Positions 1-60,089 of a DNA stretch of 60,089 nucleotides are shown piece after piece; the first letter of the stretch is position 1, and every line of letters starts with the position of its first letter. The translations under genes and the position numbers were made by a program. Source of the stretch: a virus; the IMG/VR virus record IMGVR_UViG_3300047496_000093, positions 1 to 60,089 of that record. One strand, given 5' to 3'. The notes under the pieces were generated by a model. The model searched no databases. It was not told the origin of the DNA and was given only the letters and a program-made list of their open reading frames with translations.

Positions 1-348
1 CGTGCTGTAATTGCCCGAGGATGCTGCCTTGCTGTAATTGCCCGAGGATGCTGCCGTGCTGTTCTCGCCCGAGGATGCTGCCTTGCTGTTATATCCCGAG
101 GATGCTGCCGTGCTGTTCTCGCCCGAGGATGCTGCCGTGCTGTAATTGCCCGAGGATGCTGCCGTGCTGTTCTCGCCCGAGGATGCTGCCGTGCTGTAAT
201 TGCCCGAGGATGCTGCCTTGCTGTTTGTTCCTTTTGAATTTTTCTCGCATGTTTTGTAATATTCCTCAAATCCAGTTGTTGCTATTCCGAAAACATCTTG
301 CAATGCCTCAATTTCAAGTTCCGCTTGTGATTTTTCTTTTGTCATCAT
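1..348 (-). CDS. Tandem-repeat phage protein (DUF7666-like), N-terminal part; gene runs off the window edge
   Basis: The minus-strand frame opens with a double ATG at 348 and 345, whose first ATG overlaps the stop of the upstream gene as ATGA. About 40 residues of non-repetitive, Lys/Glu-rich sequence are followed by about 8.5 copies of a nine-residue repeat, consensus SSG(NY/EN/YN)S(K/T)AA. The frame is open to position 1 and resumes in the same repeat phase at 60089, so this is the start of the gene that ends at 59341. Such short Ser/Gly/Ala repeats occur in phage proteins annotated with DUF7666, but the usual conserved N-terminal domain of those proteins is not seen. A stacked beta-solenoid is a guess. 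Function unknown. Confidence 0.75.
   Translation of the reverse strand, partial: MMTKEKSQAELEIEALQDVFGIATTGFEEYYKTCEKNSKGTNSKAASSGNYSTAASSGENSTAASSGNYSTAASSGENSTAASSGYNSKAASSGENSTAASSGNYSKAASSGNYST
16..231. repeat. 27-bp tandem repeat array (left end), 8 full units plus a partial unit
   Basis: Units start at 16, 43, 70, 97, 124, 151, 178 and 205, each beginning CGAGGATGCTGCC. Differences fall at only two places: G or T at base 14 of the unit (Thr or Lys on the minus strand) and a six-base segment spelling Asn-Tyr, Glu-Asn, Tyr-Asn or Thr-Asn. The unit is exactly nine codons, so copy-number change keeps the minus-strand frame. Positions 1-15 are a partial unit. Confidence 0.95.
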
Positions 349-605
349 ACGCCCCTAGCCAGAAAATTAGTCACTCTAATAACGCCATCTTTGTCTTTAC
401 GTTCTTCCGACACACGACGATCTAAATCATCAATATCAGCCTGCGTAATGATAGTCATCGCCGGAAGCATGGTTCCTACATATTCCCATTCGTTGCGATC
501 ATTCTCACGCAAGTTTTCAGTTGCATCGTCAAACGATTCGCAATGGCTTTCAGTATTTAAATGACCTGTTTTTACTGATTTATAAACGTTGATATAAAGT
601 TTCAT
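345..605 (-). CDS. Small early protein of unknown function (86 aa)
   Basis: The start at 605 is preferred because AGGAAAGAGG lies just upstream and the ATG overlaps the previous stop as ATGA; an in-frame ATG at 644 lacks a ribosome site. The protein begins MKLYINVYKS and is acidic in its second half. Its stop overlaps the start of the repeat-protein gene as ATGA, so the three genes are probably translationally coupled. No family recognised. Confidence 0.65.
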   Translation of the reverse strand: MKLYINVYKSVKTGHLNTESHCESFDDATENLRENDRNEWEYVGTMLPAMTIITQADIDDLDRRVSEERKDKDGVIRVTNFLARGV

Positions 606-829
606 ATCGGCCTCTTTCCTGTTATCAGTTTTTCCTTGTTCCATATATTAGCCTGATCCTCCGCTTCTTTTCTTGTGTCGAATGTACCTACCGTTTCGTT
701 TGTGGATATGTAGACAACTACGTTATTTTTACTATGCCCCTGCAATCCGGTTACGATATATTGACCCGCTTTACTTGAAAACAATTTACCTCTGCACACA
801 GCTAATTGCCCTTTAATTCTCGATTGCAT
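602..829 (-). CDS. Small early protein (about 75 aa), possible paralogue of the next upstream gene
   Basis: The frame is open to 910, but the ATG at 829 is the more likely start because the longer form would largely overlap the upstream gene; the ribosome site is weak, so the start is uncertain. The C-terminal half (a short beta segment, then VGTF, then a helix rich in E/A/N) resembles the layout VATF...A...N of the gene at 802-1005. This suggests a duplicated small fold of unknown function. Confidence 0.5.
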   Translation of the reverse strand: MQSRIKGQLAVCRGKLFSSKAGQYIVTGLQGHSKNNVVVYISTNETVGTFDTRKEAEDQANIWNKEKLITGKRPI

Positions 830-1005
830 CTTTGAGCATAGGAATGCGCTCCGCCGTTGTTTGGAAATGTCGCCACTACTTCTTTCGTATTTGTGTTGAG
901 TACATCCCATTTTGTCTTTGTCCTCGCATTGGGCCGAATTATATATACTGGAATGTTTGCCTTTGGCGCTTTCATGCTTTGGTAACTTTCTATACTAAGG
1001 ATCAT
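802..1005 (-). CDS. Small early protein of unknown function (67 aa)
   Basis: The ATG at 1005 is chosen because AGGAAG sits five bases upstream; the in-frame GTG at 1011 would leave no room for that site. It is the first gene of a leftward cluster driven by the promoter at 1040-1067. It contains KWDVLNTNTKEVVATF followed by a short helix, a layout shared with the downstream gene. No known domain recognised. Confidence 0.55.
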   Translation of the reverse strand: MILSIESYQSMKAPKANIPVYIIRPNARTKTKWDVLNTNTKEVVATFPNNGGAHSYAQRCNRELKGN

Positions 1006-1039
1006 GAGCACTTCCTATAGTTACTGTTTACTTACAGGG

Positions 1040-1067
1040 ATAATACAGTAATAAAAGATTGTGTCAA
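1040..1067 (-). promoter_or_regulatory. Leftward sigma-70-type promoter with overlapping ACTGT motifs
   Basis: On the minus strand a perfect TTGACA (1067-1062) is followed after 16 bases by TATTAT (1045-1040). The -10 region and the leader (1021-1052) carry ACTGT/ACAG motifs (TTACTG at 1021, TTACAGG at 1032, TACAGTAAT at 1044) that recur at other leftward start regions, so an operator is likely. The -35 overlaps the stop codon of the ribbon-helix-helix gene. Confidence 0.55.
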
Positions 1068-1207
1068 CCTTTTATTTTCAGATATTTTCTGAAAGCTTCT
1101 TTGATTATATATTTCAAAGTTCTACCTTCATCTTTAGCGTGTTCTTTAAGGGCTTGAAACAATTCCTCATCATCAATCTCAAAATTAATTCGGATACGTT
1201 TTTGCAT
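1064..1207 (-). CDS. Ribbon-helix-helix (Arc/CopG-like) small DNA-binding protein, 47 aa
   Basis: This short gene starts at 1207 behind AAAGAAG and ends with TGA at 1064-1066. The product begins MQKRIRINFEID, an alternating polar/hydrophobic strand typical of the DNA-contacting beta ribbon, followed by a helix (DEELFQALKEHAKDEG), a turn and a second basic helix ending KYLKIKG. Length and layout match minimal Arc/CopG/MetJ-type repressors, which act as dimers. It lies between two leftward promoters that both carry ACTGT/ACAGT motifs, so autoregulation or control of the leftward genes is a reasonable inference. Binding specificity cannot be read from the sequence. Confidence 0.7.
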   Translation of the reverse strand: MQKRIRINFEIDDEELFQALKEHAKDEGRTLKYIIKEAFRKYLKIKG

Positions 1208-1234
1208 TGGGTCTTCTTTCTGTAAAGTTATCAC

Positions 1235-1269
1235 ACTGTCAATTTACAGTATATTTACTGAGTTGTCAA
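1235..1269 (-). promoter_or_regulatory. Leftward promoter and 16-bp inverted-repeat operator candidate
   Basis: Minus-strand TTGACA (1269-1264) is followed 17 bases later by TAAATT (1246-1241). An inverted repeat ACTGT-6-ACAGT (1235-1250) covers the -10, and the palindrome GTCAATTGAC (1265-1274) covers the -35. The -35 lies within the last codons of the helicase gene. It would drive the ribbon-helix-helix gene at 1064-1207. Confidence 0.45.
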
Positions 1270-2648
1270 TTGACTTTTCTTGCTTTGAGAGCTTCGAGTA
1301 AAATATCCTGAACTTTGCGTTTAGAAGTGAGGCGCTCTAAAACAAGTTCGTCGATTGTGTTTTTTGCGATGATGTGGTAAACAAAAGCCGGTCTGTCAAA
1401 TCCTGCTTGAAGTTGTCGTGTTGGGCCAACGCGACCATTGATTTGGTCATATAATTCCAAATCCCATCCAATTCCGAAATGCGCAATAATGTTGGTCACG
1501 TATTGAAGCCCGTCTACACCGTGTGCCATACTGGCAGGATGTGCTATCCCTATAGAGAATTTACCCGTAAGGAAATCTTTGAATCCCTTTTCCGTTGCTA
1601 AGTCGACCGCGTCTTTTCCGAAATGCTTAAGCAGGCGCTCGCGATCACTTACGAAATTGTACGAAACCATAATCGGCATTCCGTTACTTTCTTCGATTAA
1701 GCTCTCCAAAGCTTCGATCTTAGCTGTGTGAATCTCTTTCCATTCCCGGCTGTCTATGTTCACATACGCGGCGCCATTGCAAATTTGAGATAATTTTCCA
1801 GACTTAGCCGCCGCGTTGAAGGCTTCGATGGGGTGACCATCTAATTCCATGAAAAATTGCTTCTCCATGTCTTTATACAATTTTCTCGCCCCTTCGGGAA
1901 GATTCACCTCGATATTACTCTCAACTGGCTTTTTGATATCCATATAATCCTTGAGATCAATGGATATGCAGAGGTCTTTTATTTTGCTTTCTATCTCTTT
2001 CTGAGCGTGTGGGAGTGCATCAAGACTGAAACCATCAAACCCTCGGCGGAACCACCGTTGTTCAAATGAAGCAAAACTCTTGCCCAAACGTTCCCCTTTG
2101 TCTAAAAAAGCAAGTTGCCCCCAGAGATTAATAAGTCCATTGGGATTCGGAGTCCCCGTAAGTTCAATAAAACGGCAATTATTCTTAAATGCTACACTCA
2201 TGAGCGCTTGTGCTCGCTTCGTGCCTTGACGCGTACGATATCCGCGCAGGCGACTGGATTCATCAAACACAATCACTTTGTATGGCCATTTGTCACCGTG
2301 ATACGCTATCAACCATTCAATGTTTTCGTTATTGGTGGTGTAGACCATTACCTTACGTTTCAATGCCGTTTGGCGTTCTTTGGGCGTCCCGATGATTGCG
2401 GAAATTGTGATATGGTTGAATTCAGCCCATTTTTTAGTCTCGCTCGGCCATGTATCACGTGCCACACGTTTTGGCGCTATAATTAATATCGGGTAAATGT
2501 CTTCAACCAAAGACAAATCGTCCATGGCCATGAAAGTCGCACTGCACTTGCCTCCGCCTACAGGTATCCATACACCGCAACGGGGGGTAGCCACCATATG
2601 GTCGCTGACAATTCTTTGAAAAGGTCGAGGAGTGAAGGGTTGAGTCAC
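1266..2648 (-). CDS. SNF2/DEAD-like superfamily 2 helicase (460 aa)
   Basis: A two-lobed SF2 ATPase of the compact SNF2-type common in phage replication modules. Motif I is GGGKC (31-35), a Cys where Thr/Ser is usual; motif II is DESS (129-132); motif III is LTGTP (163-167). The C-terminal lobe has AHGVDGLQ (motif V) and NGRVGPTR (motif VI). It is expected to couple ATP hydrolysis to remodelling or translocation on double-stranded DNA during replication or recombination. Its start overlaps the stop of the DUF6378 gene, placing it in the replication operon. Confidence 0.88.
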   Translation of the reverse strand: MTQPFTPRPFQRIVSDHMVATPRCGVWIPVGGGKCSATFMAMDDLSLVEDIYPILIIAPKRVARDTWPSETKKWAEFNHITISAIIGTPKERQTALKRKVMVYTTNNENIEWLIAYHGDKWPYKVIVFDESSRLRGYRTRQGTKRAQALMSVAFKNNCRFIELTGTPNPNGLINLWGQLAFLDKGERLGKSFASFEQRWFRRGFDGFSLDALPHAQKEIESKIKDLCISIDLKDYMDIKKPVESNIEVNLPEGARKLYKDMEKQFFMELDGHPIEAFNAAAKSGKLSQICNGAAYVNIDSREWKEIHTAKIEALESLIEESNGMPIMVSYNFVSDRERLLKHFGKDAVDLATEKGFKDFLTGKFSIGIAHPASMAHGVDGLQYVTNIIAHFGIGWDLELYDQINGRVGPTRQLQAGFDRPAFVYHIIAKNTIDELVLERLTSKRKVQDILLEALKARKVN

Positions 2649-2902
2649 TTTTCGAGTTCCCTCACAATAAGTTCAAAGTAACCAGACCCGTCTTTAGGCG
2701 AATCAATATGCTTCCAGTCGCCGTGCCCCATGCGGCTAATCTTAGTAGCGATTAAATCTAAAGATTCTCGCATATAAGATGGCATATCTTCCCAATTAGG
2801 CATCTCAGCCATTATATACTTCAGAGCCTGTGCAGTTATCGCTTGTGTTGGAAAATCCCCATGCGTCTTTTCCCTTTCGTTCAAAATGTTATCGGTACTC
2901 AT
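2645..2902 (-). CDS. DUF6378-like phage protein (85 aa)
   Basis: It contains a REKTHGDF motif near the N-terminus and IATKISRMGHGD in the middle, the pattern of the small phage family DUF6378, in which a helical core surrounds conserved His/Asp/Lys residues. The biochemical role is not established; its position between a nuclease and a helicase suggests nucleotide or DNA metabolism. Start and stop overlap both neighbours by a few bases, consistent with coupled translation. Confidence 0.7.
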   Translation of the reverse strand: MSTDNILNEREKTHGDFPTQAITAQALKYIMAEMPNWEDMPSYMRESLDLIATKISRMGHGDWKHIDSPKDGSGYFELIVRELEK

Positions 2903-3162
2903 TTCAACCCCTCATCAATTTTCTCTTTTGTATCCCAGACATAAACCTCAAACCCCGCGGCGCGAAGCCGTTCATGTTCCCGCGCCTGATGGTCCTCAGC
3001 TTCTTTTCCTGGGCGTTTCAACTCAACCAGTATATGTGAACCTGGGAGGAGCGCCAACCTGTCAGGAGCCCCTCTTCGCCCGATCCACTTAAGCTTTCTT
3101 ACGCTTCCGCCCAGTGCTTTTACTTTCTTCTTGAAATACGACTCGATTCCCCTCTCCAGCAT
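2899..3162 (-). CDS. VRR-NUC domain nuclease (87 aa)
   Basis: A single-domain PD-(D/E)XK nuclease of the VRR-NUC family. Visible signatures are GRRGAPDRLALL (the catalytic Asp region), then ILVELKRPG (the E-x-K motif), then a helix and EVYVWDT. Phage stand-alone VRR-NUC proteins are proposed to act on branched DNA such as Holliday junctions. The ATG at 3162 is chosen because GTGAGGTGGGAT precedes it. The first 74 bases overlap the 3' end of the polymerase gene in another frame. Confidence 0.85.
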   Translation of the reverse strand: MLERGIESYFKKKVKALGGSVRKLKWIGRRGAPDRLALLPGSHILVELKRPGKEAEDHQAREHERLRAAGFEVYVWDTKEKIDEGLK

Positions 3163-4936
3163 ATCCCACCTCACTTAGAATTTTATACGCTTCGTCAATG
3201 TACCAATCCAAATTAACATCACAGGGAAATTCATCAGACAATGTCATCAGTGGCTCGGCACCTTCGGATCTCGGGACCGTATGGTTGTTTATTTTATATT
3301 TTATATCACCGAAAGCCAAACGCCCGTAGTACCATCGAATCACCTTACCTAAGTATTCGCCATCCTTCACCGCGCCGCCAGTGACTTTGCGTACGGTAAC
3401 GAATTTTCGAATATCTTTACATCCGTTGATCGTATCTTCGATCGGTATCTGCTTATCCAGGCACTTCACCACTGCCTCGGTGCAAATTTCGTTGGTAGGG
3501 TTCTTCTGTAGTCCAGGGGGAGTATATGCTCCCTTGAGTTTGTACCCGGACGGTGACTTGAGGGCTATGTAGTTGTTGACGTCGCGGCTGTGGAGGGCGC
3601 GGTACTTTGTCTCTTCTATCTCAAAGCCGCTGGTTTCTTCCCATCTCCCTATCTCGACATCAACATCCACAGTTCTGATGTCGGGATGTAAAACAGCAAT
3701 GCCGTCTGTATTTGCGCTGACAACGCTACCGCCAGTGTGTTTTTCAACGGATTCGATAAGCATAAGGAGCGCCAACTGACCCGTCATTGTCGTCTGGATA
3801 AGAAGATTCGGAGAATATAAAATCGAATACTTGCTGCCAAACTTTCCAAAACCACCGTTGATCGTGATCTTCAGACTGTCTGCCGTAACTTTATCGCCGG
3901 ATGCTTTTGCCGCCAGACGCTTATCCACAATATCTTTATAAACTTTTATAAATGTCTTGCCCATTGCGAGAGGGTATAAACCTTGCTGTAAAATAATCGC
4001 AGGGTAGTAAGACGCGACATCAAAATCCCGTAAGATCAGGGTGTCGTTTGCCGTATGGTATTTCGCCTCCTCGGTACTGTGCAATCCGCCAATGCCCAAA
4101 CGATAGGTCGATTGCCCAATGCAAATATCCAAGTCAGCAATTTCCTTAGGGAGCATCACTTTCCCCGAGTCTACAACGTAAAAATCCGCCTCAAGTACCG
4201 TCTTGAGCACATTCTGCAACAACGGCGTTTCGAACTTAATAAAATCAGGTTTATGATACCGAAACGAATGGCACTTCACCACCGGCTTTTCAATCTTATT
4301 CTTTGTGATACGCTCGACCTCGTGCTTCAGCACATGCTCTGCAATCTGCGCATCGCTCTTGCTCCGTAGGTCAATGCCATAGGTCTTGCTCATCTCTTCG
4401 CGCAACGCAATCTGCGGCAATAGGAACTTATATAGCTCCTCCGTTACCCTAAGATCGTTTCCGCAATATAGCCGCAGTTCTTCGCGTTGATCGGGCGAAA
4501 TCGAATCACTAGGGTCAATCGGCAAATCAGCCATTGTCTTGGTGTGCAGACGACCGCCATATGCTTTAAGACTCGCTTTGCCTGGAGCAATTTCGATGAT
4601 GTCTATATGATCAATCTTATCAGATATTTTAAAATTAAATTTCTGTTCAGCTTGCCAATACTTATATCCACCCGCGATAATATAGTCGCAAACCGCTTTG
4701 CACTTTGCGTTGTCTTGGTGCGTAAGCGCACAGAACAGCACTGGCATATCGAAATTAATGCCGTTAAACGTTATGACAGTGCACTTACTTAGAATCTTTC
4801 GGACAGTATCAACGTCTAGCTTCTGCCCTTCAAACATCTCGAAGTTTCGGACGTTGCCCGTAGTCACATTGCGAAAGGCTACGAGGAGGTAATCCCGGTA
4901 GACTTCAATATCGCATATAACTACGGGCTTTTTCAT
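3089..4936 (-). CDS. Family B DNA polymerase with 3'-5' exonuclease (615 aa)
   Basis: The replicative polymerase of the phage. Exonuclease motifs are D9-I-E11 (Exo I), FNGINFD at 57-63 (Exo II) and Y157/D161 (Exo III). Polymerase motif A is DFDVASYYP (304-312), motif B is KITINGGFGKFG (356-367) and motif C is NTDG (409-412), a variant of the usual DTD. At 615 aa it is compact, and no protein-priming terminal-protein gene was noticed nearby. The TAA of the SSB-like gene directly abuts this ATG. The last 24 residues are basic and overlap the nuclease gene. Confidence 0.92.
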   Translation of the reverse strand: MKKPVVICDIEVYRDYLLVAFRNVTTGNVRNFEMFEGQKLDVDTVRKILSKCTVITFNGINFDMPVLFCALTHQDNAKCKAVCDYIIAGGYKYWQAEQKFNFKISDKIDHIDIIEIAPGKASLKAYGGRLHTKTMADLPIDPSDSISPDQREELRLYCGNDLRVTEELYKFLLPQIALREEMSKTYGIDLRSKSDAQIAEHVLKHEVERITKNKIEKPVVKCHSFRYHKPDFIKFETPLLQNVLKTVLEADFYVVDSGKVMLPKEIADLDICIGQSTYRLGIGGLHSTEEAKYHTANDTLILRDFDVASYYPAIILQQGLYPLAMGKTFIKVYKDIVDKRLAAKASGDKVTADSLKITINGGFGKFGSKYSILYSPNLLIQTTMTGQLALLMLIESVEKHTGGSVVSANTDGIAVLHPDIRTVDVDVEIGRWEETSGFEIEETKYRALHSRDVNNYIALKSPSGYKLKGAYTPPGLQKNPTNEICTEAVVKCLDKQIPIEDTINGCKDIRKFVTVRKVTGGAVKDGEYLGKVIRWYYGRLAFGDIKYKINNHTVPRSEGAEPLMTLSDEFPCDVNLDWYIDEAYKILSEVGYAGEGNRVVFQEESKSTGRKRKKA

Positions 4937-5479
4937 TTACACCAACGATTCGCCGTCCGAGTCATCCGATTCGAAATCGTCAGGTGTCGCCGGAGCCGAG
5001 CCGCTGAACGCTTCGCCATCGGCATAAAACTGTACGCCTTTGAGAGTCGCACAAATACGCTTGCCAAATGCGTTAGCCATCGGCCAAATTTCTATGTTTG
5101 CGTTCACAAAGCAACCGGCGTAGGGCTTGCCATCAGCCGCCGTAAGCGGTGTCTTGTCACGATCGATGATCAGCGGCCTTGTTTTGCCACGAGAAGAGAC
5201 AAAGAAATTACCAGCATACCCATCGTAATCGGCCTTTGTGTCACCGTCATGCAGCGGGGTCTTATCAGCTGCCTTTAGTGCTTTGAGTTCCTGAGCCGCC
5301 TTTGCGCCCCACTTCTCTTTCGCGACGGCTTCGATAGCAGCCTCCACATCTTTGTATGCAGCATCGTCCTTGCTAAAGATGAACGCGGCCGTGTAAGCAG
5401 GTTCACCCTCGCCGTTGAAAGCTTTGGCTTCGAAGAGTTGTGGGAACGCCAAGCGGACGTTTTTTAATTTGACTAGCAT
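4937..5479 (-). CDS. DUF2815 single-stranded DNA-binding protein (180 aa)
   Basis: It begins MLVKLKNVRLAFPQLFEAKA, the hallmark N-terminus of DUF2815 proteins, which resemble the OB-fold SSB of T7 (gp2.5). The C-terminus is strongly acidic (DDFESDDSDGESLV), as expected for an SSB tail that contacts polymerase and helicase. It sits between the nuclease and polymerase genes and overlaps the nuclease stop, so stoichiometric co-expression is likely. Confidence 0.88.
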   Translation of the reverse strand: MLVKLKNVRLAFPQLFEAKAFNGEGEPAYTAAFIFSKDDAAYKDVEAAIEAVAKEKWGAKAAQELKALKAADKTPLHDGDTKADYDGYAGNFFVSSRGKTRPLIIDRDKTPLTAADGKPYAGCFVNANIEIWPMANAFGKRICATLKGVQFYADGEAFSGSAPATPDDFESDDSDGESLV

Positions 5480-6684
5480 TATAGTTCTCCTTCTTCATTG
5501 TTAATAACATCAAACCCAGCTTCAACATCAGTAACGTCAAGCGCTGGTCTCTTGTCGTCAACCGAAGCAACGGATATTTTTCCGTCGCCCCTAGTTATCA
5601 ATTCCTCAACCTTCACCCACCTACGAGGATTATCTTTAAGAAGCTTCTCGGCCGCCGTGGGGGATATCAAGTCGAAAGTGTACATTTCCTCTTGCTTCAG
5701 CCGGAACGACTTTAGCGTTTCCTCGGCGGCTTTCTCATCCGTCCACTTGCGATTACCCGCTTTGCCGCGCACTAACTTAAAGCCGTCTACCGATTTGCCT
5801 TGAAGTAATTCAGCTTCAACCGCCCCACGGATACTTTTGCACCATGCCTCGATAAGCGGAATGGCTTTCATCTTCTGCGCCAATGTGTCTATTACCGTGC
5901 TCACAGGAAGTTCATCGGCGATATTCTCAAAGCCTGATTCAATTTCCTGTTGCACAAAATTGTTAAGCGCAGGGCAAATCGACTTGGCTTTGCAGAAGCG
6001 ACACGCCTTCTCAGAAGGGGAGAAATACATATCATCAGTCTTTTTGAGACCGTCCTTGTATATACCATAAGCAATTTGCGCCGAACGCTTTGCTTTGTCA
6101 GCAAACTCCATCAAATCCTCAACAGTGCAACTCCACTCGCTCAGGTGATTGAGCCTTGGCTGCGATATCACCAGCCGAACACGTTTGATGTCATATACCA
6201 GACCATATTCATTCAATGCGCCAACAGCGTACAACATGAGTTGCGGATTCTCGTCAGCATCGACGGAAATTCCTTTACCCATTTTTAGGTCTAGGATAAT
6301 CAATTCTTCGCCGTCTTCGCTGATAATGATCGCGTCACTGGTCCCAAAGCTATCGGGAACGCCAATTGCCTCGGAGTAATCTACCTGCTGCTCCACGAGC
6401 AGAGTCCCTGCGCCGGTGTAGTCTTTGACCTGATCAGCATACGCCACGACGTATGATATGTCATCGTAATCTAACTCTACACCGTTTTCGGCCTTATAAT
6501 GATTACGCGAATATAAAAAATTTGGACCTAAAAACTTCGCAGCAAGTTCATGACAAGCTGTCCCATGATCCGCATACTTAGACGACTTGTCCGGCAAACC
6601 CTTACACAGGGAGACGGACCCTGGGCATGACATCCAGCGTTCTGAGCTTGACGCCGATAGTAACGCATGTTGTGCTTCACTCAT
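5479..6684 (-). CDS. DUF2800 RecB/Cas4-like exonuclease (401 aa)
   Basis: A PD-(D/E)XK nuclease. The N-terminal helix has SASSSERWMSCPGSVSLC, a typical DUF2800 start; the catalytic core shows GTSDAII, then LIILDLKMGKG (D-x-K) and the following NPQLMLYA helix. A Cys cluster (CRFCKAKSIC near residue 235, together with the earlier Cys) probably holds an Fe-S or zinc centre as in Cas4/AddB-type nucleases. It is expected to process DNA ends in recombination. The ATG at 6684 is preferred for its upstream GGGGGGA. Confidence 0.88.
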   Translation of the reverse strand: MSEAQHALLSASSSERWMSCPGSVSLCKGLPDKSSKYADHGTACHELAAKFLGPNFLYSRNHYKAENGVELDYDDISYVVAYADQVKDYTGAGTLLVEQQVDYSEAIGVPDSFGTSDAIIISEDGEELIILDLKMGKGISVDADENPQLMLYAVGALNEYGLVYDIKRVRLVISQPRLNHLSEWSCTVEDLMEFADKAKRSAQIAYGIYKDGLKKTDDMYFSPSEKACRFCKAKSICPALNNFVQQEIESGFENIADELPVSTVIDTLAQKMKAIPLIEAWCKSIRGAVEAELLQGKSVDGFKLVRGKAGNRKWTDEKAAEETLKSFRLKQEEMYTFDLISPTAAEKLLKDNPRRWVKVEELITRGDGKISVASVDDKRPALDVTDVEAGFDVINNEEGEL

Positions 6685-6859
6685 AAACAATCCCCCCAAT
6701 TTTCACATTCTTCACCCGTACCGTACCGCATAGCGGATCATCCGGCGCGAACCTGCCACCTAGAGCTTCAATCGCTGTCTTTAGATACGCTGCCAGCTCG
6801 GCGTCATCGAACGCCCTGTCCTTCGGCACATCAAGCATTACCTTTGCAAAGCGACGCAC
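6677..6859 (-). CDS. Small early protein of unknown function (about 60 aa)
   Basis: The frame is open to a TTG at 6886. A GTG at 6859 and an ATG at 6838 are further candidates; none has a good ribosome site, so the start is uncertain. Conserved-looking features are DVPKDRAFDDAELAAYL and GGRFAPDDPL followed by two short strands. It lies between a hypothetical gene and the DUF2800 nuclease, overlapping the latter by 8 bp. No function assigned. Confidence 0.5.
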   Translation of the reverse strand: MRRFAKVMLDVPKDRAFDDAELAAYLKTAIEALGGRFAPDDPLCGTVRVKNVKIGGIVYE

Positions 6860-6866
6860 GTTGCAA

Positions 6867-7292
6867 CTACGCTTTGCCTTGGGCAATAGTCACTTGCGTC
6901 AGGTACGCGTCATAATCAGAGGGCTTTAGCTCCGTTGCTGCCTTAATGTCAAATTTTGCCAGAATATCGAGAACCGTCTGCTTACCCTTTGCCTTGATTA
7001 AATCCAGCGTAGCTTTCTTAACCACTTCATACGGTGTGGTGGTCGCTTCTGACAATGCAACTGCAACTGCAGCAGGTGTAGGATCAGCCAAGACGACTTG
7101 CTCAGTTATCGGAACAACAACTTCACTCTTGAGTTTATTAGGCCCACGCGCTTTGCGTTCTTTCTTCAGTTCGGTTTCTTCTGACAGGGATGTTCCCCCT
7201 TGCATTGTTACTAACGATGGTTTGTTTAGATTACTTACCGATGCAAATATTTCTTCGAGTGAATCTGATTCAATTGTAAGTTTGTATTTCAT
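6867..7292 (-). CDS. First gene of the replication operon, unknown function (141 aa)
   Basis: It starts at 7292 behind GAGAGGAT, a leader also used at 12540. The N-terminus is a beta-rich segment, followed by a low-complexity Lys/Pro/Val linker (about 45-85) and a helical C-terminal domain (YEVVKKATLDLIKAKGKQ...LAKFDIKAATELKPSDY). That C-terminal pattern resembles a helical module seen in other phage recombination-region proteins, but no named family is claimed. Confidence 0.65.
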   Translation of the reverse strand: MKYKLTIESDSLEEIFASVSNLNKPSLVTMQGGTSLSEETELKKERKARGPNKLKSEVVVPITEQVVLADPTPAAVAVALSEATTTPYEVVKKATLDLIKAKGKQTVLDILAKFDIKAATELKPSDYDAYLTQVTIAQGKA

Positions 7293-7310
7293 AATAATCA
7301 TCCTCTCCAT

Positions 7311-7489
7311 TTAACAGTATGTAAATTAAAGTCGTAGTCCTACGCCCACATCAATTACTATAGGAGGTTTTTGCTTGTGTCAATAAAATTATTTTAAGCA
7401 TATGCTAAAATATCACTTGCAATTAATCTCATAATAGTGCTTTTCTGGGTGTTCGGCTCACCCTACCTTATAAAAAAGCAATAGGTTTT
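7311..7489. promoter_or_regulatory. Divergent control region between the leftward replication operon and the rightward regulator
   Basis: On the minus strand TTGACA (about 7380) and TATAGT lie 15 bases apart, a slightly short but plausible promoter for the replication operon. A palindrome centred on AGCATATGCT (extended TTTAAGCATATGCTAAAA, one mismatched pair) lies near 7395-7412, and CGTAG-GA-CTACG near 7331-7342 is a second. An ACAGTA motif occurs at about 7314. These are candidate operators for the Cro-like protein encoded to the right. Nothing codes here. Confidence 0.5.
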
Positions 7490-7744
7490 ATGCGACAATT
7501 CAAGCAATGGATGAAACAGAGCACCAGAGCGCAGAAGCAGCGCCTTGCGAAGCTCGCCGGGGGGAATTACATGTATTTATATCAAATGCTCTCTGGCGAT
7601 CGTGACGCCGGGAGTAAATTCGCCGCTGCGTTAGAGAAAGCCTCAAGGAAAATGGACGTTGCATTACCCGTACTCACACGCGGTGACGTGTGCAAGGTAT
7701 GTGCTGATTGTCCTTATTATAAAAAATGTAAAAAAGATTCTTAA
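7490..7744 (+). CDS. Cro-like helix-turn-helix regulator with C-terminal Cys cluster (84 aa)
   Basis: Residues 14-55 (AQKQRLAKLAGGNYMYLYQMLSG...) form a Cro/CII-like helix-turn-helix, with the recognition helix near NYMYLYQMLSG. The C-terminus carries CKVCADCPYYKKC, four cysteines suited to metal binding, which is unusual for a simple Cro. It starts the rightward transcript, is followed within 42 bp by the primase gene, and faces the divergent region containing palindromes, so it probably regulates both early operons. Confidence 0.7.
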   Translation: MRQFKQWMKQSTRAQKQRLAKLAGGNYMYLYQMLSGDRDAGSKFAAALEKASRKMDVALPVLTRGDVCKVCADCPYYKKCKKDS

Positions 7745-7785
7745 ATCTCAATTCGACATTTCGAATTGACAGGGGGGACTACACA

Positions 7786-10080
7786 ATGACCGAAAACAAG
7801 GCATGGGGCGCTTCCCCTGACGATTGGACTCACTTCGACATTATACTTGGCCTTGGTCAGGATTTACTGCCGGTGGTGTCTAACCCCAGCGCCGTGGTGT
7901 CGGCCAGGTCGACGATAAAAGCTCTAGGGAAAGTCCCTTCGATCTACAACAAGAGTGGCGACGCGGTCGGTATTCTTGACTGGACTTCCAAAGAAACGAA
8001 GCCCTTTGAAATCGATAAATGGTCTAAAGTGAGAGACTACGGGATTTGCATCCAGACCCGGCGGGTGCGCGCCTTGGACATTGATGTGACCGACGCGGCT
8101 GTATCCGCGGCTATTGAATTGGCAATTCTCGAAACAATCCCCTCGGCCGTTGTTCGTAAGCGCAAGAATAGTTCTAAGTTCTTGGTTCCTTTCGTTGTTT
8201 CCGACTACGGTGATAGTGATGGTGGTAGTTCTGATTACACAAAGCGTGTATTGCCGATAGGTGAGGAGCGTATCGAATTCCTAGGCACCGGGCAGCAATT
8301 CATCGCACTGGGCACACATCCGTCGGGTACACGTTACATCTGGCGCCGGTGTGTGGGTATTAATTGTGTCGCCCCCTTGTACGAAGACATTGCACTGCCA
8401 GAAACCTTCCCGGTGATGACGGCCGAGGGGTTCGAAGCCCTTTGGCAAAGCATTGTGGAAAGATTCAGCACCGGTGATGTTGTGGAGTTAGGTAGCCGTA
8501 ATAGTTTGGCGGCCATTGCGGTGCCAGCCAACGACGACACGGCCGATAGTCTTGAAGTTCTAGGTATCAACATTGGTAAACGAGGCCGCGAAGGGCAAGT
8601 ATATATAGAGTGCCCATGGAAGTCAGAACACACCGACGCAGGGGCGCAGGACAGTCTGACCGGTACGGCGTACTTCCCGGCGGGGGGCCGGGGCTACGAG
8701 CAAGGGCATTTTAAGTGTCTCCACGCCCATTGCGCCGGTAGGGCGGATGAGGAATTCCGAGTAGCACTCGGCCTTGAGGAAGAAGGTGGAGGGTTTGACG
8801 TTGTACCCTACGTTGAGGGTGAGGAAGGCTTAGAAACGCCGCTCTCCCGGAACGAGGAAACGGGACTTTGCCTTGCAACAGTGAGCAACCTAAAATCTGT
8901 ACTTAGCTTACCCAAAGCATGCGGCCAATATATCAAATATGATACTTTCCGTGACGAGATCGTTTGGCAACGCATTGGGCAAGAAGCCGCCGGGTGGATA
9001 CCTCTTAAAGACACAGATTATATGCGCATACGCATCGAGCTCGAACGTACAGGATTTATGCCTATTAACAGTGCTTCACTTAAAGAAGTGATAAGGCTTG
9101 TTGCAGGCGTTAATAGGTTTGACTCCGCTATCGAGTGGCTCAATGCATTGCCGTCGTGGGATGGTATTTCCAGAGTTAATGGGTTTCTTCGAGATTATAT
9201 GGGGGCCGAAGACAACGCGTACCACGCTTCCGTTTCTGAATATATGTGGGTGGCATTGGCCGGTAGAGTCCTTGAACCTGGCTGTAAGGCTGACGCCGCG
9301 CCTATCTTTGTTGGAGACCAGTATTGCGGTAAGAGCTTCTCCGTCGCGTCCATAGCACCAAAGCTAACTATGCATGCCGAAGTAAGACTCGATGATGATG
9401 AAGACAACCTTGCCCGTAAGATGCGCGGCAAACTTGTCGCCGAGTTTGCAGAAATGCGCGGGTTTCAAGGTCGTGATTCAGAAAGTACGAAGGCGTTTAT
9501 CAGTCGTCAATACGAAGAGTGGACACCTAAGTATATGGAGTTCACTACTATATATCCTCGCCGCTTGTTGTTCATAGGAACGCATAATAAAATAGAAATA
9601 TTCGGTGATGAAACAGGAAATCGTAGGTGGTTCCCGGTTCTTACTCCAAAAGGCGACCCGTTGGCGATAGTAAGAGATCGCGATCAATTATGGGCGGAAG
9701 GTAAGGTCATGTTCGAGAAAGCCTCCCGGTCGGTGCAGGGGTTTTATGAAAAGGCAAATGACTTGGCACACGCTATACGGGAAAATTTTATGTTGGTTGA
9801 CGTATGGGAAGACCATATAGTGGAGTGGTTAAACAAAAAGGAAGGTGACGAAAGTTGCCCCGCTATGTGTGAATTTTTACAAGTTCCGACAATTATGTGC
9901 GATGCTCTCGGTTTGGAGAAAAGAAATCTCAAAACTTTTGATATGATGCGCGTTGCTAAAATAATGACTAAATTAGGGTATAAAAAATTAGTTAGACGTA
10001 TTGATGGGGTCAATAGTAAGGTTTGGGTGAAGGGTGCTACCACCTGCTTACCACCTGCTACCACCCCACGCTGCCGCTGA
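7786..10080 (+). CDS. Primase-helicase: prim-pol-like N-terminus, zinc motif, VirE/D5-type ATPase (764 aa)
   Basis: The N-terminal third has ALDIDV in a primase-polymerase-like context, where Asp-x-Asp binds metal. A zinc-type CPWKSEH...FKCLHAHC motif follows near residues 280-320. The C-terminal half is a virulence-associated-E (VirE) SF3-like ATPase with Walker A GDQYCGKS, an acidic Walker B region (EFAEM) and GTHNK, then NRRWFPV. It would prime and unwind DNA at the phage origin. It is preceded by AGGGGGG. The last codons are built from the CTGCTACCACC repeat that continues downstream. Confidence 0.88.
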   Translation: MTENKAWGASPDDWTHFDIILGLGQDLLPVVSNPSAVVSARSTIKALGKVPSIYNKSGDAVGILDWTSKETKPFEIDKWSKVRDYGICIQTRRVRALDIDVTDAAVSAAIELAILETIPSAVVRKRKNSSKFLVPFVVSDYGDSDGGSSDYTKRVLPIGEERIEFLGTGQQFIALGTHPSGTRYIWRRCVGINCVAPLYEDIALPETFPVMTAEGFEALWQSIVERFSTGDVVELGSRNSLAAIAVPANDDTADSLEVLGINIGKRGREGQVYIECPWKSEHTDAGAQDSLTGTAYFPAGGRGYEQGHFKCLHAHCAGRADEEFRVALGLEEEGGGFDVVPYVEGEEGLETPLSRNEETGLCLATVSNLKSVLSLPKACGQYIKYDTFRDEIVWQRIGQEAAGWIPLKDTDYMRIRIELERTGFMPINSASLKEVIRLVAGVNRFDSAIEWLNALPSWDGISRVNGFLRDYMGAEDNAYHASVSEYMWVALAGRVLEPGCKADAAPIFVGDQYCGKSFSVASIAPKLTMHAEVRLDDDEDNLARKMRGKLVAEFAEMRGFQGRDSESTKAFISRQYEEWTPKYMEFTTIYPRRLLFIGTHNKIEIFGDETGNRRWFPVLTPKGDPLAIVRDRDQLWAEGKVMFEKASRSVQGFYEKANDLAHAIRENFMLVDVWEDHIVEWLNKKEGDESCPAMCEFLQVPTIMCDALGLEKRNLKTFDMMRVAKIMTKLGYKKLVRRIDGVNSKVWVKGATTCLPPATTPRCR

Positions 10081-10290
10081 GAGCATAGGTTTTCTGCGCT
10101 GCTACCACTGCTTACCACCTTATTCTTTAAAAGTCTATTTTAAATATAAGTATAGAGTGTAATAGTTAATATATGTTAATAAGATGCTCTGTATATTCTA
10201 TAGTATAGTAACAATAGGGTTTTTGGTGGTAGCAGTGGTAGGCGGTAGCAGCAGTAAAAAATTACAAGTTCAGGCTACCGCCACACCACG
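10030..10290. other. Candidate replication origin: GCTACCACC motifs in both orientations around an AT-rich core
   Basis: GCTACCACC/CTTACCACC motifs occur at 10036, 10046, 10057, 10101 and 10110 in one orientation and again inverted (GGTGGTAGCAGTGGTA, 10225-10240; GGCGGTAGCAGCAG, 10241-10254). Between them, 10120-10215 is markedly AT-rich. It directly follows the primase-helicase gene and separates two converging transcripts. No gene is seen in 10081-10322. Origin function is inferred; a bidirectional transcription terminator is the alternative. Confidence 0.45.
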
Positions 10291-10322
10291 GTAGTTGTAT
10301 ATGTGAAAACTTGCAAGTATGG

Positions 10323-10604
10323 TTAACCTTGTGAATTTGGCATTATCATTACTTCGCCTTTCAAATGTTCAGAGTTTATTCTAGGTGATTTCGATATAGC
10401 GGAACGTTTCCGCGGTTTCCGCGGTTTCCCGTCATCGGGAAAGGACATATAGCTCATTGCCTTGCCAGTTGAATAGTTAACCATTTTTCCGTAATAGGTT
10501 TTACCGTCAATGATTTTTATCGGTTGCTTTGTAGTTATTTTGGCGCTCCGCTTGACGGTGGACAATTCACCACCGCAATGTGGACAGTTTTTGCAAGTTT
10601 TCAT
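10323..10604 (-). CDS. Small protein with N-terminal zinc-ribbon-like motif (93 aa)
   Basis: It begins MKTCKNCPHCGGEL, a CxxCxxC arrangement that could bind zinc with a partner. The middle has GKTYYGKMVNYSTGKAMSYM, and the C-terminus is Pro/Arg/Lys-rich. It is the last gene of the minus-strand cluster of small coupled genes. AAGGA precedes the ATG by 9 bases. Function unknown. Confidence 0.6.
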   Translation of the reverse strand: MKTCKNCPHCGGELSTVKRSAKITTKQPIKIIDGKTYYGKMVNYSTGKAMSYMSFPDDGKPRKPRKRSAISKSPRINSEHLKGEVMIMPNSQG

Positions 10605-10610
10605 AACCCA

Positions 10611-10835
10611 TTATTCCTTTTCAGTTGTTTCAAGTTCAATATCAAACCCTACGGCGTATAATTCCGCTAATTCCGATTGCTTTAAAGTCTGGCGCTTGGC
10701 GATCTTGCACCAAGCCTTTGATACGTCATCCACCGGCCACATGCGGTTAAATGGCCATTCCTTGCGGAAAGTCAGTATTTTAAATTTACCTTCCGTTAAA
10801 ATCTGGGTACTTTGTTTTTCACCTTGTGTTGTCAT
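10611..10835 (-). CDS. Small protein of unknown function (74 aa), MTTQG start
   Basis: The ATG at 10835 is supported by AAGGAA upstream and by an ATGA overlap with the preceding gene. It shares the N-terminal MTTQG with that gene, at both DNA and protein level, so the 5' ends look duplicated. It contains KFKILTFRKEWPFNRMWP. No family recognised. Confidence 0.6.
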   Translation of the reverse strand: MTTQGEKQSTQILTEGKFKILTFRKEWPFNRMWPVDDVSKAWCKIAKRQTLKQSELAELYAVGFDIELETTEKE

Positions 10836-11065
10836 GAATTGAGTTCCTTTATCCATTCGGCGTTGATTTCGTATTTCTTGCCCATTAATTTGCCCGCCAA
10901 GTATCCTGAAAGGTATTTCCTAGCATTACCTAGCTGAGCATAGCCAAACGCTTCCCAAGGGCAATTATATGGCCTTTGCATGAATCCGTCACTATGGCCC
11001 ATTTTATAGGGTGATAGTTTCGGGAATGATAAGGGGCGTATTGACTTCGTACCTTGCGTTGTCAT
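10832..11065 (-). CDS. Small protein of unknown function (77 aa), MTTQG start
   Basis: The start at 11065 is set by an ATGA overlap with the upstream 30-residue membrane peptide, which argues for coupling even though the ribosome site is weak. Aromatic and Gly residues are prominent (YNCPWEAFGYAQLGNARKY). Function unknown. Confidence 0.58.
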   Translation of the reverse strand: MTTQGTKSIRPLSFPKLSPYKMGHSDGFMQRPYNCPWEAFGYAQLGNARKYLSGYLAGKLMGKKYEINAEWIKELNS

Positions 11066-11154
11066 AACCCCAGCCATGAGAAAAACATCGTGGTTAGTAC
11101 AAGTATAATGGCCGTCAACGTAACCATTAGCTTATCACCGTAGTCGTTTTTCAT
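11062..11154 (-). CDS. 30-aa single-pass membrane peptide
   Basis: A very short gene from ATG 11154 to TGA 11062. The product MKNDYGDKLM is followed by a hydrophobic stretch (VTLTAIILVLTTMFFSWLGL) long enough to cross the membrane once. Both ends overlap neighbours as ATGA. The strict chain of overlaps is the main evidence that it is translated. Confidence 0.5.
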   Translation of the reverse strand: MKNDYGDKLMVTLTAIILVLTTMFFSWLGL

Positions 11155-11354
11155 GGTTTTCCCCATAGATAATTGATTGCTTCCACTTGTTCTTGCCTTG
11201 TCATTTTATTGTGGGCTGTTTGTGCCACTAACCTATCCATAGCGCCACGCTGTGAGGCCGTGTAGCCGTGTTGATGATGCAATGAGTAGTAGCCTAGCCA
11301 AAGAAACGCTATTAGCGCTGTAAGGGTTAGGAATGGGCTATTTAGTTTTTTCAT
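11151..11354 (-). CDS. Small membrane-anchored protein (67 aa)
   Basis: An N-terminal transmembrane segment (FLTLTALIAFLWLGYYSL) is followed by a soluble, charged domain with MTRQEQVEAINYLWG. The start is behind GAGGTGCGAG. It overlaps the gene upstream by 17 bp and the membrane peptide downstream as ATGA. Function unknown; the N-in/C-out topology is inferred. Confidence 0.58.
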   Translation of the reverse strand: MKKLNSPFLTLTALIAFLWLGYYSLHHQHGYTASQRGAMDRLVAQTAHNKMTRQEQVEAINYLWGKP

Positions 11355-11502
11355 CTCGCACCTCGATTATTCCAATTAGGTTGTATGGTTGTAAGTCATC
11401 GTCATAACTAGCGTTTAACTCGTTCGGTGCTTTAAAACTCAGTTCTGGAATATCAATATTTTTTCCATGATGATAAACGCTATAAACATAAAGTTTTTGC
11501 AT
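11338..11502 (-). CDS. Small protein of unknown function (54 aa)
   Basis: It starts at 11502 behind AAAGGAAC and reads MQKLYVYSVYHHGKN..., with an acidic patch YDDDLQPY and a terminal strand NLIGIIEVRD. It looks like a small beta-rich protein and overlaps the next gene by 17 bp. No family recognised. Confidence 0.58.
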   Translation of the reverse strand: MQKLYVYSVYHHGKNIDIPELSFKAPNELNASYDDDLQPYNLIGIIEVRDEKTK

Positions 11503-11547
11503 TGTCAGAGTTCCTTTCTTTTCCGGGTTCGTGGTTGGTTAAACTGA

Positions 11548-12078
11548 TTAGACCCAAGCTGGTTTTTTGTCTGCATCAGGCAGCGCCATAAGAAAGTCGA
11601 TAGCCTGTTGTGGCACTTCACGGCGCAACCATGCCGAACCATAGCTATATGGCTTCCCATTATGCAAATAGGAGGCGTCAGGCTCTAGACCAACAACGGT
11701 TAGGCATTTTAAAGCATCATCATATTTTTTAACGCCTACTTGCGCTAGCCATTGCTCTTGTTTGGGGCTTCCAGCGGTGCAATCGTTTAAATGCCATTCT
11801 CTCCATATACGGCGAAACTCCGTGACCTTGGCGCGATTCCAGCCAGTGGCATAGCTTGTTAAATTCCAGTCGTGCATATCAATCTGACCGCAGCCGCCTA
11901 AGCAATTGCCAGATGCAAGCGGCCCCTCAACGCCTGATATTGAAATCTTCCCATCAGTGAAAGATATTTTGCAGAAAACGCTATAGCCTCTCCCGCCACT
12001 TGTTTTACTGGTTCCAATCCGTACAACTTTTGAAAAGTCTTTGTTTATGGGCGCTTCCATTTTCGCTGTGTTGGTCAT
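11548..12078 (-). CDS. Conserved phage protein of unknown function (176 aa)
   Basis: The second of two nearby ATGs (12078) is chosen because AAGGAA lies 8 bases upstream. The sequence (VRIGTSKTSGGRGYSVFCKI, SISGVEGPLASGNCLGGCGQI, RIWREWHLNDCTAG, ending FLMALPDADKKPAWV) matches a family I recognise as common in phage and prophage small-gene clusters with no assigned function. Cys and His residues are conserved-looking but no catalytic site is evident. Confidence 0.65.
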   Translation of the reverse strand: MTNTAKMEAPINKDFSKVVRIGTSKTSGGRGYSVFCKISFTDGKISISGVEGPLASGNCLGGCGQIDMHDWNLTSYATGWNRAKVTEFRRIWREWHLNDCTAGSPKQEQWLAQVGVKKYDDALKCLTVVGLEPDASYLHNGKPYSYGSAWLRREVPQQAIDFLMALPDADKKPAWV

Positions 12079-12127
12079 TATCATATTCCTTTATAGTTAT
12101 GGGTTTAAATTGATTGTAATGGGGTTT

Positions 12128-12298
12128 TTAAGAGGTTTTTACTTCAAAACTATCAGGTGTAAGTGTCTTATCCATGAAATAACCCTTGGCGCAATATCCC
12201 ACGGCATTAGTTTCAATCCACCGATTCGCGCTTTCCAATGTTGAGCAATGAGCATGAACAGCATTATGGTTTTTCTTTTCTACTACCATTATTGTCAT
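12128..12298 (-). CDS. Small conserved phage protein (56 aa)
   Basis: It starts at 12298 behind TAGGGA. The product contains NAVHAHCSTLESANRWIE and GYCAKGYFMDKTLTPDSF, a pattern seen in other small phage proteins. Function unknown. Confidence 0.6.
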   Translation of the reverse strand: MTIMVVEKKNHNAVHAHCSTLESANRWIETNAVGYCAKGYFMDKTLTPDSFEVKTS

Positions 12299-12322
12299 AA
12301 AATTATCCCTATCGGTTATTGA

Positions 12323-12412
12323 TTAATTCAAAATGTCGTATGGTGATTGCATAAACCAGCATACAAAGGCGATTAGAAGGCCAGCCAATAGCCAAAGAGC
12401 TACGCGGCGCAT
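12323..12412 (-). CDS. 29-aa membrane peptide
   Basis: MRRVALWLLAGLLIAFVCWF is a basic start plus a single transmembrane span, followed by a short polar tail. It overlaps the upstream gene by 13 bp. It is one of several one-span peptides in this cluster. Function unknown. Confidence 0.45.
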   Translation of the reverse strand: MRRVALWLLAGLLIAFVCWFMQSPYDILN

Positions 12413-12540
12413 TGGTCGTACTCATCTAATTCAAATTCTGGTAATTCCATGTCATCCATAGAATCAAAATCAGTATCTAAAACATAAACGGGATGGCTTG
12501 CTGATACTTCGTCTTTGAGTATTTCTTGTAAGGTGCGCAT
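12400..12540 (-). CDS. Acidic small protein, first gene of the leftward small-gene cluster (46 aa)
   Basis: It starts at 12540 behind GAGAGGATAACAAC. The protein is strongly acidic (DTDFDSMDDMELPEFELDEY), a composition seen in DNA mimics and anti-restriction proteins, though nothing more specific supports that role. It is the gene nearest the promoter region at 12561-12634. Confidence 0.55.
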   Translation of the reverse strand: MRTLQEILKDEVSASHPVYVLDTDFDSMDDMELPEFELDEYDQCAA

Positions 12541-12560
12541 GTTGTTATCCTCTCTATTTG

Positions 12561-12634
12561 TTTACTGCATCTTTACAGTAATTAGACAGTAACATTACCT
12601 ACTATCCATTGTCAATAGACAATCTACAGTAAAA
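12561..12634 (-). promoter_or_regulatory. Leftward control region with four ACTGT/ACAGT motifs
   Basis: Motifs TTTACTG (12561), TTTACAGTAAT (12572), GACAGTAAC (12585) and CTACAGTAAA (12624) cluster upstream of the leftward small genes. A minus-strand TTGACA (12615-12610) lies inside ATTGTC-TATT-GACAAT on that strand; the matching -10 is poor. The motif matches those at 1021-1052 and 1235-1250. Confidence 0.45.
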
Positions 12635-12702
12635 CGCATTATTTTGCATTTATTTTATAAGGAATTGAATTGTAAGGGAATTATCTTTTAACAAATCATA
12701 GT

Positions 12703-12734
12703 TTGCATTGCCAAAATCCAATTGCATTGCCAAA
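12703..12734. repeat. Direct repeat TTGCATTGCCAAA (two copies)
   Basis: Two exact 13-bp copies at 12703-12715 and 12722-12734, 19 bp apart, lie just upstream of the small terminase gene. The same word, in variants and both orientations, recurs between the terminase genes and after TerL, so it may be a terminase recognition or regulatory element. Confidence 0.6.
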
Positions 12735-12761
12735 CGGGTATTATATTGATATATTAACAAA

Positions 12762-13232
12762 ATGGGTAGACCTTCCACTTATACACCTGAGATAGTTAAA
12801 TCTATTTGCGATAGGCTTTGCCAAGGTGAGCCGCTCGAGCAAATTTGCCGTGATGATTCAATGCCAAGCGCCAGCACTATTCATGCTTGGTGTAACGGTA
12901 ACACAAAAATTCCAGATGATATAACGGTAGACATCGCGCGCGCGAGGGATATCGGCTACGATGCAATTGCCGACATGACAAGGCAAGTTGCGCGTGGAAA
13001 TCCGCAGTTTTCCACAGGTGACGTTAATCGTGACAAACTGATAATTGAAACGGATTTAAAGCTTTTAGCTAAATGGTCTAAAAAATATGCCGACCGGCAA
13101 CATGTCGAAGTCACCGGCAAAGACGGCGAGCCATTATCTATGCGGCTAATTGCCATACAGCAACGTTTACTTAAAGACATCACGCCAGAACCCATTACCA
13201 TAGAACACGATGACAATGCAAGCGGCAAATAA
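12762..13232 (+). CDS. Terminase small subunit-like DNA-binding protein (156 aa)
   Basis: The N-terminus GRPSTYTPEIVKSICDRL...SMPSASTIHAWC is the helix-turn-helix typical of phage small terminases; the middle is a helical region, and KWSKKYADRQHVEVTGKDG is a recurrent small-terminase C-terminal pattern. It would recognise the packaging site and regulate TerL. No clear ribosome site precedes the ATG, and a possible -10 (TATATT) lies only a few bases upstream, so a near-leaderless transcript is possible. Confidence 0.82.
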   Translation: MGRPSTYTPEIVKSICDRLCQGEPLEQICRDDSMPSASTIHAWCNGNTKIPDDITVDIARARDIGYDAIADMTRQVARGNPQFSTGDVNRDKLIIETDLKLLAKWSKKYADRQHVEVTGKDGEPLSMRLIAIQQRLLKDITPEPITIEHDDNASGK

Positions 13233-13717
13233 TCGCTGGCAATATAGCAACGTGTAAATAATTGCAAGTTAGCTACTCATTATAATAGGGATCATTGCCT
13301 GTTGCGCGTTGCGTTGTCATATATAATGAGCTGCAATTAGCGTTGCGCCGTTTTGGCGCTCAATATAATGACAAGGCAATGTGCGCGGAGCTATATAACC
13401 AATGGTTATTTGGCCCTTTGCATGTTGCATTGTCGGCGATAGATATATTGACCCCGCCCCCGTCTTTTTGCATTGGCATGTGCACCTTGCGTTGACGGGA
13501 CTCCTACCTAGTAACATACAGGGTAGCTATACAAAATATGAGGTATTGAAATTTTTATAAAAAAAATATATATTTTTCATATGACAACAAATGATGTCGG
13601 CGCAGATTTTGTGACAATGCAACATACAAATAGTATTGGGCAAAGTGCTCACAGCAATGCAAATAGTATTTGGCAAAGTGCCCATGGCAACGCAAATAGT
13701 ATTGGGCAAATAATCCT
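13233..13717. other. Non-coding repeat-rich gap between terminase genes; candidate packaging site
   Basis: No convincing gene is found in 485 bp. CTCATTATA (13276-13284) and TATAATGAG (13322-13330) are perfect inverted arms. GCGCC-GTTTT-GGCGC (13345-13359) is a second hairpin, and ATTGCC...TTGTCAT (13294-13321) is mirrored by ATGACAAGGCAAT (13368-13380), giving a large imperfect palindrome. Three 33-bp direct repeats follow. TTGC/GCAA words are dense throughout. This matches the layout expected of a cos or pac locus beside terminase, but cleavage is not visible. Confidence 0.5.
13620..13716. repeat. Three 33-bp direct repeats before the large terminase gene
   Basis: The core GCAAATAGTATTGGGCAAAG starts at 13626 (ACAA variant), 13659 (one T for G) and 13692, exactly 33 bp apart. 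The last copy ends immediately before the TerL ATG, so the array also forms the TerL leader. Confidence 0.85.
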
Positions 13718-15382
13718 ATGAACGCGCCAATATTCCCAGACAACAGAAATGCAAAGCAAAAAGCCTTCGACGCGGTAAAGCACGTCTCGCGATCAACAGC
13801 AAAGCCCGATGAAGCTCTCAATACTCTAATTGCTACACTTAGATATGATCCTGCAACTTTTTGCGATATCGCTTATAAATGGGGTGAAGGTGAACTTAAA
13901 GACAGCAACGGTCTTCGGGTATGGCAAAAAGATATTGCCAACACAATTGGCAATTTACTTAAAGATCCTGCGACACGGCATAAACCTATCAAAATCGCCG
14001 TAGCATCAGGTCATGGTATTGGCAAAAGTTCGCTCGTATCAATGCTCATCGACTGGGCACTTTCTACTTGCGTTGATACGAAAATCGTCGTCACAGCGAA
14101 TACGGAAAATCAGCTTCGCACAAAAACCTGGCCAGAGGTGATTAAGTGGGTACGCGGCAGCGTTAACGCCCATTGGTTTGACACGACCGCTACGGCGGTT
14201 ATGAGTAACGAAGTTGGTAGAGAATCCACATGGCGAGCCGATGCTATACCATGGAGTGAGAACAATACTGAAGCATTCGCCGGATTGCATAATCAAGGTA
14301 AACGCCTGGTGCTCATATTCGATGAGTCGTCCGCAGTATCGGACAAAGTATGGGAAGTGGCTGAAGGAGCTATGACTGACGCCAACACAGAAATAATTTG
14401 GCTCGCCTTCGGGAATCCGACGCAAAACACCGGACGTTTTCGTGAATGCTTTGGTAAATTTAAGCACCGATGGATCACAAGACAAATCGACAGCCGCACG
14501 GTCGAAGGAACAAACGCCGAGCAGCTACAATCATGGGTCGACGATTACGGCGAAGATTCGGATTTTGTTCGTGTGCGCGTCCGCGGTGAATTCCCCAGAA
14601 GCGGCAACTTACAATTCATCCCATCCGATCTCGTTGAATCTGCGCGTGATCGTGAACCGAGCGCAACATTGATGGATGCGCGAATCATGGCAGTGGATGT
14701 GGCAAGGTTCGGAGATGATGAGAGTATCATCTGTTGTCGACAAGGGCGAGATGCCTCTTCGATCGCATGGCAACATTTGCGAGGTATCGATACCATGCAA
14801 CTTGCCTCGAGAATTGTCGACGCGGCGCAATCATTTAAGCCCGACGCGATCTTCGTCGACGGCGGCGGCGTCGGCGGCGGTGTGATCGACCGGCTACGGA
14901 TGCTTCGCCAACCGGTAATCGAGGTGCAGTTCGGCGCAAGCGCCGATCGGAGTTTAGTTACTGAAAGCGGCAATGTGAGGTACGCGAATAAGAGGGCGGA
15001 GATGTGGGGATATATGCGAGACTGGCTTAAAGGGGGTAGCATTCCCGATGACCCGGACTTAGCAGAACAACTGACCGGCACACAATACGGATATATCTTC
15101 CGTGAGGGCAAGGATGTCATATTGCTGGAGAAGAAGGCGGATATGAAGAAGCGCGGTCTCAGCTCGCCAGATAGGGCAGACGCGTTAGCGTTAACGTTTG
15201 CTTACCCTGTGAATCCAAGCAATCATCGTGAACGTATGGAGTCACGGCAAGGCAACACGCACACATATCATTATGACCCTCTGGCACTTTCCCACATCAA
15301 CCGGGATATTACCCCGAACCAGGGTTCGACACATCAGTCGAATTACGATAGCTTATCTATTGACTATTTGAACAGAAACTGA
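13718..15382 (+). CDS. terL: Terminase large subunit, ATPase-nuclease (554 aa)
   Basis: The packaging motor. The ATPase domain has Walker A GHGIGKS (98-104), Walker B LVLIFDES (197-204) and a coupling-like WLAFGNPTQNTGR. The RNase H-type nuclease has IMAVDVARFGDD (Asp near 327), IFVDGGG (Asp near 381) and a terminal RADALALTF (Asp near 483). Length and order are normal for TerL. The C-terminal tail (about 505-554) is Asn/His/Ser-rich. It pairs with the small subunit upstream across the repeat region. Confidence 0.93.
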   Translation: MNAPIFPDNRNAKQKAFDAVKHVSRSTAKPDEALNTLIATLRYDPATFCDIAYKWGEGELKDSNGLRVWQKDIANTIGNLLKDPATRHKPIKIAVASGHGIGKSSLVSMLIDWALSTCVDTKIVVTANTENQLRTKTWPEVIKWVRGSVNAHWFDTTATAVMSNEVGRESTWRADAIPWSENNTEAFAGLHNQGKRLVLIFDESSAVSDKVWEVAEGAMTDANTEIIWLAFGNPTQNTGRFRECFGKFKHRWITRQIDSRTVEGTNAEQLQSWVDDYGEDSDFVRVRVRGEFPRSGNLQFIPSDLVESARDREPSATLMDARIMAVDVARFGDDESIICCRQGRDASSIAWQHLRGIDTMQLASRIVDAAQSFKPDAIFVDGGGVGGGVIDRLRMLRQPVIEVQFGASADRSLVTESGNVRYANKRAEMWGYMRDWLKGGSIPDDPDLAEQLTGTQYGYIFREGKDVILLEKKADMKKRGLSSPDRADALALTFAYPVNPSNHRERMESRQGNTHTYHYDPLALSHINRDITPNQGSTHQSNYDSLSIDYLNRN

Positions 15383-15396
15383 TAACGCATAATACA

Positions 15397-15431
15397 TGGC
15401 AACGCAAAGGTCTTTACCCCTTGCATTGCCA
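15397..15431. terminator. Inverted repeat after TerL; weak terminator or terminase-site copy
   Basis: TGGCAACGCAAAGG (15397-15410) pairs with CCTTGCATTGCCA (15419-15431) with one mismatch and one bulge around an eight-base loop. It lies 14 bp after the TerL stop. No T-run follows, so termination would be weak. The arms repeat the TTGCATTGCC word found around the terminase genes. Confidence 0.4.
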
Positions 15432-15460
15432 CTAACCAGCATCATAATATGGAGATTACA

Positions 15461-15760
15461 ATGATGGCTAAACATAAGATAAAAGGTTTCCTGATTTTTG
15501 CAATAGTTCTGTGCAGCTCGACCCAGACATTTGCGCAATATACTTACACCCCATATGGCAGTTCAAACGACGCCGGGCAGTCGCAGGCGATTGAACAAGA
15601 CCGTGAAATGCGGGCACAATGGGCGCAAGATGATATGCAGCGACAGATGAATCAGCAACGTGACGACATGCAACGCCAGCTCGATGCGCAGCAAAGGCAG
15701 ATAGACTCACAGCCGCATATCATTGATAGTATGTATGGTAGTTCGTACAGCGGGAGGTAA
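15461..15760 (+). CDS. Exported coiled-coil protein (99 aa)
   Basis: The ATG at 15461 follows GGAG at 7 bases. Residues 1-25 form a signal peptide (basic start, hydrophobic core, TFA before QYTY). The mature part is Gln/Asp/Arg-rich (DMQRQMNQQRDDMQRQ), predicting a coiled coil. Export by a phage gene next to terminase is unusual; a role at the envelope is inferred only from the signal. Confidence 0.6.
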   Translation: MMAKHKIKGFLIFAIVLCSSTQTFAQYTYTPYGSSNDAGQSQAIEQDREMRAQWAQDDMQRQMNQQRDDMQRQLDAQQRQIDSQPHIIDSMYGSSYSGR

Positions 15761-15766
15761 TTAGTC

Positions 15767-16186
15767 ATGGTCCCATTCGTCACGCGTAAGAAGCATCAGG
15801 CACTTAAGTCCAGATTAACGGAGCTTGAGATCAACGTACGAGACTTAGAGATAGTGGTCGTCGCCCGCGGGAGAGAATTAGACGAGATGTATCAGCGCAG
15901 TGTAACCTTAACTGCCGCGCTTGCTGGTGCCAGTGCCACTTTGCAACGGCACCAGGAGCAGTTACAGAAACTAGCAGCACTCCGCCTTGAGAAGATGGGT
16001 GACGATAGTCGCATGACAGCGCTGGAGAAATACGCGGCGAGGCTGGGACTTGAGAACAATAATCATGACAAAGCAATATCCGGTATGATATCATCAATGC
16101 ACAGTCTTGCTGATACAGTCGGTGTACATTTATACCCACCGGCTAGTAAAAAACCAGTGAAACCTAGAGCGAAGAGGAAGAAGTGA
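15767..16186 (+). CDS. Coiled-coil protein of unknown function (139 aa)
   Basis: It is preceded by GGGAGG. Heptad-like stretches run from about 10 to 80 (LTELEINVRDLEIVVVARG, LQRHQEQLQKLAALRLEKM), and the C-terminus is very basic (KKPVKPRAKRKK). Its TGA overlaps the next ATG by one base. It could be a virion or packaging accessory protein; no family recognised. Confidence 0.55.
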   Translation: MVPFVTRKKHQALKSRLTELEINVRDLEIVVVARGRELDEMYQRSVTLTAALAGASATLQRHQEQLQKLAALRLEKMGDDSRMTALEKYAARLGLENNNHDKAISGMISSMHSLADTVGVHLYPPASKKPVKPRAKRKK

Positions 16187-16356
16187 TGTTCAATAACAAA
16201 AGGCTACTTAAGATTGAAGCACACATTGCGCTCATGTATCAACAACTTAATGCATTACTACTACGACTTGAAGGGCATGATAGTACGATTAGTGAGTTGA
16301 AAGACAAACTCGATGCATCAGATATTCGCAGTAGCGAAAACGTAATTGGAAGATAA
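16186..16356 (+). CDS. Small helical protein (56 aa)
   Basis: The ATG overlaps the previous stop (TGATG). The product is an almost continuous amphipathic helix (HIALMYQQLNALLLRLEGHD, then ISELKDKLDA). Coupled to the coiled-coil gene upstream, it may be its partner. Function unknown. Confidence 0.52.
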   Translation: MFNNKRLLKIEAHIALMYQQLNALLLRLEGHDSTISELKDKLDASDIRSSENVIGR

Positions 16357-16358
16357 TC

Positions 16359-16556
16359 ATGCCGTGGACCCCAAAATCGTTCGCAACTAAACATAATAAG
16401 AAATTAAAAGGTAAGGCAGCGTCAAAAGCTGCCGCACAAGCAACGGCGATGGTAAACGCCGGAGTGCCTGAGGGTGAGGCCATTGCCACGGCGAACAAGA
16501 CTGGCGACAGGATTGCTAAGAAATCCAAGGTTGAAAAACGATACGGCAAGGATTAG
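16359..16556 (+). CDS. Small basic conserved phage protein (65 aa)
   Basis: It begins MPWTPKSFATKHNKKL and contains AAAQATAMVNAGVPEGEAIA, a pattern I recognise from small proteins in many phage head modules. It is strongly basic and ends KSKVEKRYGKD; the scaffold protein at 21120 ends with a similar SKIEKRYG tail. A DNA- or capsid-associated role is possible. GGAAG precedes the start. Confidence 0.6.
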   Translation: MPWTPKSFATKHNKKLKGKAASKAAAQATAMVNAGVPEGEAIATANKTGDRIAKKSKVEKRYGKD

Positions 16557-16558
16557 AG

Positions 16559-16975
16559 ATGCTTGAAACCGGTGGCCATCCAGTTACATATTGCCCACCT
16601 GGATTGGCCGCCGGATTCGACCCCATCCCTAAATCAAAAGGCACGTCGAAGACAAAGGGTTTTGCGAACATCCATTCGTCTCACCGCACACACTGTCCAC
16701 TTAAACAACTCGCGCAGGCGAAGATAACGCAGGCGCTTATGGATATCTCCAACACAAGGGGCACCCCCTCGGCGATGCTCAACCGAAACAATGCGATCAC
16801 GTTCCTGACAAGCAATGAACTCCGGTTATGGTGTGACGATGCGTCCGTTAACATCGATCTCCTACGCAAACGTGTTGGCGAAATATTAGCCGGGGGTCCG
16901 CTGCGCAAGATATTAACAACAAGTGGTTTAAAATCTGCGAAGCGCAGGAAACGGTTGCGAAATACAACCGGTTGA
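16559..16975 (+). CDS. Hypothetical basic protein (138 aa)
   Basis: It starts just after the previous stop behind AAGGA. The middle is helical (LKQLAQAKITQALMDI; TSNELRLWCDDASVNIDLLRKRVGEILA) and the C-terminus is very basic (KSAKRRKRLRNTTG), suggesting nucleic-acid contact. No family recognised. Confidence 0.5.
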   Translation: MLETGGHPVTYCPPGLAAGFDPIPKSKGTSKTKGFANIHSSHRTHCPLKQLAQAKITQALMDISNTRGTPSAMLNRNNAITFLTSNELRLWCDDASVNIDLLRKRVGEILAGGPLRKILTTSGLKSAKRRKRLRNTTG

Positions 16976-17009
16976 GTTAAACTTATGAAAACTTTATAGG
17001 GCTGGCACG

Positions 17010-17648
17010 GTGACAACTCCTTTTATTATTTACGGATTGCCAAGAAGCCGGACAGCGTGGCTATCAATGTTTCTTTCTTATGGCGACTGGAATTGTCATC
17101 ACGAGAGAGCGATGTTTATGCGTTCAATGCAAGATGTCAAAGACCTTTTATCAACACCCTATACCGGCACATGCGAGACTGGCGCACCGTATGGTCGCTG
17201 CCTGCTTAAATGGTTGGTTCCGAATATCAAAGAAGTTGTTATTTTACGTCCAGTTGAGGAGGTTATGACCAGTCTTCTTAATATAGACTTTGATGGAGAA
17301 TTCACATTCGATTCGGATAAGTTGCGCAAGATATTGATTAAGGGTGACCGTGCGCTAAAGAGAATAGCTAAAGATAATAATGTTATGGTTATTAACTTTC
17401 ATGATTTGGACAAAGAAGAATTTTGTCAGCAGGTATTCGAATTTTGTTTATCGCAACCGTTCGACAAGACATGGTGGGAAAACATGAAGGATAAAAATAT
17501 CCAAATAGATTTCAAGAGTTTGCTTTGGTACCGGATATACAACAAGCCGCAGATTGATGATTTTAAGAATTTATGTAAACGCGAACTGATAAGGCTCTGT
17601 AGATTAGGTGAGATTAAACTAAATGGGAGGAATTCATCATGGGTATAG
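17010..17648 (+). CDS. Sulfotransferase-like P-loop protein (212 aa)
   Basis: It uses a GTG start. The N-terminus IYGLPRSRTAWLSMFL matches the PAPS 5'-phosphosulfate loop of sulfotransferase-fold proteins (G-x-x-R-S-x-T/S), followed by a helix. A later segment EVVILRPVEEVMTSLL resembles the 3'-phosphate-binding VxRDP region, with RP for RDP. The likely reaction would be transfer from PAPS or a phospho-donor to an unknown acceptor, but substrate and activity are inferred. It lies within the packaging/head module and overlaps the next gene by 10 bp. Confidence 0.65.
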   Translation: MTTPFIIYGLPRSRTAWLSMFLSYGDWNCHHERAMFMRSMQDVKDLLSTPYTGTCETGAPYGRCLLKWLVPNIKEVVILRPVEEVMTSLLNIDFDGEFTFDSDKLRKILIKGDRALKRIAKDNNVMVINFHDLDKEEFCQQVFEFCLSQPFDKTWWENMKDKNIQIDFKSLLWYRIYNKPQIDDFKNLCKRELIRLCRLGEIKLNGRNSSWV

Positions 17649-18001
17649 GTGCAGCAGGCGCAGCCACAGCAGGGACCGTTGCGGCCGAAAGCGGGGCGGC
17701 AGCGGCAGCCGCCGGTGGAGGGCTGACGTTAACTAGCGCAGCGGCATTAGCCGGGGCGGCAGCTACTATCGGAGGAACTGCGTACAGCCTTCTCAATAAG
17801 CCAAAAGCACCAGGGACACCTACTATGCCAACTGCTGCCAATCCAGCGCAACTTGGTTCTGATACAGCTGCCTCAGCAACTAACGCCAGAAGTAAGGCCG
17901 CTGCCGCAGCCATAGCATCGGGAACAAACCCCACAGGAGGTCAGGGCATCACCACGGCGCCGAGCACAGCGGGGGCGAAACTCTTAGGGGGTACATCATA
18001 A
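17639..18001 (+). CDS. Ala/Gly-rich small virion-region protein (120 aa)
   Basis: A GGGAGG site lies seven bases before the ATG. About a third of the first 55 residues are Ala, with a hydrophobic AAALAGAAATIGGTAYSLL segment followed by a Pro/Thr/Ala-rich tail. Such proteins commonly precede the portal gene in podoviruses and may be membrane-active virion components; this is inference. Its stop overlaps the next ATG (TAATG). Confidence 0.58.
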   Translation: MGIGAAGAATAGTVAAESGAAAAAAGGGLTLTSAAALAGAAATIGGTAYSLLNKPKAPGTPTMPTAANPAQLGSDTAASATNARSKAAAAAIASGTNPTGGQGITTAPSTAGAKLLGGTS

Positions 18002-18168
18002 TGGATTCTGATGAACAAAATCCTCACGTAAGGATGGCGCAGGCATTGGAGACGATCGCAGATTGCTTGCTGAAGTTGGTAAATCCCCCGATAGTGTTTT
18101 CCAGCCAAACAAAGATAAATACGATGGGTATACAACCCGGAGAAGTGACGTACGTTTCTGATTTATAA
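18001..18168 (+). CDS. Small protein of unknown function (55 aa)
   Basis: It begins MDSDEQNPHVRMAQALETIA, a short amphipathic helix, followed by a beta-like tail QPGEVTYVSDL. The start overlaps the upstream stop. No family recognised. Confidence 0.5.
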   Translation: MDSDEQNPHVRMAQALETIADCLLKLVNPPIVFSSQTKINTMGIQPGEVTYVSDL

Positions 18169-18205
18169 ATTATATAACGCTCCGTAGAGAGTGGAAAGAT
18201 AAAAC

Positions 18206-20107
18206 ATGGCGACAAGCCCGAGTAAAATGCAGGCCAAGCTGTATGGCGAGGCAAAAAGAGATGAGAAATCGCAAAAGACGCAGGATGTGAATTACGAGCA
18301 TTCGAGCGCAGCACTCCTCGCTAATGAGCCGGAGGATCCTAATGAGCAAAAACTTTCGAGTAAAGAGACGTCGGATTGGAACGTCCTCAAAGGACATCTT
18401 GAGGCGCGATTAATTTCCCTTCGCATGTGGCGCAACAGCTGGTGGACGCAGAACTGGTCCACTCTCGCGCAGTATCTTTTACCGCGGCGTTCGATTTGGC
18501 TCACACAATCCACCGGCGGCATTCCAACCCCCAATAACATGACCCGAGGACGCTTACTCAATGACTCGATCAAGGATCCAACAGGAACGTTTGCCGTGCG
18601 TGTGTGCGCGGCGGGACTGATGAGCGGCATGGCATCTCCGAGCAGACCTTGGTTCAAGATCACTCCGAAAGTGAAGAATTTCAAACCGGATGCAGATGGT
18701 CTTGCATGGATGGATGAAGTTGAGAGTCGGATATACACTGTGCTCGCCGGGTCCAATTTCTACAATTCCTTTGCGCAGGAGTGCGAAGACCTTGTGGTGT
18801 TTGGTACAGCGCCCTGTATTATTTATGAGGATGAGAAGGACTTGATTCGTTGTTACAATCCAGCCAACGGTGAATACTACCTTGCATCGGGCGCGACGCT
18901 TAGAGTTGATGGATTATTTCGTCAGTTTGTCATGACTATATCGCAGATTGTTGATTTCTTTGGCATTGATAATTGCTCTGAAGATGTGGTGCAGTTATGG
19001 AAAGCCAAAGGTAATTCACTCGATACCGAACGGATTATAGGTCACGCTATTGAGCCAAACTATGAAGTGAAGGGCGTTGGTAAAATACCAGGCAACTTCA
19101 CTTATCGCGAAGTATATTGGATGTACGCCGGTGGTAGTCAGAAACCTCTCTCCATGCGCGGATTCGTTGAATGCCCATTCACGGCAACGCGCTGGGCAAC
19201 GCAAAGTAACGATGCGTACGGCCGATCACCTGGGATGGATGTACTGCCGGATGTAATTCAGCTTCAGGTGATGACTGTTCGTTTGTCTGAAGCGATTGAG
19301 AAGCAGGTTCGCCCACCGCTCATAGCTGATATCAGCATGAAGAATCAACCATCTTCCGCACTCCCCGGTCATGTGACCTACGCGGCTGATATTGGTTCTG
19401 GCAAGGGTATGCGTTCGATCTATGAAGTGAATCCTGATATCAAGGGATTGGCTGGATTGATTCAGCAAATTGAAGTGCGCATTGGTAAGGGTCTCTTTAA
19501 TGATTTATTCTTGATGTTGTCAGAGAATCCTACACAAAAACAGACGGCGTATGAAGTCGCTCAGAAAATAAACGAGAAGATGCAGGTATTGGGTCCGGTA
19601 ATTGAGAATCTCATCGGTGATTCTCTGAAGCCCAAGTTAAGAACTATTTACGGTATCATGTCGCGTAAGAATATGCTCCCCCCGATGCCAGACAGCATGA
19701 AGGGCATTCCGCTTGATATCGAATTCACCTCGTTGCTTTCGCTTGCTCAAAATGCCAGCAAGACAGGTGGAATGGAGCGCATCGCGAGTCTCGTCGGCAA
19801 TCTCGTCGCGGTGTACCCTGAGGCCAAACATTTACTTAATGTCACGGACTATGTGAAGATATTCAATGATATGCTTGATAATCCTCATGCCATTCTAAAT
19901 TCAGACGATGTTATAAAACAAATGACGGCAGCAGAGCAGCAACAACAGGCGCAAGCGCAGAAGATGCAGGCAGCTCAACATATGGCAACGACCGCGCAAA
20001 TCGGGTCACAAGCTGCTGCAAACCTAGCTAACACGCAGGTAGGGGCCGGGTCTAATGCGTTGCAAACCCTTTTAGGCGGTCAACAATCGGGAAGTTTTAA
20101 TGGCTAA
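18206..20107 (+). CDS. Portal / head-to-tail connector protein, T7 gp8 type (633 aa)
   Basis: The portal of podoviruses forms the dodecameric DNA channel at one capsid vertex. Typical signs of the head-tail connector family are WWTQNWSTLAQYLLPRRS, the LLNDSIKDPTGTFAVR helix, AAGLMSGMASPSRPWF, a GRSPGMDVLPDV motif near the middle and SENPTQKQTAYEV. The C-terminal 60 residues are Gln/Ala-rich helix. GGAAAG precedes the ATG. The length is slightly above the T7 homologue (about 536 aa), mostly from the charged N-terminal 50 residues. Confidence 0.9.
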   Translation: MATSPSKMQAKLYGEAKRDEKSQKTQDVNYEHSSAALLANEPEDPNEQKLSSKETSDWNVLKGHLEARLISLRMWRNSWWTQNWSTLAQYLLPRRSIWLTQSTGGIPTPNNMTRGRLLNDSIKDPTGTFAVRVCAAGLMSGMASPSRPWFKITPKVKNFKPDADGLAWMDEVESRIYTVLAGSNFYNSFAQECEDLVVFGTAPCIIYEDEKDLIRCYNPANGEYYLASGATLRVDGLFRQFVMTISQIVDFFGIDNCSEDVVQLWKAKGNSLDTERIIGHAIEPNYEVKGVGKIPGNFTYREVYWMYAGGSQKPLSMRGFVECPFTATRWATQSNDAYGRSPGMDVLPDVIQLQVMTVRLSEAIEKQVRPPLIADISMKNQPSSALPGHVTYAADIGSGKGMRSIYEVNPDIKGLAGLIQQIEVRIGKGLFNDLFLMLSENPTQKQTAYEVAQKINEKMQVLGPVIENLIGDSLKPKLRTIYGIMSRKNMLPPMPDSMKGIPLDIEFTSLLSLAQNASKTGGMERIASLVGNLVAVYPEAKHLLNVTDYVKIFNDMLDNPHAILNSDDVIKQMTAAEQQQQAQAQKMQAAQHMATTAQIGSQAAANLANTQVGAGSNALQTLLGGQQSGSFNG

Positions 20108-20243
20108 ACTTCCTCGTAAACCTCAGACTTTTCGCGTCGTAGTAGTCAAACCGAAAATCCCAGTCGGTAGCAGACAAGCCTTTGCTAAAAAGGTTGAAGA
20201 TTTGAAATTTCCTGCTAAATTAAAACTGAGGGGAGATTCGTAA
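20100..20243 (+). CDS. Small basic protein (47 aa)
   Basis: It overlaps the 3' end of the portal gene by 8 bp. The product MAKLPRKPQTFRVVVVKPKI... is Lys/Arg-rich. Its stop overlaps the next start (TAATG). Possibly a small virion or DNA-binding protein; not recognised. Confidence 0.5.
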   Translation: MAKLPRKPQTFRVVVVKPKIPVGSRQAFAKKVEDLKFPAKLKLRGDS

Positions 20244-20449
20244 TGGTAGATAAAACAAAGATCCATTTGTTGATGGAACTCACTGAATCTGTGAGCCAAG
20301 CAGCATCATGCGCAGCTGGACTGGCGCAACTTAGTGGTAATCCGGCGGGTTTTTTGATTATAAAAGATTCACTTGAGCTTATGAAAGAAGGGGTATTGGC
20401 TGTGGCGTCCAGGTCAACGATTATTGCTCCTAAGAGAGTAGCACAATGA
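20243..20449 (+). CDS. Small protein of unknown function (68 aa)
   Basis: A strong GAGGGGAG site precedes it. Predicted mainly helical (HLLMELTESVSQAASCAAGL). Its end overlaps the next gene as ATGA, so the set 20100-21046 is tightly coupled. Confidence 0.55.
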   Translation: MVDKTKIHLLMELTESVSQAASCAAGLAQLSGNPAGFLIIKDSLELMKEGVLAVASRSTIIAPKRVAQ

Positions 20450-20691
20450 GTGATATGGCGTATTACGAGGTGCTGGAATTATACTCTGAATCTTTGAAAA
20501 AAGCTTCTGATCGTTGTAAAGAACTCGGAAAACTCACCGATAACAAGTCGTGGGCTCAGGTAGCTCAAAGTTTGACGCATCTTCGTCTCAAGGGTGAGAA
20601 AATGGCGACTAGCTATTCGGTTCGCAAAGATGAAGTTGAAGCGGGCTTGCAGAAACACTCCGAACTATGGGCGACGCCGAGTGGCAACTGA
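20446..20691 (+). CDS. Small helical protein (81 aa)
   Basis: The start overlaps the previous stop. The sequence YYEVLELYSESLKKASDRCK... suggests a helical bundle. It is unrelated at first sight to its neighbours and sits directly before the Bbp19-like gene. Function unknown. Confidence 0.52.
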   Translation: MSDMAYYEVLELYSESLKKASDRCKELGKLTDNKSWAQVAQSLTHLRLKGEKMATSYSVRKDEVEAGLQKHSELWATPSGN

Positions 20692-21046
20692 TCCTGAAAT
20701 AGAAGAAGCTGAGATTATAACTGACGAAGGTTATGACGCTAGTGATCCGGTGCAAGTCGGCAATGCGCGCAAACGCGCCGGGCAAGAGCGTCGTGAAGAA
20801 CTTGAGATGGTCTCGGCACTGATGAAACTACCGCAGGGGCGTCGGTGGCTATATAATAAGCTCGTGCTTTGCAAGACCTTCACAACGCCCTTCGCGGTCG
20901 GCTATCCCGATCAGACGGCTTTCAACGCTGGTGTCCAATCCATTGGGCATATATTGCAGGAAGACATCATGAAGGCCGCCCCGGATTTATACTGGACTAT
21001 GATAATGGAAGGATCGGAAAATTCTAAACGCAGGACGAGAAAATAA
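20681..21046 (+). CDS. Bbp19-like phage protein (121 aa)
   Basis: A GTG at 20681 is chosen because upstream in-frame codons overlap the previous gene and look non-coding; the ribosome site is weak. Signature elements LPQGRRWLYNKLVLCKTF, FNAGVQSIGHILQEDI and APDLYWTMIMEG match the family of Bordetella phage BPP-1 Bbp19, a small protein encoded between portal and scaffold. Its precise role is not established; virion assembly is likely. Confidence 0.65.
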   Translation: MATDPEIEEAEIITDEGYDASDPVQVGNARKRAGQERREELEMVSALMKLPQGRRWLYNKLVLCKTFTTPFAVGYPDQTAFNAGVQSIGHILQEDIMKAAPDLYWTMIMEGSENSKRRTRK

Positions 21047-21119
21047 TCCATTGCAACAATCTACATGTTGTGGCATGATACTACCAATTCACAAGAAGTC
21101 GGACTGACGGAACATACTA

Positions 21120-21950
21120 ATGGCTGACGAGATCGTACCAAACGCGGCTCCTCAAGTGGCACAACCGGTAGCAACCGAAGCCGCCGCTTCTTCAGCGACT
21201 CCCCAAGTTACTGAATCCACACAAGTTGTACCTGTAGAGCAGGCTATTGCGCCCATCCTCTCCGCTTCCGAGCCTGCTCCAGCGAAACCTGCCGAGGCGG
21301 CATCTGATGCAGCAGCGGCAGCGGAATCCGCACTTCTCGCACCTGAGAAGCCAGCAGTTGAAACAAAGCCTGCCGACGGTGAAAAACAAGTCGAGGGCGA
21401 AAAGAAGGCGGAAGGTGACCAGTCTGATGAACCAGCTTCGTTGCCCACCTACGAGCCGTTCGTGCTCCCCGAAGGATTGAAGTTCGAGGAATCGGCGCTC
21501 GGTGATTTTACCAAGAGTTTAGCTGAATTTGAGAATTCTCCGAAAACACACGAAGAAGTTCAAAAATTCGGTCAATCCCTAGTAGATCGGCATATTGCAG
21601 CTATTCAAACTGCACTTACTCGCCAAATTGAATTGCAGCAGATTCAGAAGACTGACCAACGTAAGGAATGGATTGGTAAATTCAATGCTGATCCCGAAAT
21701 CGGTGGAAACCGCAGGGAGACCTCGCTTCGGGAAGCTAAAGAATTTATCAAGACTCATGCTCCTAAATCATCCGATGCTTTCTATAATGCATTGGCTGAG
21801 ACTGGTGCTGATGCCCATCCCGATATTGTTCGCTTCTTGCTTGAAGTCAAAAATAGCTCTACGTTCAAAACCCCACAGCAATTGGCAGCGCCAAAACCTG
21901 TGTCTGAACCGAAGAGCAAAATTGAGAAAAGATACGGCACAAAAAGTTAA
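21120..21950 (+). CDS. Capsid scaffolding-like protein (276 aa)
   Basis: The first 120 residues are disordered and rich in Ala/Pro/Glu. Then comes FVLPEGLKFEESALGDFTKSL, a recurrent scaffold motif, a long helical region, and a basic tail KSKIEKRYGTKS that would contact the coat protein. The position immediately before the major capsid gene fits a scaffold. No protease motif is seen. The start is behind GACGGAA. Confidence 0.75.
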   Translation: MADEIVPNAAPQVAQPVATEAAASSATPQVTESTQVVPVEQAIAPILSASEPAPAKPAEAASDAAAAAESALLAPEKPAVETKPADGEKQVEGEKKAEGDQSDEPASLPTYEPFVLPEGLKFEESALGDFTKSLAEFENSPKTHEEVQKFGQSLVDRHIAAIQTALTRQIELQQIQKTDQRKEWIGKFNADPEIGGNRRETSLREAKEFIKTHAPKSSDAFYNALAETGADAHPDIVRFLLEVKNSSTFKTPQQLAAPKPVSEPKSKIEKRYGTKS

Positions 21951-22024
21951 AAGTTCAACCACTTCTTAATGAAATACCGAACGCTAAGATTCGGAAAACA
22001 TAAGAAAAACAAGGAGTTACTACT

Positions 22025-23077
22025 ATGGCATTCAGTACAAACGTCTATCCGAACCTTGTGGACTGGAGTCGGATGATAGATCCCGATGGCGAGATCGCCG
22101 ACATTGCTTGGCTACTCGCTCAGGCCAATGATGTCCTCAAGGATATGATCTTTCAAGAAGGCAACATGCCTCTTGGACACAAAGTTTCCATCAACGCTGG
22201 TCTGCCGCAGGGCACGTGGCGAGGCAACAACCAAGGTGTTCCGTCGAGCAAACCTCTGTTCGCGCAATACCAGTTCAGCATCGGCATGCTCACCGATTAC
22301 AGCAAGGTCGATAAGGCCGAAGCTACGCTCAACGGTCAGGTTGGTAAGTTCCGCTGGACTCAGGATCAGTCGCATATCGAAGGTCTTTCTCAGCAGGTTG
22401 CTACCGCTATGTTCTATTCGAACGAGCAGGTCAATCAGTCGCAGTTCACCGGTTTCTCGCCGTACTACAATTCACTGACCACTTCGACTGCCCAGACAGC
22501 GAAGAACGTCATCAACGGCGGCGGCTCTGGCAGTTCGAATGCCTCTATGTGGGTCGTCGGTTGGGGTGACAATACAACGTTCGCGATCTTCCCCAAAGGT
22601 TCTCAGGCCGGTTTGGTCTATGAAGACAAAGGTGACGTCCGCGAATTGTATGACACCAACGGCAATGGCTATGAAGGTTACACCTCGTACTTCGAATGGA
22701 AAATCGGTCTGTGCGTGAAAAACTGGCAATACAACGTGCGTATCGCAAATCTCGATACCACGACCGCTGGTTTAGCAGGTACTTCGCCGCCGGATCTGAA
22801 CGTACTGCTTGCACAGGCTGCCAACAAGCTGCCGACCGCAACACGTCGTCTCTCTGGCATTGAAGAAGTCGATGCTCCTGGCGATCCGAAACCAGGTATC
22901 AATCCTGCCATCTACGTCAATCGTACGGTTAAGACGTATCTGGAAATTCAGGCAATCCGCGATAAGAACGTTCTCATTGGCTTTAAAGAATACGCCGGTG
23001 AACCCGTTCTCATGTGGCGTGATATTCCGGTTCGCGTGTGCGATTCGCTTATCAACACCGAAGCAACCATTTCTTAA
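22025..23077 (+). CDS. Major capsid protein, BPP-1 Bbp17-like (350 aa)
   Basis: It begins after AAGGAG and contains VDWSRMIDPDGEIADIAWLL, MPLGHKVSINAGLPQGTWR and a C-terminal LMWRDIPVRVCDSL, elements typical of coat proteins of the BPP-1-like podoviruses with the HK97 fold. RDIPVRVCD is a common end motif (GIPIR.CD). Codon use is GC-richer and more regular than in neighbouring genes, as expected for a highly expressed protein. Confidence 0.87.
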   Translation: MAFSTNVYPNLVDWSRMIDPDGEIADIAWLLAQANDVLKDMIFQEGNMPLGHKVSINAGLPQGTWRGNNQGVPSSKPLFAQYQFSIGMLTDYSKVDKAEATLNGQVGKFRWTQDQSHIEGLSQQVATAMFYSNEQVNQSQFTGFSPYYNSLTTSTAQTAKNVINGGGSGSSNASMWVVGWGDNTTFAIFPKGSQAGLVYEDKGDVRELYDTNGNGYEGYTSYFEWKIGLCVKNWQYNVRIANLDTTTAGLAGTSPPDLNVLLAQAANKLPTATRRLSGIEEVDAPGDPKPGINPAIYVNRTVKTYLEIQAIRDKNVLIGFKEYAGEPVLMWRDIPVRVCDSLINTEATIS

Positions 23078-23095
23078 TTTTAGGAGTATAACACA

Positions 23096-23620
23096 ATGGC
23101 TTATGTTGAAACCTCGTCTGGCGCACAGTTCTCTGCTGCACAGGCAATCAGCGCTACCGCCAATGCCACGAACCTGTTCGACGTAACAGGCGCGGGTACT
23201 GGCAACGCTCCGGCGATGACCGGAACGGCTGGTCTTAATACTAATATGTTTGTTGATATCGGTGCTGGCGACGGCGAAGCGGTTCCGCAGGTTGTTATCA
23301 CGAATGCTCTTACCACTGCTGGTACGGGCACCGGTACGATTACCTTTAGCCTGCAGTCTGCTCCTGATAACGGCAGCTACTCGCCGGGTACGTACACGAC
23401 TATTTTCACCTCGCCAGCGTTTGTTGGTACGGCGATCACGGCTCCGTTTCAGTACATCTTTAACGTTCCGCAGACTCCTCCGGGCATCGCGCTTCCGCGC
23501 TTTTACCGTTTGGCGTACACGGTATCTGGCACCGCGGCTGCGACGTTCAACGCGAACTTGCTGCTCAATGCTCCGACGGTGCGTGATGTCACCAAGTACG
23601 GCAACAACCTAAACTTTTAA
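23096..23620 (+). CDS. Capsid decoration/cement-like protein (174 aa)
   Basis: Directly downstream of the capsid gene. The sequence is Thr/Ala/Gly/Asn-rich and beta-strand-dominated, ending FNANLLLNAPTVRDVTKYGN. Position and composition match the cement protein of BPP-1-like phages (Bbp16), a jellyroll that stabilises the capsid. Homology is inferred from context. Confidence 0.68.
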   Translation: MAYVETSSGAQFSAAQAISATANATNLFDVTGAGTGNAPAMTGTAGLNTNMFVDIGAGDGEAVPQVVITNALTTAGTGTGTITFSLQSAPDNGSYSPGTYTTIFTSPAFVGTAITAPFQYIFNVPQTPPGIALPRFYRLAYTVSGTAAATFNANLLLNAPTVRDVTKYGNNLNF

Positions 23621-23637
23621 CAACTAAAGGATAAATT

Positions 23638-24159
23638 ATGCAACTTTACTCATCGCCTCCGCAACGTAATGCCGCCCCAGTCGTGATCCCGCAGGATGTT
23701 CCTGTGTATCGCATTGCGGGTGGTGGATTTTATTGCGACGATGAGCTCCACCCCGCCGGTACTATCATGGCCTATGATGATGAGCCGAATCAGGATATGG
23801 AGCCGCTTAATAAGTTGGCGGTAGATGGTATGCGTAAATTCCTGACTAAGTTGGACGATCTAGGGCGCAAGAAATCCGAAAAAGACAATACGGCTTTCAT
23901 TAGCGCCCTAGATGCGTTCGACGCGATGTACAACCAGAATAATACCGGAAGCAAACGTGCACGGGCATTGAATGGTAAAGAGGAAACGCAAATCCTCGGC
24001 AGCCGTAAGAAGTCGGAACCGAAAGCCAAGAGGCTTGAAGTTTCCGCTCCTGCTGAGTTCGAGATTGTCGATAAGACAAACGAAAGTGGCCGAGATAAAG
24101 CCAATGCCACGACAGACACGGGTCTGGGTGGAAAAACAAACAAGCTGTTCAATAGTTAG
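23638..24159 (+). CDS. Head-region protein of unknown function (173 aa)
   Basis: The N-terminal 60 residues (VPVYRIAGGGFYCDDELHPAGTIMAYDDEPN) form a small beta domain, recognisable from phage head clusters, followed by a helix (MRKFLTKLDDLG) and a disordered basic C-terminus. Probably a minor structural protein. Confidence 0.58.
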   Translation: MQLYSSPPQRNAAPVVIPQDVPVYRIAGGGFYCDDELHPAGTIMAYDDEPNQDMEPLNKLAVDGMRKFLTKLDDLGRKKSEKDNTAFISALDAFDAMYNQNNTGSKRARALNGKEETQILGSRKKSEPKAKRLEVSAPAEFEIVDKTNESGRDKANATTDTGLGGKTNKLFNS

Positions 24160-24170
24160 GGATAACGATT

Positions 24171-24401
24171 ATGGCTGAGAAGAAAAAGAAGTGGATTAAA
24201 AAGGCTCTCAATCCAGAGCATAAGGGATTGTTCAAAGAGAAAGCTGAGCATGCTGGCAAATCCACGAAGGAGTACGCTGAGGAAAAATCATCGGCTCCTG
24301 GTAAACTTGGTAAAGAAGCTCGTTTGGCCAAATCGTTGATGGGAATGCATAAAGGCGGTCATAATCTTCGTAAGAAGATGTATGGTCATAAATCAGATTA
24401 A
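24171..24401 (+). CDS. Small basic protein (76 aa)
   Basis: Very Lys-rich start (MAEKKKKWIKKALNPEHKGLF), then KAEHAGKSTKEYAEEKSSAPGKLGKEARLA, a motif seen in small phage proteins near capsid genes. Nucleic-acid binding is plausible from charge. Function unknown. Confidence 0.6.
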   Translation: MAEKKKKWIKKALNPEHKGLFKEKAEHAGKSTKEYAEEKSSAPGKLGKEARLAKSLMGMHKGGHNLRKKMYGHKSD

Positions 24402-24417
24402 ACAAAAGGATATTATC

Positions 24418-24858
24418 ATGGCCCCGAAAGAACCAATGCATAAAAAATTATATAAGGATAGCCCAGAGCTAGGTCGTGACAATGAATCCGGCAAGATGGC
24501 TGTAAAGAAAAAGTCAGAGCCTGCTGAGAAAGAATCCGAACGTACTAGCGACGGCACGGAAGGTTTCCCGATTCATGAAGAGCATGGGGCCGATCGTCGC
24601 GAGATGAAAGCGAAACACATGAATGAACATCACATGCTACATAACAAGCATGAGCGTGAGCATGTTCATCACAAGGGCGAAAAAGGTGAATTGCATAAAA
24701 AGCATCATGAAGAGATGAAAGCAATGCACGGTCGTCACGAGTCTGAACATAAGGCGATGTACGCTATGCATGAGAAAGCACACGGCATGGGGTCTGAAGG
24801 ATCCGGTGGCGGTAAAGAAAAAATCGAAAAAATCGAAAAAGTCGAAAAGGGAGAATAA
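24418..24858 (+). CDS. Histidine-rich charged protein (146 aa)
   Basis: The start at 24418 is set by AAAGGA. About 19 of 146 residues are His, mostly between 52 and 122 (KHMNEHHMLHNKHEREHVHH, HKKHHEE, repeated MH/EH), spaced along what would be a continuous charged helix. The C-terminal end repeats KIEK. Metal binding and a role in the virion are inferences from composition and position. Confidence 0.58.
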   Translation: MAPKEPMHKKLYKDSPELGRDNESGKMAVKKKSEPAEKESERTSDGTEGFPIHEEHGADRREMKAKHMNEHHMLHNKHEREHVHHKGEKGELHKKHHEEMKAMHGRHESEHKAMYAMHEKAHGMGSEGSGGGKEKIEKIEKVEKGE

Positions 24859-24860
24859 TC

Positions 24861-25553
24861 ATGGCTTTAACAGGTCTCGAAACACTACAAGTATTAGGTC
24901 AGAATCCGTCGGGCGTTCCTGCCGCGACTACTTTTCAGACCACCACCGGTGCAATCGCCTCTTTGGCAGCGTCTGGTTCAACAAGCACGGTTATCACAGC
25001 TATTTCCACCGTCGGGGCAGGTACTCTTACCGCAGCCTCAATTGTTGGCAAGATCATCAATCGTCTAGGGACTCAGATCGCTGCGTTCACTGATACGACC
25101 GATACGGCGACTGCCATATTAGCGCTACTTCCTTCCGCAGCGCAAGTTATTGGCGAATCCTTTATTGTTCGCTATGAGAATAATACAGTATTCCCGGCGA
25201 CGATCACCGGAGGCACCGGTGTTACAGTCTCTGGTCCGGCAACTCTCCCCGCGAATAGCTGGGCTGAATATTTGCTCACATTCACTGCTATCACCGTCCC
25301 GACCATCACTCTGATTGGCTTTGAACAGGGTTACTTCCCGCATGTTGGTACTTTTACTAACAACGGCACATCCACGGTAACTACGGCGGATACGAACGTG
25401 ACTGCTGGTTCTAGCATAACGATTACGTTAAAGACTGTTGGCGGTACAGTAGGCGCGATTCCACATCTTCTTACCATTACTCCTGGTACTGGATTTGCTA
25501 CCGTCGGTACGGCCTCTGATACGAGTGTGTACAACTATGAAATCCGTGGGTAA
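24861..25553 (+). CDS. Beta-rich structural protein (230 aa)
   Basis: Thr/Ser/Gly/Ala-rich with alternating strands; the middle ENNTVFPATITGGTGVTVSG and AEYLLTFTAITVPTITLIGF resemble decoration domains in other phage structural proteins. Located in the head cluster two genes before the tail-tube gene. Minor capsid or decoration role likely. Confidence 0.58.
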   Translation: MALTGLETLQVLGQNPSGVPAATTFQTTTGAIASLAASGSTSTVITAISTVGAGTLTAASIVGKIINRLGTQIAAFTDTTDTATAILALLPSAAQVIGESFIVRYENNTVFPATITGGTGVTVSGPATLPANSWAEYLLTFTAITVPTITLIGFEQGYFPHVGTFTNNGTSTVTTADTNVTAGSSITITLKTVGGTVGAIPHLLTITPGTGFATVGTASDTSVYNYEIRG

Positions 25554-25558
25554 TCACC

Positions 25559-25906
25559 ATGCATAAGCTTGAAAATATGGTCGATATGGCAAGGACTCCG
25601 AGGGAAACCGATGAGTCTCCTGCCGAGTCGATTGAAAGCTCAATGCCGGTCTATCCCTACGGTCTTGCTATTTCCTTCGGCGAAGACGAACTGGAAAAAC
25701 TCGGTGTCGACTATTCGGACTGGTCGGTCGGTGATCATTTCCATCTTCACGCCCTCGCAAAGATCACTTCGATCAGTGAGCGCGAGACTGAGGGTGGGAA
25801 TTGTTGTCGAGTCGAGCTTCAAATCGTTGCGTTAAGCGGCGAGAATGAGGAAGAAGAAAACGAAGAGTACGAAGAAAAAGAACCGGCGTTTCGTCCTTTG
25901 GGCTAA
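25559..25906 (+). CDS. Head-associated protein, capsid-staple-like (115 aa)
   Basis: The core YPYGLAISFGEDELEKLGVDYSD...VGDHFHLHALAKITSIS...VELQIVAL is a small beta fold widespread in phage head clusters, sometimes labelled capsid staple. The C-terminus is extremely acidic (EEEENEEYEEKEP). The label is from memory of the family; a minor capsid role is the safe reading. Confidence 0.55.
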   Translation: MHKLENMVDMARTPRETDESPAESIESSMPVYPYGLAISFGEDELEKLGVDYSDWSVGDHFHLHALAKITSISERETEGGNCCRVELQIVALSGENEEEENEEYEEKEPAFRPLG

Positions 25907-25943
25907 AGTCCATTGGGCGGAACACACCCAATAGGAGTTAGTC

Positions 25944-26729
25944 GTGGCAACTGGTGGTATTCTGAACATCTGGAACCGGTCCTTGTTAAGCATAGGTGCG
26001 CGTTCTACAGTCGGGAGTCTCAACGAGGCTAGTACCGAAGCAAATGCTTGCAATGTTTTTTTCACACCGGTTTTTGAGAGTCTCGCTCGCTCCGCTTATT
26101 GGAATTGCCTTCGTCAGCAAGCGGTGCTCACATTACTAGCCGCCGCGGCGGGCACCCCTGAGAACCAGAACGGCACTACTCTACCCATCCCTCCGCAACC
26201 TTGGTTGTATTCTTATCAAGTCCCTGCTGATTGTCTCCAGTCTCGATATATTGTTCCAACATTCCCTCCAACAGGCAACGGACCCGTTCCTATAAGCCCC
26301 GCAATGGTTGCTGCGCAAGGATGGATTGGCGGGCAAGGTCAGATACCGTTCAAGATTGCTTACGGAACCGACGCTCAGAATAATCCGCTTCAGATCATCT
26401 TGACAAACCAATCTCAAGCGCAGCTTGTCTATACTGTGAACCAACCCAACCCTCAGACATGGGATTCTTTGTTTCAGCAAGCTGCGGTCGCGTCGTTGGC
26501 GGCGTATCTCGTTCCTGCTTTGTCTTTAAATCTCCCGCTCATGGGTGCGCAGATTAAAAACGCTGAGGCAATGATCGCACAAGCAAGAATTCGCGATGGT
26601 GATGAAGGATCAACTTGCCAGGATCATATTCCTGATTGGATCACCGCACGAAACGGTGGAGCTTCTTATTATGGTCTTAGTGGAAGTGGGCAGTATGGTG
26701 GTTGGGGCAATATGGTCTGGCCGGGGTAA
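25944..26729 (+). CDS. Tail tubular protein A / head-tail adaptor (261 aa)
   Basis: It has a GTG start behind TAGGAG. The pattern ILNIWNRSLLSIGARSTVGSL at the start, FFTPVFESLARSAYWNCL and a central PWLYSYQVPADCLQSRY match podovirus gp11/gp4-type adaptors, which bind below the portal. It precedes the tail nozzle gene as in T7 and BPP-1. Confidence 0.75.
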   Translation: MATGGILNIWNRSLLSIGARSTVGSLNEASTEANACNVFFTPVFESLARSAYWNCLRQQAVLTLLAAAAGTPENQNGTTLPIPPQPWLYSYQVPADCLQSRYIVPTFPPTGNGPVPISPAMVAAQGWIGGQGQIPFKIAYGTDAQNNPLQIILTNQSQAQLVYTVNQPNPQTWDSLFQQAAVASLAAYLVPALSLNLPLMGAQIKNAEAMIAQARIRDGDEGSTCQDHIPDWITARNGGASYYGLSGSGQYGGWGNMVWPG

Positions 26730-26732
26730 GTC

Positions 26733-29700
26733 ATGACTATCCCGAACATTCAGAACTCTTTTGTCGCCGGTGAATTGGCGCCGTCTCTTTTCGGCAGAAC
26801 AGATTTAGCAAAGTATCGTCTTGGTTGTTCGACGCTACGTAACTGTTTTGTAAACTATCAAGGAGGAGCGTCGTCACGCGCAGGTCTCGCTTATATAGGT
26901 ACATGCAAGCAGCCGACATCAGCGGCTCCTCCGAGAGATATTCGCTTCCAGTTCAATATAAATCAGGGATATGCGCTGGAATTCGGCGATCAATATATGC
27001 GCATTAAGTTCGATGGCGCGTATGTGACAGAGTCTTCGAAGAACATAAGTGCCGTAACTCAGGCAAACCCTGGCGTGGTTACAGCGACTTCACATGGGTA
27101 TAGCAACGGGGACTACGTTTACATCTCCGGTGTCGGCGGGATGGTGGAACTAGACGGCTTGATATGGAAAATAGCCAATGTGACGACGAATACATTCACG
27201 TTAATCGATATGTTCGGAAACGCTGTTAATACCATATCTTACCCTGCGTATACGTCTGGTGGCACGGCCGCCAGAATTTATACAGTAGTATCGCCGTATG
27301 CAGCGGTAGATCTTCCTTATTTAAAATTCACTCAATCGGCCGATACCATGACGTTAACGTGCGTCAATACGAGCACACTTACAGAATATTTTCCTTACCA
27401 GCTACAGCGTTTGGGCAACACGAATTGGGTATTCACACAGGTATCTTTCGCATCGGTTATATCTCCTCCTAGGGTTGTCACTGCCACGGGAATTAATACT
27501 GTAACTACCAGATACACATTTTATAGTTACAGAGTGACGGCCGTGGATGTGAATGGCAATGAGAGTGTGGCTTCTATAAACGCGGATTGTCAAAACAATG
27601 ACATAGGGATAACTCAAGGCTCTAACATTATAACGTGGAGTGCTGTGACTGGGGCCGTCTACTATAAAATTTACGGTGCCACCCCCGTCAGTCTTTTGTC
27701 ATCTAATGATCCTGACCCAGGGTTTGTAGGCGTACCCTACGGTTTCATAGGAAGAGCGTTTGGTTTGCAATTCGTTGATACCAACATAATCCCCGATTTT
27801 GCGACACCACCGCCTACCCATAACAATCCTTTCGCACGGGGAACTATTACCAATGTAATTATTACCGCCGGTGGTAGCGGGTTGAGTCAGACTACAGTTC
27901 AATATTCTATCACCACCTCCACCGGGTCGGGTTTTTCTGGAACACCGATTGTTCAAAATGGAAACCTTGTCGGATTTATCATTGAAGACGGCGGCGCCAA
28001 TTATGCCAACGCTGACACCATAACAATCCTGACTGGAGGGGTTGCAGCAACAGGAACCTACACATTCACCGGCAATCCGACAGTCGGGCAGACCATCGTT
28101 CTAAATGGCGTTACGTGGACGTTCGAAACGACCATCTCAGGAGCATCGCAAACTAAAATACAGGCTTCTTTAGCTGCAACACTCGCTCAGTTGGCAAACG
28201 ATCTTGCATCATCGAATAATAATTCTCTCATAGTTGCGTCGTATTCTATCACAACCGGTACGGTATTGAATATTACCTACGACACATTGGGCACCGTGGG
28301 TAACGCATATACACTTGCGTCCGGCACATATGGCGGGGTAGTCAGCGGAGCCACTCTTAGCGGGGGCACTAACGGGACGACCAGTGGCGCCACAGCTACA
28401 TTAACCGTCGGAGCGCAGACAGGAACTTATCCAAGTGTGGTATCCTATTACCAGCAGCGCCTTGGATATGCAGACACTTTGAATCAACCTGATACTTATT
28501 TCTTCAGCCAGCCAGGGTTGTATAACAATATGGACGACAGCATTCCTATTACTGCGGGTGATGCTATCACTGGGACACCGTGGGGACAGCAAATAAACGG
28601 AATCCAATGGATGATCCAAATGCCAAACGGTCTCATCGTATTGACTGGAAACGGCGGATGGCTACTCAGCGGTGTGGGGGGCGGCGCATTTGACGCCACA
28701 AGCCAATTCGCTGTACAACAAGCTAACGTTGGTTCATCAGCTCTCGTTCCACCCATTCTCATCAACTCGGACATTTTATACGTTCAATCCAAAAACAGTA
28801 TCGTTCGAGACCTCACGTATAACTTTTTCACGAACATTTATGTGGGGGATGACAAAACGATTCTCGCCAACCATCTTTTTTTCGGACACACCATAATACA
28901 ATGGGCGTATTCGGAAGAACCTTATAAGGTTATCTGGGCTGTTCGCGACGATGGGATTTTACTATCGTTCACATGGTTAAAAGAGCAGGATATTTGGGGA
29001 TGGGCTAGGCATGATACCGATGGCTTGGTTGTTGGCGTATGTACGGTCACAGAACCTCCTGTCGATGCGGTGTATGTAATTGTGAAGCGCTATGTGCAGG
29101 GGAAATGGCTCTATTATTCCGAACGTATGGATAACCGGATATGGGCGACAGTAGAGGATTGCTTCTGTGTAGATTCGGGACTGTCATACCCGATGCCAAC
29201 ACCTAACGCCACGCTCACTCCGACCGCCGCTGCGGGTACAAATAACATATCTTCCGTATTGGTTATAAACGGCGGAAGTGGATATACAGCACCGACGGCA
29301 GTTGCCGTAGACTCAACTGGTGTGGGTACAGGGGCGACATTCTCAGTAACGTTGTCTGCTGGAGTAGTAACAGCGATCACACCATTGATGCAGGGGACGA
29401 AATACACAGCAGGCTTAACGTCCGTCGTCATAACGGATTCGACCGGCAGTGGTGCGGTCGCGCAGGCTGTAATAACGAATTACGTCACGTTTAATGCGTC
29501 GGCGAGTGTGTTCGGAAGTGGCAATGTAGGCAGTATATTGCGCGTAGGCGGCGGTATTGCAACAATCGTTAGTCAAACAGGAACCGCTTGTGTTGCGAAT
29601 ATCACTCAACCGATAACGGAGGTGGTAACGGATGATCCAAATAGCATGCCTATACCGGCGGTTTCTGGTAACTGGACAATGACGGCTCCCACCACCTCTG

Positions 29701-30209
29701 TGAGCGGACTCAACAATCTAAATGGACTTACCGTGTCCATATTGGCGGACGGGTCGGTGGTGCCAAATCAGGTCGTTACGAATAATTCAATAACTCTTCC
29801 GCATGCCGCATCAGCTATTACCGTAGGTGTACCATTCTTACCGCAAATTCAAAGTATGCCGCTCGACATGCAGAGTCACGAAACGATTCAAGGTAAGCGT
29901 AAAAATATCTACAACGCGACGATCATTGTAGCGAATACTCGTGGCATATCTGTTGGTTCTAACCAGCCAGATGCAAGTTTTCAACCAGATGGCGTGAACG
30001 TACCTTGGACGAATATGATTGAAGTGAAAGAGCGCAATGCGCTGAATGTGGCAGGTTCGGCGATACCGCTTTTCTCTGGGCAATATTTTATCAACATTCC
30101 TGCGAACTGGGCAACGCAAGGGCAATTGGCTATACAACAAAATTATCCGCTCCCCATGAATATTTTGGGTGTGGTTATCAATTCAGAAATCGGGGATACG
30201 ATAGGATAG
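26733..30209 (+). CDS. Tail nozzle protein (tubular B type) with inserted domains (1158 aa)
   Basis: N- and C-terminal parts follow the podovirus nozzle layout: NSFVAGELAPSLFGRTDLAKYRLGC at the start, then GLAYIG, RFQFNINQGYALEFG, later QQRLGYADT, GGWLLSG, and DGILLSFTWLKEQDIWGWARH. Between them is a loop-type insert VTATSHGYSNGDYVYISGVG (FCCH-like) and Gly/Thr-rich inserts around 370-540 and 790-900 with two related GGSGYT-type segments. It is larger than T7 gp12 (about 794 aa) because of these inserts, which probably decorate the nozzle. Confidence 0.8.
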   Translation: MTIPNIQNSFVAGELAPSLFGRTDLAKYRLGCSTLRNCFVNYQGGASSRAGLAYIGTCKQPTSAAPPRDIRFQFNINQGYALEFGDQYMRIKFDGAYVTESSKNISAVTQANPGVVTATSHGYSNGDYVYISGVGGMVELDGLIWKIANVTTNTFTLIDMFGNAVNTISYPAYTSGGTAARIYTVVSPYAAVDLPYLKFTQSADTMTLTCVNTSTLTEYFPYQLQRLGNTNWVFTQVSFASVISPPRVVTATGINTVTTRYTFYSYRVTAVDVNGNESVASINADCQNNDIGITQGSNIITWSAVTGAVYYKIYGATPVSLLSSNDPDPGFVGVPYGFIGRAFGLQFVDTNIIPDFATPPPTHNNPFARGTITNVIITAGGSGLSQTTVQYSITTSTGSGFSGTPIVQNGNLVGFIIEDGGANYANADTITILTGGVAATGTYTFTGNPTVGQTIVLNGVTWTFETTISGASQTKIQASLAATLAQLANDLASSNNNSLIVASYSITTGTVLNITYDTLGTVGNAYTLASGTYGGVVSGATLSGGTNGTTSGATATLTVGAQTGTYPSVVSYYQQRLGYADTLNQPDTYFFSQPGLYNNMDDSIPITAGDAITGTPWGQQINGIQWMIQMPNGLIVLTGNGGWLLSGVGGGAFDATSQFAVQQANVGSSALVPPILINSDILYVQSKNSIVRDLTYNFFTNIYVGDDKTILANHLFFGHTIIQWAYSEEPYKVIWAVRDDGILLSFTWLKEQDIWGWARHDTDGLVVGVCTVTEPPVDAVYVIVKRYVQGKWLYYSERMDNRIWATVEDCFCVDSGLSYPMPTPNATLTPTAAAGTNNISSVLVINGGSGYTAPTAVAVDSTGVGTGATFSVTLSAGVVTAITPLMQGTKYTAGLTSVVITDSTGSGAVAQAVITNYVTFNASASVFGSGNVGSILRVGGGIATIVSQTGTACVANITQPITEVVTDDPNSMPIPAVSGNWTMTAPTTSVSGLNNLNGLTVSILADGSVVPNQVVTNNSITLPHAASAITVGVPFLPQIQSMPLDMQSHETIQGKRKNIYNATIIVANTRGISVGSNQPDASFQPDGVNVPWTNMIEVKERNALNVAGSAIPLFSGQYFINIPANWATQGQLAIQQNYPLPMNILGVVINSEIGDTIG

Positions 30210-30211
30210 AT

Positions 30212-30715
30212 ATGTTAGAACCCATCTCAGAAACATACGCAAATCGTATTGATTCGTTACCCCCGACCGTGACGGTTTACCCTACTGTACCCGAGCATAT
30301 TCGGATGCTCGGTGAGAACCTACGGCAAGAGGATATCGAAATGGGTCAGAAACTCGGCATTCCGCAGCATCGTGCTTTGTGGCAAGCCTACCAGAGTTCG
30401 GTCCTGTGCAAGACAATATTTATCAATGGTGAAATTGCTGCGATATGGGGGTGCCATGGGAGTATTCTCAGCAAAGTTGGTAAGCCTTGGCTCATCATGA
30501 CCCCGGCAGTGGGTGATTATCCCTTGCGCGTCGCGTTTCGCTATAGGAGAGAACTTAAGGATATGCTAAAATGCTTTTCAATATTAGAGGATTGGGTTGA
30601 CGCGACGAATCAAAAAGCAATACGTTTAATGAGGCTTCTCGGATTCAGTCTTGATAAACCTGTTCCTATCGGAAAGAATGGCGTAATGTTCATCAAAGCA
30701 ACAATAACAGGTTAA
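30212..30715 (+). CDS. Internal virion protein, gp13/GNAT-like (167 aa)
   Basis: EHIRMLGENLRQEDIEMGQKL and the C-terminal LEDWVDATNQKAIRLMRLLGF give the GNAT-fold pattern of phage gp13 proteins (DUF2833-like), which are virion-associated rather than proven acetyltransferases. The position between nozzle and ejection genes matches T7. Confidence 0.7.
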   Translation: MLEPISETYANRIDSLPPTVTVYPTVPEHIRMLGENLRQEDIEMGQKLGIPQHRALWQAYQSSVLCKTIFINGEIAAIWGCHGSILSKVGKPWLIMTPAVGDYPLRVAFRYRRELKDMLKCFSILEDWVDATNQKAIRLMRLLGFSLDKPVPIGKNGVMFIKATITG

Positions 30716-30717
30716 CT

Positions 30718-31317
30718 ATGGACCCCGCAACATTAGGTGCTAGTTCTATGGCCGCAAGCGCGGCAGGTAGTCTTCAAAAGGGATTCGCAAGTTCTTCCGC
30801 CGATAATTACAATGCAAAAATTGCATCGACCAATGCAGCCATAGCAATGCAAGATGCTCAGTTCGCTGGTGCTGAAGGTAACATTCAGGTTGGTAACGAG
30901 GAGATTAAGAACAAAGCCACGATGGGTACTATCAAGGCAAATCAAGCGGCGAGTGGAATTGATGTGAACAGCGGCAGTGCGGCGAAAGTTCAAGAGAGTC
31001 AGGCAGAAATTGGTCAGCTTAACGCGATGACAATCCGTTCTGAAGCTGCTCGTAAGGCGTATGGTTTTGAGACCCAGGCCGCGCAGTTCAAAGGTCAAGA
31101 ATCTCTGGATAAATCCGCAGCTAAGAACGACATTCTTGCTGGTGTTACGAACACAACGAGCGGACTTTTATCGCAGGGTTCTAAATTGAATACAGAAGGT
31201 GCGTTCGATGCTTGGAAGGCCAAGACAAATAGTGACGCTCTTAATTCAAGCGCGCTTAACGATGTTGGACCTTTTGATAGTTCATTGCCTTGGCGCAATC
31301 AACCGACGGGGGGTTAA
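30718..31317 (+). CDS. Internal virion protein B-like (199 aa)
   Basis: Ala/Ser/Gln-rich helical protein beginning with AGSLQKGFASSSADNYNAKI and containing DVNSGSAAKVQESQAEIGQL, a pattern shared with gp14-type ejection proteins that form the first part of the trans-envelope channel. The gene order gp13-gp14-gp15/16 supports it. Confidence 0.72.
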   Translation: MDPATLGASSMAASAAGSLQKGFASSSADNYNAKIASTNAAIAMQDAQFAGAEGNIQVGNEEIKNKATMGTIKANQAASGIDVNSGSAAKVQESQAEIGQLNAMTIRSEAARKAYGFETQAAQFKGQESLDKSAAKNDILAGVTNTTSGLLSQGSKLNTEGAFDAWKAKTNSDALNSSALNDVGPFDSSLPWRNQPTGG

Positions 31318-31320
31318 TCC

Positions 31321-33633
31321 ATGGCTGTTACCCACGGAGATGTGCAATATAACCCTGTCCCGATCAATCCGAGCACGGATGGCAGTGGCGCGTCACCTAT
31401 GGGGATCCATGCCAATCCCGATGAGTTCGGCGCGCAGGTAGGTGAAGCTACCCAGAAGGCAGGTGCCGAGGGTGTTGATATTGCGCTGAAGCAGCAAGGT
31501 CTTCTTAATGAGACTTTGATGACCAATGCTGATGCAAATTTTGCCAAGGATGTCGGCGCAATAAAAGCGGATTACATGACCAAGACTGGTCTTGCCGCCC
31601 ACGCAGCTTATCCCGCATATCAACAGGCAATTCAAGATGCCTATGTGAAGAATGGAAGTGGTTTAAATCAAGAGGCTTTGCACGGTTATCAGACTCTTGG
31701 TGCTAGGACCATGATAAATCATATAGCAGAGGGCGCAGGATATGCGGCATCACAATTAAAAGAGGGTGCCATTGATTCTGCAACTAATGCTAAAAATGTT
31801 TACATGCAGCAAATCCTTGATCCATCTGTAGCGGCGAGCGATAGTGCATTTCATTACAATCTTGGAACGATAAAGCATTTAACGACCGCTCAAATGGATT
31901 CCGATTCGCCGGGGCTAAAAACAGATCCGGATACAGGCGTTGTGAGTTTCGACGAATCCACTCCCGCCGGTCAAAAAGCGAAGGCTGATTTTCAACAAAA
32001 TTTAGATACCTCAATAGGGAGCGCTTATATTAATAGGTATGACACGCTATCAAAATCAGACCCCTTGGGGGCATTCGCTAAATACCAACAAGAGCGAAAC
32101 GATATACCGAAAGCTGCGCAAGCGGCTTTGGATATTTCATTCGTGCCGAAAGTATTTAATGCCCATGCTCAGGGAATAACCGCGAATGCGATTTCTACCG
32201 CCGAACAGGAACATGCTAAGATATTTTACAATCCTCAGCCTGAAAGGTCTCCGCTTGATGTTATTCGTGATAACGAGGGATACACGGGGAAAATTGGTCG
32301 AGATAGTAATGGTGCCAATGTTATCAACGGCATAAACGAAAAGGCATTTCCGACTGAATATGCGGAAGCAAAGAATTTACTAGACACAAAGGGAAAGGCG
32401 GCAGCGGATGCTTATGCCGATAATTTTTACCAAAAAAACATTATTGACAAATATGACATAAATTCCTTGCCGCAGAAGACGCAGGCAATTGTAGCTGATG
32501 GGCTTGTTAATCATGGCACTGGTACTTTTGGTCAATCCTTAGTAGACGCTGCAAAAAACGGAGCATCACCACAGCAACTTATTGATATGCGTCGCACTGA
32601 ATATCAGCGCCTTGCTGATTCCGATACTGATGGAAGTAAGGGGTATGCGTCTAGCTTAAGGGGATGGGATGCTAGATTAGATAAGTTCCAAACGGCAGCC
32701 GTTGGAAATTCATCAAAATCTTACGCCACAAATCCTGATGGCTCTCCCTTAACTCAGGCCGATTATTATCGGACTCATTCTCAGGATGTGTATGCGAAAG
32801 GTGATGCGTATGCTGAAAGTGTGATGCCTGGTGATTTAGCAATGAAGAGAGCCGTTCGGCTATCGCTTGACAATTATATGAATAAAGCCATCACCAACCA
32901 ATCTGCGCAATATATGATGGATAATAAAAATGTCATGCGCGCTATCAATGGCGAGTTGACTAAAGGCCAATCGCCAGAGACAGAAGAAGAGATGCGAATG
33001 ATACCTGGTATGTCTGGGCTTTTGGATAAAGTGGCGATTCAAGATCCTAAGTTTGCCGAGGGTATTCCTACGATGATTGCAAAGAATGCGCGAAGGAATG
33101 ATGTGACAAATAGCTCGAATGCGTTTGAAACAATTACAAGGACATTGCAGCCGCAGGATGATATGCACCCGAACCACATTAAAAATCAAAATCAGCTGGA
33201 TTCTTTGCTTGGGAAAACGGATAGCACTGGCATCAATATGAAAGATTATAATGATGCCAAGCCAGCTACGGAGTTAGATCCTATTATAAAAGAGCCGATT
33301 TTACAACACATGCAACAAATTGCAAATGCTAACGGCAATATCGATGGTAAGGGACAGCAACGCGCTGTCCAATGGTATAATCAAGTTATGAAATCGTATA
33401 AACAGAAACCTGCGGATATGGATGATGCTACATTTGCCTCTCATATTGGCGAGCCAGAGGGGCCATTATTCGCACCTCCATCACCATCGCGCATGACGCA
33501 GATTTCAAATTGGGCGAAGGAAGTAACGGGATTGGGCCATGTACTTGTAACAAACCCCGATGGTCAGCGGGGTTATATGCCAGCGGCTAATGTAGAAAAA
33601 GCACTGGCTGCTGGCTATAAGAAGGTAGAGTAA
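31321..33633 (+). CDS. Internal virion protein with muramidase-like domain (770 aa)
   Basis: A long helical ejection protein. Around 305-400, VIRDNEGYTGKIGRDSNGANVINGI resembles the catalytic start of GH108/TtsA-like muramidases (Glu followed by D-x-x-G and a G-x-x-N/Q-G-I strand), followed by a helix-rich lobe (NHGTGTFGQSLVDAA). Such a domain would open peptidoglycan for DNA entry. The rest looks like structural helices. Enzyme activity is inferred. Confidence 0.7.
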   Translation: MAVTHGDVQYNPVPINPSTDGSGASPMGIHANPDEFGAQVGEATQKAGAEGVDIALKQQGLLNETLMTNADANFAKDVGAIKADYMTKTGLAAHAAYPAYQQAIQDAYVKNGSGLNQEALHGYQTLGARTMINHIAEGAGYAASQLKEGAIDSATNAKNVYMQQILDPSVAASDSAFHYNLGTIKHLTTAQMDSDSPGLKTDPDTGVVSFDESTPAGQKAKADFQQNLDTSIGSAYINRYDTLSKSDPLGAFAKYQQERNDIPKAAQAALDISFVPKVFNAHAQGITANAISTAEQEHAKIFYNPQPERSPLDVIRDNEGYTGKIGRDSNGANVINGINEKAFPTEYAEAKNLLDTKGKAAADAYADNFYQKNIIDKYDINSLPQKTQAIVADGLVNHGTGTFGQSLVDAAKNGASPQQLIDMRRTEYQRLADSDTDGSKGYASSLRGWDARLDKFQTAAVGNSSKSYATNPDGSPLTQADYYRTHSQDVYAKGDAYAESVMPGDLAMKRAVRLSLDNYMNKAITNQSAQYMMDNKNVMRAINGELTKGQSPETEEEMRMIPGMSGLLDKVAIQDPKFAEGIPTMIAKNARRNDVTNSSNAFETITRTLQPQDDMHPNHIKNQNQLDSLLGKTDSTGINMKDYNDAKPATELDPIIKEPILQHMQQIANANGNIDGKGQQRAVQWYNQVMKSYKQKPADMDDATFASHIGEPEGPLFAPPSPSRMTQISNWAKEVTGLGHVLVTNPDGQRGYMPAANVEKALAAGYKKVE

Positions 33634-33634
33634 T

Positions 33635-36600
33635 ATGGCTGATGATTTTGGATTCCAGCCATCAGTGCAGCAAACACCTGCTGATGATTTGGGATTTCAA
33701 CCCATTCCTAAAATGCCAGATACTTCTGGCGCGCAAAAGATGGCGCAAGATAATCTTGCTGCAAATGATAACGCTGGAAAATCTCCTGCACAAAATTTAG
33801 ATACGGCAACGGGTGAGCCAGTCAGCAGTTGGTTGAAGGGAGGGAATAAAGATACTCCGATTACACCCCCTACCCGTGAGGCGTATATAAAATCAGTGCA
33901 AGCAGGAACTGCTAATGATTTTGGCGATCATATGCAATCTTTATTGCATAGTGTCGCACCCATAGTAATGGGCGGAATACAGCGGGCCATGCATCCGATG
34001 GATTATGGTAATAAAGTTATGGAAGCGGCAGAAGCAGGTAGTAAGATAATTCCATCTATTCTTGCCTACCCCTTGGCTAATGATGAGCAGCAGGGTATTC
34101 TTCTAAAGAACTTTCCAGAATTGACTGCATATGAAAACCAGCAGAATCCCACGGGCATTGAAAAATATAATCGAGGGTTGGAATTGTTTAATGCTATTCC
34201 TGGCGGAGCAGTGGGGGGGCTTTTCCCGGAAGCATCGGTTATTTCTCCGCTGGTTTCTCCGATTATAGAGAGTGCGGGGGGTGAACCAAAAAAAGAAGGA
34301 GAACCATTAACGTTTAAGCAAACAATTCCGAATGCTATCGGAGCGGTGATGAACGTTTTAGGCGCTATTGGCGCACATCATATTGCTGGAGAATATGCAA
34401 ATCTTCGCGCCAATCGTGCTGTTGGACCTCAATTCCCCGCTGGCTCAGGCCCTTGGGAAACCCCCGCTGCAGATGCGGTTAAGCAGCCCATAGCCGAAGC
34501 TACAAAGACACCTGTTGCTGCACTTACGTCTACTGATGTTGATCAGCATATTGCCATGTCTGTAAAGGATAAGGCTCCTTCGGCAAGTGACTTTAAAGAT
34601 GTTGCAACAGTGACGGGTGCTGATGAAAAAACAATACAAACTATTTATAAGCAAACGGGCATAAAGCCTGATGAAGTATTTGAAGAGGCGCGACAAAATC
34701 CTGATGTTCTTGATGATATCCGCGCTGGCAATGTTCCTGAGAATTTTCCCATTGAGCCGACTTCATCCGCAGCGCCTGAGAGACTTGATGTGGCGCGTGA
34801 TGATGCAACAAAAACTTTTAATGTTGTAGATAAAGATGGCGATCATGTGCGCGGAGGATTCGATAGCCACGAAGAGGCGCAGCAATATATTGACGATAAG
34901 TTACAGGCAGAAGTACTGCAGAGCCAAATTTCCGATGTAGAAAAGGGCAAAGCAAAACCTCAGGATGTTCTCACCCCCGAAAGTGAGAGAGATTTAGATC
35001 AGCCAAAAACAAAAGAGAATATCTATACCGGTGTTGATGAAAAAATTGAGAGCATGACACCAGAAGAACGCGCTCTGCGCTTAGATTCGCTTAACAAAAA
35101 GATGGAAGCGGGGATTATCACTCCAAAGGAATTAGGTGAGAGAGAGGCATTATCGGAAAAACTAAAAGCTACTCCCACCGAACTCGACGTTGCCGGTAAG
35201 CAAGGCGAACAGCTTGTCGCCGCCAATGAGGGAAGACTAAAGTCTAGCGCCCCCCAGAAAGCAGCGAGCGATGGGCTTTTTGATGTCGCTGGCCGAGGGC
35301 AGCAAGATATGTTTGCGGCAAAGCCAAAACCCAATATCATTCCTCCCTCCGAAACCGGTAAACCAACATCTCTTCGTTCATTCCTCTCTAATAATGGCGC
35401 AAAATTCAATGAAGCCAATGAACTCATTTCGATAAAGAAAAATGGCGAAATTATCAAAGGTGCAGATGCTTTGGAATACGCGCATGAGATAGCCAAAGAG
35501 AATGGCTATTTGCCAAAGGATGAAGCTAATAAAACCGCGCAGCCGCTTACTGATTTGCAGAATGCTCTTACTGAAAATGGCGGACGCGATACCACTAGAG
35601 AGCAAGATTCAGATCGCGTAGCAAAAGCCAAAGAGGCGCTAGATGCGCGTAAGAATCTCGATATAAATAAGATGGAGCATGAGGCTCATAGCGCGGGAAT
35701 TGATACTGGGAAAAATGAAGGCGAAACCGATGGGCAATATAAAAGTAGACTGGCGAGGGCGTTAATAGATTTTTATAAGGCGGAAGAAGGTTCTGGCATC
35801 ACGCTAAGGGATGCTATTGGAAAAACTATTGTCGCTGCTGAAAATTTTGTCGGTAAACTCGGCGGAGATTTTTTTAAAAAACTTGGCGATGCTTATATTC
35901 GCACATTTCAACCTGAATTAATGGGCGATAAGGCGTTACGCGCAGATGCGTTCCTTGCTAAATTTAAAGCCAAAGGGCAAGAGGCGCAAAATGCGTTTTA
36001 TCGACAGTCTGAGGTATCGAGAAAAGCATTTGATAGAATGACATCAAATGAGCGATTAGAATGGCTTTATGACCATGAAGTTGGGCGCTGGAACGAAGAG
36101 GAAAATCCAGGCCATGCTCGCTTCCAAGCGATGTTCGATGCTATGCATGAAGCGGAAACAAAAGCAATTGGCGCTGAAACTGGTTATAAGGAAAATTATC
36201 TGCCACATCAATGGGAAAATCCTGATGCTGTAAGGAAATTCTTTAACAGTGCCGCCATGGTAAAGAAATATGGCGCTGATTGGTTTAAAAAGGCAAGCGA
36301 ATTTAAACTTATTCAAGAGGGTATTCGCGCTGGATTTAAGCTTAAGACTGATAATCCAGAATCTATGCTGGTTGCCCGTCAACTTGCCAGTGATAATATG
36401 ATTCGCACAATGGATTTACTGAAGGATATGGAATCCAGCGGATTGGCAAAGCGCACATCTGAATTTTCAATTGATAAAAAAATCAATAAAACGAAAAACT
36501 CTATTGCAGATTTAGAGAAAAAATACAAAGAGGTTGGTGAAAAAATAAATGATCCGAGACAAGCGCAATGGGATTTTTCCAATCCTCTTGTGAGCAAATT

Positions 36601-38407
36601 AATGCGTAGCATGGAAGAGCATATTGCTGATTTGAAATCACGGCTTGATGATTATACGAAGCAAAAGGAAGAAAATAAACTTACACCAGGGCAAATGGCC
36701 GAACTTAAAAATGGGTTCAAAATTATCGGCCCAGACAATAATGCCTGGAATATACATCAGCAAGTTGCCCCGCTGTGGAAAAATGCGATGGAGATGAAGG
36801 GGCTTTGGGAAAATCAAGGCGCTATTGGCGATTCATATCGCACATATATGCAAGGAAAAGCTATATGGACGCAGGTTAAGCTTGGGCTTTCTTTGTTCCA
36901 CCCAGTTCACGTTGCTATGATTAATCTTGCTAGCGGTATAGCCGGTATTGCAGATCATCTTATTAAAGGCGGTAGCGTTAGCGATATCGTATTGAAGGAT
37001 ACTGGACTTGGGATGGGATTGACCAAGGAAACGCTTAAAGCGCAAGATCACCCTGCGGTTAAGGCATGGAATACAGCGCCAGAAGAAAGAACGCCAGAGC
37101 AGAAACAAATGGTTGATAGAATGACCGAGGGCGGCTTTACACCCATTATGTCAGCTCGCGATACGGTGCATTTCAAGGAAAACTTTGATAAAGCTATCAA
37201 AGGCGTGGGACTTAATAATTTGCGTCTAATAGGAACGGCTCTTTCATTGCCAGGTCTTGTCATGAAACCGTTTTTTGAACATTGGATTCCCGGAATGAAA
37301 GCGGAAATTTATCTAAAGCGGTATGAAGATGCACTTGCCCGCGACCCATCACTTGCGAATGATGCTGGTAAACGCGGGGAAATGGCTCGTCAGATTGCAA
37401 AAGACACTGACCGCACATATGGCGAAATGAATAATGATGTGCAATTCTGGAATAGAAATGTTCGGGATAGTTTCAATGCTGCCTTTATTTCAGGCGGCTG
37501 GAAACTTGCTCAGATTTATAATGCTCGCGGCCTGTTACAACCTTTCAAAATAGCCCATGAATTCGCCAAAACAGGTGAGTTTAGCAAGGATGATATTACC
37601 TATCAAATGCTTCATGCTTATACCTATACCGCTCTTACATTGGCTTTAGGTGGCGCGATAAACACGATGCTTGGCAATCCTATCGGTGCAGCTAAGGATA
37701 CGGCATGGGATATAGTGAAAAATCTTGTGGCACCGAAAACAGGTGAAAATAATCCTGATGGGACGCCTATTCGACTTAACCAGCCAGCATTCGCTAAGGA
37801 AGCCTATAATTTAGCGCATGAAATTAATACTAAGGGATTGATAGGGGGGGCGGCAGCCTTTCTATATCATCAAACCCTTTTGCCGGGGATTGCCGATACC
37901 CTTAACAATCGTGATTTTATCGGTCATAAGCTTATTTCAGACCCTACCGATTTGCATCAATGGATGAATGCCGGATGGGACACCATTATGCCAATTTCCT
38001 ATCAACAATACGAAAAGGCTGAGGGAAAACAAAGCGAAGTGGGAAAAGTAGCTGGTGTTCTTGGTTTCCCTATGGCTGGCGCATACCTAAATCAGACCCC
38101 ATTTGAGCAAAGGGTTTTGGCTATTTACGATGAACAAAACCCGCCTAAATCAGATTCTTATTCGGCGAAACTAAAAACAGAATTGAGGGGCGCTGTTGCT
38201 GCTGCCGACAAGGAATCTATTGAGAAAATAAAAGATAGAATGAGAAAAGAGGGCATGACTGAAAAGCAAATTTCTAACGCTGAAAAACCCTATACTAAAA
38301 AGTTTGTTGATACGGCATGGAAGGATTTACCGATAGCCGATCAAAAGCGTCTTATTGAATCCGCTTCTCCGGAGGAAAGAGAGAAGTTCAAAGTAAAGGG
38401 CGAATAA
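33635..38407 (+). CDS. Giant internal virion / ejection protein (1590 aa)
   Basis: The largest protein of the phage, in the T7 gp16 position. The N-terminus repeats DDFGFQP/DDLGFQP. The middle is acidic and low in complexity; from about 770 it is helical (FDRMTSNERLEWLYDHEVGRW, ENYLPHQW), and residues about 1070-1400 include amphipathic/hydrophobic segments (YTYTALTLALGGAINTML) that may enter the inner membrane during ejection. No transglycosylase or polymerase motif is obvious. A/T-rich codon use differs from the capsid gene. Confidence 0.75.
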   Translation: MADDFGFQPSVQQTPADDLGFQPIPKMPDTSGAQKMAQDNLAANDNAGKSPAQNLDTATGEPVSSWLKGGNKDTPITPPTREAYIKSVQAGTANDFGDHMQSLLHSVAPIVMGGIQRAMHPMDYGNKVMEAAEAGSKIIPSILAYPLANDEQQGILLKNFPELTAYENQQNPTGIEKYNRGLELFNAIPGGAVGGLFPEASVISPLVSPIIESAGGEPKKEGEPLTFKQTIPNAIGAVMNVLGAIGAHHIAGEYANLRANRAVGPQFPAGSGPWETPAADAVKQPIAEATKTPVAALTSTDVDQHIAMSVKDKAPSASDFKDVATVTGADEKTIQTIYKQTGIKPDEVFEEARQNPDVLDDIRAGNVPENFPIEPTSSAAPERLDVARDDATKTFNVVDKDGDHVRGGFDSHEEAQQYIDDKLQAEVLQSQISDVEKGKAKPQDVLTPESERDLDQPKTKENIYTGVDEKIESMTPEERALRLDSLNKKMEAGIITPKELGEREALSEKLKATPTELDVAGKQGEQLVAANEGRLKSSAPQKAASDGLFDVAGRGQQDMFAAKPKPNIIPPSETGKPTSLRSFLSNNGAKFNEANELISIKKNGEIIKGADALEYAHEIAKENGYLPKDEANKTAQPLTDLQNALTENGGRDTTREQDSDRVAKAKEALDARKNLDINKMEHEAHSAGIDTGKNEGETDGQYKSRLARALIDFYKAEEGSGITLRDAIGKTIVAAENFVGKLGGDFFKKLGDAYIRTFQPELMGDKALRADAFLAKFKAKGQEAQNAFYRQSEVSRKAFDRMTSNERLEWLYDHEVGRWNEEENPGHARFQAMFDAMHEAETKAIGAETGYKENYLPHQWENPDAVRKFFNSAAMVKKYGADWFKKASEFKLIQEGIRAGFKLKTDNPESMLVARQLASDNMIRTMDLLKDMESSGLAKRTSEFSIDKKINKTKNSIADLEKKYKEVGEKINDPRQAQWDFSNPLVSKLMRSMEEHIADLKSRLDDYTKQKEENKLTPGQMAELKNGFKIIGPDNNAWNIHQQVAPLWKNAMEMKGLWENQGAIGDSYRTYMQGKAIWTQVKLGLSLFHPVHVAMINLASGIAGIADHLIKGGSVSDIVLKDTGLGMGLTKETLKAQDHPAVKAWNTAPEERTPEQKQMVDRMTEGGFTPIMSARDTVHFKENFDKAIKGVGLNNLRLIGTALSLPGLVMKPFFEHWIPGMKAEIYLKRYEDALARDPSLANDAGKRGEMARQIAKDTDRTYGEMNNDVQFWNRNVRDSFNAAFISGGWKLAQIYNARGLLQPFKIAHEFAKTGEFSKDDITYQMLHAYTYTALTLALGGAINTMLGNPIGAAKDTAWDIVKNLVAPKTGENNPDGTPIRLNQPAFAKEAYNLAHEINTKGLIGGAAAFLYHQTLLPGIADTLNNRDFIGHKLISDPTDLHQWMNAGWDTIMPISYQQYEKAEGKQSEVGKVAGVLGFPMAGAYLNQTPFEQRVLAIYDEQNPPKSDSYSAKLKTELRGAVAAADKESIEKIKDRMRKEGMTEKQISNAEKPYTKKFVDTAWKDLPIADQKRLIESASPEEREKFKVKGE

Positions 38408-38488
38408 CCCCTAGCCAACCACCACTAGATGTAGTATTATTTACCCCAAGAATGGCATAAGCCATCAGCCCGACCAAAAGAGGCAATT

Positions 38489-40552
38489 GTGACCGTAAGT
38501 ACGCAAGCATCGACAACGACTATTGGCGGCAACGGCTCTACGACCGTTTTTAATTTTTCGTTCATCGGGGTTAGCGCAGCCGATATCGAAGTTTTCATCA
38601 CCGTTGCTGGTGTTCTAACGAATTTATCCCCAAGCCAATATACATTGTTTTTAAATCCTGCCGCGAGCGGTCAACAATGGGGTATAGGCGGTACCATCAC
38701 ATACCCATTGTCTGGCCCAGCCCTCGCCAACGGCACGACGATTACTATCAACCGTATCGTCCCACTTACGCAGCAAACCAGCATCTCTAACCAAGGTGAC
38801 TTCTATCCACAAGTCATCGAAACTGCGTTAGACACGCTTGAATTTCAGATACAACAAGTTTCTGGGCGCACAGGCCAGTTGCGTGGTCAGTGGGTGACGG
38901 GCGCTAATTACAACACCGGAGATATTGTACAAGACGGATCCAACGGTGCTAACACACTGAATTATTATACCTGTATTATTGCGAACACATCCGGCACGTG
39001 GTCAACTGACCTTGCAGCGGGGGATTGGGCTTTAGGGATAAATACCCAGCAAATCGCAGGTTACGCAACAAGCGCGGCGGCAAGTGCTACGGCAGCAGCT
39101 GCGAGCGCAACATCGGCATCTACATCAGCAACGAATGCTGCATCGTCAGCCACCACAGCAACGACAGAAGCAGGAATCGCTACTACACAGGCTTCGAATG
39201 CCTCGACATCGGCAACCAATGCGGCAAGTTCGGCTACGAGCGCCTCGACCTCAGCGTCAAATGCAAGTGCATCGGCAACCTCCGCCGCATCTTCGGCTAC
39301 GACTGCGACGACGCAAGCAGGCATTGCTACCACTCAGGCAAGTAATGCCTCTACAAGCGCTACAAACGCAGCGACCTCTGCTACAAACGCAGCAAATAGC
39401 GCTACGGCAGCAGCTGCGAGTGCGGTTGCGGCAGGTTCAACCCTCACCGCCACGTCAACCACCTCCAATACGATTGGCACTGGTAACTTCACGTTCACCA
39501 CGCAGGCCAATAAGAACTTCATTGGCGGCCAACCGATCCAGGTCGCATCAAACGCAAACGCAACGAACTATATCAATGGATATATAAGCAGCTACAGCGG
39601 TACAACGCTCGTAGTAACCGAGACGAATAATGGTGGTTCAGGCGCGCATAGCGACTGGAACATCTCGGCATCCGGTACACAAGGTCCGTCTGGTGGTGGA
39701 ACGGGCACTGTCACATCAACTTCAATAGTGAGCGCTAATGGTTTTGCGGGTACGGTAGCCAATCCGACGACCACGCCTGCTATTACCGTGTCGACTTCTG
39801 TCAACGCCCCGGTGCTTTCTGGGAACGGAACAGCCATTGCTGCTGCCACTACCACTGGATCAGGCTCCACTGTCGTTCTTGCAACTTCCCCTAGCCTAAT
39901 CACCCCAGCGCTCGGTACCCCTTCTTCGGGCACACTGACTAACGCTACGGGATTGCCTATTTCAACGGGTGTCAGCGGACTTGGAACTGGAGTAGCTACT
40001 TTTCTAGCAACACCATCCAGTGCGAATCTTGCTGCGGCACTGACTGATGAAACAGGAACAGGGTCCGCGGTATTCTCTAATTCCCCAACTCTAGTCACCC
40101 CGACCATCGGAGCCGCCGCAGGCACCTCTCTTAGTTTGAGCGGATTGACCGCGTCTTCTGCGGTAGCAACGGATGCGTCTAAGAATCTCATCAGTGTCAC
40201 CAACACTGGAACGGGGAACAATGTCCTTGCCACTTCACCTACACTCGTGACTCCCGCGTTAGGCACACCTTCTAGTGGCAATCTTTCTAATTGCACAAAT
40301 ATTCCAGTGGCAATTATGACAGCGCTTGCTGTGGGGTCGATTATTTTGGCAAGATATAATGTTGCCAGTACGCTTGCCGCAGGCAGTACAACAGCCGCCA
40401 GCAATATAACATGTTTCTGTTTAAATTCTTCCGCCGCTTATAATCCTCAATCGAGCGGGAATTCTCTAAGCGGAACTTGGCAGGCGCTGCAAGCTATCGA
40501 CGGATCAACAACGGCTAGTAAGGATCTGGGTTTATGGCAAAGGACGGTATAA
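38489..40552 (+). CDS. Tail fibre with T7 gp17-like N-terminal domain (687 aa)
   Basis: It has a GTG start behind AAAGAGG. Residues 1-140 (FNFSFIGVSAADIEVFIT, NRIVPLTQQTSISNQGDFYP) match the virion-attachment domain of T7-type fibres. About 200-330 is an Ala/Ser/Thr coiled-coil made of short repeats (SATSAS, TQASNAST). The distal part contains repeated SPTLVTPALGTPSSG-like turns shared with the 767-aa fibre, and the tip ends with DGSTTASKDLGLWQRTV. It anchors the adsorption apparatus. Confidence 0.82.
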   Translation: MTVSTQASTTTIGGNGSTTVFNFSFIGVSAADIEVFITVAGVLTNLSPSQYTLFLNPAASGQQWGIGGTITYPLSGPALANGTTITINRIVPLTQQTSISNQGDFYPQVIETALDTLEFQIQQVSGRTGQLRGQWVTGANYNTGDIVQDGSNGANTLNYYTCIIANTSGTWSTDLAAGDWALGINTQQIAGYATSAAASATAAAASATSASTSATNAASSATTATTEAGIATTQASNASTSATNAASSATSASTSASNASASATSAASSATTATTQAGIATTQASNASTSATNAATSATNAANSATAAAASAVAAGSTLTATSTTSNTIGTGNFTFTTQANKNFIGGQPIQVASNANATNYINGYISSYSGTTLVVTETNNGGSGAHSDWNISASGTQGPSGGGTGTVTSTSIVSANGFAGTVANPTTTPAITVSTSVNAPVLSGNGTAIAAATTTGSGSTVVLATSPSLITPALGTPSSGTLTNATGLPISTGVSGLGTGVATFLATPSSANLAAALTDETGTGSAVFSNSPTLVTPTIGAAAGTSLSLSGLTASSAVATDASKNLISVTNTGTGNNVLATSPTLVTPALGTPSSGNLSNCTNIPVAIMTALAVGSIILARYNVASTLAAGSTTAASNITCFCLNSSAAYNPQSSGNSLSGTWQALQAIDGSTTASKDLGLWQRTV

Positions 40553-40553
40553 T

Positions 40554-40757
40554 ATGAACATCGTATCAGCATCCAATCCTATTTATTCTAAGGCAGACAA
40601 TTCGACTATTGATGTGCGCGCAACGTTTGATAATGGAAATACGTACCCCTACACATCAGCTGCTTATGACAATACCGATTATGGTATTCAGCTTTGGACA
40701 GATTTGAATTCAGGAAAATACGGTACCATCTTACCGTATGTGAGTCCTGTACCATGA
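40554..40757 (+). CDS. Small fibre-associated protein (67 aa)
   Basis: It begins just after the fibre stop. The pattern IVSASNPIYSKADNSTIDVRATFDN and YGIQLWTDLNSGKYGTI resembles small proteins often encoded next to tail fibre genes; a chaperone or cap role is guessed. Its stop overlaps the next start as ATGA. Confidence 0.55.
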   Translation: MNIVSASNPIYSKADNSTIDVRATFDNGNTYPYTSAAYDNTDYGIQLWTDLNSGKYGTILPYVSPVP

Positions 40758-41254
40758 TTCTAGTCATTGCGTATATCATTGCATGTGGCGTACTCAATAG
40801 AGCGCGAGGCACTCAGTTGTTTAATTTAGCAGGATCGACTGAGATAGGACGCATTGTGTCGATGGCTACGATTTCGATCTTCACGTCGTTTTTCATGATT
40901 CCCAATAATACAAAAATTCTCGAAATGTTTATTGTGATTTTCGCAGGACTCATGCTCTGGTGTTCGCCCGCATGGGACACATATTGGTCGGCAGAAATTG
41001 GAAACGACAAAGCGCATTCGAAGCTGTGGGGATGCTATCACATGGCAGTACGTCAGATGCTTATCCTGCCTACCTTTATAGCAGCGGCATCTGTATCCAA
41101 CCATCCCGAGAAATACATATACAGCCTTTCAGGTCTCACACTATGGATTCCGTATCTCGCATGGGGCGCGGTTAATTCGTCGAAATCAATTGGACGCGCT
41201 GAATACACAATCGGCGCGATCATTGGCGCAACATTATATATGATGGTTAGTTAG
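40754..41254 (+). CDS. Polytopic inner-membrane protein inside the fibre cluster (166 aa)
   Basis: The ATG at 40754 overlaps the upstream stop. About five or six hydrophobic spans are visible: MILVIAYIIACGVL, VSMATISIFTSFFMIP, MFIVIFAGLMLWC, MLILPTFIAAASV, YSLSGLTLWIPYLAWGAV and IGAIIGATLYMMVS. No family recognised. A membrane protein among fibre genes is out of place for a virion part; superinfection exclusion or envelope modification is possible. Confidence 0.62.
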   Translation: MILVIAYIIACGVLNRARGTQLFNLAGSTEIGRIVSMATISIFTSFFMIPNNTKILEMFIVIFAGLMLWCSPAWDTYWSAEIGNDKAHSKLWGCYHMAVRQMLILPTFIAAASVSNHPEKYIYSLSGLTLWIPYLAWGAVNSSKSIGRAEYTIGAIIGATLYMMVS

Positions 41255-41255
41255 C

Positions 41256-41975
41256 ATGGTTTTCAAATCGGAAGTAGGCGGCATACGCTCGTTAAACGGA
41301 GAAATAGGTGATGTCACCCTCACGTCAAGCGGCAACACCGTTACAATAACGACCCCTACTTCAAATACGATAAATCTGGAGACTTCTGGTGGCGGGTCTA
41401 CTGCGTTCAACGCAATAACGTCCGGTACCAATAATGCAGCAGCAATGGTGGTCGGAACAGGGGCATCGTTATCTGTATCAGGAAGCGGCACTATATCAGC
41501 CACGTCGTCTTCCGTAACAAACGCCCTTGCTTCGGCCACGACGACAGTGAATGTCTCATCTGCGGTGGCACCTACTACAGGGCAAGTTCTCACGGCGACT
41601 GGTTCTTCCGCTGCCACATGGCAAACACCTGGGGGAGCTTATTCTCCTATCCCAACGACGGTTGTAACGGGCACAACTCAGGCAATGTCCACCAACAATG
41701 CCTACGGAGCCAATAATGCTGCGCAGGTAGTATTTACATTGCCCTCCACATTTGCAGTGGGCGATGAAATGATAATTATGGGACTCGGCGCTGGCGGTTG
41801 GAAAATTGCTCAAAATGCAAGCCAGCTTATTCACATGAGCGGGCAAGTCACTACTACAGGTACAGGCGGTTCTTTATCTTCTGGTACTCAATATGATACG
41901 GTTCATTTAAAAGCCCTCGTCGCTAATACCACGCTTACGGTCATTGGCGCACAAGGCACATTAATAGGTGTGTAA
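41256..41975 (+). CDS. Tail fibre/adhesin paralogue (239 aa)
   Basis: The N-terminal 100 residues (MVFKSEVGG, LTSSGNTVTITTPTSNTINL, ITSGTNNAAAMVVGTGASL) are clearly related to the N-terminus of the 767-aa fibre at 44165. The C-terminal domain NAAQVVFTLPSTFAVGDEMI...GAGGWKIAQNASQLIHM is a beta domain seen at the end of many phage and bacterial adhesins. Probably a receptor-binding tip. Confidence 0.68.
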   Translation: MVFKSEVGGIRSLNGEIGDVTLTSSGNTVTITTPTSNTINLETSGGGSTAFNAITSGTNNAAAMVVGTGASLSVSGSGTISATSSSVTNALASATTTVNVSSAVAPTTGQVLTATGSSAATWQTPGGAYSPIPTTVVTGTTQAMSTNNAYGANNAAQVVFTLPSTFAVGDEMIIMGLGAGGWKIAQNASQLIHMSGQVTTTGTGGSLSSGTQYDTVHLKALVANTTLTVIGAQGTLIGV

Positions 41976-41977
41976 TT

Positions 41978-43063
41978 ATGGTTTGGTCACAAGATTCTAC
42001 TAATGGATCGGGAATTGTTCTTGCCCACGGTAACGGAGCAGATGGTGCGTACGCCGCTTCTTCAGGAACAATAACTCTGCTTCGCGATATGTATTATACA
42101 AGCATTACCCCCAGCGGGACGGCCAGCATAGTCACTAACGGGTATGCTCTCTATTGTACGGGTAATTGCGACCTGACAAATGCGCCTGCAAACTGGCTAG
42201 TATTCAATGGAAACACGGGGGGGAACGGCGTTACAGCAAGTAACGCTGCTGTAAATACAGGCGGAACACAACCAAGTGCAGGAACTTGCGGGTCATCGAC
42301 ACCCGTTGGGGCCGGATCTGGTGCGGGGGGATCAACGAATGCGACGGCTGGGCAAAAATCAACCGCAGCGGCCACATCAAATGCCGCCAACGGTGGCGCG
42401 AACGGGAATGCTGGTGCGGGCGGCGCATCTGCAACCGCTGCTGGCGGTGCGCAAACCACACCAGCAACATCAGGAAGCCCTGTACAGCCCTACTTCAATT
42501 ATCGCGGCAATACTCAATTAACACGTGGCTCGTTGATTATTTCTGGCGGCCAATCGGGTAGCGGCGGAAGCGGTGCGGCTGGAGACGCCACATCAGGATC
42601 GTCAGGGGGAGCTGGCGGAGGTGGCGGCGGAGTGATAGCTATCTTTACGCAAACATTGACACGCGCCGGTACCACGACAGCAGCGTGTATATCCGCTAAG
42701 GGCGGTACCGGCGGCACTGGAGGATCTTCCACAGCTGGAATCAGAGGCGGCGGAGGCGGTGCGGGCGGAGGCGGAGGCGGCTGGGTATTCATCGCCTATG
42801 ATATTCTAGCGGGAACCACCGCGACAAACGCGGTTGATGTCAGCAGCGGGGCTGGGGGAGCTGGAGGGGCTGGGTTTGGCGCCGGAGGGGTCGGCGGAGG
42901 CGGAGGTGACTCTGGGGCTGGGGGACGTTTGACGTTGTATAATCGTCTAACTGCTGTCGCTACTGAGAGTGTTGGAGGTGCTTTGAATGCAGGTACTCCG
43001 GTTGCGTCAGGCAATCCCGGCGGAGCAGCTGGGGGTGCGGTGACTGCACAGTTTAATATATGA
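41978..43063 (+). CDS. Glycine-rich adhesin-like protein (361 aa)
   Basis: After a 90-residue beta domain, the protein becomes strongly Gly-rich, with runs such as GGAGGGGGGV, RGGGGGAGGGGGG and GGAGGAGFGAGGVGGGGG separated by short hydrophobic strands. This resembles the polyglycine-helix layers of T-even gp38-type tip adhesins, in which variable loops bind receptors. Base composition here is GC-rich compared with flanking genes. Confidence 0.7.
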   Translation: MVWSQDSTNGSGIVLAHGNGADGAYAASSGTITLLRDMYYTSITPSGTASIVTNGYALYCTGNCDLTNAPANWLVFNGNTGGNGVTASNAAVNTGGTQPSAGTCGSSTPVGAGSGAGGSTNATAGQKSTAAATSNAANGGANGNAGAGGASATAAGGAQTTPATSGSPVQPYFNYRGNTQLTRGSLIISGGQSGSGGSGAAGDATSGSSGGAGGGGGGVIAIFTQTLTRAGTTTAACISAKGGTGGTGGSSTAGIRGGGGGAGGGGGGWVFIAYDILAGTTATNAVDVSSGAGGAGGAGFGAGGVGGGGGDSGAGGRLTLYNRLTAVATESVGGALNAGTPVASGNPGGAAGGAVTAQFNI

Positions 43064-43182
43064 GATATTTAATCGTATTGTTATTGCTCACATCATGCGT
43101 CGCAAAAAGGGATTTGGGCGTGGGCAAGGATCGATATGAATATACAAATGATATTTTAAAGAATTTAAATAATAAGGAGTAA
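43060..43182 (+). CDS. Tiny lipoprotein with lipobox (40 aa)
   Basis: The ATG overlaps the stop of the adhesin gene (ATGA). The product MRYLIVLLLLTSC has a lipobox (L-T-S-C) with the lipidated Cys at 13, then VAKRDLGVGKDRYEYTND and a helix. Such small outer-membrane lipoproteins in phages can block receptors; that role is inferred from family precedent, not sequence identity. Confidence 0.6.
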   Translation: MRYLIVLLLLTSCVAKRDLGVGKDRYEYTNDILKNLNNKE

Positions 43183-43185
43183 TAT

Positions 43186-43566
43186 ATGGCTTTTCCAACC
43201 ACGTTTGTCCCACAGTCGTTACTTGCGACGCAGACATTAATGCAAAATTTTTGCCCACAACTATCAGCAAGTCTCGCTGTAAGTGGTACGAGTAATAGCG
43301 TGACCTTCGCACCACTCACGGGAAATATTCGTCAGACATTTAAGATCACTAACAAAGGATCGCATGGTGCGTATCTCGCATGGGGATCTGGTTCAGCTAC
43401 CGCCGTAGCATCAAGTTCAACACCTGCGGCGCAGTGTGATTACATCGCTGCAGGTGCGATTTTAACTCAGGATTTCCAAGTTAGCGCCGGTATTTGCGAT
43501 ACGATAGCAGCAATTCAAGACTCCGGGTCTACGACCTTGGAAATAACAGTAGGCTTTGGACAATAA
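43186..43566 (+). CDS. Small structural protein in the fibre region (126 aa)
   Basis: An AAGGAG site precedes it. Beta-rich sequence with SVTFAPLTGNIRQTFKITNKG and a closing EITVGFGQ; similar small proteins occur next to phage fibre or decoration genes. Function unknown. Confidence 0.55.
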   Translation: MAFPTTFVPQSLLATQTLMQNFCPQLSASLAVSGTSNSVTFAPLTGNIRQTFKITNKGSHGAYLAWGSGSATAVASSSTPAAQCDYIAAGAILTQDFQVSAGICDTIAAIQDSGSTTLEITVGFGQ

Positions 43567-43591
43567 CCCCCAAGATATATAAGGATATTTT

Positions 43592-44155
43592 ATGGCAATT
43601 AATCAACGGATATTTCAACAAGGTGATGGGCTTGACACCCTGCGCGATCTCGTCGAGATCGTCAAGAACCCGAAACTCATCGAAGCGGCTCATGATACTC
43701 ACCGCAAGCAACTCGCGTTGACGGTGGATGAACAGGCGCGTGTTGAAGAAGCTAAGGGTTTTATCGCAAAGCATCGCGATCTGGACAAAGGTCTGCGAGA
43801 CAGGGAAGAAGCCCTCATTATTGCGCAGCAAGAACACGCCACCGCGCTTGAGAACTTCAATACCCATCGCACTAACGAAACAGCGCGTATTGAAGATGCA
43901 TCGAATGCCATTGTAGAGAAGAGTAAAGACCAAGCCGCGGTCGATGTTAAGCATGCGCAAGAACGCACTGAAATTGAAAGAAACCGCAAAGACGTAGAAA
44001 ACCGTGCTGCGCAGATAAGTGCTGAGTATCGGAGCAAAGCAGAAGAGCTGGAGCGGCGTGAGAACGCACTTCTCGTTGGTCAAACCCAACTCACCGATGC
44101 AAAGACGGATCTTAACATCAAAGCTCAGAAATTAAAAGAAGCAGCTAGTTTTTAG
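43592..44155 (+). CDS. Coiled-coil protein in the fibre region (187 aa)
   Basis: Residues 45-180 are almost uninterrupted charged helix (VEEAKGFIAKHRDLDKGLRD, ERTEIERNRKDVENRAAQIS), predicting a long coiled coil. It may be a fibre shaft partner or chaperone. No family named. Confidence 0.55.
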   Translation: MAINQRIFQQGDGLDTLRDLVEIVKNPKLIEAAHDTHRKQLALTVDEQARVEEAKGFIAKHRDLDKGLRDREEALIIAQQEHATALENFNTHRTNETARIEDASNAIVEKSKDQAAVDVKHAQERTEIERNRKDVENRAAQISAEYRSKAEELERRENALLVGQTQLTDAKTDLNIKAQKLKEAASF

Positions 44156-44164
44156 GTAAGTAAA

Positions 44165-46468
44165 ATGGTTTTCAAGAGTTCTATAAACTCAGGTGGAGGT
44201 GGTGGGGGTGGAGTCACGTCTGTCAACAACCAGACGGGAGCCGTCACGATTCAGTCTTCTGGTGCGACTATCACTATTACCAACCCATCGGCCGGTGTTG
44301 TCAATCTCGAAGCTTCTGGTGGAGCGTCAGTTTCATTTACTGCGCTGACAAGCGGTACGAACACCGCAGCAGCCATGCATGTAGGTTCAGGTGCCACCCT
44401 CAATGCCACAGGTACGGGCACGATCACGGCAACCTCAGTACCGGCGTCTGGTCTAACCGGAACAACCATCGCCTCCAGCGTCACCGGGTCATCATTGACA
44501 GGTGTCGGTGCCTTAGCGTCAGGATCTCTTACAACGGGATTTACGCCCGTGACCGTTCCTCTAGGCGGCACTGGAGATAGTACCTTTACCGCTTATTCAA
44601 TTATCGCAGCAGGTACTACCTCCACCGGTGCCTTCCAAAACGTATCGGGTGTAGGAACGAGCGGGCAGGTACTAACATCCAACGGTGCAGCAGCGCTGCC
44701 GACTTGGCAAGCGGCCTCAGGTGGGGTTACTTCCGTTACCAATTCAGACGGTACTCTTACTATTTCACCCACGACGGGAGCGGTTGTAGCTTCTCTTGCT
44801 CTTGGTCATGCAAACACATGGACGGCAACGCAAACATTATCTGCCGCAAACTTAGCTACCGATACTACAACGGGCATGAAAATTGGCACTGCCACGAATC
44901 AAAAGGTTGGGTTCTTCAATGCTACCCCGGTGGTTCAGCAGACTGGTGATATATCAGGGGCATTAAGCACTCTTGGCTTAGTCACAAGCGGCACACTTCC
45001 TGCAGCTGATTTAACTGGCACAACGTTGCCTTCAAGCATTGTCACATCATCTCTTACGACGGTAGGTACACTGGGGTCTCTCACAGTCACGGGCAATATC
45101 GCAAACTCCGCTCTATCCGCATCTCAGGCCGTTTTCACGGACGCGTCTAAAAACCTAATCAGTGTTGCGACTACGGGAACGGGAAATGTTGTTCGCGCTA
45201 CATCACCCACCCTTATCACTCCCGCTCTTGGTACGCCAACCGCTTTAGTGCTCACTAATGCTACTGGCCTTCCAGTCGCGGGTGGCGGCACTGGAGATGC
45301 ATCATTTACCGCATATGCCGTCATAACTGGTGGAACGACTTCGACTGGGGCACTCCAGAATGTATCGGGCGTAGGTACGTCTGGTCAGGTTCTTACCTCT
45401 AACGGAGCCGGAGCATTGCCTACTTGGCAAGCGGGCGGAGGTGGCGGATCGGGATCAGCCCTTACTGATTCTATTACTCAAACCGCACATGGATTCTCAG
45501 TCCAGCAAGCCGTATATTATACTGGTTCAGCATATGCATTAGCCAAAGCTGATTCTACTAACACTTCTGATGTCATCGGCATAGTATCATCCGTCACCAA
45601 CGCGAATGTATTTGTCATCACTACGGCAGGTCGAATTACAGGACTAAGCGGTCTCACTGCGGGTACTGCATATTTCCTTGACGATTCTACTGCCGGTGCT
45701 CTGACAGCAACCGCTCCGACAGCTTCCAACCATGTTAGCAAGCCGTTATTAATCGCTGACAGCGCGACATCTGGATACTTCAATAACTATCGCGGTGAGA
45801 TTTTGGCTGTTTCTGCGGCGGTGACGTCTTTAACTGTTGCTTCTGCAAACGGATTCGCTGGTAGTTTTACGAGTGCCCCTACTCCAGTGCTCACACTTTC
45901 TACCACAGCGTCAGGCGTTCTCATTGGCGATGGGACAACTATTAGCGGTGCGAATAGAATTTCATATGAAGACACTACTAACATATTCAATATTTCCACA
46001 ATTACGGCAGGAGATAAGGCTCTAACCATTACAGATGTTACAAATAATTCTCTTTATTTCATAGATATGGAGAATGGGTCTGCCGATTCGTTATTCAGGT
46101 TTGACAATAAGGCCAGGCCAGTAACCGGCCACACTACCCCAACTATAGCTGCTGGAACTGGCGCGGGTACTTCACCTACGGTATCCGTAACAGGTACGGA
46201 TGTTAACGGTGTTGTAAGTGTGACGGCTGGTATAACGGCTGCGACGTCGGCAATTGTGGCTACCATATCCTTCTCAACAGCCTACGCCGCTGCACCTAAA
46301 ACTGTAATTATGGTTCCTGCTAATTCAGCAGCTGCTCTGCTATCGGGAGCAACCATGACGTATGTTGACCCAACGAATACCACCACTGCGCACTGGGTAA
46401 TAACGTCCGGCACTACGGGTCTCACGGCGACGGTTCAATATAAATGGCAATTTTTAGTGATCGGTTAA
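44165..46468 (+). CDS. Large tail fibre with internal duplication (767 aa)
   Basis: Shares its N-terminus with the 239-aa protein at 41256. Two copies of a module containing GGTGD(S/A)(T)FTAY, GTTSTGA(F/L)QNVSGVGTSG and QVLTSNGA(A/G)ALPTWQA occur near 138-190 and 378-422. Residues 300-370 contain SPTLITPALGTPTALVLT as in the first fibre. The C-terminal domain (about 680-767) is Thr/Ala-rich and ends VQYKWQFLVIG, a common fibre tip ending. Confidence 0.75.
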   Translation: MVFKSSINSGGGGGGGVTSVNNQTGAVTIQSSGATITITNPSAGVVNLEASGGASVSFTALTSGTNTAAAMHVGSGATLNATGTGTITATSVPASGLTGTTIASSVTGSSLTGVGALASGSLTTGFTPVTVPLGGTGDSTFTAYSIIAAGTTSTGAFQNVSGVGTSGQVLTSNGAAALPTWQAASGGVTSVTNSDGTLTISPTTGAVVASLALGHANTWTATQTLSAANLATDTTTGMKIGTATNQKVGFFNATPVVQQTGDISGALSTLGLVTSGTLPAADLTGTTLPSSIVTSSLTTVGTLGSLTVTGNIANSALSASQAVFTDASKNLISVATTGTGNVVRATSPTLITPALGTPTALVLTNATGLPVAGGGTGDASFTAYAVITGGTTSTGALQNVSGVGTSGQVLTSNGAGALPTWQAGGGGGSGSALTDSITQTAHGFSVQQAVYYTGSAYALAKADSTNTSDVIGIVSSVTNANVFVITTAGRITGLSGLTAGTAYFLDDSTAGALTATAPTASNHVSKPLLIADSATSGYFNNYRGEILAVSAAVTSLTVASANGFAGSFTSAPTPVLTLSTTASGVLIGDGTTISGANRISYEDTTNIFNISTITAGDKALTITDVTNNSLYFIDMENGSADSLFRFDNKARPVTGHTTPTIAAGTGAGTSPTVSVTGTDVNGVVSVTAGITAATSAIVATISFSTAYAAAPKTVIMVPANSAAALLSGATMTYVDPTNTTTAHWVITSGTTGLTATVQYKWQFLVIG

Positions 46469-46472
46469 TAAC

Positions 46473-47261
46473 ATGACACATACAGCATTTACACAAGCAA
46501 CAGGTAGTTTGAGCCCTTCGATTGGTACTGGTGACGTACAATTCTCCAATGGTTCTGGAGGATTTAATAATAATCAATCTGGGACGTATATTCAAACCTC
46601 CGCGATTTTATATTCTGATCCCTTTACTGGAGTCATAACCGGAAATCCTGCTGTACTTGAATATGATGGAACAGGATTACAGAGCGTTAATATCTTACCT
46701 ATTTCAACGGATGCATATACTTTAGGCAGCAAAACCAATACTAGGTTTTGGGCAGAGTTAGCAGTTAATACTATTAATCTAGAAAGTAATATAATTCCGA
46801 CCTCCAATGGGAATTCTAAAATTGGGGGCAGCGGCGCAGATATGGCCGAAGTTTGGACAGATCATATAGGGGCTGCTGGCGTCTTATGGTCATGGCCTAC
46901 TACCGATACTGCTGGTGTGATGCTTAGCAATGGTTCGGGTTCTCTAAGTTTTACGGGTTCACCTAGTCTAACTGCTTTATCGGCTGCAACTATAACCGCC
47001 ACTAGCTCATTAGTGTTTACTTCTACGCTCACTGGCCCTGGTTCTTTTAATATCGATGCATCAGGTAATTTGAATGCGACAACCATAAACATGAGCGGGA
47101 ATATTAGTACAGGCGGACAAATATCCACAAGCACTACGATCCAGGGAAGCATTATAAATGCTACGAGTACGTTTCAAATAGGAGGCACCGGAGGTTTTAG
47201 TGGCTCAGGCTCATACACAACTTTTACATTTTCCGGTGGTCTTTGTACATCAGCAAGTTAA
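46473..47261 (+). CDS. Fibre-like structural protein (262 aa)
   Basis: Asn/Ser/Gly/Thr-rich beta repeats (LGSKTNTRFWAELAVNTINL, NSKIGGSGADMAEVW) typical of phage fibre shafts, with repeated GNL/GNI turns in the second half. No chaperone domain is seen. Probably another distal fibre component. Confidence 0.62.
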   Translation: MTHTAFTQATGSLSPSIGTGDVQFSNGSGGFNNNQSGTYIQTSAILYSDPFTGVITGNPAVLEYDGTGLQSVNILPISTDAYTLGSKTNTRFWAELAVNTINLESNIIPTSNGNSKIGGSGADMAEVWTDHIGAAGVLWSWPTTDTAGVMLSNGSGSLSFTGSPSLTALSAATITATSSLVFTSTLTGPGSFNIDASGNLNATTINMSGNISTGGQISTSTTIQGSIINATSTFQIGGTGGFSGSGSYTTFTFSGGLCTSAS

Positions 47262-47277
47262 GAAAAAGGAATAAAAT

Positions 47278-47571
47278 ATGTCTTTATCATCTCTACAAAA
47301 ATCAATCTTAGGCATGGCAACTAATGACGGTGCTTTCAATCCACTACTTAAGGGGAAATCCCCTATCATGAATGTCCAGGGAAATCTAACCCAGTGGGAT
47401 GATCTTCGTACACTTATTTCGGTCATAGATGACACTGCGATGGAAACGTATCTTAGGGATTACGCACCTAAAAAACTTACTTATATTACTGAGCTAATCA
47501 CATCTCTGCAGGCGCAGATTACGTCATTGCAGGCTAAAGAAGTCGTCCTCACTGCTTATATCGGAGCATAA
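47278..47571 (+). CDS. Small protein with C-terminal coiled coil (97 aa)
   Basis: It begins MSLSSLQKSILGMATNDGAF and ends in a heptad-like ITELITSLQAQITSLQAKE. Located between the fibres and lysis genes. Function unknown. Confidence 0.52.
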   Translation: MSLSSLQKSILGMATNDGAFNPLLKGKSPIMNVQGNLTQWDDLRTLISVIDDTAMETYLRDYAPKKLTYITELITSLQAQITSLQAKEVVLTAYIGA

Positions 47572-47572
47572 C

Positions 47573-47734
47573 ATGGCAATCATAAATTTGGATGAAATGT
47601 CCATGACAGAACTTAAAGCGCTCGGTTTTGATATGCAGATGCAACTTGAAGGAGTTTCGGGGCATCTGAATGCCGTAAAATCCGCAATTAATCAAAGGCT
47701 TGCAAAAGAAGCCAAGGAAAATACACTAACCTGA
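47573..47734 (+). CDS. Small helical protein (53 aa)
   Basis: Starts one base after the previous stop. Reads MAIINLDEMSMTELKALGFD followed by a helix QLEGVSGHLNAVKSAINQRL. Coupled to the gene upstream, and may form a complex with it. Function unknown. Confidence 0.52.
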   Translation: MAIINLDEMSMTELKALGFDMQMQLEGVSGHLNAVKSAINQRLAKEAKENTLT

Positions 47735-47764
47735 TAGCCTCCTTATGTTGAAAAGTGATATAGT

Positions 47765-47995
47765 ATGGATCGTGAAACAGCCGTTGAAATAGAGCGACTT
47801 AAAGCAGGGCAAGATGCCTTGAACAAAACAGTCAATACATTAGAAGAGGAGAGCAAATCATGGAAACTGCTCGTGAGAAACACAGTATTAAAGTCGGTGA
47901 CATGGCTCCTTGGGATGGGCGTAATCGGCGTCGTTTATGGTTGGCATCTGCCAAACGAAATGCGCAAAGCTTTTATAGACTGGATTTCAAAATGA
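47765..47995 (+). CDS. XhlA-like membrane protein, holin-region component (76 aa)
   Basis: N-terminal coiled coil (VEIERLKAGQDALNKTVNTL), then one transmembrane span (VTWLLGMGVIGVVYGWHL, about 45-62) and a charged tail, the layout of XhlA-type proteins that associate with holins. Directly upstream of the lysozyme. Its stop overlaps the next start as ATGA. Confidence 0.62.
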   Translation: MDRETAVEIERLKAGQDALNKTVNTLEEESKSWKLLVRNTVLKSVTWLLGMGVIGVVYGWHLPNEMRKAFIDWISK

Positions 47996-48162
47996 AGGCG
48001 TTTTTAGTAGCTGTATCTATCATTTGCTTCTCGTATGGCGCTGTTTCTGGTGCAAGTATTCATTCTCTTTTGGAATACGAGATAGCTAAGGCAAAGACCG
48101 AAGAAGCCACGATGATTTTGATTCAATTGTCTCCTAGAGCATTGAGCGAGGTTAGCATATGA
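47992..48162 (+). CDS. Small exported or membrane-anchored protein (56 aa)
   Basis: An N-terminal hydrophobic segment (FLVAVSIICFSYGAVSGAS) could be a signal anchor or signal peptide, followed by a helix. It overlaps the lysozyme start as ATGA. Position suggests a lysis accessory protein; no family recognised. Confidence 0.5.
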   Translation: MKAFLVAVSIICFSYGAVSGASIHSLLEYEIAKAKTEEATMILIQLSPRALSEVSI

Positions 48163-48602
48163 GTGAATCACTTGAGGACAGAATTAAACGTCACGAAGGC
48201 TTTGTCGCAGTTCCAAAGCCCGATGCGAAAGGTGCTTATGTCGTCGGTTATGGTCACGATATTCCCGAATCAGAAGCGTCAAATTATTCTGCTGGTATAA
48301 CATTAGAAGAGGCTGAAAATTTACTTTCGGCAGATATTCAAAAAGCCGAAGATGGCGTATTCGGCACATTGCCATGGGTGAAGAACATATCGGAATTACG
48401 ACAAGGAGTTTTGGTGGAAATGTCTTTCCAGCTTGGCCTAAATGGTCTTCTGGGATTTAAAAATACTCTGGCTTATATCCATGGAGGTGATTACGCCAAT
48501 GCGGCTAAAGGAATGCTAAATAGTCTGTGGGCGAAACAAACGCCAGAAAGAGCCGAGGAATTGGCTGCGTTAATGCTCAATGGCGATAATATACCTGCAT
48601 AA
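48159..48602 (+). CDS. T4-type lysozyme endolysin (GH24, 147 aa)
   Basis: Cleaves peptidoglycan glycan strands. Catalytic Glu13 (RHEGF) and Asp22 fit the E-8-D-5-T spacing, but the Thr position is Val28 (GAYVVGYGH), a substitution to note. The rest follows the fold (LLSADIQKAED, LVEMSFQLGLNGLLGFKN). No signal or anchor is present, so release depends on a holin. Confidence 0.87.
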   Translation: MSESLEDRIKRHEGFVAVPKPDAKGAYVVGYGHDIPESEASNYSAGITLEEAENLLSADIQKAEDGVFGTLPWVKNISELRQGVLVEMSFQLGLNGLLGFKNTLAYIHGGDYANAAKGMLNSLWAKQTPERAEELAALMLNGDNIPA

Positions 48603-48753
48603 ACACTTGCCGGATTGGCTCAATGATATGATCGCCTATTATGATGATACGGGCGTATATCGGATGGAAGACTTGGAAAAAGCATTGAACGATGACGCAA
48701 TTTGGCCTATAATAAGTTGTTATTCACTTGTAAAAAAGGAATTATTTATATGA
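48580..48753 (+). CDS. Possible small overlapping gene (57 aa)
   Basis: An ATG at 48580 inside the lysozyme 3' end opens a frame ending with TGA at 48753, which overlaps the next start as ATGA. The product (MAIIYLHKHLPDWLNDMIAY, then RMEDLEKALNDD) looks globular. There is no strong ribosome site; translation from an internal ATG at 48628 is an alternative. Confidence 0.42.
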   Translation: MAIIYLHKHLPDWLNDMIAYYDDTGVYRMEDLEKALNDDAIWPIISCYSLVKKELFI

Positions 48754-49040
48754 CTGATGAAACGCCTGCTACGACAGACTCTCAGGTCGCTACCGAGCAA
48801 TCTCCACCTGTTGTAGCAAACCCTATTCAGGCATCCGAACAAACGGATGCATCTGTCGCTGTCACAATTTCCCCCACTTCAGACACACCCTCGGATTCCT
48901 CTATGTCTGCGCAGATTGTGGATGCTGAACATGATGTGGAACGCGATACTAGAAGTTTAATTCGTAGATTGTTAGACGAAGCCGAAGCGGATATTGACAA
49001 AGGCGAAACGTGGTTTAAAGCAGAAGTTGCGAAATTATAA
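48750..49040 (+). CDS. Small disordered acidic protein in lysis cassette (96 aa)
   Basis: AAAGGA precedes the ATG at 48750. Residues 1-55 are Thr/Ser/Pro/Gln-rich and disordered; the C-terminal part is an acidic helix (DVERDTRSLIRRLLDEAEAD). No membrane span. It abuts the holin candidate. Function unknown. Confidence 0.55.
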   Translation: MTDETPATTDSQVATEQSPPVVANPIQASEQTDASVAVTISPTSDTPSDSSMSAQIVDAEHDVERDTRSLIRRLLDEAEADIDKGETWFKAEVAKL

Positions 49041-49264
49041 TGGAAAAGCTTTATTCCATTTTCACGGACAAGGAAGGAAACCTTGATGTGTCCGTGGTTC
49101 TTGGAATAATTGCTTTCTTCGCCTTCGTCTACTTCGGCTATCACCAATACATCATCCTGGCGAAAGACTTTGATCCCCAATCCTTTGGTCTGGGTGCAGG
49201 CGGCCTTGCCGCTGGTCATGGTGCGGCAAAGCTGATGGGTAACAAGGGAGATTACGGCCAGTGA
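49040..49264 (+). CDS. Holin-like single-span membrane protein (74 aa)
   Basis: An N-terminal cytoplasmic segment is followed by VSVVLGIIAFFAFVYFGYHQYIIL, one clear transmembrane span, and a Gly/Ala-rich segment (FGLGAGGLAAGHGAAKLMG) that could be a second, weakly hydrophobic helix. Position between lysozyme and spanins supports a holin. Confidence 0.62.
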   Translation: MEKLYSIFTDKEGNLDVSVVLGIIAFFAFVYFGYHQYIILAKDFDPQSFGLGAGGLAAGHGAAKLMGNKGDYGQ

Positions 49265-49686
49265 GTCCTTATACCTCAGTAGCTATTGTTATCGGCTTAT
49301 TCGGCGGGGGCTGTATCTTGGGCTATGAATACGCTACCTATAAGGCGAAATCAGATCGGGAAGCCCAGCAAATAGCTCAAGATAACGTAACCATCACCGC
49401 TCAGAATAGCGTTATTAAGACTCAGCAAAAACAGACAATCATAACGGAGAAAACCAATGAAGCATATCATACCGGCATCGCTGCTATTGACGCTATGTAT
49501 AATGTTACCGGGGTGCAGCCAATACAAACTGCAACCAGCAACAATATACGCTCCGTACCCAATACCACCTGCGGAGTACAAACCACTAAAGTCTACAAAT
49601 TAACGCTTAAGCAATGCGACATGGAAGAGGCAAAAGCAAATGCTCTGTGGAATTGGACTAATCAACAGGCGGTTTTAATCAAATGA
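49261..49686 (+). CDS. Inner-membrane spanin, Rz-like (141 aa)
   Basis: It has a GTG start overlapping the holin candidate stop. The N-terminal span TSVAIVIGLFGGGCILGY anchors in the inner membrane, followed by a periplasmic helical part (AQDNVTITAQNSVIKTQQKQ) of typical i-spanin size. The second half is encoded by the same DNA as an o-spanin in another frame. It would bridge to the outer membrane lipoprotein to finish lysis. Confidence 0.75.
   Translation: MSPYTSVAIVIGLFGGGCILGYEYATYKAKSDREAQQIAQDNVTITAQNSVIKTQQKQTIITEKTNEAYHTGIAAIDAMYNVTGVQPIQTATSNNIRSVPNTTCGVQTTKVYKLTLKQCDMEEAKANALWNWTNQQAVLIK
49457..49603 (+). CDS. Outer-membrane spanin, Rz1-like lipoprotein, embedded in Rz (48 aa)
   Basis: Lies entirely within the i-spanin gene in the +1 frame, start ATG 49457 behind GGAGA, stop 49603. 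The signal ends in the lipobox LPGC (Cys20), followed by a Pro-rich short mature part (YAPYPIPPAEYKPL). This is the classic Rz1 arrangement: a lipidated peptide in the outer membrane whose Pro-rich tail meets Rz. Confidence 0.8.
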   Translation: MKHIIPASLLLTLCIMLPGCSQYKLQPATIYAPYPIPPAEYKPLKSTN

Positions 49687-50221
49687 GAGAGGTTACCTGC
49701 AAACGCACCAGAATAATGCCCCTGTCAATGTACCTACTGCATTTCTCGTAGGCTTTGTGCATAAGGGTAAGCACAACCTCATTACCCTGCCATCTGGCTT
49801 ATTTCAGCCTATGGTAATTAATCAGAATATGCCGTTTGCATCGCTAGGCAGCGGTTATCATATCACCAACCCATTCCTTAGTTTTATCAGGAAGGTATTT
49901 TGGCCGGAAAATGATGTGCCTACATTGCAGGTAGGGATTTTTTCAGCAGTGCTTGCGCTGAATTTAGCCATTGAGATTAATTCTGGCGGAATCAATGCCC
50001 CGCTACATTTGGCAGTAATCCGAAAAGAAGGCGAAGGTTACGTTTGCTGTAAGCTGCAAGAGGATGAAATCTCCCAACATCAAGAAAATGCAAAAGAGGC
50101 GATGCGGCACTTTGGCCAGTATCGGCATATCTTTGACACGGACAATATCGAAATCGCACCAGCAATTCCGCAATTACCGCAAGCAACGCCAATAGCACAG
50201 TTAGCAGAAGCGGAAGCATAA
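49679..50221 (+). pseudogene. 5'-truncated proteasome/HslV-like (Ntn-hydrolase) gene remnant
   Basis: The frame opens after an in-frame stop at 49676-49678 (inside the Rz 3' end) with no ATG/GTG/TTG until GTG 49757, yet coding-like sequence starts immediately (YLQTHQNNAPVNVPTAFLVG). FASLGSGYHITNPFLSFIRK, then PTLQVGIFSAVLALNLAIE and NSGGINAPLHLAVI match the C-terminal half of bacterial proteasome-like proteins as I remember them. The N-terminal nucleophile region is absent, so it is probably inactive; the family call is moderate. Confidence 0.5.
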
Positions 50222-50493
50222 TGGTCTTCGCATCATGGCGGGTAGTGATAATCGAACACATCTTTATCGTGCCATTTCTTGCTTCCCTCCGGCTCCCCCC
50301 GAAATCGCTGGTGCAAGCATTTTTCGATATAGCCAGCGGTGCAAGATGATTGCCAGAATGATTCCCGTGCCTGTGTAAACAGGGTTATTCAGAGGAAGAT
50401 AAGAAGCACCTTTTAGCAACAATCGAGAAAATATGCTGGCCTCTTAGCCCCGATTGGTCAGATGATTTATTAGGGCTGGTGAAAAAGGGCTAC
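50222..50493 (+). other. Degenerate stretch between lysis and methyltransferase genes
   Basis: No intact gene is seen. A frame open at 50362-50502 reads FPCLCKQGYSEEDKKHLLAT and IEKICWPLSPDWSDDLLGLV, protein-like but without a start, apparently the 3' end of a lost gene; it ends inside the methyltransferase stop region. With the truncated gene upstream this suggests decay of acquired DNA. The two transcripts converge here, but no strong terminator is visible. Confidence 0.4.
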
Positions 50494-51267
50494 TCAGATT
50501 AGCCCGTAGCGTTCTAGCAAATCTTCACGAATGTTCTTGTATGGAGATTTATTAGAAAATTTCTGTAGTATCAGAAAATAGCTATGATTTTTGCGGCTAT
50601 GCTGTTGTTGTACCAGTCTGCTTATCACCGGAGCATTACTACGCATAACAACGAATATATCTTTGCAGTAGAAACCCATTTTTTCATATAGATAAATAAG
50701 CTCAACATGAGTGAGCTTTTGTCTATTTGCGCTTACCTCGTCTTGGCACTTCACAACAAAAAATCCTTTGTCTTTTAGTGTGCGCTTCGCCTCAAGCCCG
50801 GTGAGCGCATATAAATCCACTACAGCATCATGATATTTTAATTCGTTGTGCGATGCTTTTCCGTTAGAATAAAATTCGCGGAATGCTTTATGAGTACCAC
50901 TACCTGCAAGGTGGCTTTCTTTTTTACGAAATAGTCCCTCCATGTAAGGGGGGTCAAAAACCAGCATGTCCAAAGATTCATTCCCATACGGTAGCTTTCG
51001 GCAGTCAACTCCGGTATCAATATCAGAGGGGGAAAAATCGTATTTGTCAGTGTCAATTGAACGCCAAAAAACACCCTTGCCGTAGGTAACATCCGCTATG
51101 CGAAACCCGGGCTTCGCAAAAAGCTCCAAGATGCACCGAAACACTTCGCTATTCCCTGATTGATATGCAGACTTGATAACATCGGAAGTGGACTTACCGG
51201 ATTGGGTGCGTTTTTGCTTTTTAGGCTCTGTAACCTCATTTATTTCTACTACAGATAAAGCTCTCAT
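50494..51267 (-). CDS. Orphan N4/N6-type DNA methyltransferase (257 aa)
   Basis: Motif IV is FDPPYMEG (DPPY 105-108), specific for amino-methyltransferases. The SAM-binding motif is a variant (RIADVTYGKGVFW, about 56-68, F-x-G replaced by Y-G-K-G). A C-terminal KNHSYFLILQKF resembles the last strand of these enzymes. No restriction endonuclease is adjacent, so it would protect phage DNA or mark the host. It lies alone, opposite to the lysis genes, typical of an accessory gene. Confidence 0.82.
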   Translation of the reverse strand: MRALSVVEINEVTEPKKQKRTQSGKSTSDVIKSAYQSGNSEVFRCILELFAKPGFRIADVTYGKGVFWRSIDTDKYDFSPSDIDTGVDCRKLPYGNESLDMLVFDPPYMEGLFRKKESHLAGSGTHKAFREFYSNGKASHNELKYHDAVVDLYALTGLEAKRTLKDKGFFVVKCQDEVSANRQKLTHVELIYLYEKMGFYCKDIFVVMRSNAPVISRLVQQQHSRKNHSYFLILQKFSNKSPYKNIREDLLERYGLI

Positions 51268-51348
51268 AATTAACCCAAATAAGTAGGCGCGTTTTGAAAT
51301 TAGATTAATTCTGAGCTATGCTAGGGAAATTGCAAGTCTTATAATTTT

Positions 51349-51714
51349 TCAAGTGTATGTGCGAAGTGCCGTAAGCACTCCGGCGTAACGGCTGGTTATC
51401 CGATAGCCTGCTCTATTAGCAGCCTCACGCCTATTAACCGGAGCGCGGCATAGAATGCCACGGGCAGAATCGCTTAGTTGCGCTATGGCACTGCGGGTAA
51501 CATCTGATTCTATAATATGACCATCCCTCAATAATGGCGACAGCACCAGATTGATGATAGCACGGTTATTGCCGCAAGCTCCCGCCACCTCATGAATGAA
51601 TGCGGCAATTAGGGAGGTTGAGGCGGTCGCCGAGGCATCCAGCCGTAACTGGCTTGCAAACCGCTGCAATGCTTCCGTAGCATAACGGATGGCAATACGC
51701 ATCAGATCGCGCAT
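51349..51714 (-). CDS. Hypothetical helical protein (121 aa)
   Basis: Starts MRDLMRIAIRYATEALQRFA behind a weak GGAAC and is predicted helical throughout, with Ser/Ala/Arg-rich composition. Its neighbours are degraded frames, so it may be an intact relic of an acquired segment. No family recognised. Confidence 0.38.
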   Translation of the reverse strand: MRDLMRIAIRYATEALQRFASQLRLDASATASTSLIAAFIHEVAGACGNNRAIINLVLSPLLRDGHIIESDVTRSAIAQLSDSARGILCRAPVNRREAANRAGYRITSRYAGVLTALRTYT

Positions 51715-51746
51715 GTGCTGTTCCCTGTCGCCTATGCCTTCGGCGG

Positions 51747-52019
51747 TTAAATCGAAGTGGTGGGATTCTTGCCGTAAATCGGCTTGAAATAAATGCGCTT
51801 CCCCCTAAAGACCTTGCCCGCCCGAAATTGCAACCCTTCGGCCTGTACGGGACGTGACACACCAGCACCGGGATTATAGACGCTGAATAAGGCAGCGGGT
51901 ATATTCTTATGCCTATGTGGTTTGGTTTTGTGTTGTGGATTGCTATTTGTGGAGCACTTGTAGGCTGCACAAATCATTCCGACTTTCCGTTTCAAGCTTG
52001 TAGCCTTGACCGGCTGCAT
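51747..52019 (-). pseudogene. Possible broken frame, beta-rich (90 codons)
   Basis: The C-terminal half (FSVYNPGAGVSRPVQAEGLQ, FRAGKVFRGKRIYF) looks coding, while the N-terminal half is low-quality and conflicts with a plausible lipoprotein frame on the other strand. Probably the end of a gene that lost its start, or not a gene. Confidence 0.25.
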
Positions 52020-52052
52020 TGCGAGATTAGTCAGGATTGGGCAAAAGTTTAA
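51915..52052 (+). CDS. Possible small lipoprotein (45 aa)
   Basis: MWFGFVLWIAICGALVGC is a signal sequence with lipobox LVGC (Cys18), followed by a short Cys/Asp/His-containing mature peptide ending WAKV. An in-frame ATG at 51909 is an alternative start. The ribosome site is weak, and an opposite-strand frame overlaps, so this is tentative; an immunity or exclusion lipoprotein is one possibility. Confidence 0.35.
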   Translation: MWFGFVLWIAICGALVGCTNHSDFPFQACSLDRLHCEISQDWAKV

Positions 52053-52122
52053 AGCGTAATCGCATTGTTTCTTTACAAATAGGCTGTGATACTTAATTCG
52101 TTAAACCCTATCAGGAGTTTTT

Positions 52123-52257
52123 ATGAGCTTAGATTTATTGCTATATGTTTTCGCTTTTGTTCTTTTTGTTGTCGCCGGTGTAGGGGTTTCATCTGGAAGG
52201 TTCAATCTCATTGCGCTTGGTCTTGCCTGCTGGGTGGCTACGTTTATTTTTAAGTAG
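52123..52257 (+). CDS. 44-aa two-span membrane peptide
   Basis: A strong AGGAG site lies 5 bases before the ATG. The product has two hydrophobic segments (LLLYVFAFVLFVVAGVGV and FNLIALGLACWVATFIF) joined by SSGR. TTTACA and TAATTC 16 bases apart upstream may be its promoter. A small holin-like or exclusion peptide would fit; unproven. Confidence 0.5.
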   Translation: MSLDLLLYVFAFVLFVVAGVGVSSGRFNLIALGLACWVATFIFK

Positions 52258-52277
52258 GATCATGGTCTTAGATCGGC

Positions 52278-52311
52278 AAACTTTACAATAGACAGCCCTA
52301 AACTTTACAAT
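52278..52311. repeat. Direct repeat AAACTTTACAAT, two copies
   Basis: Exact copies at 52278-52289 and 52300-52311, period 22 bp, fill the gap between converging genes and touch the stop of the gene on the minus strand. Purpose unknown; a regulatory or recombination site is possible. Confidence 0.6.
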
Positions 52312-52559
52312 CATTTCTGAGTTGGTTCACCCTTATAAACCCCACTTTCTGTAATGGCTATTCCACTATTTAAATCGACTGCTAATAGCGACGAATGCTT
52401 GTTTCGGTGTGCGTCAACAGCCCCTAGAGCCGCCGCCAGCCCAATCCCATTTACTGCTAGACCATCCAAGCCAAACCAATCCATAACTCGATTATCTGCG
52501 CTAGTTTTTCTCATGGCTTCTAAATACGCATTAGCAGCAACTTCAATTTCTTTATCCAT
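52311..52559 (-). CDS. Small early protein of unknown function (82 aa)
   Basis: Starts MDKEIEVAANAYLEAMRKTS behind GGAATCGGATA. Mixed helix, with a Gly/Ala-rich middle (FGLDGLAVNGIGLAAALGAV). Likely the last gene of the long leftward transcript. Not recognised. Confidence 0.55.
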   Translation of the reverse strand: MDKEIEVAANAYLEAMRKTSADNRVMDWFGLDGLAVNGIGLAAALGAVDAHRNKHSSLLAVDLNSGIAITESGVYKGEPTQK

Positions 52560-52570
52560 TATCCGATTCC

Positions 52571-52771
52571 TTATCTTGATAGGGCTTCTTTAGCCACGGA
52601 ATTGCACCCACACCCATATGCCTCATAGACTAGGATTGATTCTAATGCGACCTTATACCGCTCATTCTCGCGCATGGTATCTAATAATGTCACAATCACG
52701 CGCTGCGCCATACGATCAGTTATAATGCTGCCATTCAATGAATTTATTTCTTTTATCGTCAATCTATCCAT
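52571..52771 (-). CDS. Small early protein of unknown function (66 aa)
   Basis: GAGGTGATTT precedes the ATG at 52771, which lies inside the end of the upstream gene. Helical (MAQRVIVTLLDTMRENERYK) with a CGC motif near the C-terminus. No family recognised. Confidence 0.52.
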   Translation of the reverse strand: MDRLTIKEINSLNGSIITDRMAQRVIVTLLDTMRENERYKVALESILVYEAYGCGCNSVAKEALSR

Positions 52772-52976
52772 AAATCACCTCAATACCATCAATAGGCTCT
52801 GGGTAAATATCGCCAGAAAGTGTGTAATACATAGGATAGCCCATAAGGTCACGGCGAATGCGGGTATCAGGGTCATGGCGAATTTGAGCCATATCCACAT
52901 CAGAAACAAGCTGTAGCAGATACTTCACGTTGTTTTTCATGAAGTATGCTGTTGGCTCTATCATCAGCTTATTCAT
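52764..52976 (-). CDS. Small early protein of unknown function (70 aa)
   Basis: Contains DVDMAQIRHDPDTRIRRDLM and GYPMYYTLSGDIYPEPIDGI. Overlaps both neighbours by 8 bp. No family recognised. Confidence 0.52.
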   Translation of the reverse strand: MNKLMIEPTAYFMKNNVKYLLQLVSDVDMAQIRHDPDTRIRRDLMGYPMYYTLSGDIYPEPIDGIEVIYG

Positions 52977-53148
52977 TGACTATTTCCAATCTTATAATCT
53001 GCCCAGGGAATATTGCATCTTCTGTTGCTCTATAATATTTAGGTAAAATTGGCGCGTTTGATAGCCATTGGAATAGATTGCGCCTATGAAATCCCAATGC
53101 AAAAATGTCACCTCTTTTTACTGAATTATTGATTGGTAAATTAGACAT
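52969..53148 (-). CDS. Small protein of unknown function (59 aa)
   Basis: Starts at 53148, overlapping the upstream stop by one base (TGATG). Beta-rich, with RGDIFALGFHRRNLFQWLSN and FPGQIIRLEIV. Not recognised. Confidence 0.5.
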   Translation of the reverse strand: MSNLPINNSVKRGDIFALGFHRRNLFQWLSNAPILPKYYRATEDAIFPGQIIRLEIVNE

Positions 53149-53483
53149 CAGTATAAGTCCTCGCTGAAAAGCGTTCCCTTAATGTTCGGCTCACCTTTTA
53201 TTTGCCCCTTTCCCTCGGCAAGGATGAATGCCTCCTCGCGGGTCAAGAAGATTCCGAATTGGTCAATGAAGCCCTGCTCTGCATTGCCGCGTGTATCACG
53301 CTCCATATTCATGGCTTCGGCCTGCTTGTGCATTACTGTATCCCAATGCCTAGCACCGGCCAGAATAACTCCGCCAGTGCGATTAGCAGCGCAAACCACC
53401 CGACGATTCTTTAGGCGAGCTTCTTTGTACTCACCCTGAAACACATTGTCGTAAGTGGGATTTAAATCCATTTCTTCAAACAT
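53148..53483 (-). CDS. Conserved phage protein of unknown function (about 111 aa)
   Basis: Contains RRVVCAANRTGGVILAGARHWDTVM and EQGFIDQFGIFLTREEAFIL, a pattern I recognise as common in phage accessory regions and without known function. The start is unclear among ATGs at 53492, 53483 and 53471; the last has the best upstream purines. Confidence 0.6.
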   Translation of the reverse strand: MFEEMDLNPTYDNVFQGEYKEARLKNRRVVCAANRTGGVILAGARHWDTVMHKQAEAMNMERDTRGNAEQGFIDQFGIFLTREEAFILAEGKGQIKGEPNIKGTLFSEDLY

Positions 53484-53760
53484 CCTTGGCATCCGATTTG
53501 TTCGTCCGTTTTAGTTTTTCAATTTCCCATTTTAGCGAGGATATTTCTCGCATCAGATCGTGTGCGGGTCGAGCAACAGAATTGGCCAGTCTAATCATAT
53601 CATGAGCTGCCAGAACCATTTCCTTCTTTGGTGGAAGCAAATTCTCATTGTCTGTCCAGCCCGGAATGCCGAAATATGTTTTGTAATAAGTTTCCATCAA
53701 TGACAGCATCTCTCGTGTGTCATCTCTCCTCATCACGCCAATAAAATCAATATCCGTCAT
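53476..53760 (-). CDS. Small protein with C-terminal coiled coil (94 aa)
   Basis: The start overlaps the upstream stop as ATGA. It contains YFGIPGWTDNENLLPPKKEM and ends in MREISSLKWEIEKLKRTNKS, heptad-like. Function unknown. Confidence 0.52.
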   Translation of the reverse strand: MTDIDFIGVMRRDDTREMLSLMETYYKTYFGIPGWTDNENLLPPKKEMVLAAHDMIRLANSVARPAHDLMREISSLKWEIEKLKRTNKSDAKDV

Positions 53761-53969
53761 CTCAACACTTTCTTGGGTAACTTTGGTGGTTCAGGAAGCG
53801 GCATCCAATGCGTAGGTTCGTGAAACGTTCCATCCATTGTTGTCCATTTAGACTTCTGTATCATAGGCCAGTGATCGGTCTGAATCCTGTTAAAACCTAT
53901 GCAGCATAATAGCAATGCATCTTGGATGCGCGTGGTCTTAGGGGCGGTTTCTATCGGTTGCCATTCCAT
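53757..53969 (-). CDS. DUF551-like small protein (70 aa)
   Basis: Begins MEWQPIETAPK and ends HWMPLPEPPKLPKK, both typical of DUF551, a short phage-associated domain of unknown function. A second DUF551-like frame is at 57182. Confidence 0.72.
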   Translation of the reverse strand: MEWQPIETAPKTTRIQDALLLCCIGFNRIQTDHWPMIQKSKWTTMDGTFHEPTHWMPLPEPPKLPKKVLR

Positions 53970-53999
53970 ATATCTTGCCTATGTTGAATATTATCTTGG

Positions 54000-54362
54000 T
54001 TACTCACGATAGCTATTATAGATTTCCACCTCTATAAAATCGCCATTCTCCTGCAAAACCACGCTCCCGTTCTCCTTAACGAAATCAATCATGTCTTGCA
54101 GGGTTTCCATTTTTATAAACCAGCCATCACTATCAGCAATATGACGACGTTGGATATGCTTGCCGTTCTCCGTAGTTATGTGGTCAACACCCTTGCTGCG
54201 CCACAAACCCTCGCGCTCTCCGAAGTGTCTATCGAAATAACCCTCGGTGCATGTGCGGCCTTCAATGCGATCATATTTCTTCTGATACGCATCTTTATGG
54301 GGCGCAACCATGTTGCCGTCCAAGTCCCAATCGTTAGATGTTTTGGTAAGTAGTAATTCCAT
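54000..54362 (-). CDS. Early protein of unknown function (120 aa)
   Basis: AGGGTGATT precedes the ATG at 54362. Contains RIEGRTCTEGYFDRHFGERE and ends with a helix-strand unit (LQDMIDFVKENGSVVLQENG). Not recognised. Confidence 0.52.
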   Translation of the reverse strand: MELLLTKTSNDWDLDGNMVAPHKDAYQKKYDRIEGRTCTEGYFDRHFGEREGLWRSKGVDHITTENGKHIQRRHIADSDGWFIKMETLQDMIDFVKENGSVVLQENGDFIEVEIYNSYRE

Positions 54363-54380
54363 AATCACCCTATAAATACA

Positions 54381-54575
54381 TCAGTTTTTTACAGACATTT
54401 TGTTTTTTGCCCATTCTATATTCTGCCTAACTTTTGCAAAAGTTGCGGGCGCTTGTTTTTCTACTTCTGCTATCTCTGGAGTAATGCGAAGCAAGGATTC
54501 CCATGCATCTATCAAAAGCTCATTAACCGAACGCATCCGATCATTTTCTCGCTCTAATAATTCTCTATTTTTCAT
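54381..54575 (-). CDS. Small coiled-coil protein (64 aa)
   Basis: The ATG at 54575 follows GGGTGATGAT; longer forms overlap the upstream gene. Charged helix throughout (ELLERENDRMRSVNELLIDA). Function unknown. Confidence 0.5.
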   Translation of the reverse strand: MKNRELLERENDRMRSVNELLIDAWESLLRITPEIAEVEKQAPATFAKVRQNIEWAKNKMSVKN

Positions 54576-54579
54576 ATCA

Positions 54580-54756
54580 TCACCCAAGGTTATTATCGGT
54601 GTTTGCGTCCATTTCACGCACTTCTTTGTCAATGTCGGTTTTCGCCTTCATTCGCATAGATGTATTATGGTTTATGCGCTTCGCCTTTGGTTGATGACAA
54701 TGCTTGCATTTACAGAGGCCGTATCCAAGGTTCAGATCGTGAGGAAATGGCTTCAT
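54580..54756 (-). CDS. Small Cys/His-rich protein (58 aa)
   Basis: Residues 12-21 read YGLCKCKHCH, a compact CxCxxCH cluster likely to bind zinc, followed by a basic stretch and an acidic helix (DIDKEVREMDANTD). The start is at 54756. Nucleic-acid binding is plausible. Confidence 0.5.
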   Translation of the reverse strand: MKPFPHDLNLGYGLCKCKHCHQPKAKRINHNTSMRMKAKTDIDKEVREMDANTDNNLG

Positions 54757-54779
54757 ACAATCATCCGTCTTTTCAGTGT

Positions 54780-54944
54780 TTATGCTGCTTTAATAGATTT
54801 CATGCTCTCGATATAATCGTAGGTATCGGAAGCCCATTTCCTAGCGGCGGCAATTACAATGTCTTGATCTCTAACCATTGGATTCACAAAAGCGCCAAGA
54901 ACATCTTGGGTGATCTGGTCTACAATAATTTTCTTAATATCCAT
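54780..54944 (-). CDS. Small helical protein (54 aa)
   Basis: GAGGGATAAC precedes the ATG at 54944. Reads MDIKKIIVDQITQDVLGAFV, then IVIAAARKWASDTYDYIESM. Not recognised. It is the first gene after the regulator on this strand. Confidence 0.5.
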   Translation of the reverse strand: MDIKKIIVDQITQDVLGAFVNPMVRDQDIVIAAARKWASDTYDYIESMKSIKAA

Positions 54945-54971
54945 GTTATCCCTCACTCGGTGTGTTTGTAG

Positions 54972-55160
54972 TTAGTCGTTTTCAACGTAGTCAATATGTA
55001 AGTCCAAAATCTCAAGGACTCGCTCACTAAAGTCTCTACGTCCATTTACCATATCAGAAACATATTGCTTGGTAAGGCCGTTTATCTTAGCAAACGCTTG
55101 CTGAGTTTTCACTTCCTTTATCCTCTTCCGAAGGCGTTTTCTTACTGCGTTTTTGTTCAT
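54972..55160 (-). CDS. Cro/C1-type helix-turn-helix repressor (62 aa)
   Basis: A single HTH domain: QQAFAKINGLTKQYVSDMVNGRR, where LTKQYVSDMVN is the recognition helix. No dimerisation or cleavage domain, so it is of the short type. It is divergent from the integrase, and the 14-bp operator candidate lies between them, making it the likely switch of lysogeny or integration. Confidence 0.75.
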   Translation of the reverse strand: MNKNAVRKRLRKRIKEVKTQQAFAKINGLTKQYVSDMVNGRRDFSERVLEILDLHIDYVEND

Positions 55161-55220
55161 ATAACCTGTGTACGCTAATCAGCGGAACAATGCAAGCATT
55201 ATTTTATAGGGGCATCCTGA

Positions 55221-55255
55221 GTTATATTGAAACTGGCAATTTTGCCAATTCATAT
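55221..55255. promoter_or_regulatory. Divergent regulator/integrase promoter with palindromic operator
   Basis: The palindrome TGGCAA-TT-TTGCCA (55234-55247) overlaps a minus-strand promoter TTGGCA (55248-55243), 16 bp, TATAAC (55226-55221) for the regulator. In the plus direction TTGAAA (55227-55232), 17 bp, TCATAT (55250-55255) may serve the integrase, although its transcript would leave little leader. A protein bound to the palindrome would cover both. Confidence 0.5.
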
Positions 55256-55268
55256 AACGGAGGAACCT

Positions 55269-56114
55269 ATGATAACGCTAGATTCATTACTCACAAAATA
55301 TCTGACATGGTGCGGCACCCATCGCGCACCGCGAAGCTGCGAATGGTATGAGGGACATATAACGGGCTTCCGTAAGCATCTGGGTGATTCGGTAAACATG
55401 GATGCAATGGACTTAAAGCCTTTCCATATTGCTGAATGGACGGACTCACATCCCAAGTGGGGTGATACCTATAAGGGCGGCGCAATCGTGGCTGTGAAGC
55501 GTGTTTACTCTTGGGCGGAAGAGATGGGATACATTGACGCAAACCCCGTCAAAAAGATGAAAAAGCCTACAGCGAAGCGTAGGGACAATCATATGCGGCC
55601 AGAGGATTTCGAGAACATCCTTTCACGCCTTCACATAGGCGATCCGTTCCGCGACCTATTCTTGTTCGCATGGCATACGGGCGCTAGGCCGCAAGAGATA
55701 CGTCATCTTGAGCCACGTCACGTTGATTTGCAAAATGGGCGCATTGTGTTGCCTAAGGAGGAATCCAAAGGAAAAAAGAAATCAAGGGTGATATATTTGC
55801 ATGGGGTTTCTTTGGAGATTATCCAGAGATTGATGTCTCAAGAGCGAGAAGGGAAGTTGTTCTTGAATAATCGGCATACGCCATGGACGAAGTGGGCGCT
55901 GTGTAATCGTATGCACAGGCTTTCTAAGCTCACAGGCAAGCGCATGGCTATGTATGATGCACGTCACGGGTTTGCGACTAGGAAACTCATTCAAGGCCAC
56001 GATCATCTCACAGTTGCCGCGCTGATGGGGCATGTGGATGGTAGTATGCTTGCCAAGGTCTATAGTCATATCGACTCCGACGACGAGCACTTAAAACGTG
56101 CGCTGGAGGGCTGA
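55269..56114 (+). CDS. int: Tyrosine site-specific integrase (281 aa)
   Basis: GGAGGAACCT precedes the ATG at 55269. An N-terminal SAM-like core-binding domain (1-95) is followed by the catalytic domain: Arg140 (HTGARPQEIRHL), Lys in KGKKKSRVI, Arg232-His233 in YDARHGFA where the usual first His is Tyr229, His255 (LMGHVD) and nucleophile Tyr265 (KVYSHI). It would integrate and excise the phage. It is on the opposite strand from surrounding genes. No attP could be recognised. Confidence 0.9.
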   Translation: MITLDSLLTKYLTWCGTHRAPRSCEWYEGHITGFRKHLGDSVNMDAMDLKPFHIAEWTDSHPKWGDTYKGGAIVAVKRVYSWAEEMGYIDANPVKKMKKPTAKRRDNHMRPEDFENILSRLHIGDPFRDLFLFAWHTGARPQEIRHLEPRHVDLQNGRIVLPKEESKGKKKSRVIYLHGVSLEIIQRLMSQEREGKLFLNNRHTPWTKWALCNRMHRLSKLTGKRMAMYDARHGFATRKLIQGHDHLTVAALMGHVDGSMLAKVYSHIDSDDEHLKRALEG

Positions 56115-56115
56115 T

Positions 56116-56604
56116 ATGGAAAAACTAGTGTATATATGGCTCAATGACGACTACCAGGCCATCATAGATGCGGAGGATTATGATTTAATCGCTCCTTACT
56201 ATTGGTATCCGTCTATACGCCGATACAAAGATACATATAAATGCTATGCCGTGGCTCTCCATAAGAAAAAGCTTGTATCAATACATCGATTACTTATGGC
56301 GCACCCATCAAAGCCAGAAGTTGACCATATCAATGGTGATAGCTTAGACAATAGACGGTGCAATCTTCGGCCAGCCACTAGAGAGGAGAATGCCAGAAAT
56401 GTAGGTGTTAGACGAGATAATCTAACGGGCTATAAGGGTGTGACTCCATTAAACGGAGGATACGCAGCTCGTATAGAGGTGAACAAAGCCCCGTTTATGA
56501 TTGGGGTTTACACTACTGCTATAGAAGCGGCGAAAGCATATGACAGCGTAGCAAGAAAAGTTCATAAAGAGTTCTGCCGTCTTAATTTCCCTGATGACCC
56601 GTGA
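56116..56604 (+). CDS. HNH endonuclease with AP2 DNA-binding domain (162 aa)
   Basis: GGAGGGCTGAT precedes the ATG. Residues 1-95 carry the HNH core (SIHRLLMAHPSKPEVDHING, DNRRCNLRPATREEN); the C-terminal half is an AP2/ERF-like domain (YKGVTPLNGGYAARIEV...IGVYTTAIEAAKAYD). This is the free-standing homing-endonuclease architecture, encoded 1 bp after the integrase. No intron is evident. Confidence 0.85.
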   Translation: MEKLVYIWLNDDYQAIIDAEDYDLIAPYYWYPSIRRYKDTYKCYAVALHKKKLVSIHRLLMAHPSKPEVDHINGDSLDNRRCNLRPATREENARNVGVRRDNLTGYKGVTPLNGGYAARIEVNKAPFMIGVYTTAIEAAKAYDSVARKVHKEFCRLNFPDDP

Positions 56605-56606
56605 GG

Positions 56607-56909
56607 TCAATCAGTATCCCTATACTCGCTAGGGTGCTTTTTGATCTTCTTGTATAAATGCTCAGCCCATGCCGCTAATTTCATTCCCGGCGTCATGGCT
56701 TCCCACTGCAAGGCCCTGCGAAGGCGTTCAATTTCGTCGGCAGCTTCATCCATAAGCGTGGTTTCCTCTCCCCACCGGATTTTCTCGCCCATGTGAATCA
56801 TGTCTGAAACCGTGCGCAGGCGTTTAGGTAAATCATTCGTCAGTCCGGTTCCCACGCCATTCCGGCATGCATCGGGCCTCTGCTTATTGCCATTATTTTC
56901 TTGCGCCAT
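56607..56909 (-). CDS. Small early protein of unknown function (100 aa)
   Basis: The core LPKRLRTVSDMIHMGEKIRW...LMDEAADEIERLRRAL is a recurrent small phage helical unit. Converges with the HNH gene with only a 2-bp gap. Start at 56909 behind AAGAACGAG. Function unknown. Confidence 0.55.
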   Translation of the reverse strand: MAQENNGNKQRPDACRNGVGTGLTNDLPKRLRTVSDMIHMGEKIRWGEETTLMDEAADEIERLRRALQWEAMTPGMKLAAWAEHLYKKIKKHPSEYRDTD

Positions 56910-57031
56910 ACTCGTTCTTTTCTTTCTTGTTTTCGTACATCATGACCGAAAGTGGTATCTCCATATTGGGCCTTGCGTAACTGAAACAGTTCCCACCAAA
57001 AATCTATTTGTAAAGAATGCCACCATCTCAC
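56840..57031 (-). CDS. Small basic, Trp-rich protein (63 aa), GTG start
   Basis: GTG at 57031 is preceded by GGGAG at 7 bases and overlaps the upstream 14-residue frame as GTGA. The product starts with RWWHSLQIDFWWELFQLRKA and becomes Lys/Arg-rich. It overlaps the 56607 gene by 70 bp. Moderate support. Confidence 0.45.
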   Translation of the reverse strand: MRWWHSLQIDFWWELFQLRKAQYGDTTFGHDVRKQERKERVWRKKIMAISRGPMHAGMAWEPD

Positions 57032-57072
57032 TTATCGACTCCCGGTTGATCGACGTTTGATTTGTTGCTCAT
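57028..57072 (-). CDS. 14-aa leader-like peptide
   Basis: An ATG at 57072 overlapping the previous stop (TAATG) opens 14 codons (MSNKSNVDQPGVDK) that end in GTGA at the next start. It may only serve to couple translation, or be chance. Confidence 0.25.
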   Translation of the reverse strand: MSNKSNVDQPGVDK

Positions 57073-57185
57073 TATTTCCATGGATTGTCCTTATAGACGG
57101 CGTTAATGAAGGCAAAGACAAAAATCACCGCGCTCAAAACAACAACCACGGCTGGAAAATAGTGTATAAATTCTGATGTTGTCAT
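57072..57185 (-). CDS. 37-aa single-span membrane peptide
   Basis: MTTSEFIHYF followed by PAVVVVLSAVIFVFAFINAV, one membrane span, and YKDNPWK. The start overlaps the upstream stop as ATGA. One of several such peptides in this genome. Function unknown. Confidence 0.5.
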   Translation of the reverse strand: MTTSEFIHYFPAVVVVLSAVIFVFAFINAVYKDNPWK

Positions 57186-57436
57186 GACTCGCCTTCTATT
57201 TGAGTGGTCGGAATATCCAGCAATTTCCAGCCGACGGCGGCGCATTGATATTTTGGGTATAGACTATTGAAAACCGCATCTTCCGCCGTGTAGCCATTTG
57301 CCGATTTATACAAAAGGATTAATGGCGTATTCTCCGGCGCTTTATCTAGCGGTTGCCATCCACTATAGCTACTTGGGGCTTTTGCATCGTTACTTGGAGC
57401 TTCACCCGATTCCCGCTCGATAGTTCGGCCAAGGCC
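57182..57436 (-). pseudogene. DUF551-like frame without a start codon
   Basis: The frame is open from an in-frame TGA at 57437-57439 to a TGA at 57182 and reads SSYSGWQPLDKAPENTPLIL and VGWKLLDIPTTQIEGES, coding-like and reminiscent of DUF551. No ATG, GTG or TTG is present in frame. Its 5' part overlaps the HNH-fusion gene in another frame, and its stop is coupled to the next gene. Start loss, a frameshifted fusion or a non-standard start are possible. Confidence 0.42.
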
Positions 57437-58023
57437 TCAAACAGCGGCAATAGTGCGATATGCTGTTCGCTGGCTTGAATATATTGATCTGCATTGCTGA
57501 TAAACTTCTCAATTCCAGCTTTCAGTGCCGGTATTTGTTCATCGCGAAGCTCAACTATTTTTCCGCGCAGCATAGTGTTGTCATACTTTAGGTCGTCACA
57601 GATGGTTACGATTGATGCCTTATCGGACATCGCCAATTTCCCGCGCTCTTGCCATGCTTCAAGCATATCCTCATCGCCATGCTCAAAGGCATTGTGCGTA
57701 CGGTTGGCAAAGCGTCGGCTGTACCATCCGTTTTGCTGAGTCGTAGCAGGACGCAAATTATCGAATTGATTGTCAAGAGTATTGCCATTCTTATGGTCAA
57801 TCTGGGTAAAGCTACCCGCTACCATCTGATGCAGATAAAACATGCGCTTCACTCGCTTTTGGCCCTTTTGCTTGCTATATAGTTCAGCAAAAGCATACGG
57901 CTTTTTCTGCAATCCTGAGTACATAATATACCAAGTATGCCTGTTTAGCAGGGTGTAAGAATCGTCATCCACCAACACGGTGTATTTCTGATCGTTCCAC
58001 TTAATATAAATTTCTTTTGTCAT
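57346..58023 (-). CDS. HNH endonuclease fused to a phage coiled-coil domain (225 aa)
   Basis: AAGGTTAAT precedes the ATG. Residues 1-105 are an HNH homing-type domain (LVDDDSYTLLNRHTWYI, QIDHKNGNTLDNQFDNLRPA), without an AP2 domain. The rest (about 110-225) is an unrelated helical phage protein (MLRGKIVELRDEQIPALKAG) ending VAIVDGNR. This looks like an endonuclease gene joined in frame to the remnant of a resident gene. Confidence 0.72.
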   Translation of the reverse strand: MTKEIYIKWNDQKYTVLVDDDSYTLLNRHTWYIMYSGLQKKPYAFAELYSKQKGQKRVKRMFYLHQMVAGSFTQIDHKNGNTLDNQFDNLRPATTQQNGWYSRRFANRTHNAFEHGDEDMLEAWQERGKLAMSDKASIVTICDDLKYDNTMLRGKIVELRDEQIPALKAGIEKFISNADQYIQASEQHIALLPLFEALAELSSGNRVKLQVTMQKPQVAIVDGNR

Positions 58024-58045
58024 ATTAACCTTGGTGCTTGAACAT

Positions 58046-58411
58046 TTACTTGGTTGTGCTTTTCAATTTGCTAGCCAGCTCATCCATGATGTAGAGCTTG
58101 GGAGCATCGCGTATTTCGATCACGGTGCTATAAGAACATCCCGCCGCGATCGAGCATCCAACCCAAGCGATAAAGAAAAAGCATGATGGGCCACCGCCTT
58201 CGTCGCCAGCAATAATTGCCATTCCGAGAAACATCAGGAAGGCTATCGCCGCTGCAATTATCCATCCGATCATCCACATATGAGACATCTCCGCACCGTA
58301 AATAAGCATCTGTTGTGCCACATCTGGCAATTGAGCCTTAGCGAACACCACTGTGTCATTCATATAGTCCATCAATTTGTGAACCGCGTCTTGGTAAGCG
58401 TCTGTAGTCAT
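58046..58411 (-). CDS. Membrane protein with two spans (121 aa)
   Basis: GAGGATAATAAA precedes the start. A soluble helical N-terminus (1-45) is followed by WMIGWIIAAAIAFLMFLGMA and FFFIAWVGCSIAAGC, two hydrophobic segments with an acidic hinge (GDEGGG). Function unknown; envelope localisation is inferred. Confidence 0.6.
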   Translation of the reverse strand: MTTDAYQDAVHKLMDYMNDTVVFAKAQLPDVAQQMLIYGAEMSHMWMIGWIIAAAIAFLMFLGMAIIAGDEGGGPSCFFFIAWVGCSIAAGCSYSTVIEIRDAPKLYIMDELASKLKSTTK

Positions 58412-58436
58412 TTTATTATCCTCGTTATCCCGTCCG

Positions 58437-58688
58437 TTAATTCGTTTTGCTCAATTCTCTCAATGTTTCTTCCGGCGTGGCTACGTCTGTTTCTGCGCTA
58501 TCATGTGCTTTCGCAGAATCAATAGCCCAGCCGGGTGCAGTATATGGTCCGTCAACTATTTTGGTTAAGGCGCTTCTGGGAATCCATAACGCCCATCCAT
58601 GATAGTAAAATTTTATAGCCTTTTCGGTCTTGGCAAATATGTCACCAAGGATTCTATCTCCCGTAGGCTTGTATTTCCTTACTTTCAT
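58437..58688 (-). CDS. Small early protein of unknown function (83 aa)
   Basis: GGGTGATCT precedes the ATG. The first half has IFAKTEKAIKFYYHGWALWIPRSAL, a beta/alpha unit seen in other phage early proteins; the rest is disordered. Not assigned. Confidence 0.55.
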   Translation of the reverse strand: MKVRKYKPTGDRILGDIFAKTEKAIKFYYHGWALWIPRSALTKIVDGPYTAPGWAIDSAKAHDSAETDVATPEETLRELSKTN

Positions 58689-58716
58689 AGATCACCCAAA
58701 CCGTTATTCTGACGTG

Positions 58717-59109
58717 TTATGCTGCGATTTCTTCGGTCATTCCCTTGTATTGAATGCCTCCTTCAAGAAGTAGGAATTTGCCAGCACCGAAATTCTCCAC
58801 GCATTGAGCTTTGAGGCGGTCATATACCTCAGCAGGAATGGTGCCTTCGTAATGAAGGATATGCATTTTACGTCCTTCAATTTTCGCACCATCTTTCCCG
58901 CACCGCACAAACTCATGCTCATCCTTCACAAAGCAGCGAGGTTCATTTTTCCTTGACTGTTCTGTCCAAAAATCACCAGCTTTTGCCAAAGCCCAAATCT
59001 GCGTTCCGTTAATTTTTACGCATTCCCATATATTGGTCAGATACGACCTGTCACCCGTGCGTCTATTCTTGGAAACCGTGAAGTAATCGCCTACTAAAAT
59101 TGTGTCCAT
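58717..59109 (-). CDS. Early protein of unknown function (130 aa)
   Basis: TTAGGAGAA precedes the ATG. Contains YFTVSKNRRTGDRSYLTNIW and FWTEQSRKNEPRCFVKDEHE, beta-rich with conserved-looking aromatics. No family recognised. Confidence 0.55.
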   Translation of the reverse strand: MDTILVGDYFTVSKNRRTGDRSYLTNIWECVKINGTQIWALAKAGDFWTEQSRKNEPRCFVKDEHEFVRCGKDGAKIEGRKMHILHYEGTIPAEVYDRLKAQCVENFGAGKFLLLEGGIQYKGMTEEIAA

Positions 59110-59158
59110 AAAATTCTCCTAATTTATTGTTAATCTCGACTACTGAATTCTTTCTCGG

Positions 59159-59338
59159 TTACTCTCTCACCTCAACATCAAATCCCATATCAAGCAATTC
59201 AAATTTCTGATACTCACTTATCAGACCATTGTGCCTATGAAACGCATCATCGTTACCAAACCGCGCAAACCGCATTGCTAGATCATTAAGCGGAACATAG
59301 CCTCGCTCCATCTTTTTCAATATGATGCGGCATTGCAT
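59159..59338 (-). CDS. Small early protein of unknown function (59 aa)
   Basis: AGGGGAAATTAGAT precedes the ATG at 59338. Product MQCRIILKKMERGYVPLNDL, then RFARFGNDDAFHRHNGLISE and ending FDVEVRE. It follows the repeat-protein gene by 2 bp. Not recognised. Confidence 0.55.
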   Translation of the reverse strand: MQCRIILKKMERGYVPLNDLAMRFARFGNDDAFHRHNGLISEYQKFELLDMGFDVEVRE

Positions 59339-59340
59339 AT

Positions 59341-60089
59341 CTAATTTCCCCTCACTGCCGAAGAAAACTTTTCAGACCCATATTGACCCTTAATCAATTT
59401 GGCAATTTCATTTGCTGTATAAGTATCATCAAGACTTTTTCCAGTCGTTTCTACAAAGTTTCTTACACCAGCGCCACACGCACCCGTAACGGCACGATAA
59501 ATGCCGATCCATTCTGTACCTGTTGTTTTTTTAGGTAATTCCCCATCGAATTTTGCGACAACTTTATAAATTAAGTCTTCACGAGCCTTAGCGATAGTAT
59601 CGCCATGTGCGGAATTGCCTTTATCGTCTTTGACAACGAACAATATTTTTCCTGATTCGGTTTTTACTTTTTTGACACCATTTCTGGTTGAAATAACGTA
59701 AGTGAAAACATCATCTGTAAAATCTACTTCTACCCACTTACCGTTATTAACAATATACCAACAATCAGGCTTAATTTTTTTACCGTCAACGAGATCGGCT
59801 TTTCCTCCTACGGGGATATATTTGTTGTCTTTTATGACATATTCTGAAGACATCAATAGATTGCCAAGATCGCCCTTTACCGCTGCGCGGTATCCTACCG
59901 CAGCGGTTCCGCTGTTCTCGCCCGAGGATGCTGCCTTGCTGTAATTGCCCGAGGATGCTGCCGTGCTGTTCTCGCCCGAGGATGCTGCCTTGCTGTTATA
60001 TCCCGAGGATGCTGCCGTGCTGTAATTGCCCGAGGATGCTGCCGTGCTGTTCTCGCCCGAGGATGCTGCCTTGCTGTTCTCGCCCGAGG
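59341..60089 (-). CDS. Tandem-repeat phage protein (DUF7666-like), repeats and C-terminal domains
   Basis: Continuation of the gene that starts at 348. From 60089 the frame reads further nine-residue repeats, then GTAAVGYRAAVKGDLGNLL (a closing repeat cap), a region VDGKKIKPDCWYIVNNGKWV typical of DUF7666-associated phage proteins, and a C-terminal helical domain with GDTIAKAREDLIYKVVAKFD and YRAVTGACGAGVRNFVET. The ATG at 59856 is internal, because the repeats upstream are in frame. The C-terminal domain is recurrent in phages; function unknown. Confidence 0.8.
   Translation of the reverse strand, partial: SGENSKAASSGENSTAASSGNYSTAASSGYNSKAASSGENSTAASSGNYSKAASSGENSGTAAVGYRAAVKGDLGNLLMSSEYVIKDNKYIPVGGKADLVDGKKIKPDCWYIVNNGKWVEVDFTDDVFTYVISTRNGVKKVKTESGKILFVVKDDKGNSAHGDTIAKAREDLIYKVVAKFDGELPKKTTGTEWIGIYRAVTGACGAGVRNFVETTGKSLDDTYTANEIAKLIKGQYGSEKFSSAVRGN
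59923..60089. repeat. 27-bp tandem repeat array (right end), 6 full units plus a partial unit
   Basis: Units start at 59923, 59950, 59977, 60004, 60031 and 60058, with the sequence ending CGAGG at 60089. Same unit and same two variable places as the array at 16-231, including one copy of the rarer TATATC version in each. To join position 60089 to position 1 in phase, the 7 bases ATGCTGC (plus any multiple of 27) are needed. Confidence 0.95.

Follow-up and report, generated by a model that had tools for sequence, protein, structure and literature searches.

The ends of a 60-kb phage record lie within one 27-bp tandem-repeat gene and very probably mark an assembly break in a circle-mapping genome

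We analyzed a viral sequence of 60,089 nucleotides (IMG/VR record IMGVR_UViG_3300047496_000093, the whole of which is referred to below as the window), both ends of which are located in a tandem array of 27-bp units. The features at and around these ends are compiled in Table 1. The preliminary description had proposed a single minus-strand gene, which would start at 348 and reach position 1, pick up again at 60089 with the 27-bp phase preserved, and terminate at 59341. This gene is indeed open on both sides of the cut: the frame is uninterrupted from the ATG at 348 (the start codon is this ATG or that at 345) to base 1 and from the record end to the stop codon at 59341-59343. Translation of the upstream piece gives MMTKEKSQAELEIEALQDVFGIATTGFEEYYKTCEKNSKGTNSK and then eight 9-residue units. 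In the downstream array, a 20-base partial unit at 60070-60089 precedes six complete ones at 59908-60069, and TRF assigned a period of 27 to both parts (1-224, score of 343; 59911-60089, score of 267). The gene comprises a short N-terminal module, a series of 9-residue AASSGxxS(T/K) units that is predicted to form a beta-solenoid, and, after these, a cap and a C-terminal domain that is conserved. Individual units follow the pattern AASSG-x1-x2-S-x3, in which x1x2 is NY, EN, or YN and x3 is T or K, and the framework codons are invariant across the 13 inner units, with the exception of GGC/GGA. A run of genes on the same strand spans both sides of the cut; family matches were sought for the immediate upstream neighbor and for the gene downstream of the split gene, and none were found for either. 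The split gene belongs to the minus-strand, DNA-metabolism side, where the helicase, DNA polymerase, and exonuclease genes also lie; the tail genes are on the plus strand. Among the structural genes, two plus-strand genes (31321-33633 and 44165-46468) encode proteins of 770 and 767 amino acids without a PHROG match.

Table 1. Features at the two ends of the window and in their vicinity
Feature	Position	Strand	Basis
N-terminal module (MMTKEKSQAELEIEALQDVFGIATTGFEEYY...), 5' part of the split gene	217..348	-	Open frame and match in intact relatives
Upstream array part, eight complete 9-aa units AASSG(NY/EN/YN)S(T/K), cut at base 1	1..216	-	TRF period of 27 and unit list
Downstream array part, cut at base 60089	59908..60089	-	TRF period of 27 and unit list
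Solenoid cap and C-terminal domain (HGDT...YR.VTGAC...GQYG motifs)	59341..59907	-	Open frame
Longest exact duplicate (104 bp), copy 1	13..116		Sequence comparison of ends
Longest exact duplicate (104 bp), copy 2	59920..60023		Sequence comparison of ends
Upstream neighbor, overlaps the split gene by 4 bp	345..644	-	ORF list
SNF2-type DNA helicase (minus-strand run, upstream of the split gene)	1266..2648	-	PF00176, E 5e-13; phrog_62, E 4e-121
Gene downstream of the split gene, across the record cut	58717..59109	-	ORF list

When the two ends are joined directly, the last and the first unit starts are 47 bases apart, which corresponds to 20 mod 27; 7 bases (mod 27) are therefore missing, and the direct join runs into stop codons. 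An independent phase scan also returned 7 missing bases, with a score of 0.91 versus 0.41 for the next best offset. Unit spacing and phase scan thus agree with the earlier proposal that direct joining shifts the frame. The missing bases are the first 7 of a unit, which read GCAGCAT in all other units, and restoring them results in a frame that reads through to give 367 amino acids and 15 units, the minimal closure. The record consequently lacks 7 + 27k bases, where k = 0 corresponds to 15 units, a number that would fall within the 7 to 20 units counted in intact relatives.

To retrieve such relatives, we searched with the C-terminal domain of the window, which yielded 175 viral-contig relatives; HG, YR, and TGAC are invariant in this domain. 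In six of them (L165, L167, L168, L169, L170, and L171), the N module (41 to 67% identity to the window) and the C domain (58 to 69%) are found in one uninterrupted open reading frame (ORF), with the 27-bp array between them. Unlike in the window, the gene is whole and internal in these six relatives, and the number and mix of units differ. Since both window pieces are present in a single ORF of six relatives, the record ends must be adjacent in the genome. Array, cap, and C-terminal domain are also joined in one gene in the IMG/VR relatives L165 to L176, of which L165 and L167 to L171 have the N module of the window gene, and in the more distant protein XCD03121 of Dulem virus 31 (circular record PP511318). 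The latter record (L005) is a 35.8-kb circular sequence with tailed-phage-like genes that is filed under Microviridae and is probably misclassified.

These data support the initial suggestion of a circular or permuted genome without natural linear ends at this site. It is very probable that the record ends are not natural termini and that the record represents an essentially complete, circle-mapping genome that was opened by the assembler inside one repeat gene. The phage is circle-mapping in the sense of its map, a statement that does not extend to permutation of the virion DNA; the map would be circular either because the DNA takes a circular form or because the population is circularly permuted or terminally redundant. 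The portal protein is epsilon15-like (32 to 36% identity), and the terminase is also related; a search of the open literature for work that fixes the packaging strategy of epsilon15 retrieved none. The same phage was not found in IMG/VR, either by DNA pattern or by DNA polymerase, and relatives at the DNA level in the phage collection were limited to a 183-bp helicase stretch. The contigs that carry the closest relatives of the gene gave no DNA polymerase match and one weak portal match in 13, and their other genes do not match this phage, so that a near-identical genome for a whole-map comparison was not among them. The repeat gene therefore appears, judging from its sequence relatives, some of which are on fragmentary contigs, to move between unrelated phages.

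Two other explanations of the cut were considered. (i) The record could be a contig fragment that by chance ends in two paralogous repeat genes, one contributing the N-terminal part and the other the C-terminal part. Some phages do contain two such genes (IMGVR_UViG_2795385501_000005; L059 and L065). However, the two sides of the window share DNA variants and unit types as well as the 104-bp exact duplicate, and pS is 0.63 between arrays of different phages versus 0.12 within one array. In addition, the N and C modules pair as they do in single intact genes, and the contig already holds the structural and replication modules. The shared unit variants and the exact duplicate in particular disfavor two paralogues, and we regard this explanation as highly improbable. 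(ii) The ends could be real if the virion genome is linear and uses the shared array as its direct terminal repeat. The record ends are similar over about 179 bp, with 94% identity and in the same orientation. Packaging generates terminal repeats whose copies are identical and sit at the exact genome ends. In the window, the copies differ, as do the phases of the two ends; an exact overlap or exact terminal repeat between the record ends was not found, and IMG/VR, which classifies the record as "linear," did not detect end repeats. The similarity is explained by the coding array, which is intact inside the relatives. A direct terminal repeat is rejected because an identical repeat is absent from the two exact ends, so that this explanation is equally remote.

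The assembly break itself would have arisen because the near-identical 27-bp units could not be threaded by short reads or k-mers; collapse of the repeat, possibly together with variation in repeat number in the population, would have led the assembler to open the gene. Two observations bear on this proposal. Exact duplicates in the window reach 104 bp at most (none of 105 bp or more were found), a length that 150-bp reads could in principle span; the stretch missing from the assembly must then be longer or richer in repeats, unless the path was broken by coverage or by variation in the population. Furthermore, the window ends lack a k-mer overlap, unlike several of the parallel cases described below, which counts against an assembly break in that the exact event is not reproduced.

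To place the cut in a wider context, we analyzed 87 viral-contig loci with 27-bp arrays. We found 14 contig ends in 39 kb of array, compared with 15 in 490 kb of flanking DNA; contig ends in IMG/VR are thus about 11 times denser in arrays than in the flanks (binomial p of about 4e-9). The left side of one locus (L034) was left out of the flank count, as the sequence stops there without a contig end. The locus search retained the highest-scoring matches and so disfavored truncated genes, which makes the enrichment conservative. When loci were anchored on the C-terminal domain, a contig end was located within 700 bp upstream, on the array side, in 39 of 80 loci and within the same distance downstream in 3 (p = 6e-9); many of the upstream arrays in this set are a different, 60- to 66-bp LRR-like repeat on the same domain. 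Six other IMG/VR contigs (G005, G006, G009, G015, G016, and G019) resemble the window in that a single gene of this kind holds both of their ends. In GenBank, seven of the records MK511039 to MK511051 are cut in or next to the repeat gene, as are PP740689, PP067092, MZ089728, KX776161, and PQ571263. The records with both ends in one such gene (MK511048, MK511039, PP740689, MZ089728, PP067092, KX776161, and PQ571263) come from several studies, and the phages cut in this gene family are otherwise unrelated.

Exact end overlaps in these cases measure 127 bp (G006, G009, MK511048, and MK511039), 103 bp (PP740689), and 81 bp (G005), lengths that look like assembler k-mers. Removal of the 127-bp overlap from MK511048 restores an intact gene, and the start of this record is identical over 1500 of 1500 bases to MK511045, where the repeat gene is internal; MK511048 can be rotated onto MK511045 with the gene whole. 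The two ends of G016 (L263 and L264) carry two versions of the gene, with about six and at least ten units, respectively, as counted between N module and cap, which suggests either population length variation or a chimeric path. Taken together, the pattern at the record ends is an explained assembly artefact of general occurrence.

Several public records carry traces of such arrays in their annotation or at their termini. In MG592551 (L007), the GenBank annotation presents positions 2979-3196 as CRISPR spacers, although this stretch is the 27-bp coding array of a relative and is inside a protein gene. In PP740689, pieces of the array at the record ends (L015, 12-49; L013, 3020-3057) are annotated as attL/attR, which are units of one cut gene, and the repeat gene itself is without annotation. 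PQ571263, deposited as a "complete genome," begins with a long run of C (L009, 1-180) and has an adapter-like end sequence directly after the N part of the repeat gene (L016, 1700-1851); both are leftover non-genomic sequence at the cut.

Judged by sequence, the split gene is a member of a known, widespread, uncharacterised phage family of 9-residue repeats, since the window pieces match phrog_27197 (E 2.1e-12, over array and cap) and phrog_4433 (E 5e-6). Proteins of these groups, such as ES18 gp53 and ALY08169 of Pseudomonas phage phi1, resemble the window gene in their tandem 9-residue G-x-x-S units, the cap IKPDxWYxLxxGxxVE, the near-identical 27-bp DNA units, and their occurrence in many phages. 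Relatives with a DUF7666 N-terminal domain are found in phages of Pseudomonas, Salmonella (ES18 gp53), Vibrio, Acinetobacter, Pseudanabaena, and others. The window gene differs from these in three respects: DUF7666 is missing, the short N module is a distinct one, and a C-terminal domain is added that the DUF7666 proteins do not have. Neither window piece has a Pfam match, whereas the proteins P0004 to P0006 match DUF7666 (PF24703) with E values of 4e-28 to 8e-35. A search for literature on DUF7666 retrieved none. The C-terminal domain is in turn shared with proteins that have 60- to 66-bp LRR-like repeats, including orf51 of Tetrasphaera phage TJE1 and L184. Their array, which also lies upstream of the domain and also cuts contigs, forms a solenoid of about 20- to 22-residue units (GTGITSLPDNLTVGGSLDLR), unlike that of the window. 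This arrangement, the C-terminal domain (HGDT...YRVITGAC...) on 20- to 22-residue LRR-like arrays, was seen in L157 to L160, L178, and L181 to L240, with a high contig-cut rate.

Matches to other repeat proteins were weaker. Escherichia coli YdhT (NCBIfam NF007410), a cellular protein of unknown function and not a phage protein, is matched over the repeats with 24 to 44 bits, and the window pieces score 24.5 to 29.8 bits, far below the curated family cut-off of 300 bits. The RTX nonapeptide beta-roll shares a nine-residue repeat and a strand-turn solenoid with the window family, but the GGxGxD calcium motif is absent from the AASSGxxS(T/K) units; these do not follow the GGxGxDxUx nonapeptide and have no Pfam match, and the fold similarity to RTX chains (Z of about 7) is at the level of common arrangements. 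The labels RTX, collagen, and SclB-like were rejected, as the corresponding matches are of low complexity and far below the cut-offs or are absent. Pentapeptide repeats (DNA mimics, A(D/N)LXX) were ruled out by the period of nine residues and the lack of a Pfam match, and a match to Spt5 among PDB sequences was rejected as a CTD-like repeat that is not credible.

For a structural prediction, we modeled L165, one of the intact relatives, from an alignment of 67 sequences that included the window piece P0002. The resulting model (pLDDT of 87.3, pTM of 0.80) contains a five-residue strand (x3-A-A-S-S) every nine residues, with G-x1-x2-S as the turn, and the repeat region is accordingly predicted to be a beta-solenoid with one strand per unit. 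A single-sequence fold of the C-terminal part of the window had a pLDDT of 35 and was unusable. Predicted viral proteins of the same repeat family match the L165-type model. Foldseek against the PDB gave nothing better than an E value of 0.8; alignment to solved structures with VIA-align gave Z scores of 5 to 9, which we read as "beta-solenoid" only, without assignment to a family. A credible solved homologue was not found by sequence.

The evolution of the units was assessed on 105 arrays, which are not phylogenetically independent. In this set, pS at framework codons was 0.117 within an array and 0.632 between arrays, and pN reached 0.32 at x1 and 0.40 at x2, compared with 0.17 or less elsewhere. 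Low within-array and high between-array pS indicates that the units are homogenized by recombination and not by constraint at the DNA level. Repeats of high internal conservation are defined by an amino acid identity of more than 85% among units across 100 or more residues. In the window, where the array is incomplete in the record, the mean pairwise amino acid identity of the units is 0.815 and reaches a maximum of 0.87 to 0.88 at a lag of 54 or 81, with a DNA identity of 0.909; homogenized units with hypervariable codons, as found here, are one feature of high-internal-conservation recognition repeats. Variation driven by a DGR was rejected, as no reverse transcriptase was found in the genome: PF00078 had no match in the window, and the control search was positive in 3 genomes. 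A comparable case is provided by the NLR repeats of fungi (WD40 repeats of HET-D/HET-E), which are near-identical tandem units under concerted evolution with hypervariable positions and repeat-number polymorphism, and for which Illumina assemblies fail and long reads are needed (PMC4986451, PMC12222747). The phage arrays share with them the homogenized units, the variable positions, the variation in repeat number, and the failure of short-read assembly. The fungal repeats differ in their beta-propeller fold, their host kingdom, and their known recognition function, and the comparison is meant as an analogy without a claim of homology. By this analogy, homogenized units that vary at two adjacent turn residues may be a signature of fast-evolving recognition repeats.

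As to function, the gene product is possibly a cytoplasmic recognition or decoy solenoid for host interaction or counter-defence, in which x1 and x2 (and x3) would be varied on a constant scaffold by unit shuffling; we put this forward tentatively. A number of observations are in line with it. (i) The L165 model places x1-x2 in the turns, and the 105 arrays combine high pN at x1/x2 with low within-array pS. (ii) The gene is found in phages with unrelated structural genes. (iii) The C domain is also joined to the quite different 60- to 66-bp repeat solenoids. (iv) The fungal repeats provide a precedent (PMC4986451, PMC12222747). By analogy with these repeats only, the solenoid would offer a putative binding surface, with the turn residues determining its specificity, and the product may be made early in infection, together with the DNA-metabolism genes, and remain cytoplasmic. 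Against recognition, a match to defence families was sought and none was found, the absence of a credible solved homologue among the sequence matches also applies, and the variation of turn residues could be tolerated surface variation, seen here in phylogenetically non-independent arrays. Alternatively, the product could be a structural or virion-associated fibre instead of an early cytoplasmic protein. Beta-solenoids are frequent in tail fibres, and the model has a weak fold similarity to tailspikes. However, the gene lies on the minus-strand DNA-metabolism side, away from the plus-strand tail genes, the genes next to it in other phages serve replication, recombination, or regulation, and searches for tail-fibre and enzyme domains found none, which makes a fibre improbable. 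The recognition reading can be widened to a module like the fungal sensors that is homogenized by recombination, shuffled at x1x2 (plus x3), and truncated in or lost from databases as its arrays break assemblies; in this full form, it is rather doubtful.

For the window, the data mean that the contig is a near-complete genome that is interrupted within one repeat array, and neither a fragment nor a linear molecule with termini at this site. Genes of this family are frequent ends of phage contigs, and they are consequently cut, misannotated as CRISPR spacers or attL/attR, and undercounted. The systematic cutting and the homogenized units with variable turns form a wider pattern that is worth following up. 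If the turn residues set specificity, the family would represent a short modular binding repeat that is exchanged and edited by phages.

Follow-up and report, generated by a model that had tools for sequence, protein, structure and literature searches.

Phased ACWGT arrays at three leftward promoters of a phage genome and a predicted ribbon-helix-helix repressor of 47 residues

Three arrays of ACWGT half-sites set at 11-bp steps lie across the -10 regions of leftward promoters, two of which the promoter scan calls and one of which was read by eye, in IMG/VR virus record IMGVR_UViG_3300047496_000093, whose full length of 60,089 bases is the window analyzed here. A ribbon-helix-helix (RHH) protein of 47 residues is encoded between two of the arrays. 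We consider it probable, from the layout of sites and genes, that this protein is a self-regulated repressor of the Arc/CopG/F55 kind, acting through arrays O1–O3 on its own gene and on two early operons. The elements are as follows.

1023–1049: array O1, three half-sites at 11-bp steps (ACTGT 1023, ACAGG 1034, ACAGT 1045)
1040–1067, minus strand: promoter P1, TTGACA-16-TATTAT, promoter scan 11/12, reading into the small genes from 1011 to 345
1064–1207, minus strand: gene of the 47-residue RHH protein, ATG at 1207
1224–1261: array O2, four half-sites at 11-bp steps (AAAGT 1224, ACTGT 1235, ACAGT 1246, ACTGA 1257)
1241–1269, minus strand: promoter P2 of the RHH gene, TTGACA-17-TAAATT, promoter scan 10/12
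12564–12590: array O3, three half-sites at 11-bp steps (ACTGC 12564, ACAGT 12575, ACAGT 12586)
12586–12615, minus strand: presumed promoter P3, TTGACA at 12615–12610, 18-bp spacer and extended -10 TGTTACTGT, read by eye

Phase of the ACWGT words

The signal in this genome is the 11-bp phase of ACWGT, not the number of words. The sequence-only reading of this DNA had offered a count of the motif against shuffled sequence as its check, and that count shows no enrichment: ACTGT occurs 60 times on either strand of the 60-kb genome, compared with 79.8 ± 8.3 expected from shuffles, and the paired form ACTGT-N6-ACAGT with at most two mismatches 15 times, compared with 17.8 expected. The exact pair lies at 1235–1250, as that reading stated, and is the sole exact copy in the window.

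Phased triples, defined as three ACWGT words whose starts are 11 bp apart and which together carry no more than one mismatch, are found four times (starts 1023, 1224, 1235, and 12564) and at three places only, 1023–1049, 1224–1261, and 12564–12590; 60 simulated genomes contain none. Among periods of 5 to 30 bp, four triples are seen at 11 bp, one at 16 bp, and none otherwise. Since the word and the step had been picked afterwards, we also scanned 32 self-complementary degenerate words (XYWY'X' or XYSY'X') at 20 periods (steps 6–25), that is, 640 combinations. ACWGT at 11 bp ranks first among them when places and hits are taken together. In 6,846 Markov-1 genomes, ACWGT at 11 bp yields at least one triple in 42 and never occupies more than one place, while the best of the 640 combinations reaches at least three places in 95, and at least three places together with a best of at least four hits in 9. 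A set of 206 helicase- or DUF2800-related loci (2.8 Mb) holds one phased triple, compared with four in 60 kb here; a half-site matrix trained on these sites gives six triples scoring at least 18 here and none in the 206 loci, a comparison that is partly circular.

The promoters proposed at 1040 and 1241 are seen in the scan as TTGACA-bearing sites ending at these positions, both leftward (11/12 and 10/12), and the RHH gene is indeed flanked by two arrays. O2 runs over the RHH gene's own promoter, covering the -10 and the start of P2. P3, which would read into the leftward genes from 12540 to 10323, has TACTGT with an extended TG as its by-eye -10; unlike P1 and P2, it is not called by the promoter scan. 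Around it, a cluster of four words had been proposed at 12561–12634; the cluster is present, although with three exact words (12575, 12586, and 12626) plus ACTGC 12564. Weaker words, ATTGT 12608 and ACAAT 12619, are in the same phase as O3. O1 and O3 are similar on the coding strand (TTACTGT..., [C/A]CTGT, [A/G]CAGT). The 6-bp spacers of the two differ, an indication that the words and the phase are under constraint and are not parts of a copied repeat.

Two further features were noted. The ACTGT at 7314–7318 (minus strand), also part of the sequence-only reading, is single as described, and was rejected as an array because it has no 11-bp phased partner. A 12-nt inverted repeat (92%) at 1050–1076 spans the RHH stop codon and has the P1 -35 box at its loop; it is either a weak terminator or chance.

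The 47-residue protein

The open reading frame at 1064–1207 encodes an RHH protein: it matches Pfam RHH_1 with 24.5–26 bits (cut-off 20.5), the one RHH_1 match in the whole genome, and PHROG Arc-like repressors with E 9e-4 to 0.016; weak matches to antitoxin RHH models are seen as well. The ATG at 1207 is preferred over the GTG at 1234 because the latter, seven bases past the P2 -10, is the predicted transcription start.

The AlphaFold2 model (single sequence, mean pLDDT 84.5) has helices at residues 14–27 and 31–45, with no N-terminal strand in this single-chain monomer. Residues 4–9 (R I R I N F) alternate between polar (R4, R6, N8) and hydrophobic (I5, I7, F9), a pattern that may represent the DNA-reading ribbon. 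The loop G28-R29-T30 joins the two helices and matches the G-X-S/T/N of the RHH fold, a motif described for RHH proteins (PMC2812701). Foldseek places CopG at the top (E 0.058, probability 0.98), with PutA, ParD, ParG, NikR, and Arc within the first 50 matches; VIA-align gives PutA (Z 6.7, rmsd 2.1, 44 aligned), followed by CopG, Arc, NikR, and omega with Z of 5 to 6. These modest scores are expected for a 47-residue chain modelled as a monomer, and the sequence model agrees with them. A PDB sequence search at E up to 5 yields seven matched sequences, Arc not being among them.

The sequence-only reading had taken the protein for a minimal repressor of a size that usual length cut-offs miss. 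Such a size is not unusual, given that CopG, the best Foldseek match and a stand-alone RHH repressor, has 45 residues, and Arc of phage P22, also a small phage RHH repressor, has 53 (PMC4803016).

Proposed circuit and alternative readings

The reading of the arrays as operators of an RHH repressor is well supported by their anatomy, the protein–DNA binding itself being predicted, since the half-sites are self-complementary and keep an 11-bp phase, the arrays overlap promoters, the gene lies between two arrays, and its product is the sole RHH_1 match. Because ACWGT equals its own reverse complement, it is most naturally read by one symmetric RHH dimer at each helical turn, and a symmetric word repeated once per turn in both direct and inverted order suggests a row of such dimers. 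They would be stacked on one DNA face in 11-bp steps, each bound to one ACWGT; RelB dimers are described on one DNA face at adjoining 12-bp half-sites (PMC2812701).

The targets would be three leftward sigma-70-type promoters, contacted at the -10 and start region: O2/P2 for the protein's own gene, O1/P1 for the next early operon, and O3/P3 for the early operon beside the late genes. Arrays in this position imply repression, with self-limitation at P2; the protein would thus cap its own level and shut off early genes while accumulating. It may also come from read-through of the replication operon, which runs leftward from 7310 to 1266, upstream of the RHH gene, in which case the shut-off would be timed with replication. 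Small genes lie behind P1 and P3.

802–1011, minus strand: first ORF behind P1, 69 residues, without family match
602–910, then 345–644: next ORFs behind P1
12400–12540, minus strand: first ORF behind P3, 46 residues, without family match
11548–12084, minus strand: 178-residue ORF behind P3, with relatives (36%) in the terminal-repeat gene region of Caulobacter giant phages

The 178-residue ORF is the only one of the genes behind P1 and P3 with a convincing family match, and is a candidate early gene; its Caulobacter giant phage relatives would fit an early role.

Arc half-sites lie about one turn (11 bp) apart, as in the arrays here, and the Arc operator differs in sequence from ACWGT; CopG, of plasmid pMV158/pLS1, likewise has a different operator. 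The present protein has PHROG Arc-like matches; unlike Arc, it would have three operators with three or four half-sites each. The available text of the AmrZ paper (PMC3325190) contains no 11-bp statement for Arc. CopG serves in plasmid copy control, unlike the phage protein here. Omega of inc18 plasmids binds one dimer per heptad repeat (PMC4803016), comparable to the one dimer per repeat along a row of repeats proposed here; however, omega has 7-bp heptads and an extra N-terminal tail, compared with the 11-bp steps here. A parallel in layout is F55 of the archaeal virus SSV1, a virus-coded RHH protein of 55 residues with 11-nt tandem sites in three early promoters as well as its own, which represses early genes and acts in lysogeny together with host RadA (PMC9608457, PMC5569661). 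The F55 site is ATAGATAGAGT, in contrast to the self-complementary ACWGT; moreover, F55 acts at archaeal promoters and its binding is demonstrated, whereas binding to the present sites is predicted.

A phage-wide regulon, as put forward earlier, overstates the case: coverage of three promoters stands, whereas the word at 7314 is a lone one and the region 7311–7489 carries a different palindrome. A broader role is conceivable but unlikely, namely that early genes are under the master control of the RHH protein rather than of a CI-type repressor, which would make it a counterpart of F55 in bacteria, and that the arrays mark the two operons of small orphan genes as host-takeover or anti-defence operons. 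If true, the operator could be used for finding such genes. Shared early operators as markers of anti-defence genes are an idea found in PMC11065993; Aca8, described there, is a predicted winged HTH protein, not RHH, and parallels the present system in logic only.

Among the alternatives, another phage regulator might read ACTGT-N6-ACAGT as an inverted repeat, which the pair is, and two HTH genes exist in the window.

7490–7744: HTH-like ORF with a PHROG repressor match (E 1e-4)
54972–55160: 62-residue HTH_3 protein (22.3–23.4 bits, cut-off 23), adjoining the presumed integrase at 55227

The HTH_3 protein is a candidate immunity regulator, and the phage is presumably temperate. Nevertheless, we judge control of the arrays by another phage regulator, such as the products of these genes, unlikely. 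An HTH dimer would require strictly inverted pairs, whereas both three-site arrays hold direct repeats in phase (ACAGT-ACAGT and ACAGG-ACAGT), and each word is symmetric in itself. No such array lies near either HTH gene; 55155–55230 is without repeats, and the region by 7490 has the different palindrome, TTTAAGCATATGCTAAAA at 7393–7410. This palindrome, in the divergent region between the leftward 6867–7310 and the HTH-like gene, is likely the operator of a different regulator.

It is highly improbable that the arrays are replication-origin iterons bound by an initiator. Phage replication genes are near by, and phased 11-bp words elsewhere are often plain tandem repeats, some of them inside ORFs of ~250–350 residues; here, however, the arrays are three, short and apart from one another, their spacers have diverged, their words are mixed in orientation, each array covers a promoter -10 region, and O3 with P3 is 11.3 kb away from O1 and O2.

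Nor is there much to recommend the RHH protein as the antitoxin of a toxin–antitoxin pair with the arrays as its autoregulatory operator, which we hold to be very improbable. RHH folds are common in antitoxins, in line with the weak model matches, but the chain stops two residues past helix 2, without a C-terminal toxin-binding extension, and the third array is 11 kb away; the ORFs downstream of the RHH gene match no toxin family, though hardly anything is matched by them at all.

That the sites serve a host factor, such as the SOS repressor LexA, is extremely improbable: CTGT...ACAG resembles a LexA box, but LexA boxes were rejected on spacing, as they have the form CTGT-N8-ACAG, which occurs once in the window, at 23174 and outside the arrays, and the arrays have N6.

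With the RHH protein as the probable repressor, this looks like an ordinary Arc-style circuit in a phage without a close relative in the databases searched, and the mechanism itself would be no surprise to specialists. What it offers is a small, clean, testable predicted repressor–operator pair whose half-site is unusually symmetric. Should binding be confirmed, the array would pick out the early operons of a genome that is otherwise opaque and supply a compact repressor part.

Other viruses and genome context

No record searched carries the RHH protein and the array together. In phages, tblastn of the RHH protein gives no match at E up to 1; phmmer against 21,196 small ORFs of 208 sequences returns the window's own copy only; and a plasmid search gives two weak matches (E 0.3 and 1). 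A pattern scan of viral contigs confirmed no relative with the pair, and neither did a DNA polymerase scan confirm any relative. RHH_1 is seen in one of 50 helicase relatives (taken from 80 loci), weakly and below the cut-off, while the four loci found via the P3 operon have neither RHH_1 nor the array.

The exact four-word array is present at 70 other viral loci, yet AGWCT, a scrambled word set at the same step as a control, is as common (72), and many of the arrays are plain 11-bp tandem repeats; for these reasons the notion that such arrays are widespread in viruses was dropped. The phased array is significant for this genome and is not a general viral signature. RHH_1 is found in none of the 35 array-bearing viral records whose array sits in no ORF of at least 100 residues, and in three of 35 other array-bearing records, weakly and always below the cut-off, so that the array alone does not imply an RHH protein. 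At ten other viral loci, 11-bp phased words, mostly ACAGT on the ORF coding strand, lie inside ORFs of ~250–350 residues, and may be origin iterons within initiator genes. In the open-licence literature, no paper was found that joins ribbon-helix-helix, ACTGT, and operator; the motif may still be published elsewhere.

The gene content of the record is that of a tailed phage, with the following landmarks.

1266–2648: SNF2-type helicase, 49–50% to Acinetobacter phage 4316 and Bordetella BPP-1
3089–4936: phage DNA polymerase
7786–10080: VapE-type primase-helicase
13718: terminase-like ORF, ~50% to Pseudomonas phage AF and epsilon15-type phages
55227: candidate tyrosine integrase ORF, by-eye reading

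A tandem repeat of ~27–28 bp (...cccgaggatgctgcc...) is present at both window ends (1–230 and 59907–60089); as the two ends share this short repeat, it is probable that the genome is circular and that its assembly was opened within the repeat. Beside the terminase gene, 13527–13821 contains short tandem repeats whose minus strand encodes PNTIC-like units. Shortly before the late genes, which run rightward from 12762, TTGCATTGCCAAA occurs twice at 12703–12734, in perfect copies 19 bp apart, and this pair is a possible late-promoter control site.
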